Assembly (NCBI GenBank): GCA_902528515.1
Contig: CABZTD010000014.1
Coordinates: 1 to 46,890, forward strand
Length of the DNA: 46,890 bases
Direction: 5' to 3'
DNA from: K189A clade bacterium
GTDB lineage: Bacteria; Pseudomonadota; Gammaproteobacteria; Pseudomonadales; Azotimanducaceae
The position numbers were made by a program, and so were the translations under genes. This document shows positions 1 to 46,890 of the stretch, one piece after another (within the stretch, counting starts at the first letter, position 1; every line of letters starts with the position of its first letter). The notes under the pieces were generated by a model. That model saw nothing but the letters and a program-made list of their open reading frames with translations. It had not been told where the DNA came from and did not search any database.

Positions 1-401
1 GGAGGGTTTGTTGTTTCGGCGGCTTTTTGTTTGGTCGCGCTGCGATCAACACGTTTGCAGGTAATGGCGGCACGCTCATTTTTACCGGAGCCAGTGCCTC
101 CCTGCGAGGCCGGGCAAACTTCGGTGCCTTTAACTCTGCCAAGGGTGCGCTACGCAACTTGGCTCAGGCCATGGCCAAAGAATACGGGAGCGATGGCGTG
201 CATGTAGGCCATGTGGTTGTAGACGGGCCTATCGGCGGTGAAAAAATCAAGAAAGGCATACCCGAGTATGCGGCCAAACTCGGCGATGAAGGCATGATCA
301 GTATTGACGGTATCGTTGAAGGCTATGTCTATCTGTACCAACAGCCCCGACAGGCGTGGAGCTTCGAGCTGGACATACGTACGTCGGTAGAAAAGTGGTA
401 A
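1..401 (+). CDS. SDR family oxidoreductase, 5' end cut by window edge
   Basis: C-terminal part of a short-chain dehydrogenase/reductase; the frame is open from base 3 to the TAA at 399-401, so the start and the N-terminal NAD(P)-binding glycine motif lie outside the window. Visible are the strand ending TGASAS (catalytic Ser region) and, about 15 residues on, FNSAK where classical SDRs have YxxxK, so the catalytic Tyr is replaced by Phe. Then follow the usual AMAKEYG helix and the HVVVDGPI strand. This resembles the divergent SDR subgroup with FxxxK. Substrate unknown. It converges on the MaoC gene, with a strong hairpin between them. Family assignment is secure; catalytic activity is uncertain because of the Tyr-to-Phe change. 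Confidence 0.85.
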   Translation, partial: RVCCFGGFLFGRAAINTFAGNGGTLIFTGASASLRGRANFGAFNSAKGALRNLAQAMAKEYGSDGVHVGHVVVDGPIGGEKIKKGIPEYAAKLGDEGMISIDGIVEGYVYLYQQPRQAWSFELDIRTSVEKW

Positions 402-402
402 T

Positions 403-444
403 ACGCTACAAGGGACCAGAGCTCAAGCTGGCCTCTTGTAGCGT
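403..444. terminator. Bidirectional terminator-like hairpin
   Basis: Perfect 10-bp inverted repeat, ACGCTACAAG at 403-412 and CTTGTAGCGT at 435-444, with an inner CCAG/CTGG pairing (416-419 with 428-431). It sits in the 51-bp gap between the convergent SDR and MaoC genes. There is no long T run, so termination is inferred from structure and position. Confidence 0.6.
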
Positions 445-452
445 CTTAGGGT

Positions 453-860
453 TTAGTCCACTCTCGCGGCTGCGTATCCCGATAACACTAAAGCGCCATC
501 TTGATTGGTGGTTTCTACGCTCAGATTGACGACGCCGTCGGTGATGTCGACGACTGTTGCCGTCGAGTTAAGCGTGTCACCGGGCCACACTTGGCTGGTG
601 AAGCGAACCCCATACTTGGTCAGACGACCGTCACCAACGTAATTGGTCAACATGCGGCCCGTCATGCCCATGGTCAGCATTCCGTGCGCGAAAACCGACG
701 GATAACCGGCAATTTCCGTGGTGAATTTCTCATCGGTATGCACTGGGTTGTAATCGCCAGATGCACCGGCATACATCACGATCTGTGTTCGTGACAGATC
801 TTCGACCAGGCATTCAGTGTAGGTGTCGCCTGCTTTTAAGTTCCTTGCTGAAAGAGCCAT
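453..860 (-). CDS. MaoC-family (R)-enoyl-CoA hydratase subunit
   Basis: 135-residue single hot-dog protein of the MaoC dehydratase family, which hydrates trans-2-enoyl-CoA thioesters in beta-oxidation-type pathways. The hydratase motif is visible as YAGASGDYNPVH (residues 30-41), giving the catalytic Asp36/His41 pair, followed by the FAHGMLTMG loop. The start is preceded by an excellent AGGAGG five bases before ATG; this site overlaps the end of the upstream FAS1-like dehydratase gene (9-bp gap), so the two are probably translated together. The pair most likely forms a heterodimer in which this subunit carries the active site, as in steroid or branched acyl-CoA hydratases. The exact substrate is not deducible. 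Confidence 0.9.
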   Translation of the reverse strand: MALSARNLKAGDTYTECLVEDLSRTQIVMYAGASGDYNPVHTDEKFTTEIAGYPSVFAHGMLTMGMTGRMLTNYVGDGRLTKYGVRFTSQVWPGDTLNSTATVVDITDGVVNLSVETTNQDGALVLSGYAAARVD

Positions 861-869
861 ACATTCCTC

Positions 870-1361
870 CTATTGATCTACCGGGCGCTCGGTGCGCACC
901 CCGACGCCTCGCGCTGTAATTACCAACTCTCCATTTTGGTCGCGATATTCGGTAATCGTTTCACTGAAGACCAGCTTGCCAGAGCGCTTTCCTTCCTTCT
1001 CCCAGGTTTTGCCAGGCTTTACCTCAGTCGTGAGCACATCACCCGGACCAATGTGCCGGTGGTATTCAAAATGTTGTTCGGCATGCAAACCACCACCGCC
1101 ACCACCGCCAGAAGACTCCTTCTTTTTGATGCTCGTGGCTTCTTTGCCGGAGCCGAACCACTCCTCGCCGATCTTGGGGCGCAAAAAATAATTTGGGTCA
1201 AATTGCGCGGAAGACTGCGCGAATGTCGGGGGAGCGATAACCCCGCCTGCTTCTGTCGATTTTGCGTAGTCCGCGTCGTAGTACACCTGATTGTCGTCAG
1301 CGATTGAGCGCGCAAACATCATGATATGGCTACCCTCGACCGGGAATTTTTCTTCGGCCAT
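870..1361 (-). CDS. FAS1-like / MaoC N-terminal dehydratase, non-catalytic partner
   Basis: 163-residue hot-dog protein of the MaoC N-terminal (FAS1-like dehydratase) type. The region matching the catalytic loop reads IADDNQVYYD (around residues 20-29) and lacks the DxNPxH pair of its neighbour, so it is probably the structural or substrate-binding half of a heterodimer. Residues 82-94 contain a lysine/serine stretch followed by seven consecutive glycines, encoded by GGN codons around 1091-1111, directly before the conserved LHAEQHFEYHR strand. The start has AAGGAGGAG upstream. It lies between the crotonase gene (71 bp upstream) and the MaoC gene, and reads as the middle of a three-gene acyl-CoA operon. 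Confidence 0.85.
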   Translation of the reverse strand: MAEEKFPVEGSHIMMFARSIADDNQVYYDADYAKSTEAGGVIAPPTFAQSSAQFDPNYFLRPKIGEEWFGSGKEATSIKKKESSGGGGGGGLHAEQHFEYHRHIGPGDVLTTEVKPGKTWEKEGKRSGKLVFSETITEYRDQNGELVITARGVGVRTERPVDQ

Positions 1362-1432
1362 CTGTTCTCCTCCTTTATCTTGATTGCTTTTTCAGTATGT
1401 CCGAAAAACCCGCGCCACCACAAGACACCTCC

Positions 1433-2239
1433 TTACTTGCCTTTAAATTCCGGTGTTCTCTTTTCTAGGAAGGCGGCAATGCCCTCGGCCTTGTCTTCGG
1501 TCTGCACCAGCGCGCCCTGGGCATACTTCTCGAACATCAGAGCGCCGGCCAAACTGGCCTCCATGCCAAAGTGGACCATGGCCTTCATCGTCCGCGGAAC
1601 AAAGGGTGCAAAGGATGCCAAGTACTGTGCCATGCGAGCCACCTCGTTGAGCAGTTCGTCACTTTCCACTAGACGGGTAACCAGCCCTATTTGTAGCGCT
1701 CTATTGGCGTCAATAGGCTCTCCCATCAGCATCATTTCCATTCCCCAGCCGCGACCGACAATTCTAGGTAGCCGCGCCGTCGCACCACCGCCGGGAATGA
1801 TGCCCAGCTTGCCTTCAGGAGTCGCAAACCTACTTTGAGGCGTCGCAACCCGTAGGTCGCAGCCCAGGGCGACTTCAAGCCCGCCGCCCATACAAATGCC
1901 GTCAATCGCAGCAATAGTTGGCTTGGGAGTACGCTCGAGTTTTTCAGCGAATCCCTGGACGATCGGCTCTAGGGCTTTCCTAAGATCACGATCTATAACC
2001 TCTGACAAATCCGAACCCGCCGCAAACGCTTTGCCTCCGGCGCCGGTAATTGTGATCACTCGGACGCTTTCGTCCAAAGCAGCAGCGTCTACTGCACCAT
2101 GCAAATCATCAAGCGTCGCTAGTGAAATCGCGTTGTGTTTTTCTGGGCGATTAATCGTAATCACCGCCAAGGGGCCATCTTTGGCATAGAGCACATTTTC
2201 GAATTTCGGATCGGCTGATTCATTTTTGGCTTTAGACAT
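1433..2239 (-). CDS. Enoyl-CoA hydratase/isomerase (crotonase) family
   Basis: 268-residue crotonase-fold enzyme acting on acyl-CoA thioesters. The oxyanion-hole segments are KAFAAGSDL (residues 70-78) and GICMGGGLE (114-122). Both glutamates that activate water in true hydratases appear to be present: Glu122 in GGGLE and Glu142 in ATPEGKLG, so hydratase activity is plausible. I chose ATG at 2239 because GAGGG lies about nine bases upstream; a GTG three codons earlier at 2248 abuts that site. It is probably the first gene of the operon with the two MaoC-type genes. The exact substrate (fatty, branched or steroid side chain) cannot be told. Confidence 0.88.
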   Translation of the reverse strand: MSKAKNESADPKFENVLYAKDGPLAVITINRPEKHNAISLATLDDLHGAVDAAALDESVRVITITGAGGKAFAAGSDLSEVIDRDLRKALEPIVQGFAEKLERTPKPTIAAIDGICMGGGLEVALGCDLRVATPQSRFATPEGKLGIIPGGGATARLPRIVGRGWGMEMMLMGEPIDANRALQIGLVTRLVESDELLNEVARMAQYLASFAPFVPRTMKAMVHFGMEASLAGALMFEKYAQGALVQTEDKAEGIAAFLEKRTPEFKGK

Positions 2240-2344
2240 TGTGCTCACCCTCTGAACAAAGGCCTACATCGTTGATGAATCGATCGTTTAGCGCAAGGGT
2301 TTGGGGTGCCATAAGATGTCGGTTTAGAGAAAATACACAAAAGA

Positions 2345-2377
2345 AAGCCGCCGGTCTGGAGAGAAAACCGGCGGCTT
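2345..2377 (-). terminator. Rho-independent terminator on the minus strand
   Basis: Perfect 11-bp stem, AAGCCGCCGGT (2345-2355) and ACCGGCGGCTT (2367-2377), with an 11-base loop. Read on the minus strand it is followed by a T-rich tail (complement of 2328-2344). It lies 275 bp past envZ and about 105 bp before the crotonase start, so it likely ends the ompR-envZ transcript. Confidence 0.75.
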
Positions 2378-2651
2378 CCGGAGTGATCTCGTGCACTTCA
2401 GAGCATTAGTTCTTTATCGCGATTCATTCGGTGTGACGGCGAATCTGCCCCCACCTCACACGAGGAACTAGCGCTCTCGAGATCTCAGAGAGAATGTCGC
2501 CATTGCGGCAACGATTCCAATATCTAATTTCCAAGTTTCCAGAGCATTTCCGCCACCGCTTTTTTTGTGACAATTTGTATCAAAGGTAGCGCGAAAATTT
2601 CAGCAAGGACCTAAGGCTTAGTGCGATTATCAGCCGCTCCTCACTGTCGCG
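2378..2651. other. Non-coding stretch after envZ
   Basis: No convincing gene. This is probably the long 3' untranslated part of the envZ transcript up to the terminator at 2345-2377. A run of seven Ts at 2562-2568 is present, but I see no stable hairpin next to it. Confidence 0.4.
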
Positions 2652-3971
2652 TCATTCTTGCGCTGCTTGGGTATCGTCAAAACACCAGTGGAATGCGGCG
2701 CCGCCCAGATAGGAATCTTTAATGTCAATTTGCCAACCGTGGGCAGCGCTGAGCTGCTGCACGACCGCTAAGCCTAAACCGCTGCCGCCAGTGCTTTGAT
2801 TCCGCGAAGCCTCCAACCGATAAAAAGGCTGAAAAACACTACAACGCTCCGCTTCAGGAATGCCAGGGCCATCGTCCAGCACAACAACTTCTGTGGCACT
2901 CAAAGTAACTCTCACTGTGTTGGCGTACTTGATACCATTGCCGACCAGATTCGCCAGTACTCGTGAAAAGGCATTGGGTGCCAAATTCACTACCAAGTCG
3001 TCGTCGATATTGGAGCAAAGTTCTATGGGCTGATCGAAGGTCTCGAGCACCTGCGACACATAGGCCAAAAGCGCCACGGGTTCGGCCGTTTCCCGGGTGC
3101 CCTGGGCAAAACGCAGCGCATCGGTAATGAGCGTATCCATGGCCTCCAGATTACGCTCAAAGCGCTGCGCCAGCGCGGGATCAATATTTTCGGGTAGCAG
3201 CGCAAGGGCGAGACGCATGCGAGTCAAGGGCGTTCGAAGGTCGTGTGAGATGCCGGCCATAAGGGTCGTTCTATTGGCCAACAACAGTGCGATCTCGTCG
3301 GCCATGGTGTTGAAATTTCGAGCGAGCAGCACAAGCTCACGCGGACCGGTTTCTGGCAGCGGCTCAATGTCCGCCAATCCTCGAAACGCTTCAGCCTGCT
3401 GACCCACCTGCACCAAGGGGCGAGCGATTCGGCGTACTATGAGTAATGACGTTAGGAACACGATTCCCGCTCCTAGCGTAGCAATAGCAATGGCCACATA
3501 TAGCAGCTGCACATCACGCCGATCCGGCGCAAAACCGATCTGCAAATTGTAATCGGCCATGGGTACGTCAACCCATATCAGGTCTTCGCCATCGTATAAT
3601 TGCACATCGATGTCCAAACGCTGCCGGAGTTTTTCAACTAGCGTCTGTACAAATGGTAAATAGCGATCAAGAGGAGGCAGGGACTGTTTTGCCACGCTAA
3701 TTATCAGATCGTGGCTTTGCGCCAATTCAAGCTCGAAATAGGGGCGTGCCTGAGGGGGGAGCTCAACCCAGGTTTGCGCGGACAGGACCAACAACGCTGC
3801 TTCATCGTCCGCCGATCGCTCAGCTATAGGGATGATCACAAAAGCATTTAGCGCAAGAGTGGAAACAATAACGATCGCAAAAGAACTGATAGCCAGCGTG
3901 AGATTAGTTCTGCCTAGCAGCGATTGGGGCTGCGAGGATTCAGAATTTCGAATTCTGCTTAGCAAGCTCAT
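2652..3971 (-). CDS. envZ: EnvZ-like osmosensing sensor histidine kinase
   Basis: 439-residue inner-membrane kinase. TM1 lies at about residues 24-48, followed by a periplasmic domain (about 50-155), TM2 (about 157-178), HAMP (about 179-231) and the dimerisation/phosphoacceptor domain with His243 in MAGISHDLRTPLTRMRLA, the sequence typical of EnvZ. The ATP-binding domain shows the N box (NLVGNGIKYA), DDGPGIP and GGSGLGLA. Start ATG has GGGG six to nine bases upstream. It lies 28 bp after ompR and is the last gene of the operon. By family it phosphorylates and dephosphorylates OmpR in response to envelope or osmotic state. Confidence 0.93.
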   Translation of the reverse strand: MSLLSRIRNSESSQPQSLLGRTNLTLAISSFAIVIVSTLALNAFVIIPIAERSADDEAALLVLSAQTWVELPPQARPYFELELAQSHDLIISVAKQSLPPLDRYLPFVQTLVEKLRQRLDIDVQLYDGEDLIWVDVPMADYNLQIGFAPDRRDVQLLYVAIAIATLGAGIVFLTSLLIVRRIARPLVQVGQQAEAFRGLADIEPLPETGPRELVLLARNFNTMADEIALLLANRTTLMAGISHDLRTPLTRMRLALALLPENIDPALAQRFERNLEAMDTLITDALRFAQGTRETAEPVALLAYVSQVLETFDQPIELCSNIDDDLVVNLAPNAFSRVLANLVGNGIKYANTVRVTLSATEVVVLDDGPGIPEAERCSVFQPFYRLEASRNQSTGGSGLGLAVVQQLSAAHGWQIDIKDSYLGGAAFHWCFDDTQAAQE

Positions 3972-3999
3972 ACGCTACCCCAGTCGGGTAATCGGGCGT

Positions 4000-4752
4000 T
4001 TAGGTCGCGCTGGTTGATTCAGCTGCGACGGGACAAAACATATATCCCTTACCCCAAATCGTTTTGATAAATATCGGATTCGCAGGATCGCTTTCTAGCT
4101 TAGAGCGCAATCGCGTAACACGCACATCGATCGAGCGATCAAAGGGCGAACGCTCGGCCCCCGTAAGTAGGTCAAGGATGCGGTCTCGATGCAGCACTTT
4201 GTTGGGATGAGAAACCAAGATCGCCAGCAAATCAAATTCACCCGAGGTGAGAGGAATATCCTCATTTCCGCGACGCAGCTGATGGGAGGCAAGATCGAGT
4301 GTAAAAGCTCCAAAGTGCGCGTTGGGCAAGATGTCTTGCGCGTCGTAAACCGGACGCACTGTGCGGCGCAAAACCGCGCGTATACGAGCCAGTAACTCAC
4401 GAGGATTAAACGGCTTGGCCAAATAATCGTCCGCGCCCAATTCGAGCCCGACTATGCGGTCTACATCATCGCCCTGCGCAGAAATGATGATGATCGGCAT
4501 ATCCCCATCTTTTTTCAGACGCTGAGCGATGGATAACCCATGTTCGCCGGGTAGCATGAGATCTAGCACAAGCAAGTCGACGCGATGGACTTTAAGATAA
4601 GCATTAAGGGCCTCACCGGATTGCACCGTATCAACCGCAAAACCCTGCTGTTGCAGATAAGCTTGCGTTAGCTCGCAGATTTCTGGGTCGTCATCGAGGA
4701 CCAAAATCCTTTCAGGAGTCGCCTCGGCTTTTTGTTGGGTTGCCAGTGCCAT
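4000..4752 (-). CDS. ompR: OmpR-family response regulator
   Basis: 250-residue transcription factor. The receiver domain (about residues 14-130) carries the acidic pocket LDDD (19-22), the phosphoacceptor Asp64 in VLDLMLPG and the conserved Lys in DDYLAKPFNP. A winged-helix DNA-binding domain follows (about 150-245), ending in RLRSKLESDP...KTIWGKGYMF, characteristic of OmpR. The start codon is four bases after the stop of the upstream unknown gene and its own Shine-Dalgarno is weak, which points to translational coupling. It pairs with the downstream EnvZ gene. Targets in this organism are unknown; porin-type genes would be expected. Confidence 0.95.
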   Translation of the reverse strand: MALATQQKAEATPERILVLDDDPEICELTQAYLQQQGFAVDTVQSGEALNAYLKVHRVDLLVLDLMLPGEHGLSIAQRLKKDGDMPIIIISAQGDDVDRIVGLELGADDYLAKPFNPRELLARIRAVLRRTVRPVYDAQDILPNAHFGAFTLDLASHQLRRGNEDIPLTSGEFDLLAILVSHPNKVLHRDRILDLLTGAERSPFDRSIDVRVTRLRSKLESDPANPIFIKTIWGKGYMFCPVAAESTSAT

Positions 4753-4756
4753 GTCG

Positions 4757-5572
4757 CTACCGCTTAGAGCTTGCAGTACGTTGCTTCAGGGTTTTTTGCT
4801 GAGGAGTCGACACGCGACGCACTCCTTCCTCCTGATGCCTCTCTATCGTTGCTCGTCGACTCCGCTGATCAAATCCTGCGCCAAAGCGAACTGTCGTTCT
4901 GATCACCCTCATCTTCCCGGACCTCGGTTGTGTGACGTCACCACCAAAAGTTTGCGATCCGTTGAGTACCGGGCTATCAGACCTAGAAGCCGATGCGGGC
5001 AACTTTTCGCTCGATCGATACGCCTGCATCCCGGGCACCAATGTTTGCTCTCGTACTAACCGACTGCCGTCGGGCAAGATCTTGGTAACCATGGTTCGAA
5101 TCACCATCTCTCGCGGCGAATCCTTCTGTGCTGATTTGCTTTTAGGTGTGGTAACTGCCTCGTCGCCCAAGTGACCGATGCCCCTGTTAGCGACGCGACC
5201 ATAGCTGTGCTGGGTTTGTGCCTTCTTAATTCTTAATGTTAAAGACGGAACGGGGTTTTGAGGGTTAGTATTGTTTAGGTTGGCTTCTGCTTTTTTTGCC
5301 AGATGCATGCGCTTACGCACTTCCGCGAGCAGATCTCGTCGTTGAATCGCATCAAGCTCGGGCCAATGCTGTAGAAGCGTGCCGATTTGCTGATCTGTCT
5401 GTTGTGCAAGGGGCGCGGACGGGTTGCCTCCGCTGACACCTGTTACTGAAATCTGGGGATGCACTGTTGTCGCAAATCCAAACAAAAGCCAGGCTTTTAC
5501 AACTGCGCGCAGTACATGGATTGCGCGCTGACGGAGCACTTTTAGTGACCCTGCTTCCTGGATAAATATCAT
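4757..5572 (-). CDS. Hypothetical exported or membrane-anchored protein upstream of ompR
   Basis: I do not recognise this protein with confidence. From ATG at 5572 it is 271 residues; a GTG at 5539 with GGG nine bases before it is a good alternative and gives a more compact signal sequence (Arg/Lys-rich, then a hydrophobic AWLLFGFATTV). After the signal comes a helical segment with the pattern W-x2-LD-x2-QR-x2-LL-x2-VR-x-RM (about residues 90-110), reminiscent of DUF3106-type periplasmic proteins. The C-terminal half is low-complexity, rich in Arg, Ser, Gln and Thr, and repeats VIRTMVTK / VIRTTVRF. It ends four bases before ompR, so it is the first gene of the ompR-envZ operon and may sense or modulate the same stress. 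Confidence 0.55.
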   Translation of the reverse strand: MIFIQEAGSLKVLRQRAIHVLRAVVKAWLLFGFATTVHPQISVTGVSGGNPSAPLAQQTDQQIGTLLQHWPELDAIQRRDLLAEVRKRMHLAKKAEANLNNTNPQNPVPSLTLRIKKAQTQHSYGRVANRGIGHLGDEAVTTPKSKSAQKDSPREMVIRTMVTKILPDGSRLVREQTLVPGMQAYRSSEKLPASASRSDSPVLNGSQTFGGDVTQPRSGKMRVIRTTVRFGAGFDQRSRRATIERHQEEGVRRVSTPQQKTLKQRTASSKR

Positions 5573-5746
5573 TTGACCATGGTGCCTTTTGGCCAGCCTT
5601 CTCACAACGATTGGGGAATGATTATCGGCCGCGCCTGTTTCTACGCCATGTCCTATTTGTTTCAAAGTGTTACGCTCGGCCGCGTGGCCACCACATGGCC
5701 GGTTCGTGTCAACAGGAAGTTTTGTACCCAAACACGGCCAGGGGGA

Positions 5747-5764
5747 GCGACCATAAATGGTCGC
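5747..5764 (+). terminator. Hairpin with T tail on the plus strand
   Basis: Perfect inverted repeat GCGACCAT (5747-5754) / ATGGTCGC (5757-5764) followed by TTTTCT on the plus strand. No plus-strand gene ends here. It lies between the thiolase stop (5841) and the start of the ompR operon (5572), both on the minus strand, where its tail is T-poor. It could stop antisense transcription or act in the leader of the operon. Confidence 0.45.
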
Positions 5765-5840
5765 TTTTCTCAGCTCTTTCTCGGCTCAGAATCCCAACTT
5801 GCGATTCTAGTCTTGAGGAACTTGGTGGCGCCAAATAGGC

Positions 5841-7025
5841 TTAGGCCGATTCAAAGAGACCTGCGGCCCCTTGCCCACCGCCGATGCACATGGTGACAAC
5901 ACCGTACTTCTTGTTACGGCGCTTTAGCTCACGCAGGATCGATCCAGTTTGGCGAGAACCAGTCATACCGAATGGATGCCCAATAGAAATGCTGCCGCCC
6001 AGTACATTGTACTTCTCGTTATCAATGCCTAGGGCATCTCTGGAATAAAGGCACTGTGAAGCAAATGCTTCGTTCAGTTCCCAAAGGTCGATATCATCAA
6101 TCGACAGGCCTACATTCTTCAACAAGCGAGGAATCGCAAATACAGGGCCGATGCCCATTTCGTCAGGTTCACAGCCGGCCACCGTGAATCCACGATAAAT
6201 GCCAATTGGAGTGAGGCCGAGCTGCGCCGCGCGATCAGCGCTCATCAATAGCGTCATGGAGGCACCGTCAGACAACTGAGAAGCATTACCAGCAGTGACA
6301 GAACCATCTTCTTCGAAAGCAGGCGGCAGTGATGCTAGACCTTCGAGCGTAGTTTGTGGCCGATTGCACTCGTCCTTGTCTACCCATACTTCTTCGTGGG
6401 TTTCTTCTCCGGTTTCTTTATTCACCTTGAGCATGGTTGCGTTCATGCCAACGATTTCTTCAGCAATAGAGCCTGCCTCGACCGCGGCATGGTAACGCTG
6501 CTGACTTTGCAGCGCGTACTCGTCTTGAGCCTCTCGGGTAACTTGGTAGCGACGCGCCACGACTTCAGCGGTATTTCCCATCGCCATGAAAATCTCTGGC
6601 TTCTCATCCAACAGACGTTGATTTTGCTTTGACTTACCAGGCTCTTGGCGGGTACGCATTGAAATGCTGTCTACGCCCCCTGCAATGGCCACTTCAGTTT
6701 GACCGCTGGCGATCTGGTTTGCTGCCAAAGCAATGGACTGTAGGCCTGAGGAACAAAAGCGGTTGATGGTGACACCAGCCGTGGTGATGGGCAATTTGGA
6801 TAAAACGACAGCCAATCGTGCGAGATTACCGTCTTGCTCACCGGTATGGCTAGCCGCGCCAACATACACGTCTTCGACTTCGTCGGGTCCAAGCTGTGGG
6901 TTTCGATCCAACAGTGAATCAATACAGTGAGCCAGCAGGTCGTCCGAACGGGTGAGATTGAAGCTACCGCGAAAGGCCTTAGTCAAGCCAGTGCGAACGC
7001 TATCGACAATTACAACATCGCGCAT
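5841..7025 (-). CDS. Thiolase (acetyl-CoA C-acyltransferase)
   Basis: 394-residue degradative-type thiolase that cleaves 3-ketoacyl-CoA with CoA. The nucleophilic Cys91 sits in NRFCSSGLQ, the active-site His350 in [13 protein letters not shown] and the second Cys380 in [14 protein letters not shown], so the triad is complete and the length is standard. ATG at 7025 has GAGGAATTAACC upstream. It is a single minus-strand gene separated from the ompR operon by 268 bp. Together with the MaoC, crotonase and acyl-CoA dehydrogenase genes nearby it supplies the last step of a beta-oxidation-like route. Substrate length is unknown. Confidence 0.93.
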
Positions 7026-7406
7026 GGTTAATTCCTCATTTTTATCAAAGCTAATGTATTTGTTCAGCGGCTCTCACCGCTGGCGGTTTTGAACTAAGGC
7101 CGCAACGTCAATCCTCCACAGCCATTTCGGACCGCCAATTTTGTCTCCACGACTCCTTGTGGAGCCCCACTAGACAGGCGAGAGTTAACAATCAGTGTGA
7201 CTAGCGCTCGATCAAGCGATAGTTATCGACCTTACGGTTCGATGGTCCCCCACTCCGAAAATGAACTCGGTCTTTCATAGTTCCCTTGCCGGATGTTAAA
7301 CAGATCGCCTCGGTAGTGCCACCGCGATGTGGGCCTACTACACTTCATGATTTCGCGCGTCGCAAGATTGCGCTATGGTCCTTGGCACCTACACAAAGGA
7401 GCAGCT
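7026..7406. promoter_or_regulatory. Divergent intergenic region between thiolase and glutathione peroxidase
   Basis: 381 bp without a believable gene; it must hold promoters in both directions. I see small hairpins (AGCGG/CCGCT near 7066 and CTCCAC/GTGGAG near 7146) but no clear -35/-10 pair or known operator. Confidence 0.4.
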
Positions 7407-7898
7407 ATGACTCAATTTCACCAAATCACCATGGTCGATGCGCAAGGCAAAGAGATTTGCTTTCGAGACTTCGCGGGACAAACCTGTCTTATTGTCAACG
7501 TCGCCAGCCGCTGAGGCCTTACCAACCAGTACGCCGGGTTGCGTACTCTGCAAGAAGAATTCAGCGAACACCCTTTCACTATCCTAGCCTTTCCCTGCAA
7601 CCAGTTTGGTGCGCAAGAACCAGGTTCAGACGCCGAGATTTTGGAATTTGCCACAACTAAGTATCAGGCTAACTTTCCTATATTTAGCAAGATCAACGTT
7701 AACGGCAGTCAATCTTGCGAATTATATGCATTTTTGAAAGACCAACGCGCAGACGAAGAGGGAAATGTTGACATTTCGTGGAACTTTGCCAAGTTCTTGG
7801 TCGACGGTAAAGGCGAGGTGGTCGGCCGCTTTAGCCCGCAAACGGCGCCTGAAGAGCTAAGGACCGTTATTTTGGAGACGGTGGAGGCCTCTATCTAG
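7407..7898 (+). CDS. Selenocysteine-containing glutathione peroxidase (in-frame TGA = Sec36)
   Basis: 163-residue glutathione peroxidase that reduces peroxides with thiol donors. ATG at 7407 has AAAGGAG upstream. The frame meets TGA at 7512-7514 exactly where the catalytic Cys/Sec occurs (NVASR-U-GLTNQY) and then continues with a fully conserved peroxidase to TAG at 7896. The rest of the catalytic tetrad is present: Gln70 in FGAQEPG, Trp125 and Asn126 in ISWNF; the NPF-region motif FPCNQFG is at 62-68. A stem-loop suited to a bacterial SECIS follows the TGA (7529-7546). The usual resolving Cys of thioredoxin-dependent enzymes (KCxVNG) reads KINVNG, as expected for a Sec enzyme. Standard gene calling would give a 35-codon peptide plus a truncated protein beginning near 7539. 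Alternative: a nonsense mutation, which would have to fall on this one codon. Confidence 0.88.
7529..7546 (+). promoter_or_regulatory. Putative bacterial SECIS stem-loop in the peroxidase mRNA
   Basis: Perfect 6-bp stem GTACGC (7529-7534) / GCGTAC (7541-7546), extended by an A-T pair (7528/7547), with loop CGGGTT and a possible lower stem CTT/AAG (7518-7520 with 7552-7554). The loop begins 20 nt after the TGA and has a G at its second position. Both fit the commonly used bacterial SECIS rules (loop 16-37 nt from UGA, G in the first two loop bases), as I recall them. Confidence 0.65.
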
Positions 7899-7931
7899 CT
7901 GGTACGATCACTTCCGATATTAAGCCAAAAA

Positions 7932-7959
7932 CCCCGCAACCGTTTGACGGTTAGCGGGG
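7932..7959 (+). terminator. Terminator hairpin after glutathione peroxidase
   Basis: Stem CCCCGCAACCG (7932-7942) with CGGTTaGCGGGG (7948-7959), one bulged A and a TTTGA loop, 34 bp after the stop codon. The plus-strand tail is CGTTCTG; the minus strand has a run of Ts on its side (complement of 7927-7931), so it could work in both directions. Confidence 0.7.
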
Positions 7960-8241
7960 CGTTCTGCGCGTGTTGGCAGGTCTTCTAACCAACCCTTGAG
8001 CGTTGTGCACTGCGATAATGTACTGCCTAAACGTGGCACTTTACCTTCAACGCCACAGTCGCTCAGTCCAACAGCCCTCGCTTGGATCAGGAGATGTTAG
8101 TAGCAGTCTGCTCTCGATTGCCGCACCATTGATCCTTTGGAGTTTTCCGACGCCCGGAAGCTTTGTCCTTAATTTGCTGACGGGACGTTGTTTAGCATAA
8201 GAGCAAGTCTAGGGGCGTAAAATGAGTAGGGAGAGGCAAAC
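7960..8241. promoter_or_regulatory. Intergenic region before the acyl-CoA dehydrogenase
   Basis: About 280 bp with no convincing gene; it presumably holds the promoter for the plus-strand genes from 8242 on. I see no recognisable operator. Confidence 0.35.
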
Positions 8242-9396
8242 ATGACGGATTTATTCGAGAACTACACGTCACCATGGATGAACGATGAACTAACCATGCT
8301 GCGTGATGCGGCGCGCAAGTTTTTTACAACGGAGCTAGCACCGCAGCAGGAGCGCTGGGAAACTAACGGTATTGTCGATCGCGACGCTTGGACAAAGACA
8401 GGGGCCGCAGGGTTCTTGCTCGCGGAGATGCCCGTCGAATACGGCGGCGCAGGCGGGGACTATCGCCACGAGACTGTAATCATGGAAGAACAACTCAGAT
8501 CTGGAGCTTCGGGTCTCGGCACCCAGGTACACAGCCAAATTGTTGCGCCTTACTTTCTACACTACGGCAACAAAGAACAACGAGAACGTTGGTTGCCGGG
8601 TATGTCTGCGGGCACCAAGGTTGGCGCGATCGCTATGACGGAACCTAATACTGGCTCGGACTTGTAGAACATTCGTACCACGGCCATTCGCGATGGTGAC
8701 GAGTTCGTCATTAATGGATCGAAGACCTACATCAGCAACGGGCAGCACTGTGATCTGGTTATCGTAGTTACAAAAACGGATCCCTCCCAGGGCGCGAAGG
8801 GCATCAGCCTAATTGTGGTCGAAGAGGGCACCGAGGGTTTTAGTAAGGGCCGTAACCTTAAAAAGCTGGGCCAAGCAGCAGCAGACACTTCCGAGCTTTT
8901 TTTTGAAGACTGCAGAGTTCCGGCGGAAAATCTCGTCGGAGAGGAAGGTAGAGGCTTTGTGCAGCTCATGCAGCAGCTGCCCCAAGAGCGCTTAAATATC
9001 GCCCAGGCAGCAGTTGTGGATATGGAGCGGGCCATCACTCTAACCCTAGCGTTTGTAAAAGAGCGTAGAGCTTTTGGACAGCGCGTGCTGGATTTTCAAA
9101 ATACCAAGTTCAAGCTCGCGGAATGCAAAACCGAAGCGCTTATTGCGCGTACCTTTGTGGATCAATGCTTAGTGAAGCACCTAGCAGGTGAGCTGGATGC
9201 GTCAACGGCCTCCATGGCCAAATACTGGTGCACGGACAAACAAAACCAAATCATCGACACCTGTTTACAGCTACACGGCGGCGCAGGTTACATGGAGGAG
9301 TATCCTATCTCGCGCATGTACAAAGACGCGCGGGTGCAGTCCATTTACGGCGGCACCAACGAAATCATGAAAGAGTTGATAAGCCGCACACTTTGA
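8242..9396 (+). pseudogene. Acyl-CoA dehydrogenase interrupted by an in-frame TAG
   Basis: A full-length acyl-CoA dehydrogenase frame of 384 codons, except for TAG at codon 142 (8665-8667). The stop lies inside the conserved MTEPNTGSDL-x-NIRTTA segment, where the family normally has Gln; CAG to TAG is one transition. The same frame continues without further damage through the FAD- and substrate-binding regions to IYGGTNEIMK. The base is probably Glu249 in LPQERLN, as in long-chain/isovaleryl-type enzymes, since the C-terminal position is Gly. ATG has GGGAGAGG upstream. TAG is a normal stop elsewhere in this window, so recoding is unlikely; a recent nonsense mutation or a base-calling error fits. 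An N-terminal 141-residue fragment would be inactive. Confidence 0.85.
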
Positions 9397-9413
9397 AAAT
9401 CTTGGAGCAAACC

Positions 9414-10004
9414 ATGTTCACTCAGACTCTGACTTTGCCGATTAGGCTAATCATCGCCGTCGGCCTAATACTCTCAAGCCTTAGCGCCCAAGCGGCTTGG
9501 CAGCTGGTGAATGAGTCATCCCAACTGAACTTCATTTCCACCAAGGCCAGTCATATTGCAGAGACCCATACCTTTGATCTGCTCTCGGGGAGCATCTCCG
9601 ACACCGGTAGAGCCCAGCTCAATATCGACCTCGCTAGTGTCGCGACCGGTATCGATATCCGCAATGAACGCATGCAAACCATGCTTTTTAATGTGGTCGC
9701 TTTTCCTCAAGCCGAAATAACAACCAATCTCGATCTTGGCGAGTTTGCATCATTGACACGTCCGATGGTTAAACCCATTTCGGCCAAACTCAGCTTAGTA
9801 GGCCAATCGACCCAAGTGCAGGGCGATGTGCTAGTGGTGCCGGTTGATGGCAACACCGTGAACGTGACCACCGTTGCACCCATTGTAGTCAACGCCAACG
9901 GGCTAGAACTAGTCGCCGGCATCGAAGCACTACGAGAAGTTGCCGGCCTGCCCTCCATTAGCTACAGCGTACCCGTCACTTTTAGCCTGACCTTCCGCCG
10001 CTAA
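9414..10004 (+). CDS. YceI-family periplasmic protein
   Basis: 196-residue exported protein with a clear signal peptide (residues 1-28, ending LSAQAAW) followed by a YceI-type lipocalin-like beta barrel, a fold known to hold isoprenoid or amphiphilic lipids. Typical segments are LNFISTKASHIAETHTF, ATGIDIRNERM (61-71 region) and VVAFPQAEITT. ATG has GGAG eight bases upstream; it begins 17 bp after the acyl-CoA dehydrogenase stop and ends 17 bp before the next gene, so these genes probably share a transcript. Function is inferred from family only. Confidence 0.85.
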   Translation: MFTQTLTLPIRLIIAVGLILSSLSAQAAWQLVNESSQLNFISTKASHIAETHTFDLLSGSISDTGRAQLNIDLASVATGIDIRNERMQTMLFNVVAFPQAEITTNLDLGEFASLTRPMVKPISAKLSLVGQSTQVQGDVLVVPVDGNTVNVTTVAPIVVNANGLELVAGIEALREVAGLPSISYSVPVTFSLTFRR

Positions 10005-10021
10005 ACCGCGGCCAAGCCCAG

Positions 10022-11281
10022 ATGCTCGCCTATTGGCGATTTTACTGGCCCCTCGCCCTCATCGGGGTAGGCATGGTGCTATCGGTGCAGTTTCAAAATG
10101 CGACCCTGGCCAAATACCCCGATGCGGTGACGGAGTTGGCGGTACTTGCTCTAGCCTATGGCGTCTTTAGCTTTTTCAACGCCTCGCTACAGTTCATTGC
10201 CCAGCTGTCCAACGTGTATGCCCGCAGCCCTCACGCGACCCGCCAGTCTTGGCGATTTGTCGTGCTCGCGAGCACCCTCATCATGATGCCCCTAGCCGTC
10301 ATCGCCGGCACCCACAGCGGCATGGCCCTCATATCTACAATCTTCAGCATCGATAACAACCTGACCGGCAGGGTGGGTGAGTATCTGGTCCTGCTTTGCC
10401 CGCTTATTTTGCTGAACGGTCAGCGTCACTACTTTTCCGGCTTGTTGGTGCAGGTCAAACTCACCGGGTGGATGACCGCAATTAACTTCATCTACCTGGC
10501 TGTGGTCATCGCCACCCTGCTCACCGGCTTAGCATTGGCCATGAAGCCAGCCTACGTTGTGGTAGGTGCGGAGACAATTGGGGTTATCGTAATGCTCTCC
10601 CTTTTGCTATGGGCGTACTATCGCCTATACAAACCGCCTCAACGGCGCGAGCATGAAACCGTCACGTTTCGAGAGTTGTGGTTTTTTTTTATTCCGGTAT
10701 CCACCACTGGGGTCATGTTCGCCCTCAGCCGCCCGATCCTGTTCGCCTTTGTAGCACGCACACCGGACGGCATTGCGACCATTGCAGCGCTGCGAGTTGC
10801 CTTCGATTTCAGCATGATCTTTCAGCAGGCTGCTAATCAATTCCGACACTTTTTTATCAGCTTCGGCTTCAACGATCTGCCCAGCAAGCGCCGGTTCATG
10901 GTCTTTGTCGGCGCGGGCATTACGGCCATGATGCTTGTTTTCAGTTTGACGCCCATGCACAGCTTACTGTGGGGCTCGCTCATGGGACTACCGCCCCAGT
11001 TGTTATCGTTGTCCCGAGACGCCACCCTGATTATGTGTTTGATGCCGTCGATCATCATTTACCGCAACTACTTTCACTCACAGCTGATGATGGCACGCCG
11101 AACATCAGGCATGGCTTATGGCGGAATCGTTCGGGTATTTGGTATTTACGCCTGCGCCCAATTACTTTTCTCACTCGGCTGGCTAGACCATGTGACCGCT
11201 ACCTCTATTCTGATCTTGGGCTTTGTTATCGAGGCGATAATCGCCAAGACGTCGAGCCGACGGGCAGATTTGCTGAATTAG
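10022..11281 (+). CDS. Polytopic MOP-superfamily-like membrane protein (ANKH-like)
   Basis: 419-residue protein with roughly 10-12 membrane segments and two similar halves. The N-terminal half starts YWRFYWPLALIGVGM; the second half has ELWFFFIPVSTTGVMFALSRPIL, similar to the WWPLAL...ISRPI segment I recall in animal ANKH (progressive ankylosis protein), a MOP-superfamily relative of MATE and flippase proteins linked to pyrophosphate, ATP or citrate export. Substrate here is unknown. It lies 17 bp after the YceI gene. It has no recognisable Wzx or MurJ signature. Membrane transporter is nearly certain; ANKH relationship is a judgement from remembered sequence. Confidence 0.7.
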   Translation: MLAYWRFYWPLALIGVGMVLSVQFQNATLAKYPDAVTELAVLALAYGVFSFFNASLQFIAQLSNVYARSPHATRQSWRFVVLASTLIMMPLAVIAGTHSGMALISTIFSIDNNLTGRVGEYLVLLCPLILLNGQRHYFSGLLVQVKLTGWMTAINFIYLAVVIATLLTGLALAMKPAYVVVGAETIGVIVMLSLLLWAYYRLYKPPQRREHETVTFRELWFFFIPVSTTGVMFALSRPILFAFVARTPDGIATIAALRVAFDFSMIFQQAANQFRHFFISFGFNDLPSKRRFMVFVGAGITAMMLVFSLTPMHSLLWGSLMGLPPQLLSLSRDATLIMCLMPSIIIYRNYFHSQLMMARRTSGMAYGGIVRVFGIYACAQLLFSLGWLDHVTATSILILGFVIEAIIAKTSSRRADLLN

Positions 11282-11352
11282 CCGCCACCGTGTGCGATAG
11301 CTGATCTATACTGCTTCGCTCATCGCATAGCTAGTTGGTCAGGATTCCTTAT

Positions 11353-12240
11353 ATGGCAGTTACCTTGGGCCCCACCTCTCATACCTATTTTTCGCAGCGT
11401 CTGCGACTGCACTACATCGATTGGGGAAATCCTGATGCACCGCCAATGATCCTGATTCACGGCGGGCGGGATCATTGTCGCAACTGGGATTGGGTTGCCG
11501 AGCACTTTCGCCACGATTACCACATCATAGCGCCAGATTTGCGCGGTCATGGAGATAGTGAATGGATGGTCGGCGGCAGCTATAACCAAATAGACTACGT
11601 CTACGACATTGCTCAACTGCTCGATCAAAAGCAGATGTCGCCGGTAACCGTGATCGGCCACTCGCTGGGAGGGTCTATCTCCTTGCTCTATACCTCCCTT
11701 TACCCCGACAGAGTCAGCAAGCTGGTTGCCATTGAGGGCATGGGGCCGCCACCTTCAATGATCAAGGAACGCATGGGGCAAAGCATGAGCCAGCGGCTAC
11801 ACGACTGGATGAACGGCATTCGTAAGTCATCAGGACGTTTGGTTAGACGTTATCCGACCCTGGAGGAAGCCTTTCAGCGCATGCAGGCCGAGAACCCACA
11901 TTTATCCGAAGACCAGGCCCGACACCTAACCATTCATGGCAGCAATCAGAACGAGGACGGTACCTATAGCTGGAAATTCGATAACTACGTGCGTAACTTC
12001 TCTCCTATTGGCGTGCCCCTTGAAGAGATAGGCAAACTCTTCGGCGACATTACCTGCCCGACTCTGTTAGTGCGGGGCCTGGAGTCTTGGGCATCGGATC
12101 CGATTGCCGACGGCCGTACCAAGGCATTTAACTGTCTGCTGGAAGTGGAGGCCTTTGCTGACGCCGGACACTGGGTGCACCACGACCAGCTCGAAGGATT
12201 TGTCGCACGAGTCAAAAAGTTTTTGGAAACCTCAGCCTAG
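11353..12240 (+). CDS. Alpha/beta hydrolase
   Basis: 295-residue alpha/beta-hydrolase fold enzyme. Visible are the oxyanion segment LIHGGRDHCRNW, the DLRGHGDSEW strand-turn, the nucleophile elbow GHSLGG and the catalytic His in DAGHWVHHDQ. I chose ATG at 11353, with AGGA eight bases before it, over a TTG six codons upstream. It follows the ANKH-like gene by 71 bp and ends 10 bp before the CinA/nucleotidyltransferase gene. The cap domain (about residues 125-215) does not tell the substrate; an esterase or epoxide/haloalkane-like hydrolase is possible. Confidence 0.88.
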   Translation: MAVTLGPTSHTYFSQRLRLHYIDWGNPDAPPMILIHGGRDHCRNWDWVAEHFRHDYHIIAPDLRGHGDSEWMVGGSYNQIDYVYDIAQLLDQKQMSPVTVIGHSLGGSISLLYTSLYPDRVSKLVAIEGMGPPPSMIKERMGQSMSQRLHDWMNGIRKSSGRLVRRYPTLEEAFQRMQAENPHLSEDQARHLTIHGSNQNEDGTYSWKFDNYVRNFSPIGVPLEEIGKLFGDITCPTLLVRGLESWASDPIADGRTKAFNCLLEVEAFADAGHWVHHDQLEGFVARVKKFLETSA

Positions 12241-12250
12241 CCAAAACTCG

Positions 12251-13339
12251 ATGAACATTATACAAGCCTTACACGACTCTATGTGGCGCGGGGTGTTTCA
12301 TATCACCGGGGGCGGTGCATCGCTACTGTCCGAACTGCTGGCAGTGGCCGGTGCATCGCGCACGCTGCTGGATGCCTCCATACCCTATGCTGACCGAGCA
12401 CTGACCGATCTGTTGGGAACACCGACGGAGCAAGCCGCGTCGCAAGCTACAGCCAGAGCCTTGTCCATGGCAGCCTATCGACGAGCAGTGGACTTTGGCG
12501 GCAGCGATCACTTCGGGTTCGGCTGCACCGCGAGTCTGGTAACCGACCGCAAAAAGCGCGGCCAAACCCGAGCTCACTGGGCTATTCAGACTGCGAGTGC
12601 CACGCAAGATTTCTACCTCGAGCTCGACGCGACAAGAACCCGGGACGCACAGGAGACAGCTTTGCGAGAAGCTCTTATAGCCAGTTTGGGCGTGGTTTTA
12701 TTGGGCAGCAAACATACAGGGTTACAAGGCAATATCTGTAAAGCGACACCTCACTGGCAGCCTCTGCTGGGTTCTTACCCTTACCGATGGTGCAGTGGTC
12801 AGAGCGACGGCAGCTTGATCTTGCCAGGTTCGTTCAATCCCGTGCATGAAGGCCATTACCAAATGCTGCAAGTTGCCGAGGAAATCACGGGGAAAATAGG
12901 TGACTTTGAGCTCACCTTGCGCAACTCGGACAAGCCCGACCTTGATTATCTGTCTGTCCAAGAACGTCTTGCAAAGATAACAGACCGGAATGTGTGGCTG
13001 ACGAACCAGGCAAACTTCTCTGCCAAGGCCGAACTCTTTCCCGGCGCCACCTTTGTTATAGGCGCTGATACTATGGTGCGCATTGGCGAACTTCGCTTTT
13101 ATGAGGAAAATCCAGCCAAGCTGGCCGCCGCCGTCTCGCGATTAGCAACCCTCGACGTTAGTTTCTTGGTATTAGGTCGTGTAGTCGGTAATCGCTTTAT
13201 CTCGCTCGACGATATCAAGCTACCAACCCCCCTGCGTGCACTTTGCCGAGGCGTACCGGAGTCGGTGTATCGCAACGACATATCCTCTACGCGCATACGC
13301 GCAAAACGGGAACTCAATAGACCAAATTCGCAGAAATAA
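12251..13339 (+). CDS. CinA-like / NMN-NaMN adenylyltransferase-like fusion protein
   Basis: 362-residue two-domain protein. The N-terminal half (about 1-165) resembles the C-terminal domain of CinA/PncC (NMN deamidase): ITGGGASLLSELLAVAGASR and the following YADRALTDLLG match the CTGG...GAS...Y...LLG pattern. However, the Ser of the usual ESCTGG motif appears to be His (FHITGG), so deamidase activity is doubtful. The C-terminal half (about 185-355) is a HIGH-type nucleotidyltransferase with GSFNPVHEGH (from residue 193) and ISSTRIRA near the end, like NadD/NMNAT. The two domains would join consecutive steps of pyridine nucleotide salvage. ATG at 12251 has no strong ribosome site. Its last 26 bp overlap the convergent MATE gene. 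Confidence 0.8.
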   Translation: MNIIQALHDSMWRGVFHITGGGASLLSELLAVAGASRTLLDASIPYADRALTDLLGTPTEQAASQATARALSMAAYRRAVDFGGSDHFGFGCTASLVTDRKKRGQTRAHWAIQTASATQDFYLELDATRTRDAQETALREALIASLGVVLLGSKHTGLQGNICKATPHWQPLLGSYPYRWCSGQSDGSLILPGSFNPVHEGHYQMLQVAEEITGKIGDFELTLRNSDKPDLDYLSVQERLAKITDRNVWLTNQANFSAKAELFPGATFVIGADTMVRIGELRFYEENPAKLAAAVSRLATLDVSFLVLGRVVGNRFISLDDIKLPTPLRALCRGVPESVYRNDISSTRIRAKRELNRPNSQK

Positions 13340-14732
13340 TAGTTTTCCATCGGCCCTGGTGGAAGCGCCAAATCAGCAGCACCCCTTTCAAAATATAGTC
13401 TCCGACCAGGGCCGCGTAGACCCATACTACCGGCAGCCTGAGATAAGCCGCGACTGCCGCTAGGCCGCAGCGTATTACCAGCAGCCCCAAAATAGTGGCG
13501 ACTAGCGGGAAACGCGTATCGCCAGCGCCGCGCAGCGCCCCACCGATGGCGAACTCCACAGCCAGCAACGGCATCATCGCCCCTAGCACATAAATAAATT
13601 GAACCGTATATGCGATGGTGAGATCGCCATCGCCGATAAAGTATTTGGCGAGGGCCTGAGCATAAATCATGATCGCCAGGCCAATCGTTCCCATGGACGC
13701 AATCGCTAAGTACATAGAGCGCCATCCGCTCCGAACTGCGCCAGAAAAGTCCTTGGCTCCCAAATGCTGGCCCACCAAGGTGGAACCCGCGATAGAAAAC
13801 CCAAATCCGACGGTCATACATATCGCGAGAATATTTACGCCAATACTGTAGGCGGCAAAAGCCTCGGTGCCGTAATTGTTGCCAATAACTACCAAGAAAA
13901 TGAAAAAGCCCAGCTGAAAGACCCCCTGTTCTAGGGCAGCGGGGTAACCTATGTTGAGCAACTGTTTCAAACGCTGGCGTCGCCACCACCCACCACTAAC
14001 GTGACGAACTCGAAATTTTTGCCGAACCCAGAGGATCAAAAGAACCAAGGTGCCTAGAGAAAAAGCGATGCCTGCAGCCACGGCAGCCCCCGCGACTCCC
14101 ATCTCCGGCATTCCCCAACGCCCAAAAATAAAAGCGTATAGCAGAGGCAAGTTCATGACATTGATACCCGCAGAAATCCACAGCGGTGACCACGCATCGC
14201 CAGAAGCACGCAACGCCGCGCTCAAAATCAGCATGCCGGCAAAGGCGATATTGAAAAAGGATAACCAGCGAATATTGAGCGTGGCCATGGCGAGGGTTTC
14301 GTCGTCAAGTCCAAAAACACCGGCCATCGAAGCCGCGAACAAGAACCCTAGTACCGCGACCACGGCGGCCAGCGAACCACCGAGCACCAGCGATGCCATG
14401 GTGACGCGGCTGGCTTCTTCGTAGTCACCTGCGCCCCAAGCGCGGGCGACCAGGGCAGTGGTACCTGCGCTTACTGCCATCAGGATAGCAAGCATGGCGA
14501 ACATGACTCGCTGCCCCGCTCCCACTGCAGCTAGGGCTTGGGGACCCAGTTCTCCGACGAATTTGGTTTGAACCATACCTACGATGGTGTAACTGAGATT
14601 CCCTAGAATGCTAGGAAAAGCCAGCTCCCAGATTGATAGGCGCTTAGTGGCATCGCCGAGCGACCCTGAGATTTGCCCATCAGGCTCAGAAACCAGCTGA
14701 TTTTGCCCTTTCGATAAATCGGAGTTGCTCAC
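13314..14732 (-). CDS. MATE family efflux transporter
   Basis: 472-residue inner-membrane protein with 12 predicted helices in two repeats, of the multidrug and toxin extrusion family (drug:Na+ or H+ antiport). Family-like parts include PSILGNLSYTIVGMVQTKFVG, AVGAGQRVMFA, GTTALVARAWGAGDYEEA in the first half and GSTLVGQHLGAKDFSGA in the second. The start is GTG at 14732 with a weak GAG five bases upstream; the N terminus is about 35 residues longer than usual and hydrophilic. It is divergent from the LLM flavoenzyme at 14945 and its 3' end overlaps the CinA-like fusion gene by 26 bp. Substrate unknown. Confidence 0.9.
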   Translation of the reverse strand: MSNSDLSKGQNQLVSEPDGQISGSLGDATKRLSIWELAFPSILGNLSYTIVGMVQTKFVGELGPQALAAVGAGQRVMFAMLAILMAVSAGTTALVARAWGAGDYEEASRVTMASLVLGGSLAAVVAVLGFLFAASMAGVFGLDDETLAMATLNIRWLSFFNIAFAGMLILSAALRASGDAWSPLWISAGINVMNLPLLYAFIFGRWGMPEMGVAGAAVAAGIAFSLGTLVLLILWVRQKFRVRHVSGGWWRRQRLKQLLNIGYPAALEQGVFQLGFFIFLVVIGNNYGTEAFAAYSIGVNILAICMTVGFGFSIAGSTLVGQHLGAKDFSGAVRSGWRSMYLAIASMGTIGLAIMIYAQALAKYFIGDGDLTIAYTVQFIYVLGAMMPLLAVEFAIGGALRGAGDTRFPLVATILGLLVIRCGLAAVAAYLRLPVVWVYAALVGDYILKGVLLIWRFHQGRWKTIISANLVY

Positions 14733-14800
14733 TCAGTCTCGATACCTTGAATCCGCGCCTCGTGCTGCGCTCATTGTTTTAGCGCATAGCTAATCAATTT

Positions 14801-14814
14801 AGCGTGATTACGCT
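14801..14814. promoter_or_regulatory. Operator-like palindrome in divergent intergenic region
   Basis: AGCGT-GATT-ACGCT, a perfect 5-bp dyad with a 4-base centre, preceded by another TTTAGCG copy about 20 bases upstream (14778-14784 and 14798-14804). It lies midway between the divergent MATE and LLM genes, where a shared regulator might bind. No regulator gene is adjacent. Confidence 0.3.
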
Positions 14815-14944
14815 GGCTCAACTAGACATGAATGGCTGTCTTCCCAACCATCGCATAAAGTGGCAAAGAATTCCTACGCTTTGGCCCGGAAGACCAGAAA
14901 GGTTAAGCTATCTTATTTTCTGGCGGTAGTTGAGGAAGAGATTC

Positions 14945-15820
14945 ATGGATGTAGGCAAGTTAGGCATTTGGTACTTTTTCGACAACGCCAGCTCGCCTGA
15001 AGCCGCGGCATCTGCGAAACGGATCGAGTCTCTTGGTTACGACACCCTATGGTTGCCCGAGACTGTCGGCAAGAATCCCTTTGTGCTGGCGGCCTGGCTG
15101 CTGGCCAACACCACACGGCTAAAGGTAGCAACGGGAATCGCTAACATTTACCACCGGGAACCCACGGTGAGTCGGGCACTGCAATACACCCTAGGTGAGC
15201 AATCTGCCGACCGGTTCATGATGGCCATAGGCGTCTCCCATAAACCCTTAGTAGAAGGTGTGCGAAAACTGGAATACGGCCCCCCAGTCGCCACCATGCG
15301 CAACTACCTAGAGCAGATGGATACCGCTCCCTATACCGCGGTGCGTAATGAAAACGATCCGCTCACCCTGATTGCAGCACTTGGGCCAAAAATGCTCGAG
15401 CTGGCCAAAACCCACACCCAAGGTGCACACCCCTATTTCACTGGCCCGTCGCATACCAAGATGGCTCGCGACATTCTAGGTAAGGGGCCGCTGCTGTGCG
15501 TCGAGCAAAAAGTCATTTTAGAAACTGATGCCGACAAGGCCCGGGAACTGGCGCGCCCAGTCGCCAAGATCTACAACCGCCTGCCCAACTATCGCAACAA
15601 CTGGCTGCGTATGGGCCTAACCGATAACGACATCGATAACCTCAGCGACCGATTTATTGACGAAACCTTCGCTTGGGGAGACGTCGATGCCATTCGAGAG
15701 AGGATCGGTGCACATATGCAGGCGGGCGCGGATCATGTCTGCATTCAGCCGATCAATACCAACGGCGTTTTCGGCGATATTCATTGGGAGTGTTTAGAGG
15801 CGCTGTCGCCAGCAAGTTAA
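14945..15820 (+). CDS. LLM-class (luciferase-like, F420/FMN) oxidoreductase
   Basis: 291-residue luciferase-like TIM-barrel flavoenzyme. Features: LGIWYFFDNASSPEAA at the N terminus, SLGYDTLWLPE, the TRLKVATGIANIY strand and a C-terminal QAGADHVCIQP strand with little insertion, like the F420-dependent family often called TIGR03620. I chose ATG at 14945, with GAGGAAGAG four bases upstream, over TTG at 14930. Such enzymes oxidise or hydroxylate small organics using F420 or FMN; the cofactor cannot be told. It is transcribed away from the MATE gene and converges on the nitronate monooxygenase gene. Confidence 0.87.
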   Translation: MDVGKLGIWYFFDNASSPEAAASAKRIESLGYDTLWLPETVGKNPFVLAAWLLANTTRLKVATGIANIYHREPTVSRALQYTLGEQSADRFMMAIGVSHKPLVEGVRKLEYGPPVATMRNYLEQMDTAPYTAVRNENDPLTLIAALGPKMLELAKTHTQGAHPYFTGPSHTKMARDILGKGPLLCVEQKVILETDADKARELARPVAKIYNRLPNYRNNWLRMGLTDNDIDNLSDRFIDETFAWGDVDAIRERIGAHMQAGADHVCIQPINTNGVFGDIHWECLEALSPAS

Positions 15821-15832
15821 GACAAGTGGCTT

Positions 15833-15852
15833 GGGGCCGTAATCTGGGCCCC
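15833..15852. terminator. GC-rich hairpin between convergent genes
   Basis: GGGGCC (15833-15838) and GGCCCC (15847-15852) with an 8-base loop, in the 45-bp gap between the convergent LLM and nitronate monooxygenase genes. There is no T run on either side, so it is only a candidate terminator. Confidence 0.4.
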
Positions 15853-15865
15853 TCAGCGCATGGAC

Positions 15866-16987
15866 TTATCGCAACAAATTCGTGGTACCTGACAGCGCCT
15901 GTTCCGCTCCAAACACCAGCTCGTCAAAGATCTCCTTGGCGGGCCTGACCGCCTTGATCATACCGATGCCCTGACCCGCGAAACCGGGGTTTACATCTCC
16001 TCGACCTTCCTTATTGGCGGCAGCCATCACCGGCCCAGAAATCATGCCCTGATATGGCATTGGAAGCGGTTCGACATCTTCACGTACCCAATGATCGGTC
16101 CATTTTGAACGAATAATACGCGCAGGCTTGCCGGTAACCGTGCGCGATACCGAGGTGCCTTCTTCCGTGGCATCGATAATGGCCTGCTTTTGAAAGTCGA
16201 AGATATTGGCCTCCTCCGATGCCAAAAAAGCCGAGCCAACCCAGACACCTTCAGCGCCTAACATGAGCGCTGCGGCCACGCCACGCCCGTCGGAGATACC
16301 GCCAGCGCCCAACACTGGTGTATCACCGACGGCATCTACCACCTGTGGAATCAGCGCCATGGTGCCCACTGGTGAGTTATGCCCCCCGCCGTCGTGCCCT
16401 TGAGCGACGATGATGTCGAGGCCAGAGGACTTCACCTGTACAGCATGGCGCACTGCGCCAATGACAGCCATTACCTTGGTGCCGTTCGCCCGCAGTTCAG
16501 TCATCCAGGGGCCGGGATTACCCAAGCCTGAGGCATATACGGGCACCCGCTCTTGGATGATTACCTCCATTTGCGCCTCGAAAAACTCCTTGGTGAAAAG
16601 TGCTGGCTCATCATCGTCCGGGCTGCGCTGAAGCGAGCCAGGTTCGGGGGGCTCAAGACCTTCCTGGCGCATGAATGCTTCAGCAAAGGCCTGGCGCTCA
16701 GGCAGAAGATCCATGGGTGTCGGGCCGTCGTCGTCGTCGTAATTGGCTCGACGCACTGATGCCGGCAACAGGGTATCCACGCCAAAGGGCTTATCAGTCA
16801 TCTCGCGGGTTTGACGAATCCACTCCCGTAGTTGCCGAGGCCCGCAGGCTGCCGCGCCCAGCACGCCAAGGCCACCGGCATTGGACACTGCTGCAGCCAA
16901 AGCGGGACTACTGGCCCCACCCATACCTGCCAGTACGATGGGTTGTTCTATTTCCAGTATTTCGCAAACGCGACTTTGAAGTTTCAT
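15866..16987 (-). CDS. Nitronate monooxygenase / 2-nitropropane dioxygenase-like FMN enzyme
   Basis: 373-residue FMN-binding TIM-barrel protein. Family marks: IEQPIVLAGMGGASSPALAAAVSNAGGLGVL at the N terminus (parts of the FMN site), the GHDGGGHNSPVGT loop, PVLGAGGISDGRGVAAAL and GAEGVWVGSAFLA. Between about residues 80 and 130 there is an acidic insertion relative to short nitronate monooxygenases, as in actinobacterial and lipid-degrader homologues. Start ATG has AGGAGAGGAG upstream. It lies 45 bp after the flavin reductase gene on the same strand, so the two probably form an operon in which the reductase could supply reduced flavin. Substrate unknown. Confidence 0.88.
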   Translation of the reverse strand: MKLQSRVCEILEIEQPIVLAGMGGASSPALAAAVSNAGGLGVLGAAACGPRQLREWIRQTREMTDKPFGVDTLLPASVRRANYDDDDGPTPMDLLPERQAFAEAFMRQEGLEPPEPGSLQRSPDDDEPALFTKEFFEAQMEVIIQERVPVYASGLGNPGPWMTELRANGTKVMAVIGAVRHAVQVKSSGLDIIVAQGHDGGGHNSPVGTMALIPQVVDAVGDTPVLGAGGISDGRGVAAALMLGAEGVWVGSAFLASEEANIFDFQKQAIIDATEEGTSVSRTVTGKPARIIRSKWTDHWVREDVEPLPMPYQGMISGPVMAAANKEGRGDVNPGFAGQGIGMIKAVRPAKEIFDELVFGAEQALSGTTNLLR

Positions 16988-17032
16988 GCTCCTCTCCTAA
17001 CTCATTCGACTCATTGTCTGATTGTACTGTTT

Positions 17033-17524
17033 CTATACAAACGATCCGTAGGCGCTACGGAAGTACAGCAAAGGCGCGGATTCGCCTTGAACGCGGACGC
17101 AGTCCTGCACTCTGCCGACCACAATGGTGTGATCCCCGGCGTCGTGCTCGTCCTCGATACTGCATTCAATAAAGGCCAGCACGCCATCCAGTTTAGGCAC
17201 CCCGGTCAGGCCCATCTGCCAGGGGACATTGGCGAATTTATCGACGCCTGACTGAGCCATATCAGCGCAAACCTTCTGCTGATCCTCGCCCAAAATGTTT
17301 ATGCCAAACTGTCCGCTGGCACGAATTTTCGGCCAACTCGACGATGACTTAGCTGGGCTGAACGCCACCAAGGGTGGATCCAGCGACAAAGAAACGAAAG
17401 ACTGAGCAGCAAAACCCACGGGCTGATCGTCGACCAAACCCGTCACCACCACCACGCCTGTGGCAAAATTGCCCATAATTTGGCGATAGGTTGCTGAATC
17501 ATACGCCACAGCTTGCTCACTCAT
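17033..17524 (-). CDS. Flavin reductase family protein
   Basis: 163-residue FMN-binding split-barrel protein like HpaC/HsaB, which reduces flavin with NAD(P)H for a partner monooxygenase. Typical segments are YRQIMGNFATGVVVVT (residues 13-28), GFAAQSFVSLSLDPPLVAF and FGINILGEDQQ. I chose ATG at 17524, with AGGA seven bases upstream; an open frame extends to 17773, but its extra residues look non-coding and lie antisense to the lemA start. It is the first gene of a pair with the nitronate monooxygenase-like gene and divergent from lemA. Confidence 0.9.
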   Translation of the reverse strand: MSEQAVAYDSATYRQIMGNFATGVVVVTGLVDDQPVGFAAQSFVSLSLDPPLVAFSPAKSSSSWPKIRASGQFGINILGEDQQKVCADMAQSGVDKFANVPWQMGLTGVPKLDGVLAFIECSIEDEHDAGDHTIVVGRVQDCVRVQGESAPLLYFRSAYGSFV

Positions 17525-17680
17525 TAAGATTCCTAACTTCCTCGTCAACTGACTATATCTAAGCACTAGGGGTTTCGATATGCCGTGAAAATAGGGCCAG
17601 GATCGGCGATTTTTTACTTTTCGGCGTCGACAACGCATCATGCTGACTCCAGAGCAAACGGGCACCGCCCAGGGTTTTCC

Positions 17681-18271
17681 ATGGAAATGATCATTATTCT
17701 CGTCGTGCTTGCACTGCTCGCTTTTTGGGTCGCACGCATCTACAACCAACTGGTCGAGCTGCAAAATCGCCATGAAAACGGCTTCTCGCAGATCGAGGTT
17801 CAGCTAAAACGGCGCTACGACCTGATTCCCAACCTTGTGGAGACTGCTAAGGCCTATATGAATCATGAACGGGAAACCTTGGAAGCGGTGATAAATGCGC
17901 GCAATGATGCGGTTGCTGGCCTGGCCGCTGCCGCGGGCAAGCCGGGCGATGCCGCAGCCATGAGTGAGCTCGCCGGTGCTGAGGGCATATTGGGCAGCGC
18001 AATGAGCCGATTCAATGTCACCATGGAGGCCTATCCCGATCTCAAGGCCAGCGCCAACATGGCCCAGCTGTCGGAAGAACTCACCAGTACAGAGAACAAG
18101 GTCGCCTTTGCCAGGCAGGCCTTTAACGATCAGGTAACCGAATTCAATACCTATCGCAATTCGTTTCCGCCAGTGCTCTTCGCCAGCACTTTCGGTTTTA
18201 GCAGCGATGCGGCGCTGATGGAATTTGAGGACTCGCAAGAAATTCAGGCAGCCCCCAAGGTTTCTTTTTAA
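17681..18271 (+). CDS. lemA: LemA family protein
   Basis: 196-residue membrane-anchored coiled-coil protein. One N-terminal helix (residues 2-18) is followed by the family signature YNQLVELQNRHENGFSQIEVQLKRRYDLIPNLVETAKAY in pieces (NQLV, the QIEVQLKRRYDLIPNLVE core, and AYMNHERETL). The long helical domain runs to about residue 170 and ends in FNTYRNSFPP, also typical. ATG at 17681 has AGGG seven bases upstream. LemA proteins commonly sit next to M48 proteases, as here (91 bp downstream), and are thought to act with them in envelope stress or quality control. Exact role unknown. Confidence 0.92.
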   Translation: MEMIIILVVLALLAFWVARIYNQLVELQNRHENGFSQIEVQLKRRYDLIPNLVETAKAYMNHERETLEAVINARNDAVAGLAAAAGKPGDAAAMSELAGAEGILGSAMSRFNVTMEAYPDLKASANMAQLSEELTSTENKVAFARQAFNDQVTEFNTYRNSFPPVLFASTFGFSSDAALMEFEDSQEIQAAPKVSF

Positions 18272-18362
18272 GCCGTTTCTACCCCAACCTTTTTTATCCA
18301 AACCGTTTTCTCAACCGCCCGCCTTTTTAGCCAGTCGCTGGGCAACGGGAGTAAGCAAACTC

Positions 18363-20204
18363 GTGAATTTCTTTCAGGCACAAAACAAGGCCCGACATAA
18401 CACCCGACTGCTGACGGCTTTGTTTATTGGAGCCGTCATCTCGCTGGTTTTACTCACCAACCTGCTCGTGTTGGTATTTTTTGTCGACAGCACGCCCGGC
18501 ACGTCCCTGGTGAATCAGGTCGTGAACGCACCCTCCGAAGTGTGGATCTATACCAGCCTTGGCGTAGTCGGACTCATTGCAGTGGCAAGCGGGTTTAAAT
18601 TTCTGGCCTTACAGGGCGGCGGCAAGGCGGTAGCAGAATCCCTCGGCGGGGTGCTGATTCATCAAAATACCCAGGACCCTCAGCAGCGCCAGCTGTTAAA
18701 TGTCGTAGAAGAAATGGCCATCGCGGCAGGTATGCCAGTGCCGCCGGTGTATCTGATTCGGGAAAACAGCATCAATGCCTTCGCCGCGGGATTCGGCATT
18801 CACGATGCGGTGATCGGCATCAACCAAGGCGCCATTGATTTGCTCAACCGCCAAGAACTCCAAGGGGTAGTTGCCCACGAGTTCAGCCACATCTTGAATG
18901 GCGACATGCGCATTAACCTGCGAATTATCGCCCTCCTGAACGGTATATTGATCCTTGGCATCATCGGCGGTGGCCTGATGCGCGGCTCCATGTTTAGTCG
19001 CTCACGAGATCGTGGTGCGCTGATTGCCCTTGGCATTGGTCTGCTGGTCATTGGCTATGGCGGCACCTTTTTTGGCCAACTCATCAAGGCCGCGGTCAGC
19101 CGCCAGCGTGAGTACCTGGCAGACGCCAGTGCTGTGCAGTTTACGCGCTCCACCCAGGGCATCGCCAACGCCCTGAAAAAGATCGGTGCCCATAGCACCG
19201 GATCGCGTATCGAATCGCCGCAAGCCGACGAAAACAGCCACCTGTTTTTTGGCGCGATCCGATCCTTTAGCAGCCTGATGGCGACTCATCCTCCCTTGGA
19301 AGCGCGCATCAAGGCACTGGATCCTAATTGGGTGCCGAGTGCAGACAAAGGCAAAACAATCCCAAGTAGCCTATCCGCCCCCGGTGCATCAGGCTTTACG
19401 GGCGGCGCGACAGGCGGAGCAGTAAGTCAGCTCAGCGGCAGCGCTAACTTGCCTGCGGCCCAGCGCATGATCGAAACGGCGGATGCCAACCTCAACCAGG
19501 CCAGCCACGATACCTTCGAGGCTCGGGCCATGGTCTATGCAATGTTGCTCAGTCACGACAATGCAGTGCGCGGGAATCAAATACAGCTTATCGCGCAGCT
19601 TGCGGAGCCCGGCGTGCCCAAGCTTGTGCCAAATATGTATCGCGAACTCAGCGATCAAGACCATCAGCACAAGCTACTGCACCTTGAACAGGCGATGCCA
19701 ACCCTTAAAGAGATGTCTAAGGCGCAATACCAGCGGTTCTACGACCTCACTGCCAAACTAATTGTCGCAGACAAAGCCGTCGATATTTTCGAGTGGGTGG
19801 TGCATCGCATGATTACCCAAGAGCTTTATGCCCACTTCGTGAAACCCCATCGCAGCAATGGACGGATCACAAGAGCGGGCAAGGTTGCCAAGCAGGCTGG
19901 CTTGATTCTGTCGCTGCTGGCGACAGTTGGAGCCGACAATGGCGACGATCAGATCAGCGCCTATCAGCGAGGCCAAAAAATCTGGGGCGGCAGCGCACCT
20001 ATGGCACGGCTTAAGTATTTTGATCACCAAGCATTGAATCAGGCCTTGGAGAGATTACGCGAGCTAAATGCCGACCTTCAGCAGCGCTTTATCGACGCGT
20101 GCTCTGGCGTCGTAAACGCCGACGGCAAACTCACAAGCCAGGAATTTTCGCTCATCAAGGGTATTGCGGTTACGTTGGGGTGCCCTCTACCGCCCGTAGA
20201 CTGA
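18363..20204 (+). CDS. M48 family metalloprotease with a long C-terminal (TerB-like) domain
   Basis: 613-residue HtpX-like membrane protease. Two N-terminal membrane helices (about residues 18-42 and 60-80) precede the catalytic domain with the zinc motif HEFSH (His172, Glu173, His176) and the third ligand Glu250 in RQREYLADASA. Further helices lie around 190-245. After a Gly/Ala/Ser-rich linker (about 320-370), a C-terminal domain of some 240 residues ends in VVNADGKLTSQEFSLIKGIAVTLGCPLPP, resembling the acidic TerB-like fold. This makes it about twice the size of HtpX. I chose GTG at 18363 (GGGAG about 11 bases upstream); the open frame reaches into lemA but is Pro/Phe-rich and unlikely. 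It follows lemA and probably acts with it. Confidence 0.88.
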   Translation: MNFFQAQNKARHNTRLLTALFIGAVISLVLLTNLLVLVFFVDSTPGTSLVNQVVNAPSEVWIYTSLGVVGLIAVASGFKFLALQGGGKAVAESLGGVLIHQNTQDPQQRQLLNVVEEMAIAAGMPVPPVYLIRENSINAFAAGFGIHDAVIGINQGAIDLLNRQELQGVVAHEFSHILNGDMRINLRIIALLNGILILGIIGGGLMRGSMFSRSRDRGALIALGIGLLVIGYGGTFFGQLIKAAVSRQREYLADASAVQFTRSTQGIANALKKIGAHSTGSRIESPQADENSHLFFGAIRSFSSLMATHPPLEARIKALDPNWVPSADKGKTIPSSLSAPGASGFTGGATGGAVSQLSGSANLPAAQRMIETADANLNQASHDTFEARAMVYAMLLSHDNAVRGNQIQLIAQLAEPGVPKLVPNMYRELSDQDHQHKLLHLEQAMPTLKEMSKAQYQRFYDLTAKLIVADKAVDIFEWVVHRMITQELYAHFVKPHRSNGRITRAGKVAKQAGLILSLLATVGADNGDDQISAYQRGQKIWGGSAPMARLKYFDHQALNQALERLRELNADLQQRFIDACSGVVNADGKLTSQEFSLIKGIAVTLGCPLPPVD

Positions 20205-20268
20205 GCCAAATAAGACAATCGATTGAGCGGCACACCGCGGAACACTAGGTGCCCCACAAGGAATCTGT

Positions 20269-21006
20269 ATGCAAGATCGAGTATTCACCCAGCAAAAGAA
20301 ACATATCGTCGACTTTGCGTTTAACGAGGACGTGGTTGACGTATTTCCAGACATGATCCGCCGCTCGGTGCCGGGGTACGAGTTGATCATTCCCATGGGC
20401 GGTCTGATGGCGGCGCGGCATATGGGCAAATCAGGTACCGCCTTCGATTTGGGTTGTTCCTTGGGGGCAAGTTCATTGGCCCTGCTTTCCCAATGCGATA
20501 GTCCGCGGGTGCGCGTGATCGGGGTCGATTCTTCTGCGGCCATGATCGCCCAAGCCAAGCGCACTATCGACGATCCTCGTATCAGTTTCTGCTGCGAGGA
20601 TCTGCTGACCAGTGATGTCAGCGGTGCCAGCGTGGTGATGCTCAATTTTGTGGTGCAGTTCCTGGACCCGGAGCATCGCCTGACCTTACTTACTCGTATC
20701 GCTCAGCAAATGAACCCCGATGGGCTTCTGATTTTGTCGGAGAAAGTGCGAAACGCCGATCCGTTGTTGCAAACATTTTACGACTCCACCCATTTGGCCT
20801 GGAAGCGTGCCAACGGCTACAGCGAACTGGAGGTCAGCCAGAAACGGCAGGCGCTCGAAAACGTCATGCGGGTGGAAACCTGCGAGAGCCATGTTGAACG
20901 CCTGAGCGAGGCGGGCTTTAATGATGTGGTTCGGTGGTTTCACTGTATGAACTGGGTCTCATTCGCGGCCTCGCCCACCAAGGTGTTATATGACCCAAGC
21001 GAGTGA
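20269..21006 (+). CDS. cmoA: Carboxy-S-adenosyl-L-methionine synthase CmoA
   Basis: 245-residue class I methyltransferase-fold enzyme converting SAM and prephenate to carboxy-SAM, the donor for the cmo5U34 tRNA modification. The N terminus DRVFTQQKKHIVDFAFNEDV, followed by DMIRRSVPGYELII, is characteristic; the SAM site is FDLGCSLGASS (about residues 63-73) and VIGVDSSAAMIAQA. ATG with AGGAAT upstream. The last 17 bp overlap the start of cmoB, so the two are translationally coupled. This gammaproteobacterial pair fixes the broad lineage of the window. Confidence 0.96.
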   Translation: MQDRVFTQQKKHIVDFAFNEDVVDVFPDMIRRSVPGYELIIPMGGLMAARHMGKSGTAFDLGCSLGASSLALLSQCDSPRVRVIGVDSSAAMIAQAKRTIDDPRISFCCEDLLTSDVSGASVVMLNFVVQFLDPEHRLTLLTRIAQQMNPDGLLILSEKVRNADPLLQTFYDSTHLAWKRANGYSELEVSQKRQALENVMRVETCESHVERLSEAGFNDVVRWFHCMNWVSFAASPTKVLYDPSE

Positions 21007-21922
21007 TTGGCCGAACTGGCTTGCGGGCTGGCCCCTAGATCAGGCTCGCTTGCGCTTTAGCCCTGAGCATCATGGCGACTTTGAGCGCTGGCAGGCGGCG
21101 GTGGAGTGCATGCCGCCACTTGCCCTCACCGATCTGAATTTGAGCCAAGGCGCTGTAGGGGGCTCCATAACCGCAAGCCCTGACGAGATCGATGCCTTGG
21201 AGGCCTCACTGCAAAAGCTGCATCCCTGGCGCAAGGGTCCCTTTCAATTGGGGCCCATTTACATCGATACCGAGTGGCGGTCCGATTGGAAATGGGATCG
21301 CCTTGCACCGGCCATGGGCGACCTCAGCGGCCAACGCATTCTGGACATTGGGAGCGGCAACGGATATTTCGGCTGGCGTCTGTTGGGCGCTGGCGCGGCA
21401 GCGGTCGTGGGCATCGATCCGACTCTACTGTTCTGCATGCAGCATCGTGCAATTCAGCGCCTTTTTGAACACCCTAGTCATTGGGTGCTGCCCCTGGGCA
21501 TTGAGGAGATACCCGCCACCACAACGTTCAATTGGGTGCTTTCCATGGGAGTGCTGTATCACCGCAGAGACCCAATGGAACATATTAGGCAGATGTTTGC
21601 GCTGACGGAACCGACAGGGCAGTGTGTGATGGAGACCTTGATCGTGAATGCAGATCAAAGCCTGTATCCCAAGGGGCGCTATGCGCGCATGCGCAACATT
21701 GGCGTCATACCGAATCTGGATGATCTGATGCGCTGGATGGGCAAGGCTGGCTATCGGGATATACAGGTTATAAGTGTCAGCGCGACAACGCTTAAAGAGC
21801 AGCGCGCGACTGCATGGATGCGCTTTGAGTCGCTGGACAAAGCACTAAACCCTGAAAACGCCTCCCTGACCGTAGAAGGTCTGCCCGCGCCTTTGCGAGC
21901 AATATTAGTCGGGACACGCTAG
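20990..21922 (+). CDS. cmoB: tRNA U34 carboxymethyltransferase CmoB
   Basis: 310-residue enzyme that moves the carboxymethyl group from carboxy-SAM to 5-hydroxyuridine at tRNA position 34. Seen: LHPWRKGPF (residues 78-86), IDTEWRSDWKW (92-102), the SAM-type motif ILDIGSGNGYFG (117-128), GIDPTLLFCMQ and VLYHRRDPMEHI, all typical of CmoB. ATG at 20990 lies inside the end of cmoA. Length is slightly below the E. coli protein, mainly at the N terminus. Together with CmoA it completes wobble uridine modification. Confidence 0.96.
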   Translation: MTQASDWPNWLAGWPLDQARLRFSPEHHGDFERWQAAVECMPPLALTDLNLSQGAVGGSITASPDEIDALEASLQKLHPWRKGPFQLGPIYIDTEWRSDWKWDRLAPAMGDLSGQRILDIGSGNGYFGWRLLGAGAAAVVGIDPTLLFCMQHRAIQRLFEHPSHWVLPLGIEEIPATTTFNWVLSMGVLYHRRDPMEHIRQMFALTEPTGQCVMETLIVNADQSLYPKGRYARMRNIGVIPNLDDLMRWMGKAGYRDIQVISVSATTLKEQRATAWMRFESLDKALNPENASLTVEGLPAPLRAILVGTR

Positions 21923-22001
21923 GCCATTGCCCTTTCGGTACCCCTGGCTTGCTCTATACTTTGCCGTCAACATTCACCTGGCGCGTTATCTGGGACAGAC
22001 C

Positions 22002-22376
22002 ATGCTCGGCATACCCACTTTAGAATTCCGCTTTCGCGGCAAGGCTAGCCTGCTGCTGGACATCTATTACTGCTTTATCGACCAGGGCAGCCCAGCCCTG
22101 CATCCCACACAAATAGCCAAGTACACAGGTATCAGTTTTGCCGAAGTGGCTCGGCGTCTGGACGCTACACCAGAGCTGTTCGTGAAACTGCCGACCCGTG
22201 CAGGCGACGTGACTCGATATCGCATTACCTCTAGTACCGCCGCACGTTCTGCTGAGGAGGTCGAAGCCCTCGTGCAGCAAAATGTGAAGCGCGAATCGCT
22301 GCTGTTTTATGCCGTTGGCGCCATGGTCTTCTTGGCGTTACTGGTCGTCGTGTTGACCATCGTGCCGAATGTCTAG
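22002..22376 (+). CDS. Small tail-anchored protein with a helix-turn-helix-like N-terminal domain
   Basis: 124 residues from ATG at 22002, which has GGGA about eight bases upstream; the frame extends to a TTG at 21927 but without a ribosome site. I do not recognise the family. The N-terminal 80 residues contain HPTQIAKYTGISFAEVARRLDATPELFVKL, cut here as HPTQIAKYTGISFAEVARRL plus DATPELFVKL, which looks like a winged helix (QIAKYTGIS-FAEVARRL). A short charged linker leads to one C-terminal membrane helix (about 99-121, LLFYAVGAMVFLALLVVVL) and no signal peptide, so it would be anchored by its tail with the domain in the cytoplasm. It follows cmoB by 79 bp and precedes an acyl-CoA dehydrogenase. 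Confidence 0.7.
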   Translation: MLGIPTLEFRFRGKASLLLDIYYCFIDQGSPALHPTQIAKYTGISFAEVARRLDATPELFVKLPTRAGDVTRYRITSSTAARSAEEVEALVQQNVKRESLLFYAVGAMVFLALLVVVLTIVPNV

Positions 22377-22412
22377 GGCCTGCTATACAAGGCCTGTTTT
22401 TAAGGAAATACC

Positions 22413-23507
22413 ATGCCCGAACAACTTAGCTCCCAGCTGATTGAACTGCGCGAGCGCTGCGCTGCCTTTGCCAAGGATCATATGTTGCCCCTGGCTGACG
22501 GTGATCGAGCCTCGGCGGCGGTGCGAGTGCGCGAAGCGTCCAAGGCAGCGGGCCTGTTTACCATGACCCAGCCCGCCCACGCGGCGGGACAACTCGCATT
22601 GTGCGTTGCGCGCGAGACCCTGGCTGCCGCGAATCCACCTGCGCTCGACGCGGTATTTGGGCCGGGGGCTGGGGTTTTGGGTAGCGTTGAAGAGCCTCTC
22701 GCATCGAGCCACCTGGCACCTCTGCTGGCCGGGGAGAAGCGGGGCAGTTTCGGCTTTACCGAACCTGACGACGCTGAACCGACCGCGGGCATCATCGACG
22801 GTGACGCTTTGACCATTAACGGGCAAAAATCCTATGTCACGGGTGGTGCTGATGCCGACTTTATTAATGCTCTGGTCCGTATTAAAGGCCACGGCCCATC
22901 GATGGTGGTGATCGATACCGATACCCAAGGCGTCATTTTAGAAAAACGCTTTAACTCCCTGGACGGCAGCCACCATGCTGCTTTTCGTTTCGACAATGTC
23001 CAGGTGCCGGTAAGTCACGTGATTGGCGAGCCGGGCCAGGGCCTGCCTAAGGCTTTGCGACAGATCGGCGATGTGCGCCTGCTATTTGCGGCGCAAGCCT
23101 GCGGCTACCTGATTTGGATCATGGACCTTCTGCAGTCTCATCTGCAAAGCCCGGACAAAGACGGTGCGCCTCGCGGCAATAAGGATGTGGTGCGATGGCA
23201 CTACGCCGACCTGCGCATAAAAGCCTTTGCCGCGCGCAGTATGCTGTATCGCACCGCGCGACTGGCCGATGCCGGCGAGAACATTGTGAACGAAGGCATG
23301 GCCTGCAAGGTTTTTGCTACCGAGTGCATTGGCGAGGCCGTAGATACAGCCATTCAATTAGTCGGTGGCGGTGCCCTCGTTGATGATCATCCGTTGGCGC
23401 TGCTATACAAAAAGGTACGCGCTTGGCGACTGGCGGAAGGCGCCAGCGATGTTCTGCGACTCAACATTGGACGCGGCATACTAGAGCTGGGCAAGGGCCG
23501 GATTTAG
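22413..23507 (+). CDS. Acyl-CoA dehydrogenase family protein
   Basis: 364-residue flavoprotein of the acyl-CoA dehydrogenase fold. The FAD/substrate segment FGFTEPDDAEPTAGI (about residues 111-125) and NGQKSYVTGGADAD are present. The C-terminal segment AEGASDVLRLNIGRGI holds Glu342 at the position of the MCAD-type catalytic base, while the LCAD-type position is Val (GDVRL). The N-terminal helical domain is shorter than usual. ATG has AAGGAAATACC upstream. Substrate unknown; it is more divergent than the broken homologue at 8242. It lies 36 bp after the tail-anchored protein gene and may be in the cmoAB transcript. Confidence 0.85.
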   Translation: MPEQLSSQLIELRERCAAFAKDHMLPLADGDRASAAVRVREASKAAGLFTMTQPAHAAGQLALCVARETLAAANPPALDAVFGPGAGVLGSVEEPLASSHLAPLLAGEKRGSFGFTEPDDAEPTAGIIDGDALTINGQKSYVTGGADADFINALVRIKGHGPSMVVIDTDTQGVILEKRFNSLDGSHHAAFRFDNVQVPVSHVIGEPGQGLPKALRQIGDVRLLFAAQACGYLIWIMDLLQSHLQSPDKDGAPRGNKDVVRWHYADLRIKAFAARSMLYRTARLADAGENIVNEGMACKVFATECIGEAVDTAIQLVGGGALVDDHPLALLYKKVRAWRLAEGASDVLRLNIGRGILELGKGRI

Positions 23508-23600
23508 CATGATCAAACTCCGGACTTTGTCGCCTTTTAAATCCCGTCAATGAACCGTTTGATTTGTTGCCGTAACCTTTGCCACTGTCCAAACCGTTAG

Positions 23601-23654
23601 CCTAACTTTTACCTAAACAACGACCTAAACTAAGCCCTTAACTAACACCTTAAC
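23601..23654. repeat. Five tandem 12-bp degenerate repeats (CCTWAAC-N5)
   Basis: Copies of CCTAAC/CCTAAAC/CCTTAAC begin at 23601, 23612, 23624, 23636 and 23648, that is every 11-12 bases, separated by variable five-base spacers. The array ends 46 bp before the lipoprotein start. The regular phase, close to one helical turn, fits an array of protein-binding half-sites or a simple-sequence expansion. Confidence 0.7.
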
Positions 23655-23700
23655 GACTAATATGAACACCACTCTAACGACTGCCAGAGCGAGATTTGCG

Positions 23701-24021
23701 ATGAAAAACCATAAGACTTACCTCACATTCTCAACACTGTTGCTTGCCTTTGGCCTTTCGGGCTGCACCTACGTCTCACTGACCGAGGCTGGTGCCCAGG
23801 TAGCGCAAAGTAACGCCCAGGCCATGACCAATTGCACCTTAGTCGGTGATGTATCGAGCCAAACCAAGGATACGGTTATTCTTGATCGCAACACGGGCAA
23901 GGTGAAAGAAGAGCTGATCGTCCTAGCGCGCAATCGGGCAGCGGACCTGGGTGCGACTGACCTAGTCGAAACTGGCGTCGAAGGCGGCTCTGCAACCTTT
24001 AAGGCCTATCGCTGCGATTAG
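23701..24021 (+). CDS. DUF4156 lipoprotein
   Basis: 106-residue lipoprotein. The signal peptide has Lys residues (MKNHKTYL), a hydrophobic core and lipobox LSGC with the lipidated Cys at residue 21. The mature part matches the DUF4156 pattern: LTEAGAQV, NCTLVGDV, ELIVLARNRAADLGATDLV and a final YRC motif whose two Cys (NC and RC) probably form a disulfide. I chose ATG at 23701 since it gives a compact signal peptide; an in-frame ATG at 23662 would add 13 residues without a ribosome site. The stop overlaps that of the convergent Smr gene by two bases. Function unknown. Confidence 0.85.
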   Translation: MKNHKTYLTFSTLLLAFGLSGCTYVSLTEAGAQVAQSNAQAMTNCTLVGDVSSQTKDTVILDRNTGKVKEELIVLARNRAADLGATDLVETGVEGGSATFKAYRCD

Positions 24022-24665
24022 TCGGTCTCTCCCATGAGATCGCTTTTTTGCCCAAACCGCTCGCGGTTTTCCTCGCGACTGGCCGCAGATTTTTTGATCA
24101 GAGCGTAAACCGAGCCGACACCACCGCGATTACGTTGGGCGGAAGAGTAGGCCAGAACCAGCGGGTGCTGGGCTAGCCAATGTGCCACATAGCTTTTGAG
24201 CTTGGCAGGGGTCGCGCTACGCAGCCCCTTACCGTGGCTGATCAGCACACAGCGCCAGTTGTTGGTGTGGGCTTGGTTAATCAGCTGGTAGACATCACTG
24301 CGGGCCTCTTTCACCGTGCGGTGATGTAGATCCAGTTCTCGCGCGATGTCGTAGCCGCCCTTGCGCAGTTTGTCGAATACCGCCAGCTGGATACCGTCCT
24401 GACGCCACTCCAGCACTTCCAGCGGGTCACGGGCTTTCACTTCGCCAAGGGTCAGAAAGTTAGAAGCGTCTTCTTCGCTTTGAAATTCTTCCGCTGCGCG
24501 ACGCCGCGCTTCGGCATCGTCAGCACTCAGGCGCTGTGGTGGTGCGAAGGTTTGTTTGCCCTTACTCAGAGGCTGAACATCCTGCATCGCTGTGGCAAAA
24601 TCATCGTCGCTGCCGTCGGACGACATGCCGCCATCTCGTTGGTTGTTGTCAGGATTGCGCTGCAT
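24018..24665 (-). CDS. Smr-domain protein (SmrA/YdaL-like)
   Basis: 215-residue protein with a Smr domain (about residues 100-185) preceded by a charged, Asp/Glu/Gln-rich N-terminal tail. The domain begins ARELDLHHRTVKEARSDVYQL, giving the LDLHH and aligned helix, and has the second motif VLISHGKGLRS. Smr domains are nicking endonucleases or RNases; the stand-alone gammaproteobacterial type (YdaL/SmrA/SmrB) is close. SmrB in E. coli cleaves mRNA at collided ribosomes, but this one has the N-terminal look of SmrA. ATG has GGAAGA upstream. Its 3' end overlaps the lipoprotein gene by four bases. Confidence 0.9.
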   Translation of the reverse strand: MQRNPDNNQRDGGMSSDGSDDDFATAMQDVQPLSKGKQTFAPPQRLSADDAEARRRAAEEFQSEEDASNFLTLGEVKARDPLEVLEWRQDGIQLAVFDKLRKGGYDIARELDLHHRTVKEARSDVYQLINQAHTNNWRCVLISHGKGLRSATPAKLKSYVAHWLAQHPLVLAYSSAQRNRGGVGSVYALIKKSAASREENRERFGQKSDLMGETD

Positions 24666-24732
24666 GTCAGTCTTCCGGATTTTCCTTCTGCCCTGCCTTG
24701 AGCTTCTCGCGACGAGTCTATAGGCAATTTTT

Positions 24733-25530
24733 CTAGTTTCTGTCGGCTACAATCTCAATACTGGGAAATCGATCCGATCGGGTCCCCGCTTTGGGTCGGT
24801 TGTCCTGGCGATGATAGGTAAAAACCGTGGACAATTTTACCGTATCAGACTCGTTGCGACCCGCCGCATGCAGCAGTCGGCAGTGGAATAACAGCACGTC
24901 CCCGGCCCGCAGCTCGACTACCTCGGCTTTTTGTATCAGGTCCTGATTCTCGACCAGTTCCGGTCGCAAAAACAAATGTTCATCCAGCCGCTGGTTCGCA
25001 AAGTCCAGTCTGTGGGTGCCGGGAATGACCCAAAGCGCTCCGTTTTGCTGGGTTTCTTGGCCCAGTGCGAACCAAGCGGAAATCAGCTCGGGACGCTCAT
25101 AAGACCAATACCGCACATCTTGATGCCACAGCGTCGCGCTGGAAAATCCAGGATGCTTAGTCATGATGCAATTATGATGACATTGAGAAAGACAGACCGA
25201 GCCTGCCAAGAACCGGCCCAGTACTTGGGTGACCTGAGGATGGATTGCCAGCGCCTTGAACTCGGCAGAACGAGCGTAGGCCTGTAGTAAACGTCGCGGG
25301 GTTTTGCCGCCGGGTGCTGATCGGTCTATCGGTGCACCGGGGTAACCAACATCTGCTTCAAATTCTGCAGGTCCCACCAGGGGCTCAATGGCTGAGCGAA
25401 TTTGCTCAACCAGACCCGTTCTGTCCGCCTGGCCAATAACATTGGGCAGCACCACGTACCCCTGCTCGGCAAATTCAGCCTGCAGCTGGTCGAGCTGATC
25501 GTCACTGAGATTGATTGGTTGCGAGGCCAT
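24733..25530 (-). CDS. Phytanoyl-CoA dioxygenase (PhyH) family protein
   Basis: 265-residue Fe(II)/2-oxoglutarate dioxygenase fold. The metal triad is visible: His136 and Asp138 in TLWHQDVRYW and His221 in LLHAAGRN; Arg225 is in place to bind 2-oxoglutarate. FAEQGYVVLPNV at 20-31 and LWVIPGTHR at 167-174 are also typical of the PhyH family. Such enzymes hydroxylate acyl-CoAs, amino acids (ectoine) or quorum molecules; the substrate is unknown. The start ATG has AAGG close upstream. It follows, 21 bp on, the small protein gene at 25818 and likely shares its transcript. Confidence 0.9.
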   Translation of the reverse strand: MASQPINLSDDQLDQLQAEFAEQGYVVLPNVIGQADRTGLVEQIRSAIEPLVGPAEFEADVGYPGAPIDRSAPGGKTPRRLLQAYARSAEFKALAIHPQVTQVLGRFLAGSVCLSQCHHNCIMTKHPGFSSATLWHQDVRYWSYERPELISAWFALGQETQQNGALWVIPGTHRLDFANQRLDEHLFLRPELVENQDLIQKAEVVELRAGDVLLFHCRLLHAAGRNESDTVKLSTVFTYHRQDNRPKAGTRSDRFPSIEIVADRN

Positions 25531-25551
25531 TGCCTTGGATACGTGCAGAAA

Positions 25552-25818
25552 TCAGTGCGCGGTCAGATTTTTTTGCAGCAGCGGATCACCGTTGACAGTG
25601 ATCTTTAGCTCACCGCTGTCTGCCCAGTAGCGTGCCTCAATGTAGTGATGTTCTTCCCATTCCAGTTCGACATTGGTCCACACATATTGTGGCTGTTTGT
25701 CCGACGCATCTCGGCGTTTGCGCAGGCAGCCGTCCAGCCAAAGCTCGATTGCTCCATCGTCCGTGAGAATAAGTTGAAAGGTTTTATGTCGGTGATTAAA
25801 GGTCAATGTCTGAGACAC
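25552..25818 (-). CDS. Small hypothetical beta-rich protein
   Basis: 88 residues, not recognised with confidence. GTG at 25818 has AGGAG six bases upstream, which supports a real gene. The sequence alternates hydrophobic and polar residues (FQLILTD, IELWLDG, NVELEWEEHHYIEARYW, LKITVNGDPL), suggesting a small beta sandwich of six or seven strands with several exposed Trp; no signal peptide or membrane segment. A distant FAIM-like fold is possible (a repeated V-DG / V-NG strand pattern), but this is only an impression. It lies 21 bp before the PhyH gene on the same strand. Confidence 0.7.
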   Translation of the reverse strand: MSQTLTFNHRHKTFQLILTDDGAIELWLDGCLRKRRDASDKQPQYVWTNVELEWEEHHYIEARYWADSGELKITVNGDPLLQKNLTAH

Positions 25819-25955
25819 ATTGGGCTCCTACTGCAAACGACTCTCTAGGTCCTTAGCATAGCAGTGCGATCTTCGCCGTCGCGGTGAATTTTCTTAACAA
25901 CTGGTGTTTTTCTACCCGTAGTATTAGTTGTTGATTATGCAGTGTAGGAAGGTAA

Positions 25956-27332
25956 GTGGCTGAGTTATCCGAAGAGCCTGCAACATTTGCGAAGGTACTT
26001 AAATCTCGGGAGGTCATCGCTCTTGGCTTCGGCGCCATGATCGGCTGGAGCTGGGTGCTGATGACCGGCGTTTGGCTAACCAACGCAGGCACACTAGGCA
26101 CCTTGATCGCCTTCGCCGTGGGCGGCTTCGCCGTCGCACTTATTGGCCTAACCTACAGCGAACTGGCGTCTGCTATGCCCAAGGCAGGTGGAGAGCACGT
26201 TTATACACAGCGCGCACTCGGCCATCGCTGGTCTTTCGCCTGTACATGGGCGCTGCTATTTTCCTATGTCAACGTGTGTTTGTTTGAGGCCGTGGCGCTA
26301 CCGAGCGCCGTCGAGTACCTGTTCCCGGACATTCGCATGGGAACGCTTTGGACTTTCGTCGGCAGCGACGTAGACTTGGGCTTTGTGCTTGTTGGATCCA
26401 GCGCCGCGGCCCTGGTGACCTGGGTTAATGTCCTGGGTATTCGAACCGCGGCCATTTTGCAAAGCATTGTCACCGTGCTTATCGTGATTTCCGGTGTGCT
26501 GCTTATCAGCGGCGCAGCCCTATTCGGTGACTTTGAGAACGCCAAACCGCTGATCGCCACGCCTGCCACGGGCATTCTCTCAGTGCTTATTATGGTGCCC
26601 GCGCTCCTGGTGGGTTTTGACGTCATCCCTCAATCTGCGGAAGAAATCGACCTGCCGCCGAATAGAATTGGCAAGCTGTTGGTCATCAGCGTTGGTTGTG
26701 CCGTGGCCTGGTATGTACTGATCGCCTTCGCAGTGGGCCTGGGACTGAACGCTGAGCAACAGGTTTCAACAACCATGGCAACCGCCGACGCGGCCCAGTC
26801 GCTTTGGCAGCATCCGTGGGCAGGCGCGCTGCTGGTACTGGGCGGTATTGGCGGCATCATGACCAGCTGGAACGCCTTTGTCGTAGGGGGCTCACGCGTG
26901 CTCTACGCTCTGGCCAAGTCGAACCATGTGCCCGATGTTTTTGCACGCCTGCACCCCAAGTACAAAACACCCTACGTGGGGATTGCCGCCATCGGCGTGC
27001 TGAGCATGATCGCGCCACTGTTCGGCAAAACTATTTTAGTCTGGTTGATCAACAGCGGCAGCTTCGCCACCACCGTCGCTTTTTTGTTTGTGGCGATCTC
27101 GTTTCTCGTGCTGCGCAGAACAGAACCCGACATGCCACGCCCATTTAAAGTCAGTCACCCGCGGTTAGTCGGCTATGGGGCGGTGATTTTATCCCTGGGT
27201 TTGCTTAGCGCCTTTTTACCCTGGAGCACCAGCTCTCTGCAGTGGCCCGAAGAATGGCTGACCATCGTGGTGTGGAGCTGTTTGGGTCTGCTACTGCTTG
27301 CACGCTACGAGTTCCTGAAAACGCGTAGCTAA
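25956..27332 (+). CDS. APC-superfamily amino acid permease
   Basis: 458-residue transporter with about 12 membrane helices. The first helix contains ALGFGAMIGWSWVLMTG, matching the unwound GxG(x)IGxGW substrate loop of the amino acid-polyamine-organocation family, and LTYSELASAMPKAGGEHVYTQRALG is the classic helix 2-3 segment. GTG start with AGGAAGG directly upstream. The last four bases overlap the convergent radical SAM gene. Substrate (amino acid or polyamine) cannot be told. Confidence 0.9.
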   Translation: MAELSEEPATFAKVLKSREVIALGFGAMIGWSWVLMTGVWLTNAGTLGTLIAFAVGGFAVALIGLTYSELASAMPKAGGEHVYTQRALGHRWSFACTWALLFSYVNVCLFEAVALPSAVEYLFPDIRMGTLWTFVGSDVDLGFVLVGSSAAALVTWVNVLGIRTAAILQSIVTVLIVISGVLLISGAALFGDFENAKPLIATPATGILSVLIMVPALLVGFDVIPQSAEEIDLPPNRIGKLLVISVGCAVAWYVLIAFAVGLGLNAEQQVSTTMATADAAQSLWQHPWAGALLVLGGIGGIMTSWNAFVVGGSRVLYALAKSNHVPDVFARLHPKYKTPYVGIAAIGVLSMIAPLFGKTILVWLINSGSFATTVAFLFVAISFLVLRRTEPDMPRPFKVSHPRLVGYGAVILSLGLLSAFLPWSTSSLQWPEEWLTIVVWSCLGLLLLARYEFLKTRS

Positions 27333-28438
27333 TCAAACAGCCCCATTTGTCTTGCCTCAGTGCCGGACGTTGGGGGGCGGAACAGATCTGTGCGCAGAGG
27401 TGCTCGCTCATGATCAAAACCTACCTTGCGTGAGGCGATAGCAAAGCGCTGACTGAGCAGGTCGGCAAATACCCCAATACCGCGCATGCGTACAAACCAA
27501 TGTGTGCGGCCTTCGGGTTTTTGATGATGGGCATCCAATACGTTCATTACTTTGCGCTGACGTTCCGGATAGTGATTTTGCAGCCACTCCTCGAAGAGCG
27601 GCCTGACCTCTCTGGGCAAACGCAGCAATATGTAGGCACCCCATCTGGCACCGGCTTGATGCGCAGTGCTAACCAAGGCCTCTAGCTCATGATCGTTCAC
27701 ATAGGGAATCATTGGCGCAAACATCGCCCCTGTGGGCACGCCTGCCTTGGACAGATCTCGAATGATACGAAGCCGCGCGCTGGGGCTGGCCGTGCGCGGT
27801 TCAAGCTGCTGTTTGAGTGACTTACTGAGCGTGGTGAGACTGACGCTCACATGCACCAGATTGTGTTTTGCCAGCTCTGTCAGAAGATCTAAATCTCGCA
27901 ATATCAGCACACCCTTGGTGGCGATACTGACCGGATGCCGGGTTTGCAGGGCTAGCTCTAAAACAGTTCGTGTGATGCGATGCTCGCGCTCGATCGGCTG
28001 ATAAGGGTCGGTATTGGTGCCCATGGCGATAGGACTGATCTGATAGCTGGGCCTCGCCAGTTCGCGCAGTAAGTGCTCGCGTACATTGGTTTTGTAAAAA
28101 ATATGGGTCTCGAAGTCGAGGCCCGGTGAAAGATCAAGATAGGCGTGAGTGGGCCTTGCAAAACAATAGATACAGCCGTGCTCGCAGCCCTTGTAGGGGT
28201 TGATTGATTGTTCAAAGGGGATATCCGGCGAGCGATTGGTTGTGATCAGCCGCTTGGTGAGATCGGGCTTCACCTGCACCTTGGTGCTGCGCGCCTGCCA
28301 GTGCTCCAGGATATCTAGGCCGTCACCCCAATCATCGCTTTGGCGCTCAACAACCGCAGCCAAAAACCGGCTGGGGTGATTGGTCACCGCACCTCGTCCC
28401 CGGGTCAGCTTGCTGGGTTTGATGGGTAGGTCGGACAT
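27329..28438 (-). CDS. PA0069-family radical SAM protein
   Basis: 369-residue radical SAM enzyme related to SplB (spore photoproduct lyase) and Rv2578c/PA0069. The [4Fe-4S] motif is CEHGCIYC (Cys85, Cys89, Cys92) after SINPYKG, followed by FARPTHAYLDLSPGLDFET. GTNTDPYQPIEREHRITR and ATKGVLILRDLDLL are also typical. The C-terminal quarter (about 300-369) is outside the barrel. ATG at 28438 has AAAGAG upstream. A perfect LexA-type operator lies 18 bp before the start (28456-28475), so the gene should be induced by DNA damage; from what I recall, PA0069 itself belongs to the Pseudomonas LexA regulon. Reaction unknown. Confidence 0.92.
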   Translation of the reverse strand: MSDLPIKPSKLTRGRGAVTNHPSRFLAAVVERQSDDWGDGLDILEHWQARSTKVQVKPDLTKRLITTNRSPDIPFEQSINPYKGCEHGCIYCFARPTHAYLDLSPGLDFETHIFYKTNVREHLLRELARPSYQISPIAMGTNTDPYQPIEREHRITRTVLELALQTRHPVSIATKGVLILRDLDLLTELAKHNLVHVSVSLTTLSKSLKQQLEPRTASPSARLRIIRDLSKAGVPTGAMFAPMIPYVNDHELEALVSTAHQAGARWGAYILLRLPREVRPLFEEWLQNHYPERQRKVMNVLDAHHQKPEGRTHWFVRMRGIGVFADLLSQRFAIASRKVGFDHERAPLRTDLFRPPTSGTEARQMGLFD

Positions 28439-28455
28439 GAGTCTCTTTGAAAAAT

Positions 28456-28475
28456 TACTGTTTTTATATACAGTA
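28456..28475 (-). promoter_or_regulatory. LexA (SOS) box
   Basis: TACTG-N10-CAGTA with an AT-rich centre (TTTTTATATA), a perfect match to the CTG-N10-CAG core of the gammaproteobacterial LexA operator and to the flanking TA/TA. It is in the 57-bp gap between the GNAT stop and the radical SAM start, overlapping the likely -10 region of the latter. Confidence 0.88.
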
Positions 28476-28495
28476 TTTGACCAACCGGTTTTTGT

Positions 28496-28972
28496 CTATG
28501 TCAGCGTCAACACCATGAACAAATTACTGCGCTCGTAGCGCTCGTCCTGGGCCGCAGATTGGGCAACGAAGCCTGCATCGCGATATACGGTGAGGGCAGG
28601 CATCAAAATGTCATTAGTCGACAGCACCACCTCGTTGGCACCCTGGTCCCTCGCATAGTCGATGGCGTGGGCCAGTAGCCGCTTGCCTAATCCACGACCT
28701 TGCAAGCTGGGATCAACCGCCATTTTCGCCAGCTCGAATCGTGCAACGCCGCCGCTGACATGAAATGCCTTGGGCACCATGGCTGCGGTACCTACAACCT
28801 GCTCGTCTATCAGCAAAAAGAATATCTCACCACCGGGCTCGATGGCGTAGGCCTCCGGATGATCGAGCGCCGCGCGATCTTCGTCTTCGATACGAAAGTA
28901 GTGCTCGATCCATTGGTAGTTGAGCCGCGCAAAGTCTTCTGCATAGTCAGGGCTGTATCCTGTGATTCGCAC
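28496..28972 (-). CDS. GNAT family N-acetyltransferase
   Basis: 158-residue acetyltransferase. The acetyl-CoA pyrophosphate loop is QGRGLGKRLLAHAIDYAR (about residues 90-107), preceded by strand FELAKMAVDP and followed by EVVLSTN and YRDAGFV, standard for the fold. I chose GTG at 28972 because AAAGGAG lies five or six bases before it; an upstream GTG at 28996 has no such site. The N-terminal part (DFARLNYQWIEHYF) is like MarR-linked or YjgM-type GNATs. Acceptor unknown. It sits upstream of, but is separated by the LexA box from, the radical SAM gene. Confidence 0.87.
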   Translation of the reverse strand: MRITGYSPDYAEDFARLNYQWIEHYFRIEDEDRAALDHPEAYAIEPGGEIFFLLIDEQVVGTAAMVPKAFHVSGGVARFELAKMAVDPSLQGRGLGKRLLAHAIDYARDQGANEVVLSTNDILMPALTVYRDAGFVAQSAAQDERYERSNLFMVLTLT

Positions 28973-29027
28973 CGCAACTCCTTTGTTTAGCCCCACCCTT
29001 AAATCACCCTGAGTAACTCACCCCGTG

Positions 29028-30152
29028 CTAGTGGGTTGGCGGCACAGCCTCTGCCAGCCAGCGCAAGACCGCTGGGTTTTCTTCCTGGGGGTAGGTATGC
29101 GACAGGTTTTGGATCTCGCGATATACCACCTTTGCGCCGGCGGCACTTAATGCTGTGTTGGCCTCTTGAGCCATGCTCACGGGAAACATCCAGTCCAGGG
29201 CGCCATGCATCAGGTAGATCGGCAGGCCTTGCGCCCTTGCTGGGTCGACTACCTCCATCAACATGGGATGGAAGGACGCCGAACAGGGTGCCAGGTGAGT
29301 AAAGGGAGAGTCCGACTGCAGCCCGCAAACGTAACTAAACGTGCCACCATCGGACATACCGGTAAGCAAAATACGCTCTGGTTCGATACTCCAGTGTTCT
29401 TGTGCGTATGCCACGAGACCATACAAGCGCTGACTGTCCGCTTCGGGATTCATTAGGGACCAGGTTCGCTCTGACGAGGTTGGCGCGATCAAAATACACG
29501 GATCGGAGCGCGCTGCTCGCAGCCATGACCACAAGAATTGCCGCCCGTGACCGCTACCCCCATGCAGCGCTACCACCAAGGGCAGTGTTTCTCCCTGATA
29601 ATATTCCGGCACATAGACCGAAAATCCGCCTCGCTGGTCTGAAGCGTTATCTGCATGCATGACGCCCACATTCGGTTTTTCTGGGTCCGCCTCCATCAGC
29701 TTGCGCTGAAGCCCTTCATCCTCACGTACGTCGTCTTCAAGATAGAAACGGTTCACGGGCGGCAACATGGCCGCCAGAGGATAGGCAGCGGCATAGGCCT
29801 GGGTCGCCAATCCCATGGCGCGGTAGGCGGCCATGGGCGGTTCCGCCTGATCCATTGCCGAAGCGAAGCCGTCAAAGGCGCGAAGCGCAAGGGTCGTCGC
29901 CATGTTGGCGTGCAGGGTGAAGGCCTCAAGATGCTCTGGCCACTGGACCTGGGTAAATACCTGCCGGCCCTCTTCTAGGGGATCTCGATAAGGGCCTATG
30001 GCGCTGACGACCTCTTGCAAGGCTGGCGGATGCATCAACCGGCCCGCCTGATTTAGCGCATCCAGGGCATGGAGCAGCGGCAAAATTAACGCTGTGGTCG
30101 CTTCCAACAGCTCATCGGTATCACTCAAGGCGCTGTCTCCTAGTTCTCTCAC
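29028..30152 (-). CDS. Alpha/beta hydrolase (phospholipase/carboxylesterase-like)
   Basis: 374 residues from GTG at 30152; a TTG at 30128 with AGGAGA upstream is an equally likely start. The N-terminal half (1-165) is helical, with no recognised domain. The C-terminal half is an alpha/beta hydrolase of the esterase/poly(3-hydroxybutyrate) depolymerase kind: VVALHGGSGHGRQF, the nucleophile elbow TGMSDGGTFSY, the acidic position in MHGALDWMFPV and the His in NLSHTYP. No signal peptide is seen, so it should be cytoplasmic. It lies 31 bp before the start region of the GNAT gene on the same strand. Substrate unknown. Confidence 0.82.
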   Translation of the reverse strand: MRELGDSALSDTDELLEATTALILPLLHALDALNQAGRLMHPPALQEVVSAIGPYRDPLEEGRQVFTQVQWPEHLEAFTLHANMATTLALRAFDGFASAMDQAEPPMAAYRAMGLATQAYAAAYPLAAMLPPVNRFYLEDDVREDEGLQRKLMEADPEKPNVGVMHADNASDQRGGFSVYVPEYYQGETLPLVVALHGGSGHGRQFLWSWLRAARSDPCILIAPTSSERTWSLMNPEADSQRLYGLVAYAQEHWSIEPERILLTGMSDGGTFSYVCGLQSDSPFTHLAPCSASFHPMLMEVVDPARAQGLPIYLMHGALDWMFPVSMAQEANTALSAAGAKVVYREIQNLSHTYPQEENPAVLRWLAEAVPPTH

Positions 30153-30315
30153 AGTTTACAAGGCATTCACGCCGTCACAAGGGCAGCCTGATAGGATCTT
30201 GTCGGGCCGGTGATTGTACGGCAACCGAGATCTTCACAGGCTCTGCACGCCAAGAGACGCATGCTTTTGGGGTTTAAGCCCTCTTGGGTATTCCGAACTT
30301 TTGTGCAGGCACGCT

Positions 30316-31152
30316 ATGAATCAAATCACCTCCGACGCTGGGACCAACCAAGCCCCTTATTACCTGCCCCTTGCCGACGAGGTCGAGGTATTTCAAGCAG
30401 CTTATGCTTCGCGTCTGCCGGTACTGTTGAAGGGGCCAACGGGTTGCGGAAAGACGCGCTTTGTAGAGCACATGAGTTGGCATCTGGACAGCGAGCGGGC
30501 AGACGATGAGCGTCCTGAGATACCTTTGTTGACCGTGTCCTGCCACGAGGATCTCACCGCGACGGACATGGTGGGGCGGTATCTGCTCAAGGGTGATGAG
30601 ACGGTCTGGTCCGACGGGCCTCTGACCCGAGCCGTGCGCACCGGTGCCATTTGTTATCTCGATGAAATTGTCGAGGCACGCAAAGATACAACGGTGCTCA
30701 TACACTCCCTCACAGACCACAGGCGCATTTTGCCCATCGACAAAACCGGTGAGTTACTCAACGCCCACCCGGATTTTCTGCTGGTGATCTCCTACAACCC
30801 GGGCTATCAAAGTGTCCTGAAAGACCTCAAGCCCAGCACCCGGCAGCGGTTCGTCAGTCTGGAGTTTGACTACCCAGATGTTGAGACCGAACTCCGGATC
30901 ATCCGGCACGAGTCCGGGGTTGAAGAAAGTACCGCCGAGCGGCTGGCGGTGATTGGCGAGCGGGTACGCAACCTCAAACAACATGGCTTCGAGGAGGGAG
31001 TAAGCACGCGTTTGTTGATATACACCGGTGAGCTGATCGCTGCCGGTATTGCGCCGAGGCGGGCAGCCACTGCGTCAATCGTCAGCGCCATTTCCGATGA
31101 CGCCAGCGTGCAGGAGGCCGTTGCTGACATCGTTGATGTGATCTTGCCCTAG
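30316..31152 (+). CDS. MoxR-type AAA+ ATPase (CbbQ/NorQ family)
   Basis: 278-residue AAA+ ATPase. Walker A is GPTGCGKT (residues 40-47), Walker B AICYLDEI (111-118), with sensor and arginine residues in SYNPGY and PSTRQRF. The family (CbbQ, NorQ, GvpN) partners a VWA-domain protein, encoded 32 bp downstream here, to assemble or activate metalloenzymes or Rubisco. ATG at 30316 has a weak AGG six bases upstream. No rbcL, norCB or gas vesicle gene is in the window, so the client is unknown. Confidence 0.9.
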
Positions 31153-31183
31153 GGCACCGGGTTCAGCGGCAGGAATTCGACCC

Positions 31184-33205
31184 ATGACACTCGAGCAAGA
31201 GTCTGAGGCCATCGAGCCCGGCATCGCGCTGGCGGATATTGAATCGTCCTTGGCACTGTTTGCCGAGGGCATCGCCGGGCGATACTTGCATATTCGTAGC
31301 AACCAAGAATTTGCAGCCAACCCTAAGCTGACCCTTGAAGAATCCGGCGGCCAAAACAGCGACACCCTTTTTCTTCCCGAGTCCGTTGCTACAACCCACG
31401 CCTCTACCTACCGCGTGCTTGCCATGGAGCAGATCGGGCTGCGCGAGTGCGACACCCTAAGCTTTCGTATGGAGACCGCTGTCGAGCAGATACCCAGCCT
31501 GCTGGAGCGCTTTCAGCCCGACCCCAACGCCGGACCAAGGGTTGGGGACTACCGACTGCTTTTCACCAGTTTTTCTCAGCCCGCGCTGGCAGAGGATCTG
31601 TTTCTGCTGTTTGAAGAGACCCGAATCCAAGCCCACCTGCAGCGCGCATACCCAGGACTGACCAAGCATCTTCAGGCCTATCATGGGTCACTACTGGCGT
31701 CAGAGATTCCCGCAGATCTGCTAGAACAGGCCAAGCGATGGCGTATGGGGGAGCCGCTTATGCTATCCGGAACTGGACTGCAGCGAACGCTATACGAAGC
31801 GATTGTGGAGCACCGCGAGAGCGCTGCTACAGTTTACGACAGCGTCGCGGCTCTCTGTGGACACTATGAGAGGGTATTGGCCCACTACGAACTTGTAGAA
31901 AGCAGCTACCGCGAAACTGATGAATCGCTCTTTGACTGGCTCAACCGAGAGCAGCGCGTCGAGGAATGGGAAGAAGAGCTGGAAGATATTAACGAACAGC
32001 TCAGTCAGTCCATGGCCATGGAAATACCCACGGGTCAGGAAGAGGAAGCCATTTACGGCGACGCAGGCGACGGCAGCCAAAGGCAGATCGATTTAGACAT
32101 TAAGGAACTGAAGGACGAGCGCGACACGCTCAAGCGTCGCGTCGATATGGAGCGTTCGGCGGTCGCCCACGCCCTGGGTAAAAGCCAAGGCGATGCACGA
32201 AGTTTTCGCTACGACGAGTGGGACTACCTCAATCGCACCTATTTGCGCGCATGGTGCCGGGTCTTCGAGCAGCGTCTGGGAACCGATGGCGAGGACGATA
32301 TCGCGCCACTTAAGGCAGTGATCCGCGCCTATCAAAACACGGTGCAGCGCCAACTTGAACAAATACGGCCGACGGGCCTGGAGCGCATTCGCCGGGTGCA
32401 AGACGGTGACGAACTGGATTTGAATGCGGTGATTGAAGCGCGACAGGATATCCGCGCCGGTCAGAGTGCAGACGAGCGCGTATATTCGCGCAAAGAGCGG
32501 GTGCAGCGTGATGTGAGCGCGATTTTTTTGGTTGACCTGTCCGCCTCGACTGACGACCCCATTCATCCACCGGAGCCTCGGGACTGGTCGAACTACGAGG
32601 AAGACGAGTCCGATACCCGGGCAGGCTGGTATGCGAGTTTTGACGAGATCGAAGAGGAGCCAGAAGAACCTGGGCGCAAAATCATCGACCTTGAACGCGA
32701 AGCCATGGTGGTGATGGCTGCGGCGCTTGAGGCGCTCGGTGACAGCTACGGTATTTACGGGTTTTCCGGCTACAGCAAGGACAATGTCGAGCTTTTTATC
32801 GCCAAGGAACCCGATGACTCGTTCTCGCAATCGACGTTGAAGAGTATCGCGGCCATGGCTCCAAAGGGTTCTACCCGCATGGGGCCTGCCATACGTCACG
32901 CAACCCAGAAGCTAATGAACACAGGGAGCGCCATGAAGGTGCTCATGGTTATTAGTGACGGCTTTCCTCAAGACTGTGATTACGGCCCGGTGCGCGGTAA
33001 CCATGATTATGGCGTGGAAGATACCGCCAAAGCCCTACAGGAATGCCAGCAAAAGGGTATCGAAACTTTTTGTATGACCGTTGACAAATCTGGCCACGAC
33101 TATTTGAAGCGCATGTGTCCGGACGAGCGCTATATGATCATTGAGGAAATGGAAGACCTGCCCAGCCAGCTCACCAAGGTCTACGCCGCTCTGACCGGCA
33201 AGTAG
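31184..33205 (+). CDS. VWA-domain protein (NorD/CbbO-like)
   Basis: 673-residue partner of the preceding AAA+ ATPase. The C-terminal third is a von Willebrand A domain with an intact MIDAS: Asp451-x-Ser453-x-Ser455 (FLVDLSASTDD), the Thr in KGSTRMGPAI and Asp in VISDGFPQD. The N-terminal part is helical, with a long acidic coiled segment (about residues 240-330, EEWEEELEDINEQLSQ and following charged residues). ATG has AGGA nine bases upstream. NorD and CbbO act with MoxR ATPases in remodelling NO reductase or Rubisco. The length and architecture fit NorD. The client is not encoded nearby. Confidence 0.9.
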   Translation: MTLEQESEAIEPGIALADIESSLALFAEGIAGRYLHIRSNQEFAANPKLTLEESGGQNSDTLFLPESVATTHASTYRVLAMEQIGLRECDTLSFRMETAVEQIPSLLERFQPDPNAGPRVGDYRLLFTSFSQPALAEDLFLLFEETRIQAHLQRAYPGLTKHLQAYHGSLLASEIPADLLEQAKRWRMGEPLMLSGTGLQRTLYEAIVEHRESAATVYDSVAALCGHYERVLAHYELVESSYRETDESLFDWLNREQRVEEWEEELEDINEQLSQSMAMEIPTGQEEEAIYGDAGDGSQRQIDLDIKELKDERDTLKRRVDMERSAVAHALGKSQGDARSFRYDEWDYLNRTYLRAWCRVFEQRLGTDGEDDIAPLKAVIRAYQNTVQRQLEQIRPTGLERIRRVQDGDELDLNAVIEARQDIRAGQSADERVYSRKERVQRDVSAIFLVDLSASTDDPIHPPEPRDWSNYEEDESDTRAGWYASFDEIEEEPEEPGRKIIDLEREAMVVMAAALEALGDSYGIYGFSGYSKDNVELFIAKEPDDSFSQSTLKSIAAMAPKGSTRMGPAIRHATQKLMNTGSAMKVLMVISDGFPQDCDYGPVRGNHDYGVEDTAKALQECQQKGIETFCMTVDKSGHDYLKRMCPDERYMIIEEMEDLPSQLTKVYAALTGK

Positions 33206-33215
33206 GTTGCTCGTC

Positions 33216-33398
33216 TTACTGCACCGACCAGATCAACAGAAGTACGAAAAGCATTACGAGGCCGATGATGAATACTGCCGTCGACCAGTCTCCGGGCTGC
33301 GCTTCCACGGGATTCTCGCGCCAACGCTTGACCATGGGCCACATGGCAAAAAGCATCATGCTGCAGGCCGCTAGGGCTACAATCTGCATCCAATCCAT
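33216..33398 (-). CDS. Small two-helix membrane protein
   Basis: 60 residues from ATG at 33398, which has GGGGAA five bases upstream (the frame extends to 33431, but that part lacks a site). Two membrane helices (about 4-20 and 37-58) flank a charged loop, MVKRWRENPVEAQPGDW. No signature is recognised. It converges on the VWA gene, ending 11 bp from that gene's stop. Confidence 0.7.
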   Translation of the reverse strand: MDWMQIVALAACSMMLFAMWPMVKRWRENPVEAQPGDWSTAVFIIGLVMLFVLLLIWSVQ

Positions 33399-33467
33399 CT
33401 GTATTCCCCTTCGAGCTTTTGCATTCCCCATCGAATTTCAGGCCAACTCGAAATAACCGCCAACAAA

Positions 33468-33508
33468 AAACCCGGCGAGTCTCTTCCAGGAAGGTCTACG
33501 CCGGGTTT
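33468..33508 (-). terminator. Rho-independent terminator after the YccA-like gene
   Basis: Ten-base stem AAACCCGGCG (33468-33477) / CGCCGGGTTT (33499-33508). On the minus strand the hairpin runs into six Ts (complement of 33465-33470), a classic terminator, 52 bp after the gene starting at 34234. On the plus side the tail is TTTCT, so it may also act there. Confidence 0.85.
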
Positions 33509-33559
33509 CTAAACGAGCAAAGCTTCTTTTGCTAGTCCATGAAGCGTGCCCAATAGCGA

Positions 33560-34234
33560 CTAGTCGTCGCTACCGAATATGCCCAGCAGCTGTAGCAAGC
33601 TGATGAATATGTTGAAGATGCTCAGGTACAGGCTGTATGTCGCCATGATGTAATTCGTTTCACCGCCGTTCACGATGGAGCCAATTTGCATCAGTATCAT
33701 TGCGCTCATCAGCATGATGATGCCGCCTGAGATCGCAACGGACAGCAGCGGCATCTGCAGGAGGATGTTCGCGATAATGCCAATGATCATGACCATGAGG
33801 CCAATGGCAACAAAACCGCCCATGAACGAAAAGTCGCGCTTACTGGTCATGGCATAGCCCGCCAGTCCCAAGAAGATCACAGCCGTGCCTCCCAGTGCGG
33901 TACCGACCACCTGTGCGCCGTTAGATAGCGCAAGATACATGCTGATGATGGGACCGAGTCCAAAGCCTAATAAACCCGTCACCAAAAAGATCACACCTAA
34001 GCCTGCACCGGAATTAGCGGTACGGGGCAGTACAAAAATTCCCAGCGCCATGGAGGCCAGTACGCAGATTATGTATGCGCCACTCGAGACACCCATAACC
34101 ATAGAGAGCCCTGCCATGATGGCACTGAATCCCAGGGTCGCTGACAAAAGCAGGTAGGTATTTTTTAGTACTTTATTAGTTTCCAGCGTAGACAGACTGG
34201 CTACCGACGCTCGATGCATAGATCGCTGTTCCAT
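33560..34234 (-). CDS. Bax inhibitor-1/YccA family membrane protein
   Basis: 224-residue protein with seven predicted membrane helices, of the Bax inhibitor-1 family; E. coli YccA binds FtsH and protects SecY. Seen are NKVLKNTYLLLSATLGFSA, GPIISMYL, and the ending ATYSLYLSIFNIFISLLQLLG, typical of the bacterial branch. ATG at 34234 has AGGTGAT about seven bases upstream; a GTG three codons earlier is weaker. A good terminator follows. Transcribed alone, divergent from the acyltransferase pseudogene. Confidence 0.92.
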   Translation of the reverse strand: MEQRSMHRASVASLSTLETNKVLKNTYLLLSATLGFSAIMAGLSMVMGVSSGAYIICVLASMALGIFVLPRTANSGAGLGVIFLVTGLLGFGLGPIISMYLALSNGAQVVGTALGGTAVIFLGLAGYAMTSKRDFSFMGGFVAIGLMVMIIGIIANILLQMPLLSVAISGGIIMLMSAMILMQIGSIVNGGETNYIMATYSLYLSIFNIFISLLQLLGIFGSDD

Positions 34235-34243
34235 TGATATCAC

Positions 34244-34557
34244 CTATCGTATTTCGAGGTCGTGATGCACGTCATTGTGTGCGTCACCGCCTGCGATGTT
34301 GTTACTAACGTTGCTAAGACGCTCGCGCCATCGCGCGTACGTCTATATTGGCGACTGGTGAGGGTTTTGCAACCCCAGCAACGCGTTTGTGAGCAGGGTC
34401 AATAAAAAGTCGTGCATTCGATTTACAGCCTGTTCCGCTCAAATCCAGAGATCTTCCAAGTCAGCGATTTTTGTCACATATCCGTTACTCACCAAGCGTG
34501 TTAATTCGCTGAACAACGCGCTAGAGTTTCGCGACGCAGTTGCAACGGAACGATGCC
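34244..34557. promoter_or_regulatory. Divergent intergenic region upstream of the YccA-like gene
   Basis: 314 bp without a gene. It holds the promoter of the YccA-like gene and possibly one for the acyltransferase remnant. A small GGGTT-TTGC-AACCC hairpin (34363-34376) is seen; no recognised operator. Confidence 0.35.
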
Positions 34558-35471
34558 ATGTCAGTTCCGGAACTCGACCCAGCCTTCGCCGCCTATGTTC
34601 GTGGAGATCCCAAGATCTCCTACGTCTAGCCTGACGATCCTTGGCTAACCCGCCACGTCATCTCGGCGTTTGAGCACGCCTTCGGCCGCAAGCACATCGA
34701 AAGAATTTACAAGAATTTTAAAGAAGGACCCTTTGATGTGGCCCACTTCTTTGACAAGGCCTTTAATGCAACCCGCATTGAGCGACGTTACTATGGCGTC
34801 GACCCAGCAACGATCTCTAACGAGCGCCCACTTGTTTTCGTCGCCAATCATCCCTTCGGTATTGTTGATGGCTTGGCCCTTTGCGACATCGCCCTGCGGG
34901 CCCGCGGTGACTTTCGTATCATGATTCACTCGCTGCTTTGTCAGGACAAAGACCTTGCACCCTATTTTTCACCTGTGGACTTCAACCTGACCAAGACTGC
35001 GATGAGGAACAACATTCGGGCAAAAAAGGTTTTGGCAGCGTGGTTGATGCGCCCTGGACGACCTTTGCCGCAAAACTGATTCGTGATGCCCAGGCGAGCG
35101 TGGTGCCCGTGTACTTTCCTTGCCGCAACCGCCGCGCATTTCACTTGGCCTCTCATATTGCCGAACCATTGCGTATGGCGCTGCTGCTCAGTGAGGCGAG
35201 GCATCGTTTCCGCAAACCATTGGACGCCGTGGTCCGCAATACACTTGGCTGGGAGACTTTGAGCCAGTACGACAATCGTCAATCGCTCACCGATTACCTT
35301 TACGATCAGGTTCAATCCCTCGCCGATACCCTGCCCTATGCCAATGTGGCAGATCACCCTACCCAGCTGCTCGCAGGCAAAAAAACTGAGACGCCTGACC
35401 TAAAGAGAACGCGGGCCGCAGACATTGAGCCGGTCTGGATGACGTGTGCGTTGCCCCATCGCAGCCGTTGA
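34558..35471 (+). pseudogene. Lysophospholipid acyltransferase (PlsC/hemolysin-like), decayed
   Basis: Remains of a glycerolipid acyltransferase-like gene with three lesions. From ATG at 34558 the frame meets TAG at codon 24 (34627-34629), between SYV and PDDPWLTRHVISAFEHAFG. It then continues through FVANHPFGIVDGLA (the NHPxG...DG active-site motif) to MRNNIRAKK near 35025, where the similarity jumps to another frame (KGFGSVVDAPWTTFAAKLI, ending at 35471). Relative to intact relatives, about 20-25 residues, including the FPAGG acceptor motif, are missing at this junction, next to a run of six As. So there is a deletion with frame change plus a nonsense codon. The last exon-like piece VVPVYF...HIAEPLRMALLLSEA is well preserved, so decay is recent. 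Confidence 0.85.
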
Positions 35472-35519
35472 ACATTCGGCGCTAGGGACTCTGCCGCTGC
35501 CCCTTGCTAGTCTCTGCGC

Positions 35520-36401
35520 ATGAGTGATCAAGAAAATGCATGGGTTGAGGTGTTTCGCGCTGAAGATCAGCGGCAAATCCGCGACGCTAGCTTGGTCTTA
35601 CTCGCCGTCAAAGTGACCCACCGGGTCGACATGAATGCCTCCAACGCACCGTGGTCCCTAATGGTGCCACCTCAAGATCAGCAGCGTGCCCACCAGGAGC
35701 TAACGGCCTACTGGCAGGAAAACGCGCAACCCGCCCCGGCGCAAACCAATATTCCCTATGCGGATAGCGGATGGTTAGGTGTGCTGGGATTTCTGACCGT
35801 CATCTGGGCAATACCAGCACTGCAGGGCTTCGCCAACGCAACCTGGGTCGAAGCCGGTGTTTTGCACAGCGGGTCGGTACGCGACGGCGAGTGGTGGCGA
35901 ATCGTCACCGCGCTCACCCTCCACGGCGGGCTCGAGCACATTCTCAGCAATAGCCTGTTTGGCAGCCTGTTCGGTTTTTTTGTCGCCCGGTATCTTGGCT
36001 CAGGCATCGGCTGGCTAGTCATTTTGCTCAGCGCGAGTGCGGCAAATGCGGTTAACGCCATGGTGCACCCTGATTCATTTCGCGCCCTAGGCGCCTCGAC
36101 GGCCAACTTCGCTGCCCTTGGATTGGCTCCAACCCTGCTGTGGCGCAAAGGAGCATTTCGACAGCAAGATTGGCGGCGCGGTATTGCTCCGATATTCGCA
36201 GCCGTCGCCATGCTGGCCTTTACCGGTTTCGGTTCTGAGAGAATCGACGTAGGTGGTCATGTATTTGGTTTTATCGCAGGCGTTGGCGCTGGCTGGTATT
36301 TGTCTCGGTTCGATTTCGCAGGGATCTCCCAGGAGCGACAGCAGCAGGCTGGGCAGCTGGCCCTTGGCCTGGTTGCGCTGTGTTGGATCTTTGCCCTGTA
36401 A
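35520..36401 (+). CDS. Rhomboid family intramembrane serine protease
   Basis: 293-residue membrane protease. The first 80 residues are cytoplasmic; six helices follow. The family marks are HGGLEHILSNSLF (HxxxN type, residues 135-147), the nucleophile Ser193 in RALGASTANF and the catalytic His247 in VGGHVFGF. The motif is GAST instead of the more frequent GASG. No good ribosome site precedes ATG at 35520. It follows the acyltransferase remnant by 48 bp. Substrate unknown. Confidence 0.9.
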   Translation: MSDQENAWVEVFRAEDQRQIRDASLVLLAVKVTHRVDMNASNAPWSLMVPPQDQQRAHQELTAYWQENAQPAPAQTNIPYADSGWLGVLGFLTVIWAIPALQGFANATWVEAGVLHSGSVRDGEWWRIVTALTLHGGLEHILSNSLFGSLFGFFVARYLGSGIGWLVILLSASAANAVNAMVHPDSFRALGASTANFAALGLAPTLLWRKGAFRQQDWRRGIAPIFAAVAMLAFTGFGSERIDVGGHVFGFIAGVGAGWYLSRFDFAGISQERQQQAGQLALGLVALCWIFAL

Positions 36402-36532
36402 AGCGCGTTACCCTGTGGTGGAAAAATCAGTGCTACACCAGCGGGTTTGCGGTTAAGCCACGGTTCAGATTGAACAGATCATCATGTCTGTCCTGTTCAC
36501 CCAAGTACCCGCAGTCTAAGCAGGAAACTCAT

Positions 36533-37480
36533 ATGCGAAGCTTGCAAGGAATCTGTTTTTTCACCGCGTTGCTGTTGTCCGAAGCAGCATTAGCGACACC
36601 TGTCGATGTCAAACTCGATCAAAATTATGCGCCAGCGCCCATGGATACCGCAGATGAGCTGGTGGCGCCACTAGTGCACTACCCCGATGACATCGTGGAC
36701 GTGATATTCCAAGCCAGTCGGCTACCAGAACAAATCGCTCTGGCTGCGCGCTATCTGAGCGAACCAACAAGCGTGAGAAGCGAACCGAGCTTCAGCGAAG
36801 ACATACTGGCGCTGATGCAATATCCGACCCTGCTCATTGAGCTGAGCGAAAATTTGGTGTGGTTGAGTTCATTGCACAAAGCGCTAGGCCAGAGCGAAGA
36901 AAGGGTCTGGGCGGCACTTGAACGACAACGTCAAGGGCAGAGACCAGAAGTCGGAACGATCACGGTTGCAAAATCCGCAAATCGGGTGGTCTATCGGGCG
37001 GGGCCGAACAGCTATGTAAAGCGCTCCAGCCTATCGCCTCGCAGGCAAACCACCAAGGTTTACCACTCGCAACCGCGTCGCGGTGCCTATTGGAATCGTA
37101 GCAGCTACCGGCACCATTACGACTATTGGCCGCGCACGAGACCGCTTTCGCATTGGCACCTGCATCGCGACGGTCGCCACAGCTGGCGTGGAGGTTTGGA
37201 TTGGCGCACCCAGCGTCACTTCGGATCCAGGCGACACCACCAACTGGGTTGGTCTCGCACAGACGACTTTCTTTACCGCCATCAGCGTAAACTGCATCGT
37301 CAGATTGCCCGGGATCACCGACAAGATCGTCGAGCAGAGCGGCGCGACCGCGCTCGCGACCGGCATCAGGAGCGGCGTCAAGACCGACGCGGACACGACA
37401 ACCGTAGCAACCCTGGCGAGCGCACACCGCGCCGAGACAAGCCCCGACCCTACATGCTGCATGACGGTCCCCTGCGTTGA
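36533..37480 (+). CDS. DUF3300-type secreted protein with Arg/His-rich tail
   Basis: 315-residue protein with an N-terminal signal peptide (cleavage around ALAT-P, residue 22). The region 40-130 resembles DUF3300: LVAPLVHYPDDIVDVIFQASRLPEQI, here seen as LVAPLVHYPDD and VDVIFQAS, then ALMQYPTLLIELSENLVWLS. The rest (about 150-315) is extremely rich in Arg, His, Asp and Gln, with pieces such as RDHRQDRRAERRDRARDRH. It is highly charged and likely unstructured, perhaps binding nucleic acid, anionic lipid or metal. ATG at 36533 has AGGAAA six bases upstream. Function unknown. Confidence 0.8.
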   Translation: MRSLQGICFFTALLLSEAALATPVDVKLDQNYAPAPMDTADELVAPLVHYPDDIVDVIFQASRLPEQIALAARYLSEPTSVRSEPSFSEDILALMQYPTLLIELSENLVWLSSLHKALGQSEERVWAALERQRQGQRPEVGTITVAKSANRVVYRAGPNSYVKRSSLSPRRQTTKVYHSQPRRGAYWNRSSYRHHYDYWPRTRPLSHWHLHRDGRHSWRGGLDWRTQRHFGSRRHHQLGWSRTDDFLYRHQRKLHRQIARDHRQDRRAERRDRARDRHQERRQDRRGHDNRSNPGERTPRRDKPRPYMLHDGPLR

Positions 37481-37511
37481 GCACATCAATTAGCCTGGTT
37501 GTAGATCAGCC

Positions 37512-38993
37512 CTAACTGATCTTGCGAGCCGCAATTCCAGACCATTCGAATGGACGGCGGTCCATGGCCCAGACAAAGAGAAACATTGCTCCACCTGAAA
37601 TCGGACACCAGTAAAAAAATGCGACCCCTTGCAGCGACAGCAAGGCCACGACAAGGCAGGCCAGGAGAAACCCCCGCAGAATCAAACCTAGGGAGCCAAT
37701 ACCAACTCGAGCCAACAAAATTGTCGCGAATATCGCTCCGTAAATATAGTTGGGTAGCTTGAATGTGAGTTGCAGCAGCCCTTGAGCCGAGTACCTTGCA
37801 AAGAACAGCGCAAGACAGAAAAACACGACGGCCCAAAGGGCCATAAACAGGCGCGACATAAAGAGGTAATGAGATTCTGAGTGTCCGCTGCGCACTGGCG
37901 CATAGAGATGGTTCACAGTCAGATCCGAGGCCTCTGCAAGACCGGAGTCTAGGGTTGAAATTGCCGCAGCAAATATCGCGGCAATGAACAAACCAGAAAT
38001 TCCCACGGGCAATTCGGTAGCGATAAAGTAGGGGAAAATGCGATCGGGCTCCGTAGCCAGCTGACCTACCAAGGTCTCGGTAATACCCCGTTCTGCATAG
38101 AACACCACTAGGGCAAGACCCACGCCCAGAATCAGCAGGTGAACCACATAAAAGAGTGCCGCAAAGTCGAAGGCTTTTTGTGCATCTCCCGCGCTGCGGC
38201 AAGCTTTTACACGCTGCCAGGTCCCCTGAGTGCTGCCTTGCGCGACGCTCAAAAAAACTGCACCAATCACGCCGGCCCAAATGGAACTACTCTTACTCAT
38301 TTGTGTATCAAAATCGAATAACACCAGCTTGGCCTGCGCATCCAGCCAAGCAATTGCCTCGGGCAGGCTCATGGTAATGTCACCCAGCATGAAGAGCAGA
38401 GCAAATACCGCCCCTGCGGCAAACAGCAAGAAGAGCAGAAAGTCCGTCCAGATCACGGTTTTAATGCCGGCCAAGGTTCCCCAGAGTGCGCTAATGCTTA
38501 CAATGGAGGCAGCGCAGCCCGCCAGACCCCAGCCGCTGATCACGTCGAGTACCAAACTGGCTGTCAGAAGTTTGAGGCCGGCATTGATGGTGTTGAGCAG
38601 CAGACCAAGCGCCATGGAAAACTGGCCCGTTCGCGCATCAATACGCGCACCAATGTACTCGTAACTGGTGGCCAGATTTTGGCTTAGATAAAACGGTCGC
38701 GCCAAAAGCCTCGCGACTACGACCTTGCCGAGCGCCAGTCCAAGAATCACCTGAAAATACGTAAGGTTTCCTTCTGGAGCAAATACCGCTGCTGGTACGG
38801 AAACGAAGGTCACTGCGCTTACCACTGTTGCGATGATGCTCCCAGACACAGCCCACAAGGGCATGGTACCGTCAGCTTGAAAGAAACCCCTGCGATCGTG
38901 AATATGACCGCTAAGGCGGTGCCCAGCCCAGGTAACGCCCAACATCACGATGGCTATCACTCCCAGATCGACTGGGTGTATGCCAGTGTTCAC
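37512..38993 (-). CDS. Sodium:solute symporter family protein
   Basis: 493-residue membrane protein with 13 or so helices of the SSS family (Na+-coupled uptake). LGVIAIVMLGVTWAGHRLSG, the FQADGTMPLWAVSGSIIAT segment of helix 2 (RRGFFQADGTMPLW) and FIAAIFAAAISTLDSGL near the sodium site (residues 320-345) are typical. The start is GTG at 38993, whose bases overlap the TGA of the upstream gene by four, indicating coupling. Last gene of a minus-strand operon with a SnoaL-like protein and an MDR reductase. Substrate unknown. Confidence 0.92.
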   Translation of the reverse strand: MNTGIHPVDLGVIAIVMLGVTWAGHRLSGHIHDRRGFFQADGTMPLWAVSGSIIATVVSAVTFVSVPAAVFAPEGNLTYFQVILGLALGKVVVARLLARPFYLSQNLATSYEYIGARIDARTGQFSMALGLLLNTINAGLKLLTASLVLDVISGWGLAGCAASIVSISALWGTLAGIKTVIWTDFLLFLLFAAGAVFALLFMLGDITMSLPEAIAWLDAQAKLVLFDFDTQMSKSSSIWAGVIGAVFLSVAQGSTQGTWQRVKACRSAGDAQKAFDFAALFYVVHLLILGVGLALVVFYAERGITETLVGQLATEPDRIFPYFIATELPVGISGLFIAAIFAAAISTLDSGLAEASDLTVNHLYAPVRSGHSESHYLFMSRLFMALWAVVFFCLALFFARYSAQGLLQLTFKLPNYIYGAIFATILLARVGIGSLGLILRGFLLACLVVALLSLQGVAFFYWCPISGGAMFLFVWAMDRRPFEWSGIAARKIS

Positions 38994-39511
38994 TGGGCGT
39001 TAGACAGAAATACCGGCACAAATCGGCGCGATGCGATGCGCCAACCGACGTCAGTAAGCTCAAAAGTATCGTGGTACTCGCCCATGGCCAGAAAGTCGGA
39101 TACCAGGATTGGTGCACCAGGGTTTTGCGGCTCAGTCGCGCCGGCAAAGATCAGTGCGTAGCTCACCCCAGTGGCATGGGTCTCCCCGGTCACGGTGATC
39201 TGGACATTGCTCATCATGTGGCGAAACGTTTGGGTAGCCGGGGCTTTAAACCTGTTGCGCAGCGCCTCTCGGCCAACAAAGGTTTGGCCATTCACCAATA
39301 GCTCGGCGTCCTCGGTAAACAGCTGGGCGAGCCTTTCGCCACGTGACTGATCACGATGGTTGGCGTAGTCCAAAACCAAGGTTTCGCAGGCTTGTTTTAT
39401 CTGCTGCAGCTGGGAGTCGGGCAGGGCCTGCCCTTGGGCACCTGACAGCATGCACAATAGCGCGACCGCCAGGAAAAAAGGCCTGAGAAAGCCCAGGCTT
39501 TCTTGGCACAC
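38990..39511 (-). CDS. Secreted SnoaL/NTF2-like protein
   Basis: 173-residue protein with a signal peptide (about 1-28, ending SGAQGQA). The rest is a cone-shaped NTF2/SnoaL-like fold: LVLDYANHRDQSRGERLAQLFTEDAELLVNG, seen as YANHRDQSRGERLAQLFTED and ELLVNGQTFVGREALRNRF, then HMMSNVQITVTGETHATGVSY and GWRIASRRF. Start GTG at 39511 is two bases after the stop of the MDR gene, and its TGA overlaps the next gene, so it is coupled on both sides. Binding partner or reaction unknown. Confidence 0.85.
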   Translation of the reverse strand: MCQESLGFLRPFFLAVALLCMLSGAQGQALPDSQLQQIKQACETLVLDYANHRDQSRGERLAQLFTEDAELLVNGQTFVGREALRNRFKAPATQTFRHMMSNVQITVTGETHATGVSYALIFAGATEPQNPGAPILVSDFLAMGEYHDTFELTDVGWRIASRRFVPVFLSNAQ

Positions 39512-39513
39512 GA

Positions 39514-40515
39514 CTACTGGTCCAAGCGGACGATTCGGGTGCCTACGTTGCCACCAGACAGCAGATCGACAAAGGCCTCTGGCGCCGCAGCCAGTCCACT
39601 AACCTCGTCCTGCAGACTCGTCATTTTACCGCTGGAAAGCCAGGCATAAATCTCGTTTCTGGCCTCGACGTAACGCTCCTCATAATCGAAAAGCAAAAAG
39701 CCCTGCATCGTAATGCGCTTGTTGACTAGCAAGCCCGGCACGCCCTTGGGTCCGGGCTCGGGGGTATTGGTATCGTATTGGGATACCACGCCACAACAGG
39801 CGATGCGGCCAGCGACATTCATTCGAAACAAGGCAGAGCCTAGAATCATGCCACCAGTATTATCGAAGTAAACGTCGACCCCATTGGGGGTGGCTTCTTT
39901 CAGGCTTTGCCGATAATTCGCGTCCTTATAATTTACGGTGCGGTCAAAGCCTAACTGCTCAACCAGCAGCCGGCCCTTTTCATCGCTGCCGCAGACGCCT
40001 ACCACCTCACAGCCCTGAATCTTCGCCATTTGTCCAACCATATGGCCCACCGACCCTGCAGCAGCAGAGACCATAACGGTCTCTCTAGGTTTGGGCTTGC
40101 CCACATCAAGCAACCCAAAATAGGCAGTCAGTCCGTTCACACCCATGGGTCCAAGGTAATGGATTGGATCGTGATCGGCAGCAATCACCGTCACCTGGTC
40201 TGCGTTTAAAGCAGCATACTGTTGCCAACCCGTCGGGGCGGTAACTCGATCTCCGACTTTGATTTTGTGAACGTTAGAGGCTACGACTTCACCGATACCA
40301 GTGCCATTCATGACGCGACCGGCCGCGGGTGCGCCCGCATAGCTAGCGCTGCCTTGCAATCCCGCACGCGTGCCTGCAGTAATCGCGAAGGCTTGAGTTT
40401 TAATCAGCACCTCGTCGTCTCTGATTTCGGGCATGGCAGAGTCCTTTAGACGATAATCGCTCACCTGCAACTTGCCCGAAGGTAGCCGATCAATAAGTAC
40501 CTGTTGGTTTTCCAT
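39514..40515 (-). CDS. Zinc-independent MDR NADP-dependent oxidoreductase (PTGR/CurA-like)
   Basis: 333-residue medium-chain dehydrogenase/reductase of the enoyl reductase type that acts on 2-alkenals, curcumin or similar. It shows the N-terminal SGKLQVSDYRL segment, LGPMGVNGLTAYFGLLDVG, the NADP motif VSAAAGSVGHMVGQMAKIQG and YFDNTGG. I chose ATG at 40515, with AAAGGGGGGGG upstream; an ATG six codons earlier lacks a site. The gene follows the homocysteine methyltransferase by 53 bp and precedes the SnoaL-like gene by two. Confidence 0.92.
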   Translation of the reverse strand: MENQQVLIDRLPSGKLQVSDYRLKDSAMPEIRDDEVLIKTQAFAITAGTRAGLQGSASYAGAPAAGRVMNGTGIGEVVASNVHKIKVGDRVTAPTGWQQYAALNADQVTVIAADHDPIHYLGPMGVNGLTAYFGLLDVGKPKPRETVMVSAAAGSVGHMVGQMAKIQGCEVVGVCGSDEKGRLLVEQLGFDRTVNYKDANYRQSLKEATPNGVDVYFDNTGGMILGSALFRMNVAGRIACCGVVSQYDTNTPEPGPKGVPGLLVNKRITMQGFLLFDYEERYVEARNEIYAWLSSGKMTSLQDEVSGLAAAPEAFVDLLSGGNVGTRIVRLDQ

Positions 40516-40568
40516 AGCCCCCCCCTTTATCAACGACCGTGTTAGCCCTTGCTATAATCTATGTTTAA

Positions 40569-41453
40569 CTAGGCTGAACCAAATTCTCTTGCGATAGCAC
40601 GGATGTGGGAGGGTCCTATGCCGCAACACCCTCCGATAATCGACGCGCCCTTCTCTCGACACTTTCGCGCGAAGCCAATGAAGTCATCCTCGTTTATGTC
40701 GCGTGGCTCAACTGGTATTTCGTTATCTAACGTCCAACCTGGTGGCACATCGAAGCCATTGGGATAAGCCCCTATAGGCTTATCAGTGAGTGTTGCCAGA
40801 ATTTCGATTCCTGCGCAGATAGCTGAAGGAGATGTGCAATTAAACAAAAATGCGTCTGGATCAAATGGCATAACGGCCTCAAGCGCCTGCTGAATCGATT
40901 CCTCGCTGCGCAGTCCTTTGCCAGGTGTTTCATGGAGCGTCCACGCGACCCACAAGGGTTTGTCAGGAGCAAATGTGCGAGCGGCGTGTGATGCATTGGC
41001 AGCCTCTCGGGCGCGGGACATGGTCTCGCATAAATAGAGATCGGCATAAGGCATCAGTACTTTTACCAATTCACCGTAAATTTCGCGAGATTCAGAATCT
41101 TCGGGCACAAGGTCGTGGCGATAACTTTCGTCCAAGGGTGGTAAGCAACCCGCAACGCGCACAAAAGATGACGCTGAATCCGCTGACTCCCGCGCCAATT
41201 TTGCCGCCACCTCAGTCAGTTCCAGATAGCTTTCGCTCATACCGGCCTTCGTAAGGTAGCTCGGAATGGTAGAGTAGGAATTGGTGGTTATTACACTGGC
41301 ACCAGCAGCTATATAGTCGACATGCACCTGTGACACCGCCTCGGGTACATCAAGCAACGCTTTGGCAGACCATAGGCCTGTGCGCGGCGTATGCCCGCGC
41401 GCTATTAATTCGCCGCCCATGCTTCCGTCTAGGATTGTAAATTCGTGGTTCAT
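40569..41453 (-). CDS. Homocysteine S-methyltransferase family protein
   Basis: 294-residue zinc enzyme of the homocysteine/betaine-homocysteine methyltransferase family. The zinc-binding cysteines are Cys206 in FLFNCTSPSA and Cys276-Cys277 in IIGGCCGIGPSHI. DGSMGGELIARG at the N terminus and TTNSYSTIP are also family marks. ATG at 41453 has GGAG about 11 bases upstream. Substrate is probably homocysteine or a selenohomocysteine analogue, with a methyl donor such as S-methylmethionine, but the donor is not deducible. First gene of a probable four-gene operon with the MDR, SnoaL-like and symporter genes. Confidence 0.9.
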   Translation of the reverse strand: MNHEFTILDGSMGGELIARGHTPRTGLWSAKALLDVPEAVSQVHVDYIAAGASVITTNSYSTIPSYLTKAGMSESYLELTEVAAKLARESADSASSFVRVAGCLPPLDESYRHDLVPEDSESREIYGELVKVLMPYADLYLCETMSRAREAANASHAARTFAPDKPLWVAWTLHETPGKGLRSEESIQQALEAVMPFDPDAFLFNCTSPSAICAGIEILATLTDKPIGAYPNGFDVPPGWTLDNEIPVEPRDINEDDFIGFARKCREKGASIIGGCCGIGPSHIRAIAREFGSA

Positions 41454-41985
41454 AAGACTACTTTCTCCAGCTAACCCCTTCGGTTAAGTCTCACATGTTT
41501 GTTCTTTGTACGTCGTTTCTACGTCGATTTACGATAGACGAAAATCCGATTTGGGTTGCCGCATCACTACCCAGAGTGCCTCTTGTCGCCCGATAGTGGG
41601 AAAGACTTTCCGAAACGCGAGCACATCTAAAATCTCAGATGTGAGGATTGTACGATGGATTTCGGCCCATCGTCGCCACTCTGATCGCGTCTTTTCCTAG
41701 GCCAAAGCAACAGGTTTCCAGACCACCCTTTGCGCCACTATCGCAACGTAAAATGCTACGCTCATCAAGGCATGAAAGATCTCCACGGACGAAATCAAAT
41801 ACGTTTTCATGAAGGCGAGCTTATTCAGCCCAGCCTTTGCTCCCCTGCGGTCCTGATTCAGCGTCGACAAGCAAACTATCTTCTGCCCGCGCAACATACC
41901 CTCTCCGCCCCTCATCAAGCGGTTGAAGTCCATTGTTAGCATCAGATTCAGGTAATGTAGGTCCAACAAAATTGAGGGACCGATT
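41454..41985. promoter_or_regulatory. Divergent intergenic region with small hairpins and repeats
   Basis: 532 bp without a believable gene. It includes TACGTCG repeated at 41509 and 41520 (11-base spacing, so on one face of DNA), a 7-bp hairpin CACATCT/AGATGTG (41622-41628, 41637-41643) and CGATGG/CCATCG (around 41652-41669). It must hold the promoters of the homocysteine methyltransferase and Lin0512 genes. Confidence 0.4.
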
Positions 41986-42345
41986 GTGACACTGATTCGA
42001 TATGTAACCGAAATGGGAATGGGCGCCGATGTACATGGCCGCGACTACACCAAAGCCGCCAAGCGCGCCGTGTCTGACGCTATCCGACACTCAAGCTTGA
42101 ACTTTTTTCGAGCGCTGGATAAGTCGCCAGATGACATGAAAATCACCGTTCGTGTGGGCGTGGCTGAACCTAACAAGGTCGACACAGATGCCGTGGCGGC
42201 AGAACTGCCCTACGGCAGTGTGAGCGTCGAGTGTGTTCTTGGCGGACTAGACGTGCCGGCCGCCAGTAACCACACGCCGGGTTCGGCGCTGGGTGACACC
42301 ATTGTTCTGGCGAATGCTGCCGTAATTGTTTGCTTTGATGAATAG
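41986..42345 (+). CDS. Lin0512 family protein
   Basis: 119-residue protein of the conserved Lin0512 type (TIGR02058-like), seen in YVTEMGMGADVHGRDYTKAAKRAV and VSDAIRHSSLNFF, then VRVGVAEP, TDAVAAELPYG, VECVLGGLDVPA and GDTIVLANAAVIV. Function is not known; the family forms small toroidal or ferredoxin-like assemblies. GTG at 41986 has GAGGGAC about six bases upstream. It is alone on the plus strand; a perfect hairpin follows at 42420. Confidence 0.88.
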   Translation: MTLIRYVTEMGMGADVHGRDYTKAAKRAVSDAIRHSSLNFFRALDKSPDDMKITVRVGVAEPNKVDTDAVAAELPYGSVSVECVLGGLDVPAASNHTPGSALGDTIVLANAAVIVCFDE

Positions 42346-42419
42346 ATGCCCATCTCAGGTCCAAAGTTGCCGATTATTCGATAACAACCTTTTCGCGCTT
42401 CTTTGAGGGCCGATTTAAG

Positions 42420-42438
42420 CCATCGTCATCGACGATGG
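42420..42438. terminator. Perfect hairpin after the Lin0512 gene
   Basis: CCATCGTC-ATC-GACGATGG, an 8-bp stem with a 3-base loop, 75 bp past the stop. No T run follows on the plus strand (ACGTAAGAAATTT), so termination is uncertain. Confidence 0.4.
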
Positions 42439-42898
42439 ACGTAAGAAATTTGCCCTTTGTAAAAAACGAAAACTTAAAGCGGTAGCGTGTTCGCAGTATT
42501 GGTTTTGGTGACCAGCCTCCGATGTCGTGACAAATAGAAAGCTTTTTCAAAAATATTTGACATCGCCGATGACAATTTCAGAGCTTTCGAAATTTCTGAG
42601 GACCGCCCTCGCCAGCCGACTGCGATGATCAAAATGGTTAGGACTGCGATAACGCAAACCTCAGCAGAATGAGGGATGGCCCTATATACGCTAGTACAAA
42701 AGCAGCCATTTGCGGAGACAAGCGCACTTTCATTGAGCACGGCCCATCGAACGTCTTTGGCGGTGGTTAGGTTCCGCCAAATCAGCTCCGATATCGAAAA
42801 ACCGCCGAGCGCCAGCGCTTTTATCGAAACCGGCAATTCTTTTATAAGTTTCGCTGGCGCACATTTGCCAAAAGGCGCAGCGAGGCGACACGGTCTCG

Positions 42899-42920
42899 AA
42901 AGCTGCGATAAGGCAGCTTT
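42899..42920 (+). terminator. Perfect hairpin AAAGCTGC / GCAGCTTT
   Basis: Eight-base stem (42899-42906 with 42913-42920), loop GATAAG, followed by TG. A-tract on one side and T-tract on the other give a compact terminator-like shape usable in both directions. No plus-strand gene ends close by. Confidence 0.4.
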
Positions 42921-42959
42921 TGACCAATAATCAGCGAAGATTCCTAGTGGAATGTGAGC

Positions 42960-42978
42960 GCGCGAGGGAATCTCGCGC
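42960..42978 (+). terminator. Perfect hairpin GCGCGAG / CTCGCGC with TATTTTCT tail
   Basis: Seven-base stem (42960-42966 with 42972-42978), loop GGAAT, then TATTTTCT on the plus strand. It is 80 bp past the P450 stop, which is on the minus strand, where the following bases are not T-rich. Its orientation suggests it ends a plus-strand transcript. Confidence 0.45.
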
Positions 42979-43057
42979 TATTTTCTGAATGATAGAACCT
43001 CGTCACCTCGCGAATCGGAAGCTGTATCAGCTTTGCACGAGGTTCGTGCTGTTGGAA

Positions 43058-44380
43058 CTACTTTCGAGTTACCCGCACGGGTAGAGACGTGTAGCCTTTA
43101 ACAAAGGATGAAAAAGTGCGTTCTACTTCACCGACAACTTCGATGTTCTCGAAGCGCTCCATTATTTCTTCCCAGAGGACTCGCAGCTGCATCTCAGCCA
43201 ATCTGTTACCCATGCAACGATGAATTCCGAACCCAAATGATAGATGGTTGCGTGCGTTAGCTCGGTCGATTATTAGATCTTCGCCACGATCAAATACATT
43301 TTCATCGCGGTTGCCCGATACGTACCACATCAAAATCTGGTCTCCAGCCTTGATGTCTTTTCCCCCTATCGTGCAGTCGTTATTAGCGGTACGGCGCATG
43401 TAGGCCAGGGGTGTCTGCCAGCGGATTATTTCGGCTACCATATTCGGAATCAAAGAAGGATCTTTCTTCAGCTTTTCATACTCGGAAGGAAACTGGTTTA
43501 AAGCCAGGACACCCCCGGACATTGAATTGCGCGTAGTGTCATTACCCCCAACGATCAATAAGATCAGGTTGCCGAGAAACTCCATTGGCTCCATATTCTT
43601 GGTGTCTTCCCCATGCGCGAGCATGGAAACGAAATCACCCGTAGGATTCTTTTTGCGCTCTTCCCAAATTTGTGTGAAGTACACTAAGCACTCGATCAAC
43701 TCTTCGCGGCGTTGTTCTTCAGTGTCGATCACGCCACCACCGGGTACAGCGGTGGCAACATCGGACCAACGAGTGAGCTTAGCGCGCTCCTCATAGGGGA
43801 AGTCGAATAGCGTAGCAAGCATACGCGTTGTTAGTTCGATCGATACTTTATCAACCCAGTTAAAGGTTTCACCCTCAGGAAGTGAGTCAAGAACCTCGCA
43901 AGTCCGCTCTCGAATCAAGGCTTCCATAGCAGCCAAGTTTCGGGTCGATACCACCGGAGCAACCGTGCGTCGTTGCACATCGTGCTTTGGCGGATCCATC
44001 GCAATAAACAGAGAAATATCCAGTGCCCCTTCAGGCAGCGGCTGATCAATCGGAAAGCCAAGCGTTATGCCATGAGCACTGGAAAAGTTCTTGTGGTCGG
44101 TGTCGACCGCTTTGATCTCATCATAGCGAGTCAAAGACCAGTAGCGACCAGCGACGTCCGTCTCGTTAAAGTGCACAGGGTCTTCACGTCTTAAGCGCTC
44201 AAAATATTCGAGCATACGGTTTTCACTAAACAGCCGATTCCAAACCGGATTGATTTCGTCTAGCGGGACCTCGTGCGCCGCTGGAATGGGTCCTCGATTA
44301 CTCAGGTCCTGCTCGCTTCCCGGACGCACGAATTCTGGCGCGGACGCTGCGTCAATTTCTGTGTTTATGGCTTCGCTCAT
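43058..44380 (-). CDS. Cytochrome P450, CYP153-like
   Basis: 440-residue P450 from ATG at 44380 (GGGGCGA just upstream); ATG at 44416 is an alternative giving 452. The heme Cys389 lies in FGFGIHRCMGNRLAE, the I-helix oxygen motif in GGNDTTRNS and ExxR in EIIRW. MVAEIIRWQTPLAYMRRTA, MWYVSGNRDENVF and FVKGYTSLPVRV are very close to what I recall of CYP153 alkane/fatty-acid terminal hydroxylases. These need a ferredoxin and reductase, which are absent here, so they must be encoded elsewhere. Oxidised alkanes would feed the beta-oxidation genes in this window. Confidence 0.88.
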   Translation of the reverse strand: MSEAINTEIDAASAPEFVRPGSEQDLSNRGPIPAAHEVPLDEINPVWNRLFSENRMLEYFERLRREDPVHFNETDVAGRYWSLTRYDEIKAVDTDHKNFSSAHGITLGFPIDQPLPEGALDISLFIAMDPPKHDVQRRTVAPVVSTRNLAAMEALIRERTCEVLDSLPEGETFNWVDKVSIELTTRMLATLFDFPYEERAKLTRWSDVATAVPGGGVIDTEEQRREELIECLVYFTQIWEERKKNPTGDFVSMLAHGEDTKNMEPMEFLGNLILLIVGGNDTTRNSMSGGVLALNQFPSEYEKLKKDPSLIPNMVAEIIRWQTPLAYMRRTANNDCTIGGKDIKAGDQILMWYVSGNRDENVFDRGEDLIIDRANARNHLSFGFGIHRCMGNRLAEMQLRVLWEEIMERFENIEVVGEVERTFSSFVKGYTSLPVRVTRK

Positions 44381-44471
44381 CTTTTCGCCCCGAATCTCCT
44401 CTTGATTACTAAACATAACTCAGTTTTAAGCAGTAAGCGACGATAAAGCTCGAACCAAATCAATTGAATCA

Positions 44472-45173
44472 TTAATAGCCGGCGAATCTGAGAGCCGCCT
44501 TTACATGCAATACCGTGGTGTCGAAAGCGGGAAATCGGGCTTCTTCCGGCGTCATCAGTAGGCCGATTTCGGTGCATCCGAAAATAACACCGTCGGCTGG
44601 CGCGTTTTGGTCACTAACTGCCTTTTCAATAACTCGCATATATTTCTGCTTGGACGCTTCGATCACCTTGCCCCGGCAAAGTTCTTCGTAGATCACCCGA
44701 TGCACTTCAATTCGATCTTGCTTTTCAGGCACCACAGCAGAGATTCCGTGCCGCTCCCTCAAATAGTCGAGATAAAAATCTTGTTCCATGACGAAGCGGG
44801 TCGCCAAAACTAGAGGCCGACGCGAGCCACTTTCATGGATTGCATGAGCTATAGCGTCCCCTATATGTAGCAATGGTATATGAACAGCGGCTTGCACCTC
44901 AGACGCCATCTTGTGCATGGTGTTACTGCAAATTAGCACGCACTCTGCGCCAGCCTCTTCAAGCTCTCTGCCCGCATCAATTATCATCTGCGTCAGGCCA
45001 TCCCAGTCGCCAGCCGTTTGCAGCCTCTCGATATAGTGAAAATCAAAGGATCGAAGCAGAAGATCTGCCGAGTGAAGGCCACCCAAGCGCTCCCGCGCGC
45101 CGCGGTTTAACAGCTGGTAATAGATGGTTGTGCTTTCCCAACTCATCCCGCCGATAAGACCAATTTTTTTCAT
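44472..45173 (-). CDS. Aspartate/glutamate racemase family protein
   Basis: 233-residue protein with two Rossmann-like halves, each giving a catalytic Cys: Cys82 in LICSNTMHKM and Cys200 in IFGCTEIGLL. KIGLIGGMSWESTTIYYQLLN at the N terminus and TRFVMEQDFYLDYL are typical of the YgeA/RacX branch, which racemises amino acids without a cofactor. I chose ATG at 45173 (GGGAAAA upstream); the open frame to 45269 adds residues without similarity. It lies 91 bp before the P450 and could be in its transcript. Confidence 0.9.
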   Translation of the reverse strand: MKKIGLIGGMSWESTTIYYQLLNRGARERLGGLHSADLLLRSFDFHYIERLQTAGDWDGLTQMIIDAGRELEEAGAECVLICSNTMHKMASEVQAAVHIPLLHIGDAIAHAIHESGSRRPLVLATRFVMEQDFYLDYLRERHGISAVVPEKQDRIEVHRVIYEELCRGKVIEASKQKYMRVIEKAVSDQNAPADGVIFGCTEIGLLMTPEEARFPAFDTTVLHVKAALRFAGY

Positions 45174-45321
45174 AGTTTTTTCCCGACGAACGCAACAGAA
45201 CCACGCCTTCATCACCTTAAATGCAGAAAAATTCGTAACGCGCCGTTTCATAAACCAATACTCACGCATTGGGTTTTCAAATTAAAACGTGTGCTTGAAC
45301 GCGATTAATTTGTAGCGATCG

Positions 45322-46317
45322 TCAGATCTGCCTAATCTCCTCTAGTAAATCACTGGGAGTATTTTCAGGCATCGCGATGACATCAACAGATCCAGCAAAT
45401 CGACGACGAATTTTATCCGTTATCTGATCGAATCGCCCTACGGCGCAAAACTCGTTAACAATATCGTCAGAGACTTCGTTGGTCATCTGCTCCCACTGAC
45501 CCTTTTTCGACAAGTCGTTAAGCTTGAATCCGAGATCTTCCCAGCCGTGTTGTTCGAATACGGGCCAGTAAGATGGCGTTGAGCCATAAAAGCCCACGCG
45601 CATGCGTACCCACTCGAACATCTTGCTTACAGCCTCATCGTCAGCGCCCGTGACCACGAAACCTCCTCCACTGATCTCAAAATCTTCTCGACGTCGACCT
45701 GAGTTTTCTAAACCCTTGTTGAGCCGAGGCAATATGACTTCCCGCAGATATTTGCCAGTGCAGAAGGCATGCAGCATAACGCCGTCACACTCCTGTGCCG
45801 CCACCTTCATCATGACGGGGCCAACCGCAGCAATTTGCACTTTTGGTGTGCCGTATTCGCAGGGCTCTGGAGTGAAGTTAGGAGTCATCAAACTGAACTG
45901 GTAGTGCTCGCCCTGATAGTCCAAGGGCGTGCCATTGGTCCAACAGTCCCAGATCGCACGCAGCGACTGCACATACTCACGCATGCGCGGTGCGGGTGCT
46001 GACCAGGGCACGCTGAATCGCCGCACATTATGACCCTTCACCTGGCTGCCAATACCAAGGGTAAAGCGCCCCTTGCTGGCCCGCTGTAGGTCCCAAGACA
46101 AATTCGCAGCTACCATTGGACTGCGGGAAAAAGCGATGGCGATACTGGTGCGAAGCTCTAGCGACTCGGTATGAGTCGCCGCCACCGCCAACGGCAAAAA
46201 TGCATCTTGACGGTTTTCTTGCGTGGAGACGCCTGTGAATCCGCCATCTTCAATGGCCTTTGCCGATGTCCCCACGGCATTCAAATCATGGACGGGCAGT
46301 CCAGTATTGATTTTCAT
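45322..46317 (-). CDS. LLM-class F420-dependent oxidoreductase (TIGR03617-like)
   Basis: 331-residue luciferase-like TIM-barrel flavoenzyme. KINTGLPVHDLNAVG, GGFTGVSTQENRQDAFLPL, SKGRFTLGIGSQVKGHNVRRF and REYVQSLRAIWDCW are close to the mycobacterial-type family called TIGR03617. The WxGxxxGxHY-like region is YQGEHYQFSLMTPNF. ATG has AAGG nine bases upstream. It begins 15 bp after the GST stop, so the two form an operon. Cofactor F420 versus FMN is unknown. Confidence 0.9.
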   Translation of the reverse strand: MKINTGLPVHDLNAVGTSAKAIEDGGFTGVSTQENRQDAFLPLAVAATHTESLELRTSIAIAFSRSPMVAANLSWDLQRASKGRFTLGIGSQVKGHNVRRFSVPWSAPAPRMREYVQSLRAIWDCWTNGTPLDYQGEHYQFSLMTPNFTPEPCEYGTPKVQIAAVGPVMMKVAAQECDGVMLHAFCTGKYLREVILPRLNKGLENSGRRREDFEISGGGFVVTGADDEAVSKMFEWVRMRVGFYGSTPSYWPVFEQHGWEDLGFKLNDLSKKGQWEQMTNEVSDDIVNEFCAVGRFDQITDKIRRRFAGSVDVIAMPENTPSDLLEEIRQI

Positions 46318-46332
46318 GGTGCTAACCTTAGG

Positions 46333-46890
46333 CTAACCCTGCTGTTTTTGACGCGCGCTTTTGAACCCTGGACGCTCCATAAGGTTTGCCAGATAACGTT
46401 TGCAGTTGGGTTTGTAGCGCTCGTCCAATCCCAGCGAAACACCTAGGAACAGGGCGTAACCCACGGCGATATCGGCCATGGTGAACTTATCGGCGCAAAG
46501 AAAATCCTTGCCCTCCAGCGCCATCTCCACCGAACGCAGGCGCGAGTGATACCAAATAGAGTAGTCCTCAACTACCTGGGGAATCCGCCGCTCTTCAGGC
46601 TCGAGGCGCGTGTACCGTAGCACCAGGGTTTGCGGGAATGTGAACGTAGCATCGCTGCGGTACAGCCAGTTTAGGTACTCGCCGTAGGCGGGGTGATCCT
46701 TGGCGACGCCCAATGCCCTTGAACCATACATATCTTCTAGGTAGTGACAGATACCCGAGGACTCCGTCATTACTAACTCTCCGTCGGTAAATGTAGGCAC
46801 CGTGCCTAGGGGGTTTAAATCCAGATAGCCGGGATAGGTGGCGCGCGGCGGAAACTCCATATTGATAAGTTCGTATTCAAGGCCCAATTC
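46333..46890 (-). CDS. Glutathione S-transferase family protein, 5' end cut by window edge
   Basis: Part of a cytosolic GST; the frame is open through the right edge (the upstream codons read Glu-Leu-Gly-Leu-Glu-Tyr), so the first 10-20 residues are missing. The thioredoxin-like domain is seen from strand 2 on: NPLGTVPTF and the glutathione-binding MTESSGICHYLED (TESxAI-like). The helical C-terminal domain starts at about residue 75 and has DKFTMADIAVGYALF, the GST N-capping motif (T/S-x-A-D). First gene of the pair with the LLM enzyme at 45322. Confidence 0.88.
   Translation of the reverse strand, partial: ELGLEYELINMEFPPRATYPGYLDLNPLGTVPTFTDGELVMTESSGICHYLEDMYGSRALGVAKDHPAYGEYLNWLYRSDATFTFPQTLVLRYTRLEPEERRIPQVVEDYSIWYHSRLRSVEMALEGKDFLCADKFTMADIAVGYALFLGVSLGLDERYKPNCKRYLANLMERPGFKSARQKQQG

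Follow-up and report, generated by a model that had tools for sequence, protein, structure and literature searches.

The window, the whole 46,890-nucleotide stretch of DNA analysed here (contig CABZTD010000014.1, assembly GCA_902528515.1, from a K189A clade bacterium of the Azotimanducaceae), contains on its forward strand a glutathione peroxidase (GPx) gene with a single TGA inside its frame (Table 1). As the original prediction held, this frame is intact through the TGA to its TAG, the only internal TGA lying in the context ASR-U-GLTNQY when translated as a residue, and it is preceded by a good ribosome site. The TGA does indeed sit on the codon of the catalytic Cys or Sec, and the family models align across it: Pfam GSHPx (PF00255) matches residues 4-111 (E 1.2e-39, 134.7 bits against a cut-off of 27), NCBIfam gpx7 matches residues 4-157 with E 4e-40, albeit under its curated cut-off, as does the other of the two narrower NCBIfam equivalog models. 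The catalytic tetrad of the family is represented by the TGA together with Gln70, Trp125 and Asn126, all three of which are present, as had been claimed. The resolving Cys, which had been said to be absent, is replaced by Ala82 at the position where most Cys-containing relatives have it, which sets the protein apart from the two-Cys (thioredoxin-type) GPxs. An AlphaFold2 model with the TGA as a residue, for which 72 of the 97 reference sequences prepared were used in the alignment, has a mean pLDDT of 95.6, and its best matches among PDB folds are the GPxs of Schistosoma, poplar and Staphylococcus along with human GPX8, GPX7 and GPX4. Beyond the gene, a terminator-like inverted repeat suggests a single-gene transcript; of this repeat, a terminator scan picked up the inner stem alone (7937-7953), on the minus strand, and the scan found 3 such sites against an average of 1.4 in shuffles. 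The same genome also encodes a second, distant GPx paralogue (L020, contig C3:79803-80093) whose catalytic codon is TGT and whose resolving position is occupied by Cys.

Table 1. Features of the glutathione peroxidase locus, with positions in the window
Feature	Position	Strand	Details and basis
Thiolase gene	5841..7025	-	Neighbour of the GPx gene
AGGAG, ribosome-binding-site-like	7397..7401	+	5 nt upstream of ATG; read from sequence
Glutathione peroxidase gene	7407..7898	+	163 residues with TGA read through; stop TAG; translation, Pfam, fold model
In-frame TGA, codon 36, catalytic position, putative selenocysteine	7512..7514	+	Translation and codons of relatives
SECIS-type hairpin	7528..7547	+	Stem of 7 bp; CGGGUU as apical loop (7535-7540), starting 20 nt past TGA; fold, geometry scan, pair counts
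Gln70, catalytic tetrad	7614..7616	+	Gln in 65/65 TGA rows and 41/41 Cys rows
Codon 82, Ala; resolving-Cys position of Cys-type GPx	7650..7652	+	Cys in 0/65 TGA rows and 38/41 Cys rows
Trp125-Asn126, catalytic tetrad	7779..7784	+	Trp and Asn in 106/106 distinct rows
Inverted repeat CCCCGC...GCGGGG, terminator-like, 3' of GPx gene	7932..7959	.	Read from sequence
Acyl-CoA dehydrogenase gene	8242..9396	+	Broken by an in-frame TAG at 8665-8667

The position of the gene is stable in the genus, since the thiolase gene adjoins it in 28 of 29 loci (L022-L050, at 86-98% identity), the lone locus without this neighbour, L044, belonging to another family. When 37 genomes of the genus, the source genome included, were searched with the GPx protein, an orthologue (at least 50% identity) was found in 31, a distant match only in G033 and no match in five. 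The internal TGA is present in 30 of these 31 orthologues, 28 of them with the codon itself read; G021 and G023 are counted from a table flag only, the gene in G021 being split across two contigs with the TGA on the first piece. Such recurrence means that the TGA is not there by chance. Moreover, the TGC or TGT that, according to the original prediction, would have spoken against it if found at this codon in close relatives is seen within the genus only in G036, which has TGC. Further afield, TGA occupies codon 36 in 41 of the best 80 of at least 576 relatives on GTDB-based contigs; the claim that Sec-GPxs are rare in bacteria fits the literature in the parts cited here, but is not true of this lineage. 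From 293 genomes drawn from the order, 220 have a GPx match at E <= 1e-20 and, among the matches listed, ten are flagged with an internal TGA. The TGA was read at codon 36 in seven of the flagged genomes (G000, G017, G039, G256, G276, G291 and G315), and G059 and G216 carry the flag with the codon unread, G216 having no selB over cut-off; G236, also flagged, was rejected, its codon 36 being TGC and no selB match being found at E <= 1e-40.

Altogether the loci with codons read comprise 112 rows (71 TGA, 32 TGC and 9 TGT), in which some genomes are represented more than once, and which dereplicate to 106 distinct proteins, 65 TGA and 41 Cys rows. From dN/dS values over codons 37-122, which are 0.011-0.074 in seven of ten pairs (dS was not computable in the other three), it is clear that the protein past the TGA is under strong purifying selection. 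This picture is difficult to reconcile with the TGA being a sequencing error or a nonsense mutation in a dying Cys-type GPx, an explanation which takes some encouragement from the draft state of the genome and from the nearby acyl-CoA dehydrogenase gene, which does carry a stop of this sort, but which is very improbable given a TGA shared by 30 of the 31 same-genus orthologues and by 65 of the 106 distinct relatives, strong conservation of the sequence that follows it and a hairpin that accompanies it (see below). The TAG of the acyl-CoA dehydrogenase gene is absent from all 15 aligned rows that cover the site (two contigs occur twice among these rows and two rows are distant), and intact copies exist; a stop confined to one row in this way forms a useful contrast to the TGA that GPx relatives have in common.

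The genes for selenocysteine decoding, selA, selB, selC and selD, in which the original prediction had seen a means of checking it, are all in the source genome, itself a draft of 2.13 Mb in 89 contigs and 75% complete. In profile searches selA (525 bits against a cut-off of 268) and selB (381 bits against 242, plus a SelB winged-helix match) are found on contig C7, with a tRNA-Sec gene 3 kb further on (73 bits against 47; anticodon TCA by ARAGORN); the tRNA search of the window gave none. A phage-type integrase gene (L015 9851-11333, contig C7) begins ~150 bases past the tRNA-Sec gene, which suggests an integrated element with tRNA-Sec as its site. On contig C16, selD (258 bits against 125) occupies the C-terminal half of a 747-residue protein (L016 253-2496), fused to an N-terminal pyridine-nucleotide oxidoreductase domain; the related 'fusion_not_SelD' model gives 468, short of its cut-off of 700. 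An in-frame TGA alone would look identical if the codon had been reassigned genome-wide, for example to Trp, with no selenocysteine involved. Such a reassignment is scarcely credible, even less so than an error: TGA terminates ordinary genes, selA and selB included, as well as 6 of the 32 mechanical ORFs of at least 250 aa in the window, from which it follows that the codon is not reassigned in this genome, and moreover the site is a Cys/Sec position, not a Trp position, in a genome that possesses the Sec apparatus.

Elsewhere in the genus, selB is over cut-off in 29 of 40 genomes and tRNA-Sec in 25 of 40. Considering the 30 genomes with a TGA-containing GPx, selB is over cut-off in 25; the five others are G010, G012, G013, G015 and G032, four of which are 64-82% complete, while G010 is 96% complete (520 contigs). 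Further genes with an in-frame TGA, SelW-like and with the TGA in a CxxU motif, occur in 5 of 13 genomes searched (L166, L167, L168, L169 and L170), each with its own hairpin, which has a GUC or GUU loop and an A-U closing pair; the search for such a gene in the window's own incomplete genome found none. Formate dehydrogenase was considered as a further selenoprotein and rejected, with an internal stop in none of 41 molybdopterin-domain matches (E <= 1e-30, 13 genomes).

Bacterial SECIS elements are modelled with a stem of 4-16 bp and a loop of 3-9 nt with G in its first two bases, placed 16-37 nt after the UGA and with an energy <= -7.5 (PMC13188914). The hairpin of the window lies within all of these limits, its perfect stem having an energy of -8.5 kcal/mol. 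A scan for perfect stems in this geometry was made over the 65 TGA rows and 40 Cys rows, the paralogue from the same genome having been dropped: at E <= -5 a hairpin is found in 65/65 TGA rows against 5/40 Cys rows, and at E <= -7.5 in 56/65 against 2/40. The distance from the TGA to the start of the loop is 20 or 21 nt in all 65 TGA rows. The loop itself has two forms, CGGGUU in 29 rows (28 TGA rows of the window's genus, the window included, and one Baikal MAG row, L066) and GGUC in the other 36. Codon-preserving shuffles were as stable as the real hairpin in 190 of 6500 trials; for 54 of the 65 genes no more than 5 in 100 synonymous shuffles were as stable, and for 11 more than 5 in 100 were. 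Taken alone against dinucleotide shuffles, the hairpin stretch of the window folds no better (z -0.93 to +0.37), and Rfam at its gathering threshold returned nothing in the window, a result which is not counted against the hairpin because bacterial SECIS elements are described as varying much between genes (PMC13188914). The idea that CGGGUU marks a genome-wide change of the SECIS code was rejected in that form, since the SelW-like TGA genes of four genomes of the genus, G008, G017, G030 and G036, have GUC or GUU loops. With regard to a possible co-evolution of SelB with the loop, between the SelB proteins of 13 CGGGUU genomes and those of 5 GGUC genomes, sets which also differ by descent, 30 of 705 alignment columns are separating.

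Pairing in the stem was counted at seven named pairs over 61 distinct rows, and 93.9% of cells are paired. Three pairs are invariant, one varies in a single partner and two vary in both partners (two-sided changes), namely 22-31 from G-C to A-U in 6 rows and 21-32 from C-G to U-A in 1 row; the A24-U29 pair is unformed in 26 of the 61 rows, the window among them. Sliding the partner by -2 columns gives 26 two-sided cells against 7 in the named pairing and a covariation score of 0.177 against 0.101, but lowers the paired fraction to 72.8%. The two-sided changes of the named pairing reach the protein. Ala43 and Arg46 are replaced by Thr43 and Cys46 where G-C has been exchanged for A-U, and Arg46 by His46 where the codon of Tyr42 is TAT; two genomes outside the 61-row set agree with this, G276 having the Thr43/Cys46 form and G291, in which a G-U pair is formed, combining Ala43 with Cys46. 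At residue 46, 65/65 TGA rows have Arg, Cys or His and 37/41 Cys rows have Glu or Gln. It would appear, therefore, that the RNA stem dictates the amino acids at the hairpin, with shared descent adding to the counts.

The reading of this gene as that of a selenoprotein is thus strongly supported by the sequence comparisons. The overall emerging picture, to which we assign a probability of about 95%, is of a probably monomeric, GPX4-like glutathione peroxidase in which residue 36 is selenocysteine, inserted by means of SelB and the hairpin, and which would reduce peroxides with glutathione as its most likely reductant. In such a scheme, SelB carrying Sec-tRNA(Sec) would bind the hairpin downstream of the UGA, and Sec would be inserted there in place of termination. 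Sec36, with Gln70, Trp125 and Asn126, would then reduce H2O2 or lipid hydroperoxides, the peroxide oxidising Sec36 to a selenenic acid, which an external thiol, most likely glutathione, would reduce, as in GPX4. An external thiol is proposed because the internal resolving Cys of the Cys-type enzymes is missing, and the presence of a glutathione synthetase gene, gshB, in the genome (408 bits against a cut-off of 299) makes a route in which two glutathiones would reduce the selenenic acid the simplest one.

A different regeneration step can be envisaged, in which Sec is inserted but the reductant is thioredoxin or some other protein thiol, not glutathione, and in which C104 or C27 might stand in for the resolving Cys. 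C27 is found in 48/65 TGA rows against 2/41 Cys rows and C104 in 49/65 against 3/41, and among Cys rows they are confined to the three that fall inside the Sec clade (C104 in 3/3, C27 in 2/3); the aligned Schistosoma GPx, too, has Cys at residue 27. Both residues are, however, absent in 7/65 TGA rows, such that neither can be essential throughout, and gshB speaks for a supply of glutathione. Regeneration of this kind is accordingly held to be unlikely, although far less so than either a mutational or a reassigned TGA, and glutathione remains the favoured reductant.

Bacterial Sec-GPxs have been predicted since 2005, and the GPx of the window is therefore a further member of a kind already known. 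Five bacterial sequences were given in a survey of the Sargasso Sea (PMC1088965) and 40 in the GOS survey (PMC2398784), which, as described there, are likewise from marine bacteria, with a predicted catalytic Sec in a UxxT motif and a bacterial SECIS. Those are metagenome survey sequences, whereas here selABCD, the neighbouring genes and many same-genus orthologues can be seen. A genome survey of 2006 tabulates a single GPx selenoprotein, that of Treponema denticola (PMC1794560), again a bacterial Sec-GPx in a Sec-decoding genome, but from an anaerobic spirochaete, unlike the present source. The animal enzyme GPX4 (PDB 6hn3, 6elw and 2obi) shares the GPX fold (TMq 0.89-0.91) and catalysis by Sec, and is 38-39% identical to the window GPx. 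The animal Sec-GPx line is reported to have lost its resolving Cys (PMC8614756), and the eukaryotic SECIS is placed in the 3' UTR (PMC1088965), whereas the hairpin of the window is within the coding frame. In plant and fungal Cys-type GPxs, by contrast, a second Cys resolves the oxidised catalytic Cys (PMC8614756). The best PDB sequence matches are of this type, yeast HYR1 (3cmi, 149 bits) and poplar GPX5 (2p5q, 142 bits), which have the same fold but Cys at position 36 where the window has TGA; a Cys aligns with Ala82 in the case of HYR1 and lies one residue later in poplar GPX5.

A GPx phylogeny of 2021 states that bacterial GPxs have both a peroxidatic and a resolving Cys (PMC8614756), a statement which the TGA clade described here contradicts. 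A review of 2026 counts a GPX-like protein not with the proven prokaryotic selenoproteins but with those 'predicted with high confidence' (PMC13188914); the main text of the deep-Sep paper has no occurrence of GPX (PMC12013277), and a limited literature search returned no description of a missing resolving Cys in bacterial Sec-GPxs or of reverted genes. The present lineage offers a well-supported gene set for testing the GPX-like protein as a prokaryotic selenoprotein and, beyond what the ocean surveys gave, shows the decoding system in full and conserved across many relatives. It also allows Sec enzymes, Cys enzymes with a resolving Cys and enzymes reverted to Cys to be compared as they occur in nature, which bears on the long-standing question of which tasks selenocysteine, but not cysteine, can perform.

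With regard to the history of the family, a quick maximum-likelihood tree of 105 rows, from which columns 27, 36, 82 and 104 were omitted, contains a branch (SH-aLRT 95) that sets the 65 TGA rows, together with 3 Cys rows, apart from all others. Four changes at the catalytic codon and a single change at residue 82 are enough to account for the tree; 48 of its 102 inner branches are unsupported, and the three nested Cys rows are placed on weak forks. The link between the TGA and the missing Cys82 thus rests on a single event, and an independent-pairs test of this association gave no significance (median p 1). In the nested Cys genes (L046, L060 and L084) the hairpin is gone or has only 4 bp, and they are without C82 and retain C104. 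L046, a long branch whose placement the tree program called unsure, comes from G036, which retains selB, tRNA-Sec and a TGA-bearing SelW-like gene, the last of which would explain why the machinery has been kept.

It is tentatively suggested, as a possibility with the odds against it, that gaining Sec has a ratchet effect on the protein. In that case the SECIS would pin residues ~41-47, C82 would have been lost once, in parallel to animal GPX4, and genes returning to Cys would keep a Sec-type protein needing a new regeneration path, perhaps through C104, all within one Sec-GPx family that has moved between phyla. If this were true, Sec-GPx would be a common environmental enzyme and not a rarity. 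Transfer of the gene between phyla is likely in itself, because the MAGs behind the rows of the tree are variously labelled Gammaproteobacteria, Alphaproteobacteria, Actinomycetota, Myxococcales and Deltaproteobacteria, labels to which binning errors could contribute. On viral contigs there are four GPx relatives, all four with TGT, and among plasmids 184 records match the GPx, every one at less than 60% identity.
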